Counted from the first letter of the stretch, positions 1 to 32,701 are shown. The stretch: 32,701 nt of DNA from Gemmatimonadota bacterium (GCA_027622655.1 JAQBYI010000039.1:1-32701), one strand, 5' to 3'. Notes: generated by a model not told the origin, from the letters alone. Made by a program: numbers and translations.

Positions 1-538
1 CCCCCCCGACCGGCGACGCCAGCGATGATACGCGGGCCACCACGGCAGTCGCGTTGACGACGCCGATCAACCCGTCCGCGGAGCTCCCGCCTGATCGAGG
101 AAGGCAGACACCGCGCAGCAGCCCGGCAGGGTCCGCACCGGCTGGCGTGTTTCGCACCGCTTCGGGATCGAGCAGCGCCAGGTCTTCGACATCATCGACT
201 ATCAGCGCTGCACAGTCGCCCGCGACGCGGAGGATCAGCGCCGTATCGGTGCCGGCGCCGTACGCGACGCCGTACGCGACGCCGTTCGCGGCGCGCTCGA
301 CGCCAAACGCCCACCCGGCGTCAAACGCGCTCACGGTGCGACCCCGGTGCGCAAACTGACCGGCCATCCCAGGTAGCGCGTTCGGCACGGCGATGAACAC
401 CGGTGCATCAATCACTTCCTCCACGTCGGCAACGCTGAACGCAAACCGCTCGTCTCCAACGCGGGCCACGACGTGCAAGGTGCCACGCGCACCCTCCGCA
501 ACAGGCGCGGCAGTCGCCGTGGAGAATGACCTGCTCAT
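1..538 (-). CDS. cheW: CheW-like chemotaxis coupling protein (partial, runs off the left edge)
   Basis: The reading frame opens with an ATG at 538-536 that overlaps the cheB stop as ATGA, and stays open to base 1, giving 179 codons without a stop. The protein begins MSRSFSTATAAP. From about residue 20 it follows a CheW-type beta-barrel: GTLHVVARVGDERFAF, then VADVEEVIDAP, then VPNALPGMAGQF and RGRTVSAFD. The usual family pattern there is V.EV.......lP..p..v.G....RG.v.p..d. The last visible part (DGLIGVVNATAVVARV) matches a CheW C-terminus, so only a few residues should be missing. In the family the protein links chemoreceptors to CheA in the cytoplasmic array. It is translationally coupled to cheB and is the last visible gene of the cluster. 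A 12-bp tandem repeat makes VAYGVAYG near residue 90. It could be one of several CheW paralogues. Confidence 0.8.
   Translation of the reverse strand, partial: MSRSFSTATAAPVAEGARGTLHVVARVGDERFAFSVADVEEVIDAPVFIAVPNALPGMAGQFAHRGRTVSAFDAGWAFGVERAANGVAYGVAYGAGTDTALILRVAGDCAALIVDDVEDLALLDPEAVRNTPAGADPAGLLRGVCLPRSGGSSADGLIGVVNATAVVARVSSLASPVGG
257..290. repeat. 12-bp in-frame tandem repeat inside cheW
   Basis: The unit GCCGTACGCGAC is present twice (257-268, 269-280), followed by a degenerate third copy. On the coding strand it gives the doubled VAYG motif. The length is a multiple of three, so copy changes would keep the frame. Confidence 0.75.
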
Positions 539-1668
539 TTCAGCACTCGGTGGCGCGCCAGCAACTCGTGGGCGGCCCCGGCGACGCCGGCCGGTGTCAC
601 TGTCCTGTCAGCACCGGCGATCGCGAACGCTTCGCGCGGCATGCCATACACGGCCGAACTGGCCTCGTCCTGCACCACGGCACCGCCGCCAGCCTCGCGA
701 ACGGCCGACAATCCGAGCGCGCCGTCGCGCCCCATCCCGGTGAGGACTACGCCGACGCAGGCCTCGCCATACAACTGCGCCGCGGAAACGAAGAGTGGAT
801 CTGCGGCTGGCCTAACGCCCCACACTGTCGGTCCGTCATCGAGCACGATTCGCGTGCCCCCTGAGCCTGCCGCGACGCGCATGTGCTGCCCTCCAGGAGC
901 GAGATACACGGTCCCCTGCCGCACGATTTCGCCGTCCGTGGCTTCGGTGACGGCAAATCTCGTGAACTTCGAGAGCCGCCGCGCGAGCCGCGCAGTGAAC
1001 CCACTCGGCATGTGCTGCGCCATGAGCATCGCAAAATCATGGTCGGCCGCGAGCCCCGCCACGACATCGCCCAGCGCGCGCGGCCCGCCGGTCGATGCCG
1101 CCACCACGACAACGGAACGCGCGGGCAAGCCAACCGGTGCACGAGCACCGGGCGCAGGGCTGCGTTGCACTGGCGCCGCGATGCCCGGGTGGGCCGCGCC
1201 GCCCGCTCCGTCGTACACAACTGCGCGCTGCTGCGTACTCGCGCGCGACACCACACCGACGTTGGTCGCGGCAGCAGCAAGGAGCGCGGTCCGGAGGCGG
1301 ATCGGAATCTTGCCCGGGTCACGTTCCGACACGTCCGCTTTGCGGACGAAGTCCACGGCCCCCAACTCGAGCGCGCGGAGCGTGAGGTCCACACCACCGT
1401 CGGTGTCGGCTCCGCTAAGCATCACGACCGGACGCGGAAAGTCTCGCATGATGACTTCAAGCGTTGCGAGCCCGTCGAGCCCCGGCATTTCGACGTCGAG
1501 CGTCACGATATCCGGGCGCAGCGACCGCACGGCAGCGATTGCCTCGTTCCCGTCCGCCGCGGTTCCCACAACCTCGAAGCCGTCAATGCCAAGCACCACG
1601 TCGCGCAACACGGCGCGGATCAGCGCGCTGTCGTCGACGATGAGCACGGTGCGACTCCTAGGTGACAC
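535..1668 (-). CDS. cheB: Chemotaxis response regulator protein-glutamate methylesterase/deamidase
   Basis: CheB removes methyl groups from chemoreceptor glutamates and is activated by phosphorylation from CheA. The N-terminal receiver domain shows VLIVDDSALIRAV and the phospho-acceptor region TLDVEMPGLDG, then the late lysine in DFVRKAD. After an alanine- and proline-rich linker comes the methylesterase domain with the catalytic serine in AASTGGP, histidine in MAQHMPSGF and aspartate in LTGMGRDGALG. All three catalytic positions of the family are present. A longer reading to 1746 is open, but the GTG at 1668-1666 is preferred: GGAGG at 1682-1678 lies 8 bases before it and receiver domains normally start just before VLIVDDS. 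This gives 377 residues and an 11-bp overlap with the end of cheD. The stop overlaps the cheW start. Confidence 0.95.
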   Translation of the reverse strand: MSPRSRTVLIVDDSALIRAVLRDVVLGIDGFEVVGTAADGNEAIAAVRSLRPDIVTLDVEMPGLDGLATLEVIMRDFPRPVVMLSGADTDGGVDLTLRALELGAVDFVRKADVSERDPGKIPIRLRTALLAAAATNVGVVSRASTQQRAVVYDGAGGAAHPGIAAPVQRSPAPGARAPVGLPARSVVVVAASTGGPRALGDVVAGLAADHDFAMLMAQHMPSGFTARLARRLSKFTRFAVTEATDGEIVRQGTVYLAPGGQHMRVAAGSGGTRIVLDDGPTVWGVRPAADPLFVSAAQLYGEACVGVVLTGMGRDGALGLSAVREAGGGAVVQDEASSAVYGMPREAFAIAGADRTVTPAGVAGAAHELLARHRVLK

Positions 1669-2140
1669 GCGTGTCACCTCCGGCGAGCCGTACGGCAACG
1701 TTTCCGGTGTCAATATCGAACACGATGGACCGGCCGCTTCCGCCACCTACGTCTTCGGAGGCAATGGCGATCCCCGCCTCGGCGAGCGCAGTGCGCGCGG
1801 CATCAACGTTGCGCTCACCAATGCGCCCCTTGGGCGTCAGCACATCGGCGAAGAGTCCAGCGCCACCGGCGAGCTTGGCCACGTACGGCCCGTGTGCGCC
1901 ACGCGCCTTGAGCGCGTGCACGAGGAGAGGCACGGCCGTGTTGGCATACCGCGCGGGGTGCGCCGTTGAAGTCGCCCCTCCGTCCGTTTCGGCCGGCAGC
2001 AAGACATGCGCCAGCGCTCCGACACTCTTCGTCGTGTCGCGGATCATGATGATTACGCACGATCCGACGCCGATGCACATGAGCCGCGCGGGCGCAGCCG
2101 CCACGGCATGCCGCGCGATGGAGACTCGCAACTCGTTCAC
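1658..2140 (-). CDS. cheD: Chemoreceptor glutamine deamidase CheD
   Basis: The 160-residue product has the CheD signature GVGSCVIIMIRD with the catalytic cysteine at 28, and AHVLLP with the catalytic histidine at 45. The conserved LAGGAGLF and IGERNVDAAR blocks follow, then EDVGGGSGRSIVFD near the end. CheD deamidates glutamines in chemoreceptors and in several bacteria also binds CheC; no cheC is visible here. The ATG overlaps the cheR stop as ATGA, and the 3' end overlaps the cheB start, so translation of the three genes is likely coupled. Length is normal and no defect is visible. Confidence 0.95.
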   Translation of the reverse strand: MNELRVSIARHAVAAAPARLMCIGVGSCVIIMIRDTTKSVGALAHVLLPAETDGGATSTAHPARYANTAVPLLVHALKARGAHGPYVAKLAGGAGLFADVLTPKGRIGERNVDAARTALAEAGIAIASEDVGGGSGRSIVFDIDTGNVAVRLAGGDTRVT

Positions 2141-2961
2141 ATCGGCCTCCGGAAGAGGCGGATCTGATGATCGAGCGCGTCAAACAGGAGGCGCGACTCT
2201 CCGAGGACCGCCTCGGCCTTGCCGATGACGAGGTATCCGCCCGGTGCCAGCGCTTCACGAAACCTGCGAAACACTGCATCCTGCGATGGCTTGTCGAAGT
2301 AGATCAGTACGTTGCGGCACGTGATCAGGTGGACCGATCCGGGCGGTTGAGCGGTGGCCAGAAGGTCACCTCGCGCGAACGTGATCATCCGCCTGAGTTC
2401 GGCGGCTGCGACGTGCGGTGCAGCAGGCGTGAAGTAGCGAGCCCGCACGTCGGCCGGAGTGTCGCGGAGCGACTCGCGCGGGAACTCGCCCACCGCCGCC
2501 AGCGCGAGCGCGTCCGGATCGAGGTCAGTGGCCGTGATGCGAATCCGGGACGTCATTCCGACCTCGCCCCTCGCTTCGAGAAAACGGTGCCAGAGCGCCG
2601 CAACGGTGTACGCCTCTTCGCCACTCGCGCACCCGGCCACCCAGGTATTGATCGTGGCGTGATTCCCGGCCCAGAGATCCGGGAGCACGCGCTCCGCGAC
2701 GCCTTCCCACACCTCGGTATCGCGGAACAGGTGCGTCACGTTGATCGTCAGCGCGTCGATGAGCGCGTCATACTCCGCGGGGTCCTCCCGCAGCACGCGG
2801 GCGTAGGAGGCGTAGCTCTCGGCGCCGCGAGCACGCATGCGCGCCGCGATTCGTCGCTCGAGGCAACTCCGCTTGTAGCTGTTGACCGCCACTCCGCGCG
2901 CACTCACGATTTGCTGCGTAAGCGCCGAGAAATCGGCCGCGATCCGTTCGGCGCTGATCAC
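2137..2961 (-). CDS. cheR: Chemotaxis protein methyltransferase CheR
   Basis: This 274-residue protein transfers methyl groups from S-adenosylmethionine to receptor glutamates, opposing CheB. The N-terminal helical CheR domain (about 1-75) ends in NVTHLFRD. The SAM-binding domain shows GCASGEEAYT (about 110-119, a variant of the common GCSTGEEPYS), ATDLDPDALALA, the ITCRNVLIYFD motif and GGYLVIGKAE. There is no C-terminal TPR in this protein, but the upstream gene encodes a separate TPR protein. The start overlaps the upstream stop by 4 bp (2958-2961) and the end overlaps cheD by 4 bp. Confidence 0.95.
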   Translation of the reverse strand: MISAERIAADFSALTQQIVSARGVAVNSYKRSCLERRIAARMRARGAESYASYARVLREDPAEYDALIDALTINVTHLFRDTEVWEGVAERVLPDLWAGNHATINTWVAGCASGEEAYTVAALWHRFLEARGEVGMTSRIRITATDLDPDALALAAVGEFPRESLRDTPADVRARYFTPAAPHVAAAELRRMITFARGDLLATAQPPGSVHLITCRNVLIYFDKPSQDAVFRRFREALAPGGYLVIGKAEAVLGESRLLFDALDHQIRLFRRPM

Positions 2962-4115
2962 GATGCACCCCGCGCGGCGTCCAGATTCTGGCGTACGATC
3001 GGGTTGCCCGGATCAATGGTGAGCGCCCTTTCCCAGCACTCGATGGCCTCGTCCCGCTCACGGCGCCGCAGCCGGATGTTGCCCAGCTTGAGCCAAACAT
3101 CTCCACCGAGCGACTCGTTGTATTTCACTGCACGCGTGTATGCCTCGAAGGCCTCGTCGAACGCCCCCGAGCGGTACTGCAGGTCGCCGACGTTCTTGTG
3201 CAGCTGCGCGATCCCGGCATCCTCAGCCGTACCGCGCTCGGCCGACGCCAGCGCGGCATCGAATCGACCCTTACGCTCGAGCACGACGGCAAGATTGTTG
3301 TGCAGGATGGCCGCGTGCGGATACGCCGCGAGGCCTTCCTCCAGCAACGCAATCGCGCGATCGAGTCCACCGCCCAGCGCGGCCGTAAGCGCTGCGAAAT
3401 GGAACCACACTGCCATTGGCGGCTTGTTCCCCGCGAGAGAGCGAGCTGTGGCAAATGCGGCTTCGGCGGCGCTGAGCGCACCGTCGCGCAGCGCAAGCAC
3501 GCCCATTGACGTATGAACGCGCGGGTCGCGATCGCCGCCACGGCGCAGTGCTTCGGCGAGCGCTTCCTTCGCCTTTGGCGTCTCACCGAGTTTCTCGAGC
3601 GCAAACGCAAGGTTGTGAAATACGGCAGCCGTGGCCGACCGCGCGTGCGCCGCCTGCTCAAGATCGGCCACCGCAGCCTCATGCCGACCCATTCGCAAGT
3701 GCGAGAGACCGAGGTGAAAGCGGGCCTGCAGATCCGACGCCCGCAGTTCCGTCACGCGCCTGAACTCGCGCGATGCCTCATCGAGCATCCCGGTTCGGTA
3801 GAACGCTATGCCAAGGTTGCGGTGTTCCTCGACACGGGTATCGGTCGCCGCAGTCGCGTCGGGCGTTTTCGTGCGACCCACGCGATGGAGGAATCCGGCC
3901 GTCGCCAGCCCGTACAACGCCTTCCCGACTTCGAACTCGACGAGCCCCGAATCCTCGATGATCTGCGCGACATCGCGATGCCCGTTGATCAGGGGCACGA
4001 TCGCCGTCTGCTCGGCCGTGAGCTGTGCCTTGCTCTCCTCCACACGCTTGCTATCGAGCTCAAATACGATGTCGAACGACGGGATCTTCTTCTCAATCAG
4101 ACTCCACTCGTCCAC
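2958..4115 (-). CDS. TPR-repeat protein with the remnant of a DUF4388-like N-terminal domain (probably 5'-truncated)
   Basis: From the first usable start, GTG at 4115, the product has 385 residues. Residues about 1-70 hold an acidic helical segment (LTAEQTAIVPLINGHRDV, then IIEDSGLVEFEVGKALYGL) resembling the helical tail that follows DUF4388/PatA-type domains. The rest is about eight TPR repeats, beginning near NLGIAFYRTGMLDEA. The same frame stays open upstream of 4115 to about 4256 and reads IEEAVYFQFTWAEGAFNFEA and INPESLLLEGAHRVDEW, which is recognisable as the end of a DUF4388 domain. The first 60-70 residues of that domain are absent and cheA sequence sits there in another frame. DUF4388/TPR proteins are seen in chemosensory and gliding gene clusters and are thought to be protein-interaction scaffolds; the exact role here is unknown. 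Confidence 0.75.
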   Translation of the reverse strand: MDEWSLIEKKIPSFDIVFELDSKRVEESKAQLTAEQTAIVPLINGHRDVAQIIEDSGLVEFEVGKALYGLATAGFLHRVGRTKTPDATAATDTRVEEHRNLGIAFYRTGMLDEASREFRRVTELRASDLQARFHLGLSHLRMGRHEAAVADLEQAAHARSATAAVFHNLAFALEKLGETPKAKEALAEALRRGGDRDPRVHTSMGVLALRDGALSAAEAAFATARSLAGNKPPMAVWFHFAALTAALGGGLDRAIALLEEGLAAYPHAAILHNNLAVVLERKGRFDAALASAERGTAEDAGIAQLHKNVGDLQYRSGAFDEAFEAYTRAVKYNESLGGDVWLKLGNIRLRRRERDEAIECWERALTIDPGNPIVRQNLDAARGAS

Positions 4116-4116
4116 C

Positions 4117-6024
4117 CTATGCGCGCCCTCGAGCAGCAGCGACTCGGGGTTGATCGAGACGAGAAAGTCCTGCTCCTCGGGGAGGATGTCGGCTTCGAAG
4201 TTGAACGCGCCCTCTGCCCAGGTGAACTGGAAATAGACCGCTTCCTCGATCTGAATTCTGTACGACTTCTCGTATGTCGATAAGCGGCAGCACTTCGTCG
4301 CGCAGCACGAGGACGTCGCGCCCGTTCACTTGGCGCACCGACTGCGGCCCGCATTCCACGGTCTCTCGTACGTGCGTGAGCGGAATGGCATAGTGCTCAC
4401 CACCGGCGCGAGCGAGAAGCGCGCGCACGATCGCAACCGTGAGCGGAAGGCGCAGAGTGAACTGCGTGCCGGTTCCGAGATTGGTCTTGAGTTCGAGCGC
4501 GCCGCCGAGCGCGCGAACTTTGCTCACCACCGCATCGATGCCCACACCGCGTCCCGAAAGGCCCGTAACCGAGTCTTTCGTGGAGAATCCGGGGTGAGCG
4601 ATGCAACGCAGCAGGTCGGAATCGTCGAGCTCCTGCACGCCCGGTTCGACGAGTCCTGCGGCCCGCGCACGTTGCAGCACGCGCCCGCGATCAATTCCCC
4701 GCCCGTCGTCGGCCACCCGCACCAACACCGCCGCGCGGTCACGCACTGCCGAGAGGACGAGACGTCCCATCGCGGGCTTTCCGGCCTCCACGCGCTCGGC
4801 CGGCCCCTCGAGTCCGTGGTCCACCGCGTTCCGCAGCAGATGCACGACTGGCTCTGCCAGCTCGTCCAGGAGGGACCGATCCAGCTCAATGTCGTGCCCC
4901 TCGATCTCGAATCGGATCTCTTTCTGCAGCGAGCGTGACGCATCTCGCACCAGCCGCGGAAAACGGTCGAACACCTGAGCAACCGGAACCATTCGACTTG
5001 CCGTGATCTCCATCTGCAGTTCGCCAACGAGATGTGCCGCCTGCTGCACGGTTTCGTCGAGCGCCGCGTCGCTCGATCCGGCGGTCAACTGGAGGAGGCG
5101 TCCGCGCGCAATCACAAGTTCGCCGATGATGTTCATCATCGTGTCGAGCCGGAACAGGTCGATCTTCACCTGCCGGAGCCGCGCCGACGTTGCCTCGACA
5201 ATCGGTTCTTCCTGCGGTGACGGCGCGCGTTTTCGGGCGCGGCCGAGCATGTCGACATGCACGCTTTCGATGTCGCCGACGCCGCGAACCGCCGCTTCGA
5301 TTTGCTCCTGCGTAGCCTCCGTGACCAGCCGGACCGCGAATGCCTTCGGCTCGGTCGCCGCTTGCAGCACTTCGAGCGACGGGCTTACCACAGCCACCGT
5401 GCCAATCGCACCAAGTTTTTGTGCCATGATGAACGCACGAACGCCGGGAAGCACAGTCGTGGCCGCCTGACGGATGCGAATGATCACGCCGGGCCCGTCG
5501 AACGGATCGTGGGCCTCAGTCCCGGAGTCCGGTATAGCCACGACCACCTGTGATCCTCGGGGCGCAGGAGCGGCAGGAGCGGCAGGAGCGGCAGGAGCGG
5601 CAGGAGTCGGGCCAGCCGGCGGCGGGGCGGCGGGTACCGCTTCGCGAAACGCACCGGATAGCCGCGAGAGCGACTGCGTCATGTCCTCGGATCTCGGTGC
5701 GCTCTCTGAGGCTTCCGCGATTCCGCGCTCGAGAGCGTCCGCCGCTGCAAAGAGAGCGTCCATCACGGGCTGCGTCACGCGCCCACCGGCGCTGCGCATC
5801 CGATCGAGCAGCAACTCGAGCTCGTGCGCAAACTCAGCGACCGCCTGGTACCCCATCGTCGCGCTCATTCCCTTCACGGTGTGCACCGCGCGGAAAACTT
5901 CTGCGACCGAGTCGGGTGACTCGTGCTCGGACTCCAAGGCCAGCAGGGCGCGATTGATCGCGGCAAGCTGGTCCTGACTCTCGCTACGGAAGAGTTCCGC
6001 GTACCTGGCCGGATCGAGCGCCAT
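4117..6024 (-). CDS. cheA: Chemotaxis histidine kinase CheA, probably truncated in its C-terminal CheW-like domain
   Basis: CheA autophosphorylates and passes phosphate to CheY and CheB. The 635-residue frame has an Hpt domain with the phospho-histidine at 48 (RAVHTVKGMSATMG), an Ala/Pro linker, a CheY-binding-like region, the dimerisation helices (KIDLFRLDTMMNIIGELV), and an intact ATPase: N-box VVHLLRNAVDHGLEG, VADDGRGIDRG, GFSTKDSVTGLSGRGVGID and GTQFTLRLPLTVAI. The CheW-like domain begins normally (RALLARAGGEHYAIPL, then NGRDVLVLRDEVLPLIDIREVV) but homology stops near residue 587 (about position 4261). The last 48 residues, rich in arginine, are out-of-frame reading of the next gene, so roughly 80-90 residues of the domain appear to be missing. 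Kinase chemistry could survive, but coupling to CheW and receptors would be impaired. The gene lies 55 bp after cheY. Confidence 0.9.
   Translation of the reverse strand: MALDPARYAELFRSESQDQLAAINRALLALESEHESPDSVAEVFRAVHTVKGMSATMGYQAVAEFAHELELLLDRMRSAGGRVTQPVMDALFAAADALERGIAEASESAPRSEDMTQSLSRLSGAFREAVPAAPPPAGPTPAAPAAPAAPAAPAPRGSQVVVAIPDSGTEAHDPFDGPGVIIRIRQAATTVLPGVRAFIMAQKLGAIGTVAVVSPSLEVLQAATEPKAFAVRLVTEATQEQIEAAVRGVGDIESVHVDMLGRARKRAPSPQEEPIVEATSARLRQVKIDLFRLDTMMNIIGELVIARGRLLQLTAGSSDAALDETVQQAAHLVGELQMEITASRMVPVAQVFDRFPRLVRDASRSLQKEIRFEIEGHDIELDRSLLDELAEPVVHLLRNAVDHGLEGPAERVEAGKPAMGRLVLSAVRDRAAVLVRVADDGRGIDRGRVLQRARAAGLVEPGVQELDDSDLLRCIAHPGFSTKDSVTGLSGRGVGIDAVVSKVRALGGALELKTNLGTGTQFTLRLPLTVAIVRALLARAGGEHYAIPLTHVRETVECGPQSVRQVNGRDVLVLRDEVLPLIDIREVVQNSDRGSGLFPVHLGRGRVQLRSRHPPRGAGLSRLDQPRVAAARGRA
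5565..5609. repeat. 9-bp tandem repeat in the cheA linker
   Basis: CAGGAGCGG occurs four times without mismatch from 5565 to 5600, followed by a diverged fifth copy. On the coding strand it gives a PAAPAAPAAPAAP linker between the Hpt and CheY-binding regions. Copy changes would lengthen or shorten the linker without shifting the frame. Confidence 0.85.
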
Positions 6025-6079
6025 CGTCGGATTCAGATTGGGGAAAGTGGAAGCCGCGCGTACTAGGCGCGCTGCCCTC

Positions 6080-6442
6080 TCAGCCCAACACTCGTTGCAC
6101 AGCTTCCAGCACGCGACTTGGCTGGAACGGCTTTACCACGAAATCTTTTGCGCCGGCCTGGATGGCCTCGACGACCAAGGCCTGCTGCCCCATCGCGCTG
6201 CACATCAGGACCTTCGCATTCGGGTCGAACTCCGTGATCGCGCGCACGGCGTCGATGCCGCCCATGTCGGGCATGACGATGTCCATAGTGACGAGATCGG
6301 GGCGTAGCTGCTTGTACTTCTCGACGGCTTCCGTCCCCGTCTCCGCCTCGCCGACAACTTCAAACCCAGCCTGCTGGAGGATGTCGCCAACCATCGTTCG
6401 CATGAATATGGCGTCATCGCAGATCAATACCGTGTGTGCCAA
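6080..6442 (-). CDS. cheY: CheY-like single-domain response regulator
   Basis: This is a 120-residue stand-alone receiver domain: VLICDDAIFMRTMV with the acidic pair, the phospho-acceptor aspartate in DLVTMDIVMPDMGG, the conserved switch position in VLMCSAMGQQ and the lysine in DFVVKPFQP. It has no output domain, so it should act by binding a motor, pilus or signalling partner. The frame is open far upstream into the insertion sequence, but the TTG at 6442-6440 is preferred, because GAGG sits 5 bases before it and the fold starts two residues later. An IS1182-like element ends only 26 bp upstream of this start, so the native promoter has been displaced or replaced. Confidence 0.9.
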   Translation of the reverse strand: MAHTVLICDDAIFMRTMVGDILQQAGFEVVGEAETGTEAVEKYKQLRPDLVTMDIVMPDMGGIDAVRAITEFDPNAKVLMCSAMGQQALVVEAIQAGAKDFVVKPFQPSRVLEAVQRVLG

Positions 6443-6461
6443 GTCTTCCTCACCGTTTGAG

Positions 6462-6468
6462 TCGTTGA
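6462..6468. repeat. Target-site duplication TCGTTGA, left copy
   Basis: TCGTTGA immediately precedes the left inverted repeat of the IS1182-like element. The identical 7-mer immediately follows the right inverted repeat at 8272-8278. Confidence 0.8.
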
Positions 6469-8271
6469 GGCTGTAGAAAAAGGCCTTGTTGGACGCGATC
6501 GGATCCGCCGTGACGTTGCGAGGCGACCGGATCGTGATGGGATCGTCCGCAGCGCCCGATTTGGCGATACGAACCACCGGTTTCGAACGGTGACGCTCCC
6601 GGTACGGCGGTCTGGCTACGCTGCGTACCCGTGATGGGCGAGCTTCTCGATGTTCTGGACCAGGCAGAACAGTTTCCACTGCCCATCGACTTTCGTGCGA
6701 CCACGCAGGGTGAAACGGTCGAGCCCTTTGTTGTGGCATAGGTTCCCGAACACGGGCTCCACCGCGCCGAACCGCTGTCCGTACTGCGCGCGGCCCGTGG
6801 GCGAGGCGAGGCGCCGTTTCATCCGTGCCGTGTGGCTCTCGGGTTTCGGCGTCGGTGAGACTCGGCCATGAAAGAACACGACGTTGCGGACCGCGGTCGC
6901 CTCCGGCGTGCGTAAGCAGCGCGTGCGAAGTGGGCACGGCACACAGTCCCGCTTCGCCCCGCGAAAGTGCGCCCCGACATAGCCGTTGGTCACGTTGGCG
7001 CTGCCCTTCCGATAGAGCGACTTCCCGGCCGGACACACACAGGTACGCGCCGCCGCATCATATATGAAGTCGCGTGGCTGATAGACCGTGGTGTCGCTCG
7101 GGGACGTGAGCCGAGACTTGTCGTGCAGCGGATCGGGCGCCTGCTGGTGCCGCGCTTGTGTGGCGAAGCGTGCGTCCCGCTTGCGCATGGCGTTGTCGGC
7201 GATCAGCGCGTCCACCTCCAGCTGAGCCAGCGCTTTCAGATTCGCTTCGCTATGGTAGCCGGCATCGGCGGTGATCACAGTATGCGCCGCGAGCACCGGG
7301 TGGAGCGCCGCGACGACCGGGAGCAACAGCGCCTGCTCCGACCCCGTCCCGTGCGCCTGCGCTTCGACGATGATCTGATGTTTGCCATCCACGGCCGCCA
7401 CGCCCGTGTACCCTTGGATCACGCCTTTCCCGGTCGCCATCTTGGCACTCTCATTATCTGTGCGATTGCTCTTCCGGATCGTCCCCTTCGGTCCGCGACG
7501 ATCGTCGGGGTGCGCCGCGAGCCAGTCGCGCATCGCCGCCGCGTCCCGCGTGAGCCGCTCGATCCGGATCGCCGCCTTGGCTGCAATATCCGGCTCGACG
7601 GGCCGGGCGTCCGCCTCGCGATGGCGCGCGAGCATCGCCTGCGCCGCGGCTTCCATCTTCGTGGCCTGCCGCGCAAAGTCCGCCCGCGTCCCGCTCCGAT
7701 GCTTCGACGCGTTGCTCGGGAGCTTCACGCCGTCGATCGCGAACATCTCGCGGCCGATCAAGCCCTCCCGGTCGCAGATCGTGAGCACCGCCGCGAACAC
7801 GTGCGCGATATCCGCACCCAGGGTACTCACAAAGTGCGCGATCGTGGTGAAGTGCGGCCGGGTATCGCCCGAGAGCGCGATGAACGTCACGTGCTCCTGG
7901 CACGCCCGTTCGATCGTGCGGCTACTGACGCTGCCTTGGGAATACGCGAAGAGCACCACCTTGAGCAGCATCGCCGGCGGATACGCCGGGGCGCCCGCGT
8001 CGTCGTTCCGGAACCGCGCGTCGAAGTGCGCGAGATCGAGCTCGTGCTCGAGCAGGTGATTCAACGCGTGCTCGAACGTCCCAGGGCAATAACTGCCGCG
8101 CGAGGTCCACGGGCAGGAAGCGCGGGTTGGTATCGATGTACTTGTAGCGGGCCATGATGGGCGAGGCGGGCGGGAGCGGACGACGCGGCGACACGTGCGA
8201 CCATGCTCCCCGTATTAATTGCACCGCGGGTGAATTCGCGCCAGACTTAGTCCGAACCTTTTTCTACAACC
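6469..8271 (-). mobile_element. IS1182-like insertion sequence with inverted ends (1803 bp)
   Basis: The left end (6469-6483, GGCTGTAGAAAAAGG) and the right end (8257-8271) are inverted repeats matching at 14 of 15 bases. Both are flanked by the 7-mer TCGTTGA, as expected of a target duplication. Inside is one transposase gene of the IS1182 family on the minus strand, which carries a frameshift. The element lies directly upstream of cheY and directly beside the IS110-family element. The preserved ends and duplication argue for a fairly recent insertion; the frameshift suggests that it is no longer autonomous, or that there is a sequencing error. Confidence 0.88.
6616..8155 (-). pseudogene. 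IS1182-family transposase, frameshifted near its N-terminus
   Basis: The native start is the ATG at 8155-8153, giving MARYKYIDTNPRFLPVDLA then RQLLPW. About 24 codons in, the frame shifts: the continuation FEHALNHLLEHELDLAHFD lies in the next frame. Removing one C from the run at about 8084-8086 would restore LLPGTFEHAL, the usual family reading. Downstream, 482 residues are open, with the DDE-type acidic residues in MFAIDGVKLPSNASKH, VITADAGYHSE and GAVEPVFGNL, a cysteine-bearing segment (CVCPAGKSLYRKG, CVPCPLRTRC), and the family tail QWKLFCLVQNIEKLAHHG. The long part could only be made from an internal start. IS1182 members normally use a single frame, so a mutation is more likely than programmed frameshifting. 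Confidence 0.85.
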
Positions 8272-8278
8272 TCGTTGA
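8272..8278. repeat. Target-site duplication TCGTTGA, right copy
   Basis: Second copy of the 7-mer flanking the IS1182-like element. It abuts the 13-bp inverted repeat assigned to the IS110-family element, with no base between them. Confidence 0.8.
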
Positions 8279-8291
8279 TATGACTGGGCTG

Positions 8292-8641
8292 CTGTCAAGA
8301 GGAACGTTTAGTGTGACATGTGTGGTAGTCGGTGTGTGGTGCAACGCGGAGAGAGGCCACGGGTGCCGGCGGAACCTTCGACGATGAATCCTGCTGATAT
8401 ACGCCGGTCAGCGTGGCGGACGGCATGCCACGCCGGAGCGGCAAGAATTGGATTCGTCTGGAGTGCGCTCATTCTAGGATCGGGGATTCGGTCGTCATGC
8501 GGACCGACCTACCCCATAACGAGGGCGAGGCAACTCCTGTCGTACCGACGGACACCCGTGGACCTCCGAAGAACAACGTGACAAACAACGTGACGCGTGA
8601 GCCGGAATGCGGAATGCAGTGCTGCGGAGTGTCTGATGCCG
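8292..8641 (-). other. Non-coding region after the IS110 transposase; candidate guide (bridge/seek) RNA region
   Basis: No convincing gene is present on either strand in these 350 bases. Visible structure includes a hairpin with a perfect 7-bp stem (GCGTGGC at 8411-8417 with GCCACGC at 8427-8433), a tandem 12-mer (AACAACGTGAC twice, about 8572-8594) and a TGTCA/TGACA pair near 8294-8318. IS1111-type relatives of IS110 encode their target-selecting RNA in the non-coding stretch at the transposase 3' end, which would fit the size and place. Alternatively it is leftover DNA of an older insertion; the segment 8294-8320 looks like IS21-type end repeats. The RNA call is inference. Confidence 0.35.
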
Positions 8642-9793
8642 TCACGCGGCGACGGGCGTTGCGGTCTCACGCGAGGCGTCCAGATCGCGCATCACCGCCC
8701 ACAGATATCCCACCAGTTCGCGCGCGACGGCGACCACCGCGATCTGCGGGCCGCGCCGCATCGACAGCCGATGGTACATCGTGTACAAGCGCTGTTGCGC
8801 CTTCCACGCGTGCAGCGTGACCGTGGGCGATTGTCCACGCTGGCGCACTGCCAGCGCGGGTCCAATCTTCGGATGCAATCGATAGGCCCAGGCGGCCTGC
8901 ACGAGCACGTGACGGCAATGCGAATTGCCAGCTTTCGTGATCGACCCGCGTCGCTCGCGGGGCCCACTGGAATGCTCGCGTGGCACGAAGCCGAGATACG
9001 CCATGAGTTGCCGTGGCGACGCAAATCGCCGCCAGTCAACGAGCTCCGTGGCCAACACCATCGCGCTGTGGACTTGCAGTCCGCGAAAACACTGCAGCGT
9101 CGCGACGGCGGGGGCGTACGCAGGGGTCAGCGCGAGATCCGCAATGTGATGATCGAGGACGTCGCGCCGCGAGAGCTTGTACTCGAGGAGCGCAAAGTAC
9201 TCGCCAAAGACGAGGCGGTCTTCCGCTGCGAGCGGCGAGGTCGTGCCCGTCAACTGGCGCAACCACGTGTAGTGGGCCGGGCGCCAGTTGACGCCACCGC
9301 GATAGATGAAGCTGCGGCGCGCGAGAAACTTGAGGATGTAGTGCCGCGACTTGACGACTTCGCGCTGCAGCGTCTCCCGGCACCGCACGACATCGCGCAC
9401 GCGCTCTTCGGCTTCGCTCGGAATCCGAATCACCGTGAGTTCACCCGCGCGATACAAGCGCGCGAGCTGGCCCGCGTCGTACTTGTCATGCTTCCGCTGC
9501 ACGCCCGGCTTGGTCGGAATCAGCGACGGCGCGATCACGTCGCAGTGATAGCCCCACCCGTGCATCGCGCGCTGCAACACGTACCCCGCGCCACTCGCTT
9601 CGTAGCACGCCCGGAGTTCCCCGTCCTTCGCGTGGCGTTCAAAGACGCGACGAAGCTTGGCACAGTCATTCGGATACTTGTCGATGCGCGTCGGCGCGGA
9701 TGCGTCCGCCGGGAGGACCGCGATCGTCACGGAGTCCTTGTGGACGTCGAGGCCGAGATAGATGATTGAGGCAGCAGCAGTGGACGATGACAT
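8642..9793 (-). CDS. IS110-family transposase (DEDD recombinase)
   Basis: The intact 383-residue product starts at an ATG with GGAG eight bases upstream. The N-terminal RuvC-like DEDD domain shows IIYLGLDVHKDSVTIAVL, CYEASGAGYVLQRAM, VIAPSLIPTKPG and the HDKYDAGQLARLYRAGEL block. The C-terminal domain shows TLQCFRGLQVHSAMVLATEL, FASPRQLMAYLGFVP and GSITKAGNSHCRHVLVQAA, including the family's conserved catalytic serine region. Members of the family move by an RNA-guided recombination in which a guide RNA from the element's own non-coding end pairs with target and donor. With no internal stop it may be active, unlike its IS1182 neighbour. Confidence 0.93.
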   Translation of the reverse strand: MSSSTAAASIIYLGLDVHKDSVTIAVLPADASAPTRIDKYPNDCAKLRRVFERHAKDGELRACYEASGAGYVLQRAMHGWGYHCDVIAPSLIPTKPGVQRKHDKYDAGQLARLYRAGELTVIRIPSEAEERVRDVVRCRETLQREVVKSRHYILKFLARRSFIYRGGVNWRPAHYTWLRQLTGTTSPLAAEDRLVFGEYFALLEYKLSRRDVLDHHIADLALTPAYAPAVATLQCFRGLQVHSAMVLATELVDWRRFASPRQLMAYLGFVPREHSSGPRERRGSITKAGNSHCRHVLVQAAWAYRLHPKIGPALAVRQRGQSPTVTLHAWKAQQRLYTMYHRLSMRRGPQIAVVAVARELVGYLWAVMRDLDASRETATPVAA

Positions 9794-9857
9794 GGGCTGG
9801 TCTCCGAAGAAGATGTGCGACAGGAACAGCGTCGCATGTGGCTCTGGTGACTCCGCG

Positions 9858-9959
9858 CTACACCGGAGGAACTAACCCACGCAAAACGCGGGGGCCAGCC
9901 CAGTCATAACTTCTAGCGCGCGACGCCATCGAGGCCGCCATCGCGGGTGTCCGGTCCAT
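9858..9959 (-). pseudogene. Interrupted gene coupled to ftsX, cut by the IS110-family element
   Basis: The ftsX stop and a following ATG overlap as TGATG at 9961-9957, a typical translational-coupling arrangement. The frame reads MDRTPAMAASMASRARS for about 17 codons, then enters the inverted repeat of the IS110-family element at 9908 and stops at 9858-9860 after 33 codons. This looks like the first part of a gene once co-translated with ftsX. In many bacteria a periplasmic murein-hydrolase activator (EnvC/M23 type) partners FtsEX; that identity is only a guess, since 17 codons carry no family signature. Confidence 0.5.
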
Positions 9960-10849
9960 CACACGCTCTTGAGATGCCTGCCGACGCTCACCGCGCTGCC
10001 GACAAGGCCGATGAGCGCACCGGCAAAGATCCCGGCGACTGACAGGCGGACGTCAAAGAACTCGGCCGAGAACACCACGCGCCCGATGATCTCGTTGGTG
10101 GCCCACGTGAGGAAAAGTGCGACCGTCCCTCCCATGGCACCTTTCAGTGCGCCCTCAATGAGGAATGGCCGGCGAACGAAGCTGTCGGTCGCACCGACGA
10201 GGCGCATGATCGAGATCTCGCGCGCACGCGCGAGAACGGCCATTCGAATCGTCGAGCCGATGATGATCACCGCAACCAGGGCAAACGTCAAACCGAGTAC
10301 GGTACCGGCAATCGTGGCCACGTTTCGGATCTGGTAAAGCTTTTCGACCCATTCCTCGCCGAACCGCACGTCCTCAATGAACTCGTAGCTTCGAATGCGA
10401 GCCGCCACGGCGCGCACGCTTGCAGGGTCCCGGAAGCCAGGCTTCAGCCGCACGTCAATGGACGCCGGGAGGATGCCTGCGTCGAACACGTCGCTGAACT
10501 CTCCGAGTTCGCTGCGCGCGCGCTCCAGCGCCTGGGTCGGTGTGACGAGCGCCGCGGTCGCCACTTCGGGGAAAGCCTGGATGTCGCCAAGCGCCGCGGT
10601 CGCCACTTCGGGGAAAGCCTGGATGTCGCCAAGCGCCGCGGCTGACGATTCAATTGCCGTGCCGTCGCCTACGAAGGCCCGGATCTCGACGCGATCTTCG
10701 AGCTTGCTCAAAGCCTCGCGAATGTTGAGCGCCACGAGCCCGAATAGTCCGAACGCAAACAGCGAGAATGCGATGGTGGTCACCGAGAGCGCGCTGAGCA
10801 TCGGCGCGCGGCGGAACGCAAGCAGGGCTTCGCGGGTGGCGAGCGTCAT
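9959..10849 (-). CDS. ftsX: Cell-division ABC transporter permease FtsX
   Basis: FtsX is the membrane half of the FtsEX complex, which uses ATP binding to control peptidoglycan hydrolases at the septum. The 296-residue protein has a first membrane helix at about 20-42 (LSVTTIAFSLFAFGLFGLVA), a periplasmic loop, and three C-terminal helices. The cytoplasmic coupling segment RAREISIMRLVGATDSFVRR lies between helices 2 and 3, as in the family. The ATG overlaps the ftsE stop by 4 bp. A perfect 42-bp tandem duplication doubles the 14-residue block ALGDIQAFPEVATA (about 72-85 and 86-99) in the periplasmic loop. Immediately downstream the operon is interrupted by insertion sequences. Confidence 0.92.
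   Translation of the reverse strand: MTLATREALLAFRRAPMLSALSVTTIAFSLFAFGLFGLVALNIREALSKLEDRVEIRAFVGDGTAIESSAAALGDIQAFPEVATAALGDIQAFPEVATAALVTPTQALERARSELGEFSDVFDAGILPASIDVRLKPGFRDPASVRAVAARIRSYEFIEDVRFGEEWVEKLYQIRNVATIAGTVLGLTFALVAVIIIGSTIRMAVLARAREISIMRLVGATDSFVRRPFLIEGALKGAMGGTVALFLTWATNEIIGRVVFSAEFFDVRLSVAGIFAGALIGLVGSAVSVGRHLKSV
10549..10641. repeat. 42-bp tandem duplication in ftsX
   Basis: A 42-bp unit starts at 10549, repeats exactly at 10591, and a third partial copy of 9 bases follows at 10633. The two full copies are identical, which points to a recent slippage or an assembly artefact. The frame is kept. Confidence 0.95.
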
Positions 10850-11529
10850 ACTACCCCCGGGCTATTGTCGCCGGTATCAAAGACGATTCGACCATGGTTG
10901 ATCTCGATGGATCGACAGTCAGAGCGCTTCACGAGGTCCAGGTCGTGCGTTGCCATCATCACAGCTGTTCCGGTGCCGTTGATTTCGCGCAGTAGCTGGA
11001 ATACGCCGCGCGTGGCGCGTTCGTCGAGGTTGCCGGTCGGCTCGTCTGCAAGCAGGACGACGGGATCGTTCGCAAGCGCCCGCGCGATGGCGACGCGCTG
11101 CTGCTCACCGCCCGAAAGCTCCGGCGGAAGCGCGTGCGCCTTGGAGGCGAGGCCGACCTGCGTGAGCAGGCGCGCGACGCGCGGCCTGATCACGGACGCC
11201 GGCGCGCCGGTAACCTCGAGGGCAAAACCGACGTTCGCCTCTACGGTGCGGTCTTCCAGCAGGCGAAAGTCCTGGAATACGACGCCGAGCTTTCGGCGCA
11301 GCCGGGCGACGTCGCGGTGGCGGAGTGTGGCCGAGCTCACGTTCGCGATCTTGACCTCACCGCTCGTCGGAAGCTCGTCGGCGAAAATCAACTTGAGGAT
11401 CGTGCTCTTGCCGGAGCCGCTGGGGCCGGTGAGAAAGACGAACTCGCCCTTGCCGACCCCGAACGTGACGTCATCGAGGGCGACGCCGGTACGCGGATAG
11501 ACTTTTTGAACGCGCGTGAACCGGATCAT
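10846..11529 (-). CDS. ftsE: Cell-division ATP-binding protein FtsE
   Basis: This 227-residue ABC ATPase has Walker A GPSGSGKST near residue 36, the Q-loop in VVFQDFRLLEDRTV (the FRLL.DRTV wording is typical of FtsE), the signature LSGGEQQR, Walker B VVLLADEPTGNLD and the switch histidine in MMATHDLDLV. It energises FtsX at the septum. The ATG start is 27 bp after the trans-sulfuration gene on the same strand, and its stop overlaps the ftsX start. Nothing unusual is visible. Confidence 0.95.
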   Translation of the reverse strand: MIRFTRVQKVYPRTGVALDDVTFGVGKGEFVFLTGPSGSGKSTILKLIFADELPTSGEVKIANVSSATLRHRDVARLRRKLGVVFQDFRLLEDRTVEANVGFALEVTGAPASVIRPRVARLLTQVGLASKAHALPPELSGGEQQRVAIARALANDPVVLLADEPTGNLDERATRGVFQLLREINGTGTAVMMATHDLDLVKRSDCRSIEINHGRIVFDTGDNSPGVV

Positions 11530-11556
11530 CTCGGCCGAGGTCGGGAGCAGGGCAAC

Positions 11557-12714
11557 CTATTTCAGCGCCTGCTCGACGTCCGCGATCAGGTCCTCAGCGT
11601 CTTCCAGGCCGATGGACATCCGGATGAAGCCGTCGGGAACACCGACGCGCGCGCGCTCTTCGCTCGACATCCGTGCGTGCGACGTGTAGCGCGGTTCGCA
11701 TACCAGCGAATCGACGCCGCCGAGGCTGGCTGCGTGCTGGAAAATCTTGAGGCGCTTGAGAAACCGTTCCGTCGTCTTGCCGGCCCCGGACAGCTCAATG
11801 GCCATCATTGCGCCGTATCCGTCGAGCATTGCGCGCGCGATTTCGTGATCGGGGTGATCGATCAGGCCGGGGTAGTGCACTCGCTTGATGTCTTTGTGAT
11901 TCGCGCACCACGTCGCGATTTTCATCGCGTTGTCGTTCTGGCGTCGTATGCGAACGTCCAGCGTCTTCAGGCCCCGCTCGAGGAGCCACGCGGCAAATGG
12001 GTCTGCCGCCTGACCCCAGACGATCAGCTTTTGGAGCACTTCCTGGATGTACGATTCAGTTCCGGCCACGACGCCACACATCGCATCGTGATGCCCATTG
12101 AGGAACTTCGTGCCGGAGTGGATGACCACGTCGGCACCGTGTTCGATTGGCCGCAGATTGATCGGGCTGGCGAATGTCGAATCGACGACAAGCGCGAGGC
12201 CTTCTTCCGTCGTGAGCTGCGAGATCGGGCGCAGGTCGATCACTCGGCACGTCGGGTTGACCGGCGACTCGACGAATACGGCGCGCGTCTCCTTGCGAAG
12301 GCGCTTGCGCCATACGCGGTGCTCGTGCGGATCAACAAGTGTCACGTCGACGCCGTTCCGAGTGAACTCCTCGGTGAGCAGGCGGAGCGTGCCCCCGTAG
12401 ATGTTCGCGCTGGCCAGTAGATGGTCGCCCGGCCGAAGCAGCGCCATCATGGCGCAGGCTGTCGCTCCCATTCCGCTGGAGAGCAACAGTGCCGCCTCCG
12501 CGCCTTCGAGCAGGGCCAGCCGCTTCTGCACGCGCTCGAGGTTGGGCGTGTTGCCGTAGCGCGTGTACAGGAGGCCGGCTTCCGTGCCGATCTCCTGAAT
12601 GAAGTTCACCGACTGCACGAGGGGCGGGGCGACGGGATCGCCCACGTGGTGCGGACCGGCGCCGCCGTGAATCGCATTCGTCGCTCGCGAGGTCGTTTTT
12701 CGGGAGGTGGCCAC
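11557..12714 (-). CDS. Trans-sulfuration PLP enzyme (cystathionine gamma-synthase/lyase type)
   Basis: The 385-residue product belongs to the Cys/Met metabolism PLP-dependent family. It shows the phosphate-binding TRYGNTP (about 51-57), LSSGMGATACAMMAL, VVDSTFASP with the PLP-nitrogen aspartate at 178, and HSGTKFLNGHHD with the PLP lysine at 203. The residue equivalent to the methionine gamma-lyase cysteine is glycine (ANIYGGTLRL), so methionine gamma-lyase is less likely. Between cystathionine gamma-synthase, gamma-lyase, beta-lyase and O-acylhomoserine sulfhydrylase the sequence alone does not decide. The start is GTG at 12714, since no ATG lies nearby in frame. It sits between the 102-residue unknown gene and ftsE, on the same strand. 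Confidence 0.9.
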   Translation of the reverse strand: MATSRKTTSRATNAIHGGAGPHHVGDPVAPPLVQSVNFIQEIGTEAGLLYTRYGNTPNLERVQKRLALLEGAEAALLLSSGMGATACAMMALLRPGDHLLASANIYGGTLRLLTEEFTRNGVDVTLVDPHEHRVWRKRLRKETRAVFVESPVNPTCRVIDLRPISQLTTEEGLALVVDSTFASPINLRPIEHGADVVIHSGTKFLNGHHDAMCGVVAGTESYIQEVLQKLIVWGQAADPFAAWLLERGLKTLDVRIRRQNDNAMKIATWCANHKDIKRVHYPGLIDHPDHEIARAMLDGYGAMMAIELSGAGKTTERFLKRLKIFQHAASLGGVDSLVCEPRYTSHARMSSEERARVGVPDGFIRMSIGLEDAEDLIADVEQALK

Positions 12715-12719
12715 GGGAC

Positions 12720-13028
12720 TCAGGCGTGCGAAGGGTTGATGACGGCGCGTTCAGAGCTGACGCGAACAAGGCGGACGATTTCGCTCGGAGCCAGGCCCAG
12801 GATGTCGCGTGCCACGACACCGCCACGCGGGACCGTCTCGTCGATGCGCACTGTGGCGAGGTCGTGGCGGCGGGGGCCATAGACCCAGACCAGTTCGCCG
12901 TCATGCACCATTCGAAGCTGAGCTTCGTACGCCTGCAGCCGAACTTCAGGGCCTCGATCGGCGTCGCCTGACCGCGTCGCCACGAACCCGACGACCTGCA
13001 GCGGCGGGTTGTACAACGAGCCCATCAC
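12720..13028 (-). CDS. Small conserved-looking protein of unknown function (102 aa)
   Basis: I do not recognise this protein. It starts with GTG (13028) or the adjacent ATG (13025), overlapping the upstream stop as GTGA, so it is almost surely translated together with the STAS-like gene. It has no signal peptide or membrane helix. After residue 25 the pattern is beta-rich (VRLQAYEAQLRMVHDGEL, WVYGPRRHDLATVRID, then VPRGGVVARDILGL), and it ends in SEIVRLVRV. The rhythm of strands with a dGe.V.V turn and a G.v turn recalls double-psi barrel domains such as the molybdopterin-dinucleotide-binding fold, but this is an impression only. Its place at the end of a tightly coupled five-gene block suggests a role with the kinase/STAS proteins. 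Confidence 0.7.
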   Translation of the reverse strand: MMGSLYNPPLQVVGFVATRSGDADRGPEVRLQAYEAQLRMVHDGELVWVYGPRRHDLATVRIDETVPRGGVVARDILGLAPSEIVRLVRVSSERAVINPSHA

Positions 13029-13573
13029 GACACCGCGCCGATCGGCGCAAAGGTGGGCCCGTCGCGCCGCAAGAGGCGGCGGTTCAGCAGCGCCTCAAGC
13101 ACCAGCGTCAGCTCCGAAGCCTCGCGTTCAATCTCACGCGCAAGGTCGTCCACGTGGGTGGACCCGCGCGTGTGCACCAGCTGCCAGATCACGCGTTCAT
13201 CATCGCTAACCGCGCCAACGAGCCGGGCCGCGCCGTCCGCAAAGTGCACGACGAGCGCGAGGCCATGGTGAAGGAGCACATCCTCGATGGCTTCGAGATG
13301 CGCGTCGGTGATCCCGTGGAACACTAGCGACGACGGGCGTGCGCCACGCCGCGCAAGGTCGAGCAGAAGCTTCGCCACGACTTCGTCCGCGCACGAATAG
13401 TCCATCATTCCGATGTGCGTGAAGTCGAGCGTCACCACGTCTTCGGCGCCGACCGAAGCAATCTCGGCCTCAATGCAGCGGCGTACGGCTGCGCCGGTCG
13501 AACGCGTCAGGAGGTTGGCGTACGGAAGGTTGGCCGATACGCGCAGCACTGAACCCACGTCGATGCGCGTCAT
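13025..13573 (-). CDS. STAS-like domain protein with C-terminal winged-helix-like region
   Basis: The start is the ATG at 13573-13571, overlapping the upstream stop as ATGA; a longer open frame to 13825 lies over the upstream gene and is rejected. The 182-residue product has a STAS-like fold: strand VVTLDFTHIGMMDYSCADEV (about 46-65), where family members show a D(F).g....S.s.adEl pattern, followed by LVFHGITDAHLEAIEDVL. The last about 60 residues (DDLAREIEREASELTLVLEA then LLNRRLLRRDGPTFAPIG) look like a small winged helix. It would be a partner or target of the HATPase encoded just upstream, in the manner of anti-anti-sigma proteins. That pairing is inferred from gene order and domain type. 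Confidence 0.75.
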   Translation of the reverse strand: MTRIDVGSVLRVSANLPYANLLTRSTGAAVRRCIEAEIASVGAEDVVTLDFTHIGMMDYSCADEVVAKLLLDLARRGARPSSLVFHGITDAHLEAIEDVLLHHGLALVVHFADGAARLVGAVSDDERVIWQLVHTRGSTHVDDLAREIEREASELTLVLEALLNRRLLRRDGPTFAPIGAVS

Positions 13574-14457
13574 GCGGCCGACTTCTCCGGAATCGTGATC
13601 TGGAGCTGCGCCCCGGCGAACGGAGCCAGGTTGTCTCGGCGCGGAACGTCGTCGTCCCACGGGGGAACCAGCGCGATGCGCGCCGTGCCGCTTCGAACGG
13701 ACAGCTTGCCGTCCCATCGATGCACGTACCCCCTGATCCCCTTCAATCCCTGACCACGGCCGGCGTCCGAATAGCGGCTGACTCCGTTGACGACGGCGGT
13801 TTCGAGCGCGAAACCGTCGTCCCACCGGTCCGTGAGCGGACGGCGCGGGCTTGATTCGAGGGATCGGCGGAAGCCCACGCCGGCATCACACACCGCTATG
13901 ACTACTGCAAGACGACCGCCGAGCCGTTTTCGATACTGATAGACCTGAACCATCACCCAGCCGCCGCGCCCTGCGTGCTCGACGATATTCTGGCACGCTT
14001 CCGAGAGGGCCATGGTGAAGCCCATGGTCGCACGCGAGATGAGATGGAGGCGGTTGGTCAGGATATGCGTCGCCTTGTCCTTGATGCGCTCGACAACTGT
14101 GTGCACGTCGTCGCTCTTGACCACCGGCGTGAGTTCCAGGAGCACGTCGCTCTCTCGCGTCGTGCGCGGACGCGGCACCGTTCCCTGAACGTCGTAGAGT
14201 TCCTCGGCGTGCCGGAAGAATCCGGCGCGGGCCCAGTACGTGACTTTGTCCTGGTCTTCCGGAGGGAGGAACGTGGGCCGCTCGGACCTCGTTTGTGCCA
14301 GCGTGAGCAGCGCGGTCAGTCCGTACGGCGACGCAAACGTGCAATGCCGCGCGTCGACAATAACCTTGGCGTCCACCGGTTGTGCCGCGAGCTGCTCGAG
14401 CACGAGCTCGAACGACAGATCGTCCAGCGACGACGGCACTGTGATGACGGCGGTCAC
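13570..14457 (-). CDS. STAS domain fused to an anti-sigma-kinase-like HATPase
   Basis: Residues 1-95 form a STAS-like domain (KVIVDARHCTFASPYGLTAL near 31-50). Residues about 115-292 form a GHKL ATPase of the RsbW/SpoIIAB type: N-box SEACQNIVEHAG with glutamate 153 and asparagine 157, CDAGVGF at 190-196, and the glycine-rich GRGQGLKGIRGYV at 233-245. There is no phospho-acceptor histidine or dimerisation helix, so it is not a sensor histidine kinase. RsbW-like enzymes phosphorylate STAS proteins on serine and release or hold a partner. Here a STAS unit is both fused to the enzyme and encoded next door. The GTG start overlaps the pfkB-like stop as GTGA. No sigma factor is visible in the window, so the output is unknown. 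Confidence 0.82.
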   Translation of the reverse strand: MTAVITVPSSLDDLSFELVLEQLAAQPVDAKVIVDARHCTFASPYGLTALLTLAQTRSERPTFLPPEDQDKVTYWARAGFFRHAEELYDVQGTVPRPRTTRESDVLLELTPVVKSDDVHTVVERIKDKATHILTNRLHLISRATMGFTMALSEACQNIVEHAGRGGWVMVQVYQYRKRLGGRLAVVIAVCDAGVGFRRSLESSPRRPLTDRWDDGFALETAVVNGVSRYSDAGRGQGLKGIRGYVHRWDGKLSVRSGTARIALVPPWDDDVPRRDNLAPFAGAQLQITIPEKSAA

Positions 14458-15437
14458 GTTGGACTCAGCTCTCCGCGGAGGTGATAGGCGAGTCCGGACG
14501 CTCCCCGGTGCTCGACGTTGCGCGCTGCGGCGCGCATCGCCGCGTGTAACGCATCAGTCATAATATCACCGCGAAGCAGATGCGAGAAGAACGTGGCACC
14601 CCACACGTCTCCACACCCGGTTGGGTCGCCCCCTTGCGCATCGCGTGCAGGTTCTGCAGAGACGAGTGCGGTGCGCACCGGTCCGGACGTCGCGCTCAGC
14701 GCGTGTACGCGCGCCGAATCGAGGTCGTCGAGTCGCGAAAACGTCGGCGCGGCGAAGTAAACGGCGCCTCGCGCGCCCAGCGTCACGACGAGCGCGCTGA
14801 CGCCGGCGGCCAGCGCCATCGCCGAAAGCGCCATCGGATCGCGCGCCATCATGGACATCTCATCTTCATTGACCTGAAGAAAATCCACGCACCGACACCA
14901 CTCTGCGGCGTCGGCAAGCGGTCGCGGCGTGCGCAAACCTCCTTCACCGATATCGAGCACCAATGAATGCAGGTCGCAATAGATCGGCCCGCGGAAGTGC
15001 TGGCGCAGGAGCTGCATCGTCGGCAGATCGAGTTCCCAGCCACTCATCAGGTTGACGTACAGCGCGTCGAGATTGCGCAGCAGCGGCACCAGTCCGGCCC
15101 AGTTCCAGCCCGGGACGCCGCCAGTGAGCACCTCACTCCGTCGCTCGGCGTCCTTATAGAAGAGCTCGACGCGGTTGTTCGGATACGGAACGGCAATTGG
15201 GGTCGCGTCGGGTGCGACTCGGCGCAATGTGCGAAGAAAGTCCCATGCCGACGAGGCGAGGTCGTCGCCGACCTTCACTAGGGGGACAAACTCCCATTTG
15301 TCGTCGAGTGCGGCGTCAAACGCGCAGAGTGCGTAGGTGATACCGCCCCACTCCTCCACCGGCGCGCGCCGGACGTCCCGCCCGTGGATCACATCCCAGA
15401 CGAACGTGCCGATCACGCCGACGCGTCGTTTGGTCAC
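14454..15437 (-). CDS. PfkB-family carbohydrate kinase-like protein
   Basis: The 327-residue product has the ribokinase/PfkB architecture: an N-terminal strand VGVIGTFVWDVIHG, the early GG..YAL segment (EWGGITYALCAFDAAL), central FLQVNEDEMSMM, then VVTLGARGAVYFA, and the C-terminal signature GGDPTGCGDVWGATFF with the catalytic aspartate in GCGD. PfkB enzymes phosphorylate sugars or nucleosides with ATP; the substrate cannot be read from sequence. The GTG start overlaps the ROK-kinase stop and its own stop overlaps the STAS-HATPase start. This coupling to a regulatory ATPase is unusual for a plain catabolic kinase and may mean a sensing role. Confidence 0.85.
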   Translation of the reverse strand: MTKRRVGVIGTFVWDVIHGRDVRRAPVEEWGGITYALCAFDAALDDKWEFVPLVKVGDDLASSAWDFLRTLRRVAPDATPIAVPYPNNRVELFYKDAERRSEVLTGGVPGWNWAGLVPLLRNLDALYVNLMSGWELDLPTMQLLRQHFRGPIYCDLHSLVLDIGEGGLRTPRPLADAAEWCRCVDFLQVNEDEMSMMARDPMALSAMALAAGVSALVVTLGARGAVYFAAPTFSRLDDLDSARVHALSATSGPVRTALVSAEPARDAQGGDPTGCGDVWGATFFSHLLRGDIMTDALHAAMRAAARNVEHRGASGLAYHLRGELSPT

Positions 15438-16417
15438 GCGCCTTTTCCGGTCTCCGCAAGGAATGCGGCGGCCGCGCCGACGACTCCCGCACGGTCGCCT
15501 AGCGTTCCGGGGACGATGCGGACCACGTCAACGGCCGGACGAAACGCGCGACGCCGCACTTCTGCCTGAAGTGGCGCGAGCAACTGCGCACCAGCTCCGG
15601 TCACGCCTCCGGCCAGCACCACGACTTCGGGGTTGAAGATATTCAACAGGTTGGCGATGCCGGCTCCGAGATAGCGCGCCGTGTCGCGCACGACCTCGAT
15701 GGCAAGTGCGTCGCCGTTCCGCGCAGCGTCGAACACGTGCTGCGCGGTCAGGGCCATCGGATCGCCTCCGGCCAAGGCCGAAAGCGACGACGCTCCGTTG
15801 GCATCGAGCGACTCGCGCGCGCGCTCCGCGATCGCAGGGCCGGACGCGTACGCTTCCAGGCATCCATAGTTGCCGCACTTGCACCGCCTCCCGGCGGTCT
15901 CGATGGTCGTGTGGCCGATTTCGCCGGCCACATCACTCGATCCGTGATAGAGTGCGCCGTCGATGATGAGCCCGCCGCCGATGCCGGTGCCGATCGTCAC
16001 GCCCACGACGTTCTTCGCACCCTTGGCGGCGCCAATCCACCACTCCGCAACCGTGGCGCAGTTTGCGTCGTTCTCGAGCGTGCACGGAAGCCCGACTGCG
16101 GCCGCTACCCGGTCGCGGAGTGGGTAGTCGCGCCACCCAAGGTTCGGTGCGAGCACGACCACTCCGTCAATTCGTCGGAGCGGCCCAGGCGCGCCAATCC
16201 CGACGCCAAGAAAATCAGCTTCGGATGCTCCCGTTTCGGCGATCGTCCGAGCTATGACGTCTGCGACGCGGGTCGCGATTCTGCCGACGATATCGTCGGC
16301 GCCGCGCTCGCGCCGCGTTAGCTCGGACGTGAACGTGCGCTGCTGTGCTCCGTCGGTGGACACGGCGCCGACCGCGAAATTTGTGCCACCGAGGTCGACG
16401 CCGATCACGTAGGGCAT
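15434..16417 (-). CDS. ROK-family sugar kinase (glucokinase-like)
   Basis: The 327-residue protein begins YVIGVDLGGTNFAVGAV, the ROK phosphate-1 motif. It contains GVGIGAPGPL, LENDANCATVAEWW with the catalytic aspartate in END, VGVTIGTGIGGGLIIDG, the zinc-binding ROK signature CKCGNYGCLEAYAS, and VVLAGGVTGAG near the end. No helix-turn-helix precedes the kinase domain, so it is an enzyme rather than a ROK repressor. Glucose or a related hexose is the usual substrate; assignment as glucokinase is likely but not certain. It is the first gene of the overlapping five-gene block. Confidence 0.9.
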   Translation of the reverse strand: MPYVIGVDLGGTNFAVGAVSTDGAQQRTFTSELTRRERGADDIVGRIATRVADVIARTIAETGASEADFLGVGIGAPGPLRRIDGVVVLAPNLGWRDYPLRDRVAAAVGLPCTLENDANCATVAEWWIGAAKGAKNVVGVTIGTGIGGGLIIDGALYHGSSDVAGEIGHTTIETAGRRCKCGNYGCLEAYASGPAIAERARESLDANGASSLSALAGGDPMALTAQHVFDAARNGDALAIEVVRDTARYLGAGIANLLNIFNPEVVVLAGGVTGAGAQLLAPLQAEVRRRAFRPAVDVVRIVPGTLGDRAGVVGAAAAFLAETGKGA

Positions 16418-16489
16418 GGAGAAAACTAGTGTGAGGTGGGCGGGTGAAGAGTGAGGAGAACGTGAGGAGTGATGAGTTGGGAGCGTCTA
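16418..16489. other. Purine-rich spacer with degenerate GTGAGGAG repeats
   Basis: The plus strand has several variants of GTGAGGAG (for example at about 16455-16478) between the glycosyltransferase gene and the ROK-kinase gene. It holds the ribosome-binding region of the ROK gene on the other strand and may be a promoter region. No clear -35/-10 pair was identified. Confidence 0.35.
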
Positions 16490-17515
16490 TCAGGGAGTGG
16501 TGGTCGAGAGAACGGCATCCATCACGAGTTGCACCCTCAGCTCCTGCATGCACTTCCAGTGGCTGAGCGGGCAGCGCTGCGGACCGTGCGAATCGCACGG
16601 ACGGCAGTCGAGTCCGTCGGTCTGCACAATGGCCTGCCGCTCCGACAACGGTCCGAACCCAAACGCCGGCACCGTTGGGCCAAAGATCGCTACGGTCGGC
16701 GTCCCCATCGCGCTCGCGAGATGCAGCGGTGCGGAGTCGTTCGTCACAACGCCTGCGCACATTTCAAGCAGCGCCGCCGACGCGAGCAGCGACAGCCTGC
16801 CAGTGGCGTCGATGCAACGCTCCGCGCCAACCGCGGCTGCAATTTCGGCCGCCAAAGCTGCGTCGGCTCCACTGCCGAGGACCACGATGCGGTGGAGCGG
16901 GGCGAGGCGCGCCGCGAGAGCGGCGTAGTGCGGCCAACGCTTTGTGGCCCACACACTGCCCGGCGCCAGCGCGATCAGCGTCGCGCCGTCTCGTGGCGTC
17001 CTGGCAAGGAGCGCCGTGACTTCGCTGCGTGCGGCGTCATCGGGGAAGAGTCGCGGCCGGATGGACGCTGGCGAAGGTTTCGGCGCAGACATGCCGGCGG
17101 CGAGACGCCAGAGTCGCTCCGCATGATGCGAGTCGCGCCCGGGCGTTATGCGCTGCGTGTACAGAAAACGCCCCGCGCTCGTCGAGAATCCGACGCGCTT
17201 GCCGACGCGAGCCGTGACGGCCAACGCGGCGCTTCGCCACGAGCCCTGCGCGAGGTAGGCTGCGTCGTATTGCGCGGCCCTCAGTCGGCCACCGAGGCGA
17301 AGCAGTCCGCCGATTCCGGCGTCGGCTCCCCGCTTGTCGTACGCGATGACCGCCCGGATTGCAGGGTTGTTCGCGAGCAGCGGGGCTCCCGTCGGCGTTG
17401 TCACGACGTCCACCGGCCCGCGCGCGGCGAGCGCGGAGATCAGCGGCGTGGTGAGGATCACGTCGCCGAGGAACGAAGTCTGGACGACCAGCGATGACGA
17501 CAAAGGCGGGTTCAC
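16490..17515 (-). CDS. Glycosyltransferase family 9, LPS heptosyltransferase-like
   Basis: The 341-residue protein starts VVQTSFLGDVILTTPLISAL, the ADP-heptose:LPS heptosyltransferase opening. It continues with LIALAPGSVWATKRWP, the nucleotide-sugar motif VTNDSAPLHLASAMGTPTVA followed by IFGPT, and CRPCDSHGPQRCPLSHWKCM near the end, as in WaaF-type enzymes. It would add heptose or a related sugar to the lipopolysaccharide core at the inner membrane, implying a Gram-negative envelope; the exact sugar is inference. The GTG start at 17515 lies at the edge of a palindromic repeat that fills the upstream spacer. Confidence 0.88.
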   Translation of the reverse strand: MNPPLSSSLVVQTSFLGDVILTTPLISALAARGPVDVVTTPTGAPLLANNPAIRAVIAYDKRGADAGIGGLLRLGGRLRAAQYDAAYLAQGSWRSAALAVTARVGKRVGFSTSAGRFLYTQRITPGRDSHHAERLWRLAAGMSAPKPSPASIRPRLFPDDAARSEVTALLARTPRDGATLIALAPGSVWATKRWPHYAALAARLAPLHRIVVLGSGADAALAAEIAAAVGAERCIDATGRLSLLASAALLEMCAGVVTNDSAPLHLASAMGTPTVAIFGPTVPAFGFGPLSERQAIVQTDGLDCRPCDSHGPQRCPLSHWKCMQELRVQLVMDAVLSTTTP

Positions 17516-17518
17516 GGT

Positions 17519-17600
17519 TTACGGTTGACGGCCGACGGTCATCAGTCGTTTACGGTTCCAGCGCTTGCTCAAACCTTCAGCCGTGAGCCGTCAACCGTAA
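17519..17600. repeat. Palindromic intergenic repeat, copy A
   Basis: The arm TTACGGTTGACGGC (17519-17532) is exactly complementary to GCCGTCAACCGTAA (17587-17600), a 14-bp stem around a 54-base interior. The right flank GCCGTGAGCCGTCAACCG is 17/18 identical to a segment of copy B at 29502-29519. It fills the spacer between lepA and the glycosyltransferase gene. Confidence 0.8.
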
Positions 17601-17621
17601 GCTGTCTACTCGTATTTGACG

Positions 17622-19418
17622 TTAGTCCACCTGAAGCACGGCAAGGAACGCTTCCTGCGGGATTTCCACGCTCCCCACCTGCTTCATCCGCTTTTTCCCT
17701 TCTTTCTGCTTCTCCAGCAGTTTGCGCTTGCGCGATACGTCGCCGCCGTAGCACTTGGCTAGCACGTCTTTGCGCAGCGGTTTCACGGTCGTACGCGCGA
17801 TGACCTTCATCCCGATCGCAGCCTGAATGGCGACGGCAAACAGTTGGCGCGGAATGAGGTCTTTGAGCTTGTCCGCGATCTTTCGACCCCAGTCGTACGC
17901 CTTGTCCGTGTGAATGATCACGCTGAACGCGTCGATGGGCTCGCCGTTGATCATCATGTCGAGCCGCACAAGTTCGCTGCGACGATAGCCGATGATTTCG
18001 TAGTCGAGCGAAGCGTACCCGCGTGAGATGGACTTGAGGCGGTCGAAGAAGTCGAGGATGATTTCGCCGAGCGGAAACTCCCATTCGAACTCGACGCGCG
18101 CCGTGTCGATGTAGTGCATTCCCTTGTATTCGCCGCGCCGATCGGTGCCGAGCGTCATGATCGGCCCGATGTAGTCCGTCGGCGCCATGATGCGCGCCTT
18201 CACATACGGTTCCTCGACGTAGTTGATCACCGCCTGTTCCGGCATCAACGCAGGATTCTCGACGAGAAGGATTGTGCCGTCGGTCTTGTGCACACGGTAC
18301 TCCACCGTCGGCACTGTCGTAACGAGCGAGAGGTCGAACTCGCGTTCGAGGCGCTCGCGCACGATCTCCATGTGCAGGAGTCCGAGGAAGCCGCAACGAA
18401 AGCCAAAGCCGAGCGCGGTGGACGTCTCAGGTTCGTAGTGCAGCGACGCGTCGTTGAGCTGCAGTTTTTCGAGAGCGTCGCGCAAGTCTTCGTACTGCTG
18501 AGTGTCGGTGGGATAAAGGCCGGCGAATACGAACGACTTGACCGCCTGATAGCCGGGGAGTGCCTGCTCGGCGTGGTTGTCGGCGTCGAACACGGTGTCG
18601 CCCGCGCGCGTTTCGCGTACCGAACGCACACTTGCCACCACGTAGCCCACTTCGCCGGCACCGAGCGAGTCGGTTTGCACCTGTCGCAGCTGGTTGTAGC
18701 CGACCTCGGCCACTTCATAGACGCTTTCGCTCACGCCGAACGTGATGCGCGTGCCCTTGCGGAGGGTGCCGTCCACGACGCGAATGCTCGGAATGGCGCC
18801 GCGGTACTTGTCATAGTACGAGTCGTAGATGAGCGCCCGGAGCGGAGCGTCCGGGTTCCCCTTCGGAGGTGGCACCTTTCGGATGATCTCTTCGAGCAGT
18901 TCGGGAATGCCGAGCCCTTCCTTGGCGCTCACCAAGAGAATCTCTTCCGGCTTGCACCCGAGCAGGCCAACCACCTCGTCGCGGCGCTTCTCCGGCTCTG
19001 CGCCGGGGAGGTCAATCTTGTTCAGGATCGGGATGATCTCGAGGCCGGCTTCCATGGCGAGGAAGAGGTTTGAGAGCGTCTGCGCCTGGATCCCCTGCGA
19101 GGCGTCAACCACGAGGATGGCGCCTTCGCACGCGGCGAGTGAGCGCGAGACTTCGTATGTAAAGTCCACGTGACCCGGCGTGTCGATCAGGTTCAGCTCG
19201 TACGACTGGCCGCCCTTGGCGGCGTAGGTCATCCGCACGGCGTTGAGCTTGATCGTGATGCCGCGTTCACGCTCCAGGTCGAGCGTGTCGAGGACCTGCG
19301 CCTTCATTTCGCGCTTTTTGAGCATGCCCGTGGCTTCGATCAGCCGGTCCGCGAGGGTGGACTTGCCGTGATCGATATGGGCAACGATGCAAAAATTTCG
19401 GATATGGTCGAGCTGCAC
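17622..19418 (-). CDS. lepA: Translation elongation factor 4 (LepA)
   Basis: This 598-residue translational GTPase shows G1 [14 protein letters not shown], switch region RERGITIK, G3 [12 protein letters not shown] and G4 NKIDLPGA. The LepA-specific C-terminal domain contains [39 protein letters not shown] and [16 protein letters not shown]4 acts on stalled or mistranslocated ribosomes. Length is normal for the family. The start is GTG at 19418. It is the first gene of the leftward series and is divergent from the DUF58 gene, with 107 bp between them for both promoters. Confidence 0.97.
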
Positions 19419-19525
19419 GACGGTTGGGTTCGGGACGGCGAGGCACCAATCGCTTAATGATAGTCGCGCGTACTACAGAGACCGCCGTGCCGCGCGACAA
19501 TCCTGCCACTAGTTTTGACTTTCCT

Positions 19526-20440
19526 ATGGCCGACCAGCGAACCTCCCGCCCTGACCTGATGGACCCAGCCCTCGTTGCGGGGCTTGGTTCGCTTGAGCTC
19601 ATCGCGCGTCGCATAGTTGACGGATTCATGCAGGGTCTGCACCGCTCGCCACGGAAGGGGTTCTCGGTGGAGTTCGCCGAGCATCGGCAGTACCAGCCCG
19701 GCGACGACCTGCGCTACATCGACTGGAAAGTGCTCGCCCGCAGCGACCGCTGGATGATGAAGCTCAACAAGGAGGACACGAACCTCCGCGCCACCATCGT
19801 CCTGGATGTGAGCAAGTCGATGGATTGGACCGGATCTCCGACGCGGCTGACAAAGGCGGGCTACGCCGAACGACTGGCGGCGGCTGTGGCCTACCTGCTG
19901 CTGCACCAGCGCGACGCGGTGGGACTCATCCGTTTTGACGATCAGATCCGGTCGGTCGTGCCGCCGCGCGCGCGCAGCATCCATTGGCACCGTATCATCG
20001 AGGCTCTCGACGACAAGGGTTCGGGGCTCGGCAGCGATGCTCCCGGGGGGCTCATGCGTGCCGCCTCGATGATTTCGCGGCCGGGCATGGTCGTGCTCAT
20101 CTCCGACCTCCTTATGGATCCGGTCGAAGTAGCCGACACGTTGAAGGGGCTGGCCGCAGCCGGACACCACCTTACCGTCCTCCAGATCATGGATCCGGCC
20201 GAGCGCGACCTCGGCGTGACCGCCGTCGAAGCCGAGTTCCAGGATCCTGAGTCGGGCCAGAAGCTTTCGGCGACCGTGCCTGAAGTTCGAGACGCGTACA
20301 AGACGGCCGTCGCCGAAAGCATCGACGAATGGCGCGAACACCTTAGTGGCGCAGCGGCAAGCCACGAGGTCGTCATGACCGACCAGCCGTTCGGCATGCC
20401 CCTGCGGCGGGCATTCTTGAATCGCCAGATACTTCCGTGA
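19526..20440 (+). CDS. DUF58 domain protein
   Basis: The start is taken at the ATG at 19526, giving 304 residues; the frame is open to 19424, but that part is low in family similarity. The product shows the DUF58 hallmark block SVEFAEHRQYQPGDDLRYID followed by WKVLARSD and KLNKEDTNLRATIVLDVSKS, where the last is a von Willebrand-like metal site (DxSxS). Proteins of this type sit beside MoxR ATPases and BatA/BatB proteins and are thought to act in envelope stress or metal-protein assembly. Its stop overlaps the next gene, a BatA-like protein, as GTGA. A MoxR gene is not visible in the window. Confidence 0.9.
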   Translation: MADQRTSRPDLMDPALVAGLGSLELIARRIVDGFMQGLHRSPRKGFSVEFAEHRQYQPGDDLRYIDWKVLARSDRWMMKLNKEDTNLRATIVLDVSKSMDWTGSPTRLTKAGYAERLAAAVAYLLLHQRDAVGLIRFDDQIRSVVPPRARSIHWHRIIEALDDKGSGLGSDAPGGLMRAASMISRPGMVVLISDLLMDPVEVADTLKGLAAAGHHLTVLQIMDPAERDLGVTAVEAEFQDPESGQKLSATVPEVRDAYKTAVAESIDEWREHLSGAAASHEVVMTDQPFGMPLRRAFLNRQILP

Positions 20441-22260
20441 GCTTTCTCTCCCCGTTTGCGCTGCTTCTTGCCGGCGCCATTGCGGTCCCGCTCGTGCTCC
20501 ACCTCCTCCGGCGCAAGACGGGTGAGAGTGTTGAGTTCCCGGCGCTCCGCTACCTGTTGCGTGCGCAGCGCGAGTTTTCGCGCACGCTGAAGCTGCGCAA
20601 CCTGCTGCTGATGCTGGTGCGCGTGGCGATCGTGCTGGCGCTGGCGCTGGCAGCTTCGCGTCCGGTCGGGCGAATGATTGGCGGCGGACATCCACCCACT
20701 GCGCTGGCCGTCGTGCTCGACAACTCGATGTCCACGTCGGTCGTGATAAATGGCGCTCCGGTGTTGGCGGCACTGAAGGACGCCGCGCGAGCAGCACTCG
20801 CTCGCGCCGGCGGTGGCGACCGCGCGTGGCTGGTGACCGCCGATGGGCGCGTCGTGGGCGGCGACATGAGTGCCGTGCGCGATGCGATCGACCGCACCGA
20901 GGCGATTGGCGGTGCAGGCGACCCGCAAGCGGCCGTAGCTCGCGGTGTCGAACTCGTGCTGGCGTCCGGCGTACCCGCGCGCCAGATCGCCGTGCTCACG
21001 GACGGACAGGCTTCATCGTGGACCAACGTTTCGCTGCTTTCCGGTGTGAGCGCGACCGTGTTCGCGCCGACGCTGGCGCCGCCGCGCAACAGGGCGGTTG
21101 TTCGCGCACTGCCGGAGCCGCCGCACTGGACACCACGAGGTACGGTGCGCGCCAGCACGAGCGCCTCTGACTCTGCGACGTTCCGCGTGATGCTCGCCGG
21201 CAAGCCGATTGCGCGCGGCACGTCGGCGCCTGGCGCAGAGGTGTCCGTGCGACTCCAGCCAAACGAACGCGGGTGGATGAGCGGGTCGGTCGAGTTGGAG
21301 CCCGACGAACTCCGCGGCGACGACGTACGCTGGTTCGCGGCACATGTGGGCCCAGCGCCGTCGGTCACCGCCGACGCTGGTGCGGGCCCGTTCGCCCGGA
21401 CGGCCGTTGACGCGCTCGTTGAGGAAGGGCGGGTGACAAGAGGGAGCGATGTCGCTATCGCGGGCGCCGAAGCGGCGCGCCGCCCGGCAGTGCTGTTCGC
21501 TCCGGCAGATCCGGTGCAGGTCGGAGCGGCCAATCGCGCGTTGCAACGTGCCGGAATCCCCTGGCGATTCGGAGCCCAGCGCCTCGGTCCGGCTCCCGTG
21601 CGCGGGGTTGGTCTCGATGGCGTGACAGCGATGCGATGGTATGTGCTCGAACCGGTCACGGGCGCAGGCGAAACCGTCGCTGTGGACACGTTGGCGACGG
21701 CTGGCGGCGATGCGTGGGCCGTGGCTGGCGAAGGGTACGTACTGGTGGGTTCAACGCTTGCCGCCGATGCCACGGATCTCCCGATTCGCGCTGTGTGGGT
21801 GCCATGGCTCGGTGCAGCAATTTCCGACCGACTGGGCGGCGAGGCTGGTGCGGTGGTCGATGCAGCGCCGGGCACAATGGTCGCGCGTCCGTCGTGGTCG
21901 CGTGAACTCGAGTGGCCTGACGGCAGCGTCCATGCCGTGGCGGAGTCGCGCCTGCGGGCGCCGGCGCGAGCGGGCGTCTATTTCTGGCGCAGGGGAACGG
22001 CACGCGGCGGCGCGCTCGTCGTAAACCCAGAGGTGGCCGAAAGCGATCTTGTCCGCGCAACACCGGAAGTGCTCGCTGCACGCTTCGGTGGCGCGACGGC
22101 GGATGTGTCAGGCGACGCGTCCGCGTGGATCGAAACGGTGTTCGCCGTTACCGGTCGCCGCGCGCTCGAAGGGAGTTTTCTCGTTGTCGCGGCGCTGCTG
22201 TTGCTCACGGAAGCGTTCATCACGCGCGCCGTTCCCGAGAGCAACACGGACCCCGACTAG
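20437..22260 (+). CDS. BatA-like membrane protein with von Willebrand factor A domain
   Basis: The 607-residue product starts with the BatA N-terminal helix (FLSPFALLLAGAIAVPLVLH) and a basic stretch LLRRKTGESVEFPALRYL. A second helix lies near 57-78 (RNLLLMLVRVAIVLALALAA). A VWA domain then starts near 88 with LAVVLDNSMSTSV (DxSxS metal site) and reaches IAVLTDGQASSW. A long beta-rich extracytoplasmic region follows, and a C-terminal helix GSFLVVAALLLLTEAFI closes the protein. The GTG start overlaps the DUF58 stop by 4 bp, so the two products are probably partners in the membrane. The mfd start follows after 1 bp. Confidence 0.87.
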   Translation: MSFLSPFALLLAGAIAVPLVLHLLRRKTGESVEFPALRYLLRAQREFSRTLKLRNLLLMLVRVAIVLALALAASRPVGRMIGGGHPPTALAVVLDNSMSTSVVINGAPVLAALKDAARAALARAGGGDRAWLVTADGRVVGGDMSAVRDAIDRTEAIGGAGDPQAAVARGVELVLASGVPARQIAVLTDGQASSWTNVSLLSGVSATVFAPTLAPPRNRAVVRALPEPPHWTPRGTVRASTSASDSATFRVMLAGKPIARGTSAPGAEVSVRLQPNERGWMSGSVELEPDELRGDDVRWFAAHVGPAPSVTADAGAGPFARTAVDALVEEGRVTRGSDVAIAGAEAARRPAVLFAPADPVQVGAANRALQRAGIPWRFGAQRLGPAPVRGVGLDGVTAMRWYVLEPVTGAGETVAVDTLATAGGDAWAVAGEGYVLVGSTLAADATDLPIRAVWVPWLGAAISDRLGGEAGAVVDAAPGTMVARPSWSRELEWPDGSVHAVAESRLRAPARAGVYFWRRGTARGGALVVNPEVAESDLVRATPEVLAARFGGATADVSGDASAWIETVFAVTGRRALEGSFLVVAALLLLTEAFITRAVPESNTDPD

Positions 22261-22261
22261 C

Positions 22262-25200
22262 ATGGCGCTTCCCGCGCTCCTCGAGCGGATCGCGGCCCTC
22301 CCGGCATTCACGCGACTCACGGCAACTCTTCCCGCACGCTCGGGTACGACCCGCGTCGGTGGGCTTCACGGGTCGGCCGACGCGGTGCTGGTGGCGGCGC
22401 TCAGCGAACGCCAGCCGACGCGCCTCATCGTGGTCCTGACCGACCACGTAACCGAGGCCGAGCGATGGCTCGCCGATCTTCACTCGGTGCTCGACGACGC
22501 CAACATCGCGCTCTACCCGCCGCGCGAGGGATTCGGCGAAATCGAACCGCACGCCGAGGTGGCCGGCGAACGTGTGGATTCGCTTGCGAGCCTCGCGGGC
22601 GGTGGCACGCGCATTCTTGTCACCACGTCTCGCGCTACCATGGAACGGACGCGCCTTCCGCGTGCCCTTGCCGACGCGAGACTCGTGATCAACCGCGGCG
22701 ACTCGCGACGGATCGCCGATCTCATCGAGCATCTCGACGGCGTGGGTTTCGAGCGCGTGCCGCTGGTGGAGGATGTGGCCCAATACGCCGTGCGCGGCGG
22801 CATCGTGGACATCTACGGCTTCGGGATGTCCGAGCCCGTGCGCATGGAGTTTTGGGGCGACGACGTCAATGAGATTCGGGCGTTCGACCTCCTGACCCAG
22901 CGTTCGACCGGCGTGCTGGAGCGGATCGTCGTGCTCCCGGTGGAGTCGGTCGGGCTATCGGATGACGAGACCGACGATCGTACTACACTCCCCGAACTCT
23001 GGCCGCCGGACACGCTAGTGGTACGCTCGGCGGGCACGCACGTGCGGCCGGAACTCGTGCGCACATGGGACGAAGCGGCCCATCATGTCGAGCTCGCGCG
23101 TCGGCGCGGCGAAGATGTCGTCTCGCGCGATTCGCTCTTCGATCCGCCGGAGCGCACGCTCGAGCGGCTGGCGGTATTCCCGTCGTTGGAACTCGTCCCT
23201 GCCGGCGAGCCGGCCGACGGCGAGCCGGGCACCGACACGACCGGGGGCGCCGATGCGGTGATGTTCCCATTGCGTCCGCCCGAAGCGATCGAGCGGAACA
23301 TGGATCGCCTGTCCACGCTCGTGCGCGATGGGATGAGCACGATCATTCTCTGCGACAACGCCGGGCAGGCTGAACGTCTCGATGAACTGCTCGCGGCCGG
23401 CAGAGGCGCTGCGGCGTCACCGTCGCCGGCGGGATTGGTGATCGGCGTTCTGGGAGCAGGGTTCGTTATTCCGCCCGTCGGCGACGACCGCGCGACTGGT
23501 ATTCGAGTGCTCACCGACCACGAGATCTTCCGGCGCGAGCGGCGCCTGAGGCGCGCCCGGAAATACTCGGCTGGCACGGCGCTCGAAACGGTCACGGCGC
23601 TCAAGCCCGGCGACTTCGTCGTCCACCTGGAGCACGGCGTCGGGATTTACCGGGGCATGAACACCATTTTCTCCGGCGAATCGACGCTCGAAGCAGTCGT
23701 CATCGAGTACGAAGGCGGCGACCGCCTGAACGTTCCGCTGTACCGGCTCGACCAGGTGGAGCGCTATCGGGCCGCAGCCGACGTATCGCCAGACGCACCA
23801 CCGCCCCGACTTCACCGCCTGGGTGGAAAGAAGTGGATCGCTCAGCGGGAGCACACACGGACCGCGATTCGCGAGATGACCGTTGAGCTCCTCGATCTCT
23901 ATGCGCGCCGGAAGATCGCAAGCAGGCCGCCGCACATTCCCGACACCGCCTGGCAGCGCCAACTCGAATCGAGCTTTCTCTTCGAGGACACGCCGGATCA
24001 GGTAAAGGCCACCGACGACATCAAGCGTGACATGGAAGGGCCACGCCCGATGGATCGCATTCTCGTCGGTGACGTCGGATACGGAAAGACCGAAATCGCC
24101 GTTCGCGCGGCGTTCAAGGCCCTGCAGGGGGAGCGCCAGGTGGCCGTCCTCGTGCCGACGACGATTCTCGCCGAGCAGCACCGCCGCACGTTTGGCGAAC
24201 GCTTTGCCGACTTCCCAGTGCGAGTCGGGGTGCTGAGCCGGTTCGCCGGGAAAAAAGAACAGGCGCGCGTGATCGCGGAATTGAAGGCCGGCACGATAGA
24301 CGTCGTTATCGGCACGCACCGCCTGCTCTCAAAGGACGTCGAATTCAAGGCACTCGGATTGATCATCGTCGATGAGGAGCACCGCTTTGGCGTGAAGCAC
24401 AAGGAGCGACTCAAGCAGCTCCGTCTCGAAACCGACGTGCTTACGCTCACGGCAACGCCCATACCGCGGACGCTCCACCTTTCGCTCGCCGGCCTGCGCG
24501 ACATGACGCTGATGCAGACGCCGCCGCGTGACCGCTCGCCGGTGCTGACGTTCGTGGAACCGTGGGACGACGGGCTCATCGAAGAGGGGATTACCCGCGA
24601 GCTCGACCGCGGTGGTCAGGTGTTCTTTGTGCACAATCGGATCGAGACCATCGAGGGCGTTGCCGACCACGTGCGCCGCCTCGTGCCCCGCGCGCGGGTT
24701 GCGGTCGGCCACGGACAGTTGACTGAGCGCGAGCTCGAACGTGTCATGACGAAATTCGTGACCGGTGAAGTGGACGTGCTCGTCTCGACACTTATCGTCG
24801 AAAGCGGGCTCGACGTCCCGAACGCCAACACGATGTTCGTCAGTCGCGCTGACCATCTTGGCCTGGCGCAGCTCTATCAGCTTCGCGGGCGCGTTGGCCG
24901 CTCGCACCGCCGCGCGTATTGCTACCTGCTCGTCCCCGACAACGTCGACGAGCAGGCCGAGCGCCGGCTGAAGGTGCTGGAACACCATACCGAACTCGGC
25001 GCGGGCTACAGGATTGCCCTCAAAGATCTCGAGATGCGCGGGGCGGGCAACCTGCTCGGACCGGAACAGTCGGGATTCGTACATGCCGTGGGATTCGATC
25101 TGTACCTGCGGATGCTCGACGAGACCGTGCGCCGAGTCATGCGAGGCGACGACGCGCCGCCGCCCCAGCCGGCAGACGTTTCGCTCGACCTCCCGGCGTA

Positions 25201-25606
25201 TTTGCCAGACGATTTCATCGAGAGCGCAGCGGCCAAGCTCGACGTGTACCGACGCCTGACCCACCAGACCGAACCGGCGGCCGTGGCAGAGGTTCGGGCC
25301 GAAGTTCGCGACCGCTTCGGGGCGCTTCCGCCCGAGGCAGAACGCTATTTCGCGCTTGCCGAGCTTCGTCGCCTCGGCGCACCGCTAGCCATAGAGGGAA
25401 TACTGGTGCGCGGTGACGAGGCCCGTGTTAACTTCCTCCCCGATGCGCTGCCGCGCCTGAAGCCCTTATCTGCGGCTTTTCGGGAGGTCCAGTTTCAGGT
25501 CGATGTGCGGCGGGTACAACCACTGTCGCTCAAGCTGACCCGGCTCGGCGGATCCACGATTCTGGAAGGGCTCCTGCACGCGCTTCGAACAATCGCGACC
25601 GCCTGA
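22262..25606 (+). CDS. mfd: Transcription-repair coupling factor Mfd
   Basis: Mfd pushes RNA polymerase off lesions and recruits UvrA. The ATG at 22262 gives 1114 residues; an open frame upstream lies over the preceding gene and is excluded. The N-terminal UvrB-like region includes ALYPPREGFGEIEPHAEVAG. The RNA-polymerase-interacting CarD-like domain has GDFVVHLEHGVGIYRGM near 450. The RecG-like motor has Walker A GDVGYGKTEIAVRAAF near 602, DEEHRFGVKHKERLKQL near 703, TATPIPRTLHLSLAGLRDM and QLRGRVGRSHRRAYCYL near 872. The C-terminal TRCF domain (DLPAYLPDDFIES, then KLDVYRRL) is complete. Length and motif order are normal. Confidence 0.96.
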   Translation: MALPALLERIAALPAFTRLTATLPARSGTTRVGGLHGSADAVLVAALSERQPTRLIVVLTDHVTEAERWLADLHSVLDDANIALYPPREGFGEIEPHAEVAGERVDSLASLAGGGTRILVTTSRATMERTRLPRALADARLVINRGDSRRIADLIEHLDGVGFERVPLVEDVAQYAVRGGIVDIYGFGMSEPVRMEFWGDDVNEIRAFDLLTQRSTGVLERIVVLPVESVGLSDDETDDRTTLPELWPPDTLVVRSAGTHVRPELVRTWDEAAHHVELARRRGEDVVSRDSLFDPPERTLERLAVFPSLELVPAGEPADGEPGTDTTGGADAVMFPLRPPEAIERNMDRLSTLVRDGMSTIILCDNAGQAERLDELLAAGRGAAASPSPAGLVIGVLGAGFVIPPVGDDRATGIRVLTDHEIFRRERRLRRARKYSAGTALETVTALKPGDFVVHLEHGVGIYRGMNTIFSGESTLEAVVIEYEGGDRLNVPLYRLDQVERYRAAADVSPDAPPPRLHRLGGKKWIAQREHTRTAIREMTVELLDLYARRKIASRPPHIPDTAWQRQLESSFLFEDTPDQVKATDDIKRDMEGPRPMDRILVGDVGYGKTEIAVRAAFKALQGERQVAVLVPTTILAEQHRRTFGERFADFPVRVGVLSRFAGKKEQARVIAELKAGTIDVVIGTHRLLSKDVEFKALGLIIVDEEHRFGVKHKERLKQLRLETDVLTLTATPIPRTLHLSLAGLRDMTLMQTPPRDRSPVLTFVEPWDDGLIEEGITRELDRGGQVFFVHNRIETIEGVADHVRRLVPRARVAVGHGQLTERELERVMTKFVTGEVDVLVSTLIVESGLDVPNANTMFVSRADHLGLAQLYQLRGRVGRSHRRAYCYLLVPDNVDEQAERRLKVLEHHTELGAGYRIALKDLEMRGAGNLLGPEQSGFVHAVGFDLYLRMLDETVRRVMRGDDAPPPQPADVSLDLPAYLPDDFIESAAAKLDVYRRLTHQTEPAAVAEVRAEVRDRFGALPPEAERYFALAELRRLGAPLAIEGILVRGDEARVNFLPDALPRLKPLSAAFREVQFQVDVRRVQPLSLKLTRLGGSTILEGLLHALRTIATA

Positions 25607-25681
25607 CTGTATTACGAAGGTCAGCGGACGCGACACGTATTACCGAATCGTCCCGACACCGTTCACTCAACCCATCCTTCC

Positions 25682-27124
25682 ATGTACCGTCGTATCGCCG
25701 CCGTCGCCGTCCTCACCCTCACTTTGGTCGGGTGTGACGCCCTCGGCACTCACGTAGATGTCGCCGCTCGTGCCGGCAACCAGGAACTCTCCGCGGCCAA
25801 GCTCGCCGAGATGATGCAGGCTGCGAAGATGCCGCCGCGCAAGGATCTGGCGCTCGCCGTTGCCAGTCTGTGGGTCAACTACCAGTTGCTTGCGCAGGCC
25901 GCGGCGCGCGGCGACACGCTGGGTGACCCGGCGATTGCCGACGAAGCGATGTGGGCGCAGATCGCGCAGCGAAAGCTTCAGAAGCTGCAGACGGTGATGC
26001 AGGACACGGTCACGCTTCCGACTGGCGCTGCGCTGGAAAAGGCCTATGACGACGGCGAGTTGCTTGCGGCGCGGCACATTCTCTTCCTGGCAGACAAGAA
26101 CAACCTCAGGCAGGAACAGATCGATTCCGTTCGTCGCGTTGCTGAACGCATTCGCCGTCAGTTGACGCCCGCGAATTTCGTGGCGAACGTCGCGCGATAC
26201 AGCGGCGATCCGGGCTCGAAGGATTCCGGCGGTGAATACATCTTCCCGGCGGGGCAGATGGTGCCGGAGTTCGAGATGGGGACGCGAGCGCTTCAGCCCG
26301 GCGCCATTTCCGATCCGATTCAGACAGCGTACGGATTCCACATCATTCTGCGTGAGACGTACCCTGAGGCAAAGGCGAAATTCGATTCGCTTTACGAAGG
26401 CATCGCGCGCCAGAAGGCGGAGAGCACGTGGAACGTAGATATCGAAACCGCCCACGACGTGAAGGTGAAAGATGTTGCCACGGCAACTGTCCGGGCGATG
26501 CTCGCGAACCTCGACGCCTACCGAACGGATCGCACCGTGCTGGCTACGTCGCGCCGCGTGAACCTGCGGGCATCGCGAGTCGCAAACTGGATTGCCGCAT
26601 TCCCACCGCAGGCGCAGATACGCCAACAGCTCCAGCAGCAGCCGGACTCTGTGCTTCCCGAGTTCGTGAAGAGTCTTATGCGAAACGAGCTCCTCCTTCT
26701 TTCCGCAGACAGCGCCAAGATCGGGCTCGACGAGGCCGAAACGGAGCAGCTCCGTACCTCGTTCATGACGTCCGTGCAGACTTCGATGGGCGGTCTGGGC
26801 ATCTTGCCGTCACAGCTTGCCGACAGCGGCGGAGCCGCCGGTTCCGACCGCGGTGCGTTGGCGCGCACCCGCGTGAACGAGTATATGGAACTCCTTCTCA
26901 AGAACGAGGCGCAGTTTGTCGACGTGTCGGAGCCGGTTTCGCTCGCGCTGCGCAGCCGCTACAACGGGAAGGTGAACGACTCCGGACTTGAGCGGGCTGT
27001 CGTGGTCGCCACCGAGCTCCAGGTCAAGGCGGATTCCGCGGCGAATGCCGCGATGCCGCCATCGGAGGTTCCGATGCCCGGCGCTCCGCCGGCTGGTACC
27101 ACGCCGCCGCCGGATAGCGAATAA
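25682..27124 (+). CDS. PrsA-like peptidyl-prolyl isomerase lipoprotein
   Basis: The N-terminus is a lipoprotein signal: MYRRIAAVAVLTLTLVGC with the lipobox cysteine at 18. A helical chaperone region follows. The parvulin domain lies at about 125-230: AARHILFLADK, YSGDPGSKDSGGEYIFPAGQ, VPEFEMGTRALQPGAISDPI and YGFHIILRETYP. The remaining 250 residues are helical, with a Pro-rich tail (PGAPPAGTTPPPDSE). It is likely anchored to a membrane and helps fold exported proteins. The total length (480) is larger than typical PrsA. The next gene, a SurA-like foldase, starts 2 bp after the stop, so they form a foldase pair. Confidence 0.88.
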   Translation: MYRRIAAVAVLTLTLVGCDALGTHVDVAARAGNQELSAAKLAEMMQAAKMPPRKDLALAVASLWVNYQLLAQAAARGDTLGDPAIADEAMWAQIAQRKLQKLQTVMQDTVTLPTGAALEKAYDDGELLAARHILFLADKNNLRQEQIDSVRRVAERIRRQLTPANFVANVARYSGDPGSKDSGGEYIFPAGQMVPEFEMGTRALQPGAISDPIQTAYGFHIILRETYPEAKAKFDSLYEGIARQKAESTWNVDIETAHDVKVKDVATATVRAMLANLDAYRTDRTVLATSRRVNLRASRVANWIAAFPPQAQIRQQLQQQPDSVLPEFVKSLMRNELLLLSADSAKIGLDEAETEQLRTSFMTSVQTSMGGLGILPSQLADSGGAAGSDRGALARTRVNEYMELLLKNEAQFVDVSEPVSLALRSRYNGKVNDSGLERAVVVATELQVKADSAANAAMPPSEVPMPGAPPAGTTPPPDSE

Positions 27125-27126
27125 CC

Positions 27127-28548
27127 ATGATGCATCCGGCTGTGTCTCGTATGTGCCGTCTGATTGCGGCAGTGGCCGCGACCGTGGGCGCAGCCGCGCT
27201 GTTGGCGAGTCCGGTAGGCGCGCAGGCGGAGGCGCAGCCGGTCGGCCAGCCGGTCGGCCAGCCGGTACTACAGTCACTGGACCGGATCGTCGCAATCGTG
27301 GGCAATCGCGCGATTCTGTTGAGTGAGGCGATCGAAAGCGTGAATTCGCTGCGCGCACAGGGACAGGCGATTCCCGCGGACTCGGTGGGTCAGTTCGAGT
27401 TGCTGCGCCGGGTGATAAACGACCTCATCGACAATGAGGTGGTGATCACGGTAGCGAACAACTACAAGGCGACCGCGACCGACGAAGATGTCGCGCGGCA
27501 GGTCGAAGATCAGTACAACCAGACGCGGCAGCGGTTCGGAACTGAGGCCGAGTTCAGAGACGCGCTCAAACGCGATGGTTTCGGCACGCCGGATGACTAT
27601 CGCCGCACGATTCGCGAACAGGCCAAGCGATACAAGCTTCAGGAGATGGGGTTCGACTCGCTCAAGGCGCACGGGAGAATGTCGGCGCCCGTACAAGTGA
27701 CCGAAGAAGAAGTGGGTCGCGCGTTCGAGGCGTCGAGGGAAAAACTCCCGCCCCGGCCTGCGACCGTCGCGTTTCGCCAGATCGTAGTCGCCCCGCGCCC
27801 GTCGCCCGATGCGCGCATGGCAGCTCGGGCGAAAGCCGAGTCGCTGGTGGTGCAACTGCGCGCGGGCGCGGACTTTGCCAACGTGGCCAGGCGCGAGTCC
27901 ATGGACCCCGGCTCGCGCGACCAGGGTGGCGATCTAGGCTGGGCTCGGCGGGGCAGCGGGTTCGTGCCCGAGTTCGAGCGCGCGATCTTCACCCTGCCGC
28001 CTGGTGTTATCAGCGATCTCGTCGAGTCATCGTTTGGCTTTCATATCATCCGGGTCGACCGTGTACAGCCTGCCGAGGTGCGGTCGCGGCATATTCTGAT
28101 CGCGCCCAAGCTCGATAGCGCAGACGTTGAACGTGCGCGGCTGACCGCCGATAGCGTGCTGACGCGTTGGCGAGGTGGTGAGTCGTACGATTCGCTCGCC
28201 CGCCGCTACCACGACCCTGCCGAGGAGCGCAGTCTGCTCGACGGCATCCCTGTTGATTCGCTACCCGAGACGTACAGAGTGGCGATCGATGGCGTCGGGC
28301 TGCGGGAGTTCACGAAGCAATTCGAGATTCCCGACCCGCGAACGGGGTTGTCCAAGATTGGAATCATTCAGGTGATCGAGCGCCGCGAAGGTGGCGAGTA
28401 CACGGTTGCGGACTGGAAAGACCGCATTCGCAGCCAGCTCATACAGGAAAAGCAGATCCGGCGGGCGCTGGACCAGCTCAGGCGCGAACAGTACGTCCGA
28501 CTCCTGTTCGACGAACTCGCACCGGCGGCAGCAAAGCCGGTACCCTAG
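27127..28548 (+). CDS. SurA-like periplasmic peptidyl-prolyl isomerase
   Basis: A signal peptide is visible (RLIAAVAATVGAAALLASPV then GAQAEAQ), followed by a VGQP repeat. The SurA N-terminal chaperone domain begins at LDRIVAIVGNRAILLSEAIE and includes VINDLIDNEVVI. The first parvulin domain is complete: FRQIVVAPRPS, MDPGSRDQGGDLGWARRGSG and FVPEFERAIFTLPPGVISDL then FGFHIIRVDRV. A second one begins RSRHILIAPKLDS but is shortened and lacks the GG.lG core. The product, 473 residues, should assist outer-membrane protein folding. The symbol surA is plausible, but the domain balance differs from the E. coli protein. pdxA follows after 7 bp; a surA-pdxA order is also seen in enterobacteria. Confidence 0.88.
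   Translation: MMHPAVSRMCRLIAAVAATVGAAALLASPVGAQAEAQPVGQPVGQPVLQSLDRIVAIVGNRAILLSEAIESVNSLRAQGQAIPADSVGQFELLRRVINDLIDNEVVITVANNYKATATDEDVARQVEDQYNQTRQRFGTEAEFRDALKRDGFGTPDDYRRTIREQAKRYKLQEMGFDSLKAHGRMSAPVQVTEEEVGRAFEASREKLPPRPATVAFRQIVVAPRPSPDARMAARAKAESLVVQLRAGADFANVARRESMDPGSRDQGGDLGWARRGSGFVPEFERAIFTLPPGVISDLVESSFGFHIIRVDRVQPAEVRSRHILIAPKLDSADVERARLTADSVLTRWRGGESYDSLARRYHDPAEERSLLDGIPVDSLPETYRVAIDGVGLREFTKQFEIPDPRTGLSKIGIIQVIERREGGEYTVADWKDRIRSQLIQEKQIRRALDQLRREQYVRLLFDELAPAAAKPVP
27235..27267. repeat. 12-bp in-frame tandem repeat in the surA-like gene
   Basis: CAGCCGGTCGGC occurs at 27235 and 27247, with a partial third copy at 27259. It encodes QPVGQPVGQPV just after the signal peptide, in a region likely to be a flexible linker. 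Confidence 0.85.
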
Positions 28549-28555
28549 GTATCGG

Positions 28556-29458
28556 ATGGCGGCGCGCGCCCGCATCGCCATCACGCTGGGTGACCCCCGC
28601 GGCATCGGCCCCGAGGTCGTGCGGAAGGCGCTCACCGACCCACGAGTGCAGGCGGTCGTCGAGCCAACCGTCGTAGGACCCGACGGAACTGAAATCGCCG
28701 CCGACATCGTTGTCGGCTCCTGGGGCCACGGCGGGTCCGCCGCGGACGCAGGGCGACTGGCCGGACTCGCGATAGAGCGTGCCGTTCGCCTCGCCCGGTC
28801 TGGCGCCGTTGGCGGAATCGTTACCGCGCCGATCGACAAACACGCGCTCGCGGCCGGCGGATACGATTTTCCGGGCCACACCGAAATGCTGGCGGCGCTG
28901 ACCGGGTCGAGTACGGTGATGATGTTGGCGTCAGAGCGGCTGCGCGTCGTGCTCGCCACGACGCATCTCGCACTCCGTGACGTGCCGCAGGCGGTGACGC
29001 CCGAGGCTATAGCTTCGGCGGCCGCAATCACGGCGCGTGGCCTCACAGAATGGTTCGGAATTGAGAGTCCCCGTATTGCGCTCTGTGCTCTGAATCCTCA
29101 CGCAGGCGACGGTGGCCGGTTTGGGGACGAAGACGATACGGTGCTCGCGCCCGCCGCGCGGGCCGCAGGTCTGGCTGGGCCATTCAGCGCCGACACGGTG
29201 TTTGTGCGCGCCATGGCTGGTGAGTTCGACGCTGTGATCGCTCCGTACCACGACGTCGGGATGACGGCGATCAAGGTGGCGAGCTTCGGCCACGCGGTGA
29301 ACGTGACGCTCGGGCTGTCGTTCCCACGGACGAGCCCGGACCACGGAACTGCGCTGGATATTGCGGGCCAGGGTGTGGCGAAGCCGGAGTCGATGATCGA
29401 GGCGATACTGCAGTGCGCGCGGATAGTGGGGCGAATGACAGCAGCGCGTGCACAGTAG
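28556..29458 (+). CDS. pdxA: 4-hydroxythreonine-4-phosphate dehydrogenase PdxA
   Basis: PdxA oxidises 4-phosphohydroxy-L-threonine in the DXP-dependent vitamin B6 pathway. The ATG at 28556 gives 300 residues, starting ARIAITLGDPRGIGPEVVRK. Substrate-site blocks GGIVTAPIDKHAL and FPGHTEML are present. The three metal-binding histidines of the family can be placed in ATTHLALRDVP, NPHAGDGGRFG and PYHDVGMTAIK, and RTSPDHGTALDIAG ends the core. It is somewhat shorter than the E. coli enzyme (329). It sits 7 bp after the surA-like gene. A palindromic repeat lies just past the stop. Confidence 0.93.
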   Translation: MAARARIAITLGDPRGIGPEVVRKALTDPRVQAVVEPTVVGPDGTEIAADIVVGSWGHGGSAADAGRLAGLAIERAVRLARSGAVGGIVTAPIDKHALAAGGYDFPGHTEMLAALTGSSTVMMLASERLRVVLATTHLALRDVPQAVTPEAIASAAAITARGLTEWFGIESPRIALCALNPHAGDGGRFGDEDDTVLAPAARAAGLAGPFSADTVFVRAMAGEFDAVIAPYHDVGMTAIKVASFGHAVNVTLGLSFPRTSPDHGTALDIAGQGVAKPESMIEAILQCARIVGRMTAARAQ

Positions 29459-29520
29459 ACGGTTGATGGCCACTGGTAGCCGGCTCTGCGCACGACCGAC
29501 GGCCGTGAGCCGTCGACCGC
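29459..29520. repeat. Palindromic intergenic repeat, copy B (between convergent genes)
   Basis: The arm CGGTTGATGGC (29460-29470) pairs with GCCGTCGACCG (29509-29519) with two G-U type positions. The segment GCCGTGAGCCGTCGACCG at 29502-29519 matches copy A near 17580-17597 at 17 of 18 bases. It lies exactly between the stops of pdxA and the convergent CNNM-type gene, where it may serve as a two-way terminator, although no clear T-run follows on the pdxA side. Confidence 0.7.
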
Positions 29521-30828
29521 TCACTTGTTTTTGTTTTTCTCCACCGCGAGTGTCGCTATCCTCCGCCCCTTCATGGACTTCACGATCCACGTTGCCCCGC
29601 CGCCATCGGCGCGGTCCCCAGGGACTGGCAGTCTGCCCAGCGCGCCGAACACAAACCCACCAATTGTCGTGAAGTCGGTGTCTGGCACAGCGAGCTCGAA
29701 GCGTTCGTTGGTGTCGGATATGGCCGTGTCACCGGCGACGAGCGTTTCGCCGGACGCACTTTTCGGAATGCCGAGTTCTGTGGTTTCATCGAACTCATCG
29801 CGAATATCTCCCACGATTTCTTCGAGGAGATCTTCCATAGTGACGAGCCCGGCCGTACCTCCGAACTCATCGAGCACGATCGTCATGTGTTCCTTCTTTC
29901 GCTTGAAATCGGCGAGGACATCTTCAACCTCGCGGGTACCGGGGACTACGTGCACGTGGCGCGCGAGGTCGCGTACGTGAGCCCCTTCGCGTCCGTCCAC
30001 GACGGCCCAGAGGAGGTCGCGCGAATGGAGCATGCCGACGATGTTGTCGATCGTTTCATCGTACACGGGAAACCGGGAGAAGCCGCCGTCGCGCACACGC
30101 GCCAACCCCTCGGCCAGTGTGGCGCTGGCGGGAATCGCGACGATGTTCGTCCGCGGTGTCATCACCTCGCGGGCGTTCTTTTCCGAAAACTCGAAGGCCG
30201 CGCCGATGAGTTCGGCGTCCTGCGAATGCAGGGTACCTCGCTGCTCCGCCTGCTCGACCAAGATGCGGAGTTCAGCCGGCGAGTGCACCGACTCGGCCTC
30301 GTTCGGTTCGGGCTGACGGAAGACCTTCAGCACCGCCACGGCCGATGAATGAAGCACCCAGATGAATGGCGTCATCACCCACGCGAAGGCATACAGTGGC
30401 GGGGCGAGCCACTTCGCAAACGTTTCCGGATGGTTCAGCGCCACGGCCCGCGGAGCGAGTTCGCCGAAGACAACGTGCAGGTACGTCGCGAAAAGGAGGG
30501 CAACCGCGGCGGCCACGCTCACGCGCACCGACGCTTCAAGCGCGAAGGGCAGCGCAGCGAACCAGCCTTCGAACAGGTGCCCGAGCGTATTCTCCGCAGC
30601 CCAACCGAGTCCGAGCGAAGCCAGCGTGATCCCAAGCTGGCCTGCGGAGAGGATCTTGGTGAGATTACGCGAGTCGGTCGCCATGAGGGCGAACCGCGCA
30701 ATTCGATCGCCGGCGCGAACCATGGCCTGCAGGCGTGACCGACGGGCGCGGACGAGGGCGAACTCTACCGCAACGAAGTAGGCGTTGAAGACGAGCAGGA
30801 GAACAATGAGCGTGAGGCGCCACAGCAC
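29521..30828 (-). CDS. CNNM/CorC-family membrane protein (DUF21, CBS pair, CorC_HlyC)
   Basis: The 435-residue product has an N-terminal DUF21 membrane domain (LTLIVLLLVFNAYFVAVEFA opening, three to four helices up to about 170). Next is EKNAREVMTPRTNIVAIPAS, which starts a CBS-domain pair (HSRDLLWAVVDG, then TIVLDEFGGTAGLVTMEDLL and EEIVGDIRDEFD). A C-terminal CorC_HlyC domain ends in VPGDRADGGGATWIVKSMKG. Relatives transport or regulate magnesium and other divalent ions, often called haemolysin-family proteins; haemolytic activity is not implied. The start is GTG at 30828. Its 5' end overlaps the divergent CDF transporter gene by 23 bp if that gene starts at 30806. Confidence 0.9.
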   Translation of the reverse strand: MLWRLTLIVLLLVFNAYFVAVEFALVRARRSRLQAMVRAGDRIARFALMATDSRNLTKILSAGQLGITLASLGLGWAAENTLGHLFEGWFAALPFALEASVRVSVAAAVALLFATYLHVVFGELAPRAVALNHPETFAKWLAPPLYAFAWVMTPFIWVLHSSAVAVLKVFRQPEPNEAESVHSPAELRILVEQAEQRGTLHSQDAELIGAAFEFSEKNAREVMTPRTNIVAIPASATLAEGLARVRDGGFSRFPVYDETIDNIVGMLHSRDLLWAVVDGREGAHVRDLARHVHVVPGTREVEDVLADFKRKKEHMTIVLDEFGGTAGLVTMEDLLEEIVGDIRDEFDETTELGIPKSASGETLVAGDTAISDTNERFELAVPDTDFTTIGGFVFGALGRLPVPGDRADGGGATWIVKSMKGRRIATLAVEKNKNK

Positions 30829-31873
30829 GGACTCAAGTTACGATTGCGTCACCGCCGGCCGCCAGCAGGATGCGTCGTCGGCCGGTGAAGGGCAGACGCA
30901 CGCGCATCCGCACGCGCATCCGCACGCGCATGGCGCGGCCGTGGGCGTGCCGTTCGACCATGGCGCGCACGTCCACCACCGCGATGGTGAGGCGTCGGAT
31001 GTTTCGGGGGCACTCCGTGCGGCGCTGATCATCACGTCAATTTTCCTGGTCGCCGAGGTGGTGGGCGGGCTCGTGTCGAATTCGTTGGCGCTCCTTGCGG
31101 ACGCCGGCCACATGTTCACGGACGTCGGCGCGCTGGCGTTCTCCCTGTTCGTCGCGTGGCTTGCCCGCCAGCCGGCGACGCCGAAGCGCACGTACGGCTA
31201 TCTCCGGTTCGAGATCCTCGCCGCGCTGCTGAACGGCGCGGGACTCCTCGCCGTTTCTGCGGCGATCATCTGGGAAGCGGTCGGCCGCCTGAGGAATCCT
31301 GAGCCGGTCGAAACCGGTGTCATGCTGGCGGTCGCTGTCGGCGGACTTGTGGTCAACGTGATTGCTGCCCGCCTCCTTCACGGGAGTGCGAGTCACTCGC
31401 TCAACGTCCGCGGCGCCTACCTGCACGTCATCAGCGACCTGCTGGGCTCGGTTGCGGCCATCGCCGCCGCGATACTGATGCGGTACTTCGGCTGGTCGCT
31501 GGCCGACCCTATCGCGTCTATCCTGATGACGGCCCTGATTGTGCGCGGGGCCTGGAAGCTGGTACGTGAGAGCGTGGATATCCTGCTCGAATCCACGCCG
31601 GCCCACATCGAGGTTGGTGACGTTCGACAGGCGCTGGAGGCAGTGCCGGGTGTCGAGTCGGTGCACGACCTGCACGTCTGGACGTTGACGTCGGGCGTGG
31701 TTGCGATGAGCGCGCATGCGCTCGTGCTCGACGCATCGCAGAACCAACGCTCACTGGAAGCGATGACCGCGCGCGCGGCCGAGCTGGGAATCAGGCACAC
31801 GACCATTCAGATCGAGAACCACGCGCTCGCCGATTGCGTCCCCGTCGCTTCCCAAGTAGGTGCGCATTACTGA
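30806..31873 (+). CDS. Cation diffusion facilitator (CzcD/ZitB-like) metal efflux transporter
   Basis: The ATG at 30806, with AGGAG four bases upstream, gives 355 residues; a TTG at 30785 is a weaker option. The N-terminus carries a histidine-rich segment (THAHPHAHPHAHG, then HGAHVHHRDG), a likely zinc-binding loop. Six membrane helices follow. The metal-site motifs are LADAGHMFTDVGALAFSLF (HxxxD in helix 2) and HVISDLLGSVAAI (HxxxD in helix 5). The cytoplasmic C-terminal domain (VPGVESVHDLHVWTLTSGVV) is complete. The family exports zinc, cobalt or cadmium by proton antiport. The histidine repeat is encoded by a 12-bp tandem repeat at 30898-30931. Confidence 0.92.
   Translation: MSVRRHSTDSSYDCVTAGRQQDASSAGEGQTHAHPHAHPHAHGAAVGVPFDHGAHVHHRDGEASDVSGALRAALIITSIFLVAEVVGGLVSNSLALLADAGHMFTDVGALAFSLFVAWLARQPATPKRTYGYLRFEILAALLNGAGLLAVSAAIIWEAVGRLRNPEPVETGVMLAVAVGGLVVNVIAARLLHGSASHSLNVRGAYLHVISDLLGSVAAIAAAILMRYFGWSLADPIASILMTALIVRGAWKLVRESVDILLESTPAHIEVGDVRQALEAVPGVESVHDLHVWTLTSGVVAMSAHALVLDASQNQRSLEAMTARAAELGIRHTTIQIENHALADCVPVASQVGAHY
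30898..30931. repeat. 12-bp in-frame tandem repeat coding for the histidine-rich loop
   Basis: GCACGCGCATCC occurs at 30898 and 30910, with a 10-base third copy from 30922. Each unit encodes a His-containing quartet (AHPH), so copy number sets the number of metal-binding histidines in the CDF transporter. Confidence 0.85.
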
Positions 31874-31956
31874 CGGCGCGTGCCATCAAACGGTAGCTTG
31901 AAGGCGGTCGCTCCCGCCTCGTTGTCCTTCGTTTTTTCTCGTCTCCCATCTCAATC

Positions 31957-32658
31957 ATGGCCCAACTAGACAAGCTCCTCCAGTCTATGATCGCGAATCG
32001 CGCGGACGAGCTCATCCTGCGCGAAGAAGAAGGCGCGATGTTCAAGGCGGACGGTCAGGAGAAGTCCGTCACCAAGTCGCTCACCGGGCCTCAGATCATT
32101 GCACTGATCAAGGAAATCGCTCCGGAGCAAGCGAGCCAGAATATCGATGAACGGTCGCCGACCAAGTTCCAGTATGTCGCCGGTGATGGCGTCTTTGCCG
32201 TGCGGGCGATGATTCAGGCTGGAAAGTGGAACGTCTCGGTGGTGGTAGACGACAAGGGGCAGTTCGCCCGCCAGACGGGGATGTTCAAGCCGGTAGATCT
32301 CCCACCGGAAGACGCTGAGCCGGTTCGCACGTCGCGAAAGAGCGTGAAGATGCCGTCCGTGGAAGGCGACAGGGCCCGCATCGCCATGGAGCAATTGCTC
32401 CGGACGCTCGTGAGCGAAGACGGGTCGGACCTGCACCTGCGCGTCGGCGAGCCGCCGATCCTGCGCAAACACGGCGAAATGATTCGCATCGAGGGTCAGG
32501 AGAAGCTCACGTCCGATCAAATCGACGCGCTGCTGCTCTCGATAACGCCCGAACGCAACAAAAAGGAATATGCCGAGCACAATGACTCGGATTTCGCCTA
32601 CGAGATCGAAGGAATTGCGCGCTTCCGGTCGAACTGTTCTGCCTCAGTTGAAATGTGA
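31957..32658 (+). pseudogene. pilT: PilT-like type IV pilus retraction ATPase, interrupted before the ATPase core
   Basis: The reading frame starts MAQLDKLLQSMIANRADELI and ends at a TGA after 233 residues. Residues about 145-226 form a normal PilT N-terminal domain: LLRTLVSEDGSDLHLRVGEP then PILRKHGEMIRI, with DSDFAYEIEGIARFRSN. An additional, diverged copy of the same domain seems to occupy residues about 1-105 (ADELILREEEGAMFKADGQE then VFAVRAMIQAGKWNVSVV). Family members continue after RFR.N into the Walker A/B ATPase core, but here similarity stops at position 32634 and a foreign-looking sequence supplies eight residues and a stop. Without the core the product cannot hydrolyse ATP or retract pili. 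Confidence 0.82.
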
Positions 32659-32701
32659 CTCCTACGCGCTCCATTCTTTGGAGCAAGGAGGAGTACATGA
32701 C
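32635..32701 (+). mobile_element. Probable left end of an insertion sequence interrupting pilT (extends beyond the window)
   Basis: From 32635 the sequence begins TGTTCTGCCTCAGTTG, where the pilT similarity ends abruptly. It contains a perfect hairpin (GCTCCA at 32668-32673 with TGGAGC at 32679-32684), then a strong ribosome-binding site AAGGAGG at 32685-32691, and an ATG at 32697 that would start a new gene just off the edge. A leader of about 60 bases before a well-primed start is typical of a transposase gene near its element end. The family cannot be told from this fragment. Confidence 0.55.

What the first reader, a model, noticed from the sequence alone, without database searches (positions are those of the whole stretch)
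12720..16417. Five-gene overlapping block joining two sugar kinases to an anti-sigma-like STAS/HATPase module
ROK kinase, PfkB-like kinase, STAS-HATPase fusion, STAS-like/winged-helix protein and a 102-residue unknown protein are joined by four 4-bp overlaps (GTGA, GTGA, ATGA, GTGA). RsbW-like kinases normally pair with STAS proteins and sigma factors; here they are coupled to carbohydrate kinases. One reading is a partner-switch in which sugar phosphorylation status controls the STAS/HATPase pair, with the winged-helix-like or barrel protein as output. I know of no described system with this composition.
Basis: partly seen in the sequence, partly recalled or inferred. Interest (0 to 1): 0.8.

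Follow-up and report, generated by a model that had tools for sequence, protein, structure and literature searches.

The report
Class-wide CapKS-like kinase–STAS gene pair
Almost every bacterium in the main class of the Gemmatimonadota carries one copy of a two-gene protein-kinase/target switch, related to a pair known to turn on phage-defence genes, but here it sits in a housekeeping operon and has apparently lost the parts that sense DNA damage and bind DNA, so it probably controls something new.

Summary
Five genes (ROK, PfkB-like kinase, STAS-GHKL "SH", STAS-wHTH "SW", 102-aa protein) are joined by four exact 4-bp overlaps, inside a longer operon lepA-hept-ROK-PfkB-SH-SW-U102-CGS-ftsE-ftsX. 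SH is single copy in 142 of 150 phylum genomes. SH-SW lie side by side in 60 of 60 loci read, across seven families. SH-SW is not an undescribed composition: it matches CapK-CapS (EMBO J 2026, PMC13373217) in architecture, gene order and sequence, and the phosphorylated CapS Ser54 aligns with SW Ser60 (invariant 61/61). The sugar kinases are separable: three genomes keep SH-SW with no PfkB of this family, and one deep genome has LepA-ROK-PfkB-CGS without SH-SW. The pair has diverged from CapKS at both ends. CapK's ssDNA-sensing Trp68 is never aromatic (0/23). CapS DNA contacts are replaced, the wing tip is deleted, and the wHTH is acidic, poorly conserved and shortened or absent in 6 loci. Best reading: SH phosphorylates SW Ser60, and SW now acts through protein contact rather than as a DNA-bound repressor. 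Kinase-substrate step likely; signal and output unknown. New variant of a known kind.

The parts
15434..16417 (-). ROK-family glucokinase-like kinase; conserved neighbour, not obligate
   Evidence: PF00480 E 6.5e-74; TIGR00744 253.8 bits against cut-off 260.35; ROK-PfkB adjacent in 53 of 60 loci
14454..15437 (-). PfkB-like kinase of an unusual subfamily (WGGIxYAL, NNRVEL, GDPTGCGDVWGA); catalytic Asp invariant
   Evidence: PF00294 E 1.2e-10; Asp277 58/58; absent from G110, G122, G035, which keep SH-SW
13570..14457 (-). SH: STAS-GHKL kinase (CapK/VapK-like, without the N-terminal HTH of CapK)
   Evidence: Model pLDDT 88; SpoIIAB Z 12.4 over 135 residues; hhalign to CapK E 1.4e-10; single copy in 142/150 genomes
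14173..14457 (-). [quoted passage not shown] consensus PYGL where phosphorylatable STAS domains have Ser
   Evidence: TM1442 anti-sigma-antagonist Z 9.4 over residues 1-93; alignment
13579..14151 (-). SH GHKL ATP-binding domain (residues 103-293); N-box E153/N157, G1 DxGxG 191-195, G2 GRGQG 233-237
   Evidence: E153, N157, D191, G193, G195, G233, G235, G237 all 61/61; E153/N157 align with CapK E214/N218
13025..13573 (-). SW: STAS-wHTH protein (CapS-like), predicted substrate of SH
13394..13396 (-). SW Ser60 codon, predicted phosphorylation site, in invariant D-x-S-C-A-D-E
   Evidence: Ser 61/61; aligns with CapS Ser54, phosphorylated by CapK (PMC13373217)
13040..13213 (-). SW C-terminal winged helix, probably no longer DNA binding
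   Evidence: MarR-like fold Z 10; acidic, 25% mean pairwise identity, shortened or absent in 6 of 60 loci; CapS DNA contacts not kept
12720..13028 (-). U102: 102-aa protein present only in the window's family, possibly a small beta-barrel
   Evidence: Only a sub-threshold Molydop_binding hit, E 0.003; tblastn finds it in 20/20 f1 loci and none outside
11557..12714 (-). Cystathionine gamma-synthase-family PLP enzyme, downstream operon member
   Evidence: PF01053 E 8.6e-121; follows SW or U102 in most loci
10846..11529 (-). ftsE
   Evidence: TIGR02673 above cut-off
9959..10849 (-). ftsX
   Evidence: PF02687 and PF18075 above cut-off
16490..17515 (-). Lipopolysaccharide heptosyltransferase, upstream operon member, variable
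   Evidence: TIGR02195 above cut-off; found in 30 of 60 loci
17622..19418 (-). lepA (EF4), head of the conserved block
   Evidence: Upstream of ROK/PfkB/SH-SW in most loci; directly before SH-SW in G110 and G122
19454..19463 (-). Conserved -10-like element (CTATnnTTAA) upstream of lepA, candidate operon promoter
   Evidence: Most conserved stretch of the lepA upstream alignment; no counterpart upstream of ROK

Best explanation
SH and SW are a kinase-substrate pair related to CapK-CapS and VapK-VapS, vertically inherited as a core gene pair of this class. SH (STAS-GHKL) binds ATP and phosphorylates SW on Ser60, and phosphorylation changes what the SW STAS face can bind. Unlike CapS, SW most likely does not work as a DNA-bound repressor: its winged helix has lost the CapS DNA contacts, is acidic and is dispensable. 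The output is then a protein contact, as in VapS-VapC or classical partner switching. The signal is unlikely to be ssDNA sensed in the CapK way. ROK, PfkB, CGS and FtsEX are co-transcribed neighbours; ROK and PfkB are not required for the pair. Shown by sequence: architecture, homology, invariant catalytic and phospho-site residues, conserved adjacency. Inferred: kinase activity, protein output. Unknown: signal and target.
For: Single copy in 142/150 genomes. SH-SW adjacent in 60/60 loci. Both are present or both missing in the genomes tested; the one exception, G131, shows only an SW end that runs into a contig end. Profile matches to CapK (E 1.4e-10) and CapS (E 7e-5), stronger to a Nostoc plasmid pair (9e-24 and 5e-9). 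SpoIIAB-like GHKL fold Z 12.4 and STAS Z 9.4. SW Ser60 and SH E153/N157 61/61. SH-SW have the highest residual distance correlation given LepA, 0.42. SW wHTH net charge mean -1.7 against +3 to +4 in CapS, Nostoc and Janibacter; 25% pairwise identity against 44.5% for the STAS part; shortened or absent in L054, L061, L062, L064, L057, L037. CapS N145 -> E/R/A/D, K151 -> mostly E/D, G169-G170 deleted 23/23; CapK W68 aromatic 0/23. Pair kept without ROK or PfkB in the locus in G110.
Against: No biochemistry was done. Alignment around CapK W68 is uncertain, and SH has its own conserved aromatic (W/F41) and basic residues (R178, R182) near the predicted groove. A wHTH can bind DNA with other residues; some lineages (L071, L072, L073, L077) have a basic wHTH. 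No protein target was identified. The distance correlation was not permutation tested.
Confidence: 0.5

Rival explanations
1. SW is a DNA-binding autorepressor as CapS is: it represses its own operon from the lepA promoter, and SH phosphorylation of Ser60 releases it.
For: The wHTH fold is predicted with high confidence and is MarR-like. CapS works this way. The nearest relative, the Nostoc pair, lies directly upstream of a Prok-E2/ThiF/JAB operon and keeps a basic wHTH.
Against: DNA-contact residues and wing lost, domain acidic and shortened in some lineages. No conserved palindrome seen upstream of lepA or ROK; only a promoter-like element.
Confidence: 0.25
2. One reading: phosphorylation of a sugar by ROK/PfkB sets the state of the STAS/HATPase pair.
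For: Tight coupling of PfkB and SH (4-bp overlap in 44 of 57 loci) and of ROK and PfkB. ROK-SH residual distance correlation 0.36.
Against: Three genomes keep SH-SW without PfkB, two of them (G110, G122) with LepA directly before SH-SW and no ROK in the locus. G097 has ROK-PfkB without SH-SW. PfkB-SH 0.09 and PfkB-SW -0.02.
Confidence: 0.08
3. Classical anti-sigma switch: SH sequesters a sigma factor and SW is the anti-anti-sigma.
For: SH GHKL is closest in fold to SpoIIAB and RsbW.
Against: No match reaches the SigB/F/G cut-off in 19 genomes and no sigma gene recurs at the locus. The window's genome has a separate canonical STAS-RsbW-PP2C set. G110 has no SpoIIE-type phosphatase.
Confidence: 0.07
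4. SH is an ATP-binding scaffold rather than a kinase, and SW is its constitutive partner.
For: The C-terminal GHKL region of SH carries a conserved stretch (RSGTARIAxVPxWDD) that lies outside the ATP-site motifs and has no assigned role.
Against: Invariant N-box Glu/Asn and an invariant acceptor-type Ser in SW.
Confidence: 0.1

Closest known systems
CapK-CapS (controller of associated pathways; PMC13373217, PDB 9Z71-9Z73)
   Same: STAS-GHKL kinase gene immediately followed by STAS-wHTH gene; profile homology of both proteins; phospho-Ser54 = SW Ser60; active-site E214/N218 = SH E153/N157
   Different: No N-terminal HTH on SH; ssDNA-sensing Trp68 not kept; CapS DNA-contact residues and wing not kept; vertically inherited core operon, not upstream of an immune operon
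VapK-VapS-VapC (same paper)
   Same: Kinase is STAS-GHKL without HTH, as SH; substrate acts by protein contact, as proposed for SW
   Different: No VapC/PIN gene follows SW in the window; SW carries a wHTH remnant in most lineages
SpoIIAB-SpoIIAA / RsbW-RsbV partner switches
   Same: GHKL fold and N-box; phospho-Ser position in the STAS motif
   Different: SH has its own STAS domain, SW a wHTH; no cognate sigma factor or PP2C at the locus
Plasmid pairs of Nostoc linckia NIES-25 (AP018224) and Janibacter melonis (NZ_CP046475)
   Same: STAS-GHKL without HTH followed by STAS-wHTH; Nostoc is the closest relative found outside the phylum
   Different: Basic wHTH with CapS-like recognition residues; Nostoc lies directly upstream of a Prok-E2/ThiF/JAB operon, Janibacter near a ThiF gene

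Membership tests
CapK-CapS | STAS-GHKL kinase gene immediately followed by STAS-wHTH gene | tested here: met
   60/60 loci; models; folds
CapK-CapS | Acceptor Ser in the STAS domain (CapS Ser54) and GHKL catalytic residues | tested here: met
   SW Ser60, SH E153 and N157 all 61/61
CapK-CapS | N-terminal HTH on the kinase | tested here: not met
   SH begins at the STAS domain; in CapK this domain was dispensable for signalling
CapK-CapS | ssDNA-sensing aromatic (W68; F54 in VapK) | tested here: not met
   0/23 aromatic at the aligned column; the alignment here is uncertain
CapK-CapS | DNA-binding wHTH residues (N145, K151, G169-G170) | tested here: not met
   E/R/A/D, mostly E/D, deleted 23/23; acidic and partly absent domain
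CapK-CapS | Located directly upstream of an immune operon | tested here: not met
   Neighbours are lepA, ROK, PfkB, CGS, ftsEX; no convincing PADLOC hit among them
CapK-CapS | Kinase phosphorylates the STAS Ser | not testable with these tools
   Needs purified proteins
VapKSC | VapC/PIN toxin gene after the STAS gene | tested here: not met
   SW is followed by U102, CGS or ftsE in most loci; U102, CGS and FtsE of the window match no PIN model
RsbW/SpoIIAB anti-sigma partner switch | Cognate SigB/F/G-type sigma factor | tested here: not met
   None above TIGR02980 cut-off in 19 genomes, none recurring at the locus
RsbW/SpoIIAB anti-sigma partner switch | SpoIIE/RsbU-type PP2C phosphatase for the phospho-STAS protein | tested here: inconclusive
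   Present elsewhere in most genomes; in the window's genome it lies next to a separate canonical RsbW. Absent in G110, which keeps SH-SW

The most novel reading that the evidence does not exclude
A CapKS-type kinase-STAS switch became fixed in the ancestor of most of the class as a core housekeeping regulator with a new, non-ssDNA signal and a protein rather than DNA output, acting on a process linked to the lepA-ftsEX operon (envelope, division or central sugar phosphorylation).
Probability: 0.35. Interest if true: 0.75.

Novelty: new variant of a known kind. Interest (0 to 1): 0.55.

Why it matters
CapK-CapS was described in 2026 as an accessory regulator of phage-defence operons. Here a clearly related pair is a single-copy, vertically inherited core gene pair across a bacterial class, kept even in 2-Mb genomes that have lost its sugar-kinase neighbours, and both its input and output surfaces look rewired. 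It would show that this immunity-type switch has been domesticated for housekeeping use, and it names one serine and two genes to test for an unknown core function in a poorly studied phylum.

Tried and rejected
Sugar-kinase control as the core idea: rejected on gene losses. Sigma-factor switch: no supporting gene. Riboswitch or RNA element in the window: none at Rfam gathering threshold. Promoters and terminators by consensus scan: no excess of promoter-like sites over shuffles and only a marginal one of terminator-like sites. CapS-like operators: no conserved palindrome seen by eye upstream of lepA or ROK; no formal palindrome search over the alignment was run. Pfam calls for SW and the STAS part of SH were too weak alone and were replaced by profile and fold comparison. 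Foldseek against PDB listed general MarR and STAS folds and not CapS; that library ends in April 2026 and absence there is not evidence. The genome-contig scan returned only Gemmatimonadota among its 80 kept loci (one, L125, is titled just 'bacterium'), so distribution in other phyla is known only from plasmids and phages; a viral-contig scan found no relative. A PADLOC DrmA model matches SH (E 1e-9) and CapK (8e-5) over the STAS-GHKL region only, so it was not taken as DISARM.

Full report
OBSERVATION. The five genes lie exactly where stated on the - strand, joined by 4-bp overlaps GTGA, GTGA, ATGA, GTGA. Translations are P0001-P0005. Pfam and NCBIfam give ROK (E 6.5e-74), PfkB (1.2e-10), HATPase_c (7.8e-6) and sub-threshold STAS_2, with nothing solid for the 102-residue protein. 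The transcription unit is probably longer: a cystathionine-gamma-synthase-family gene follows after 5 bp, then ftsE and ftsX; heptosyltransferase and lepA precede.

CONSERVATION. The STAS-HATPase protein (SH) is found in 142 of 150 genomes drawn from the phylum, essentially once each, at 38-78% identity; one of those 142 (G001, E 9e-4) is a marginal hit that the profile search did not confirm. The six sampled genomes of family f9, outside the class, lack it by profile. I read 60 loci from seven families. The order is LepA-(Hept)-ROK-PfkB-SH-SW-(U102)-CGS-FtsE-FtsX, with losses. SH-SW are neighbours in 60/60, though with 0.4-1.3 kb between them in three. PfkB-SH are adjacent in 57, with exactly 4 bp overlap in 44. 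U102 occurs only in the window's family (20/20 loci against 0/40). The SH tree recovers families f1, f2 and f7 as single groups and all groups with 6 changes against a shuffled mean of 33, as expected for vertical descent.

WHAT IS CORE. Profile searches show that G110, G122 and G035 have no PfkB of this family but keep SH and SW; G032 has PfkB on another contig; G097 has LepA-ROK-PfkB-CGS with no SH or SW. In G110 and G122, 2-Mb genomes, LepA is followed directly by SH-SW. G131, scored as lacking SH, ends its contig inside SW, so it is uninformative. The unit is therefore SH-SW, and the kinases are frequent neighbours. Distances corrected for LepA agree: SH-SW 0.42, SH-ROK 0.36, SH-PfkB 0.09, PfkB-SW -0.02 (38 loci, no permutation test).

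WHAT THE PAIR IS. AlphaFold models are confident (SW pLDDT 92, SH 88). The SH GHKL domain is closest to SpoIIAB (Z 12.4, 135 residues, rmsd 3.2) and its N-terminal part to a STAS protein (Z 9.4). SW is STAS plus a MarR-like winged helix. The best sequence hit of the SW profile in the PDB is 9Z71 (E 0.029), which the depositors' paper identifies as CapS of Enterobacter roggenkampii (PMC13373217). [quoted passage not shown] I recovered the CapK and CapS genes and compared profiles: SH-CapK E 1.4e-10, SW-CapS E 7e-5. A Nostoc plasmid pair is closer (9e-24 and 5e-9); its pair lies directly upstream of an operon encoding a Prok-E2/ThiF/JAB protein, the kind of operon that CapKS controls.

WHERE IT DEPARTS. 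SW Ser60, aligned with CapS Ser54, and the motif D-x-S-C-A-D-E are invariant in 61 of 61; SH E153 and N157, aligned with CapK E214 and N218, likewise. But CapK Trp68, required for ssDNA activation, corresponds mostly to Ser/Thr/Asn/Gln and is aromatic in 0 of 23; CapS N145 and K151 are replaced, mostly by acidic residues at 151, and the Gly-Gly wing tip is deleted in 23 of 23. The SW winged helix has mean net charge -1.7 against +3 to +4 in CapS, Nostoc and Janibacter, 25% mean pairwise identity against 44.5% for its STAS domain, and is shortened or absent in six loci, four of which form one clade. No palindrome was seen in aligned upstream regions; the only conserved element is promoter-like and lies before lepA.

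MECHANISM. Best supported: SH phosphorylates SW Ser60 (inferred from homology and invariance), altering what the SW STAS face binds. Because the DNA-binding features have decayed while the STAS face is the most constrained part of SW, the output is more likely a protein contact than repression of a promoter. The target and the signal are not known. A conserved aromatic (W/F41) and basic residues R178 and R182 in SH could still form a ligand groove, so some nucleic-acid signal is not excluded. The system is separate from the canonical STAS-RsbW-PP2C set elsewhere in the window's genome.

KNOWN OR NEW. The composition is not undescribed: the signalling pair belongs with CapKS and VapKS by homology and architecture. 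It fails four CapKS features tested here (kinase HTH, ssDNA aromatic, DNA-contact residues, immune-operon context), so it should be filed as a related variant, not as CapKS. I found no mention of Gemmatimonadota in that paper, and literature searches returned no description of this core pair.

LIMITS. Only one genome-contig scan was available and its kept loci were all close relatives, so the distribution in other phyla is poorly sampled. No complex prediction was possible. Activity, signal and target all need experiments.

Noticed in passing
window 10548-10641: Exact 42-bp in-frame tandem duplication inside ftsX (14 residues repeated, protein 296 aa against 281-291 in 35 orthologues, none of which has such a repeat).
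   Followed up: partly
window 8642-9793 (-): 383-aa ORF that looks like an IS110-type transposase, next to ftsX.
   Followed up: no
L193 5417-6793 (+): Single-chain STAS-GHKL-STAS protein (458 aa) ending in a DUF4325-like SSSFADEFLGKL motif: a fused version of the same kinase-substrate logic in another family of the class.
   Followed up: partly
L192 5710-6633 (-): Further STAS-GHKL kinase (307 aa) without an adjacent SW homologue found by tblastn.
   Followed up: partly
L196 4664-6780 (-): Canonical STAS (IDSSGLG), RsbW and PP2C genes in a row in the window's own genome.
   Followed up: partly
L199 2914-3765 (+): Gordonia phage Phishy gp32, annotated histidine kinase, is a STAS-GHKL protein of the SH kind close to the integrase and immunity repressor genes.
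   Followed up: partly
window 13570-14457 (-): PADLOC DrmA model PDLC02567 matches SH residues 66-264 (E 1.2e-9) and CapK (8.5e-5), suggesting that some DISARM DrmA proteins carry a STAS-GHKL-like region.
   Followed up: no
window 19454-19463 (-): Conserved CTATnnTTAA element before lepA in the genus, a candidate -10 form for this phylum.
   Followed up: partly
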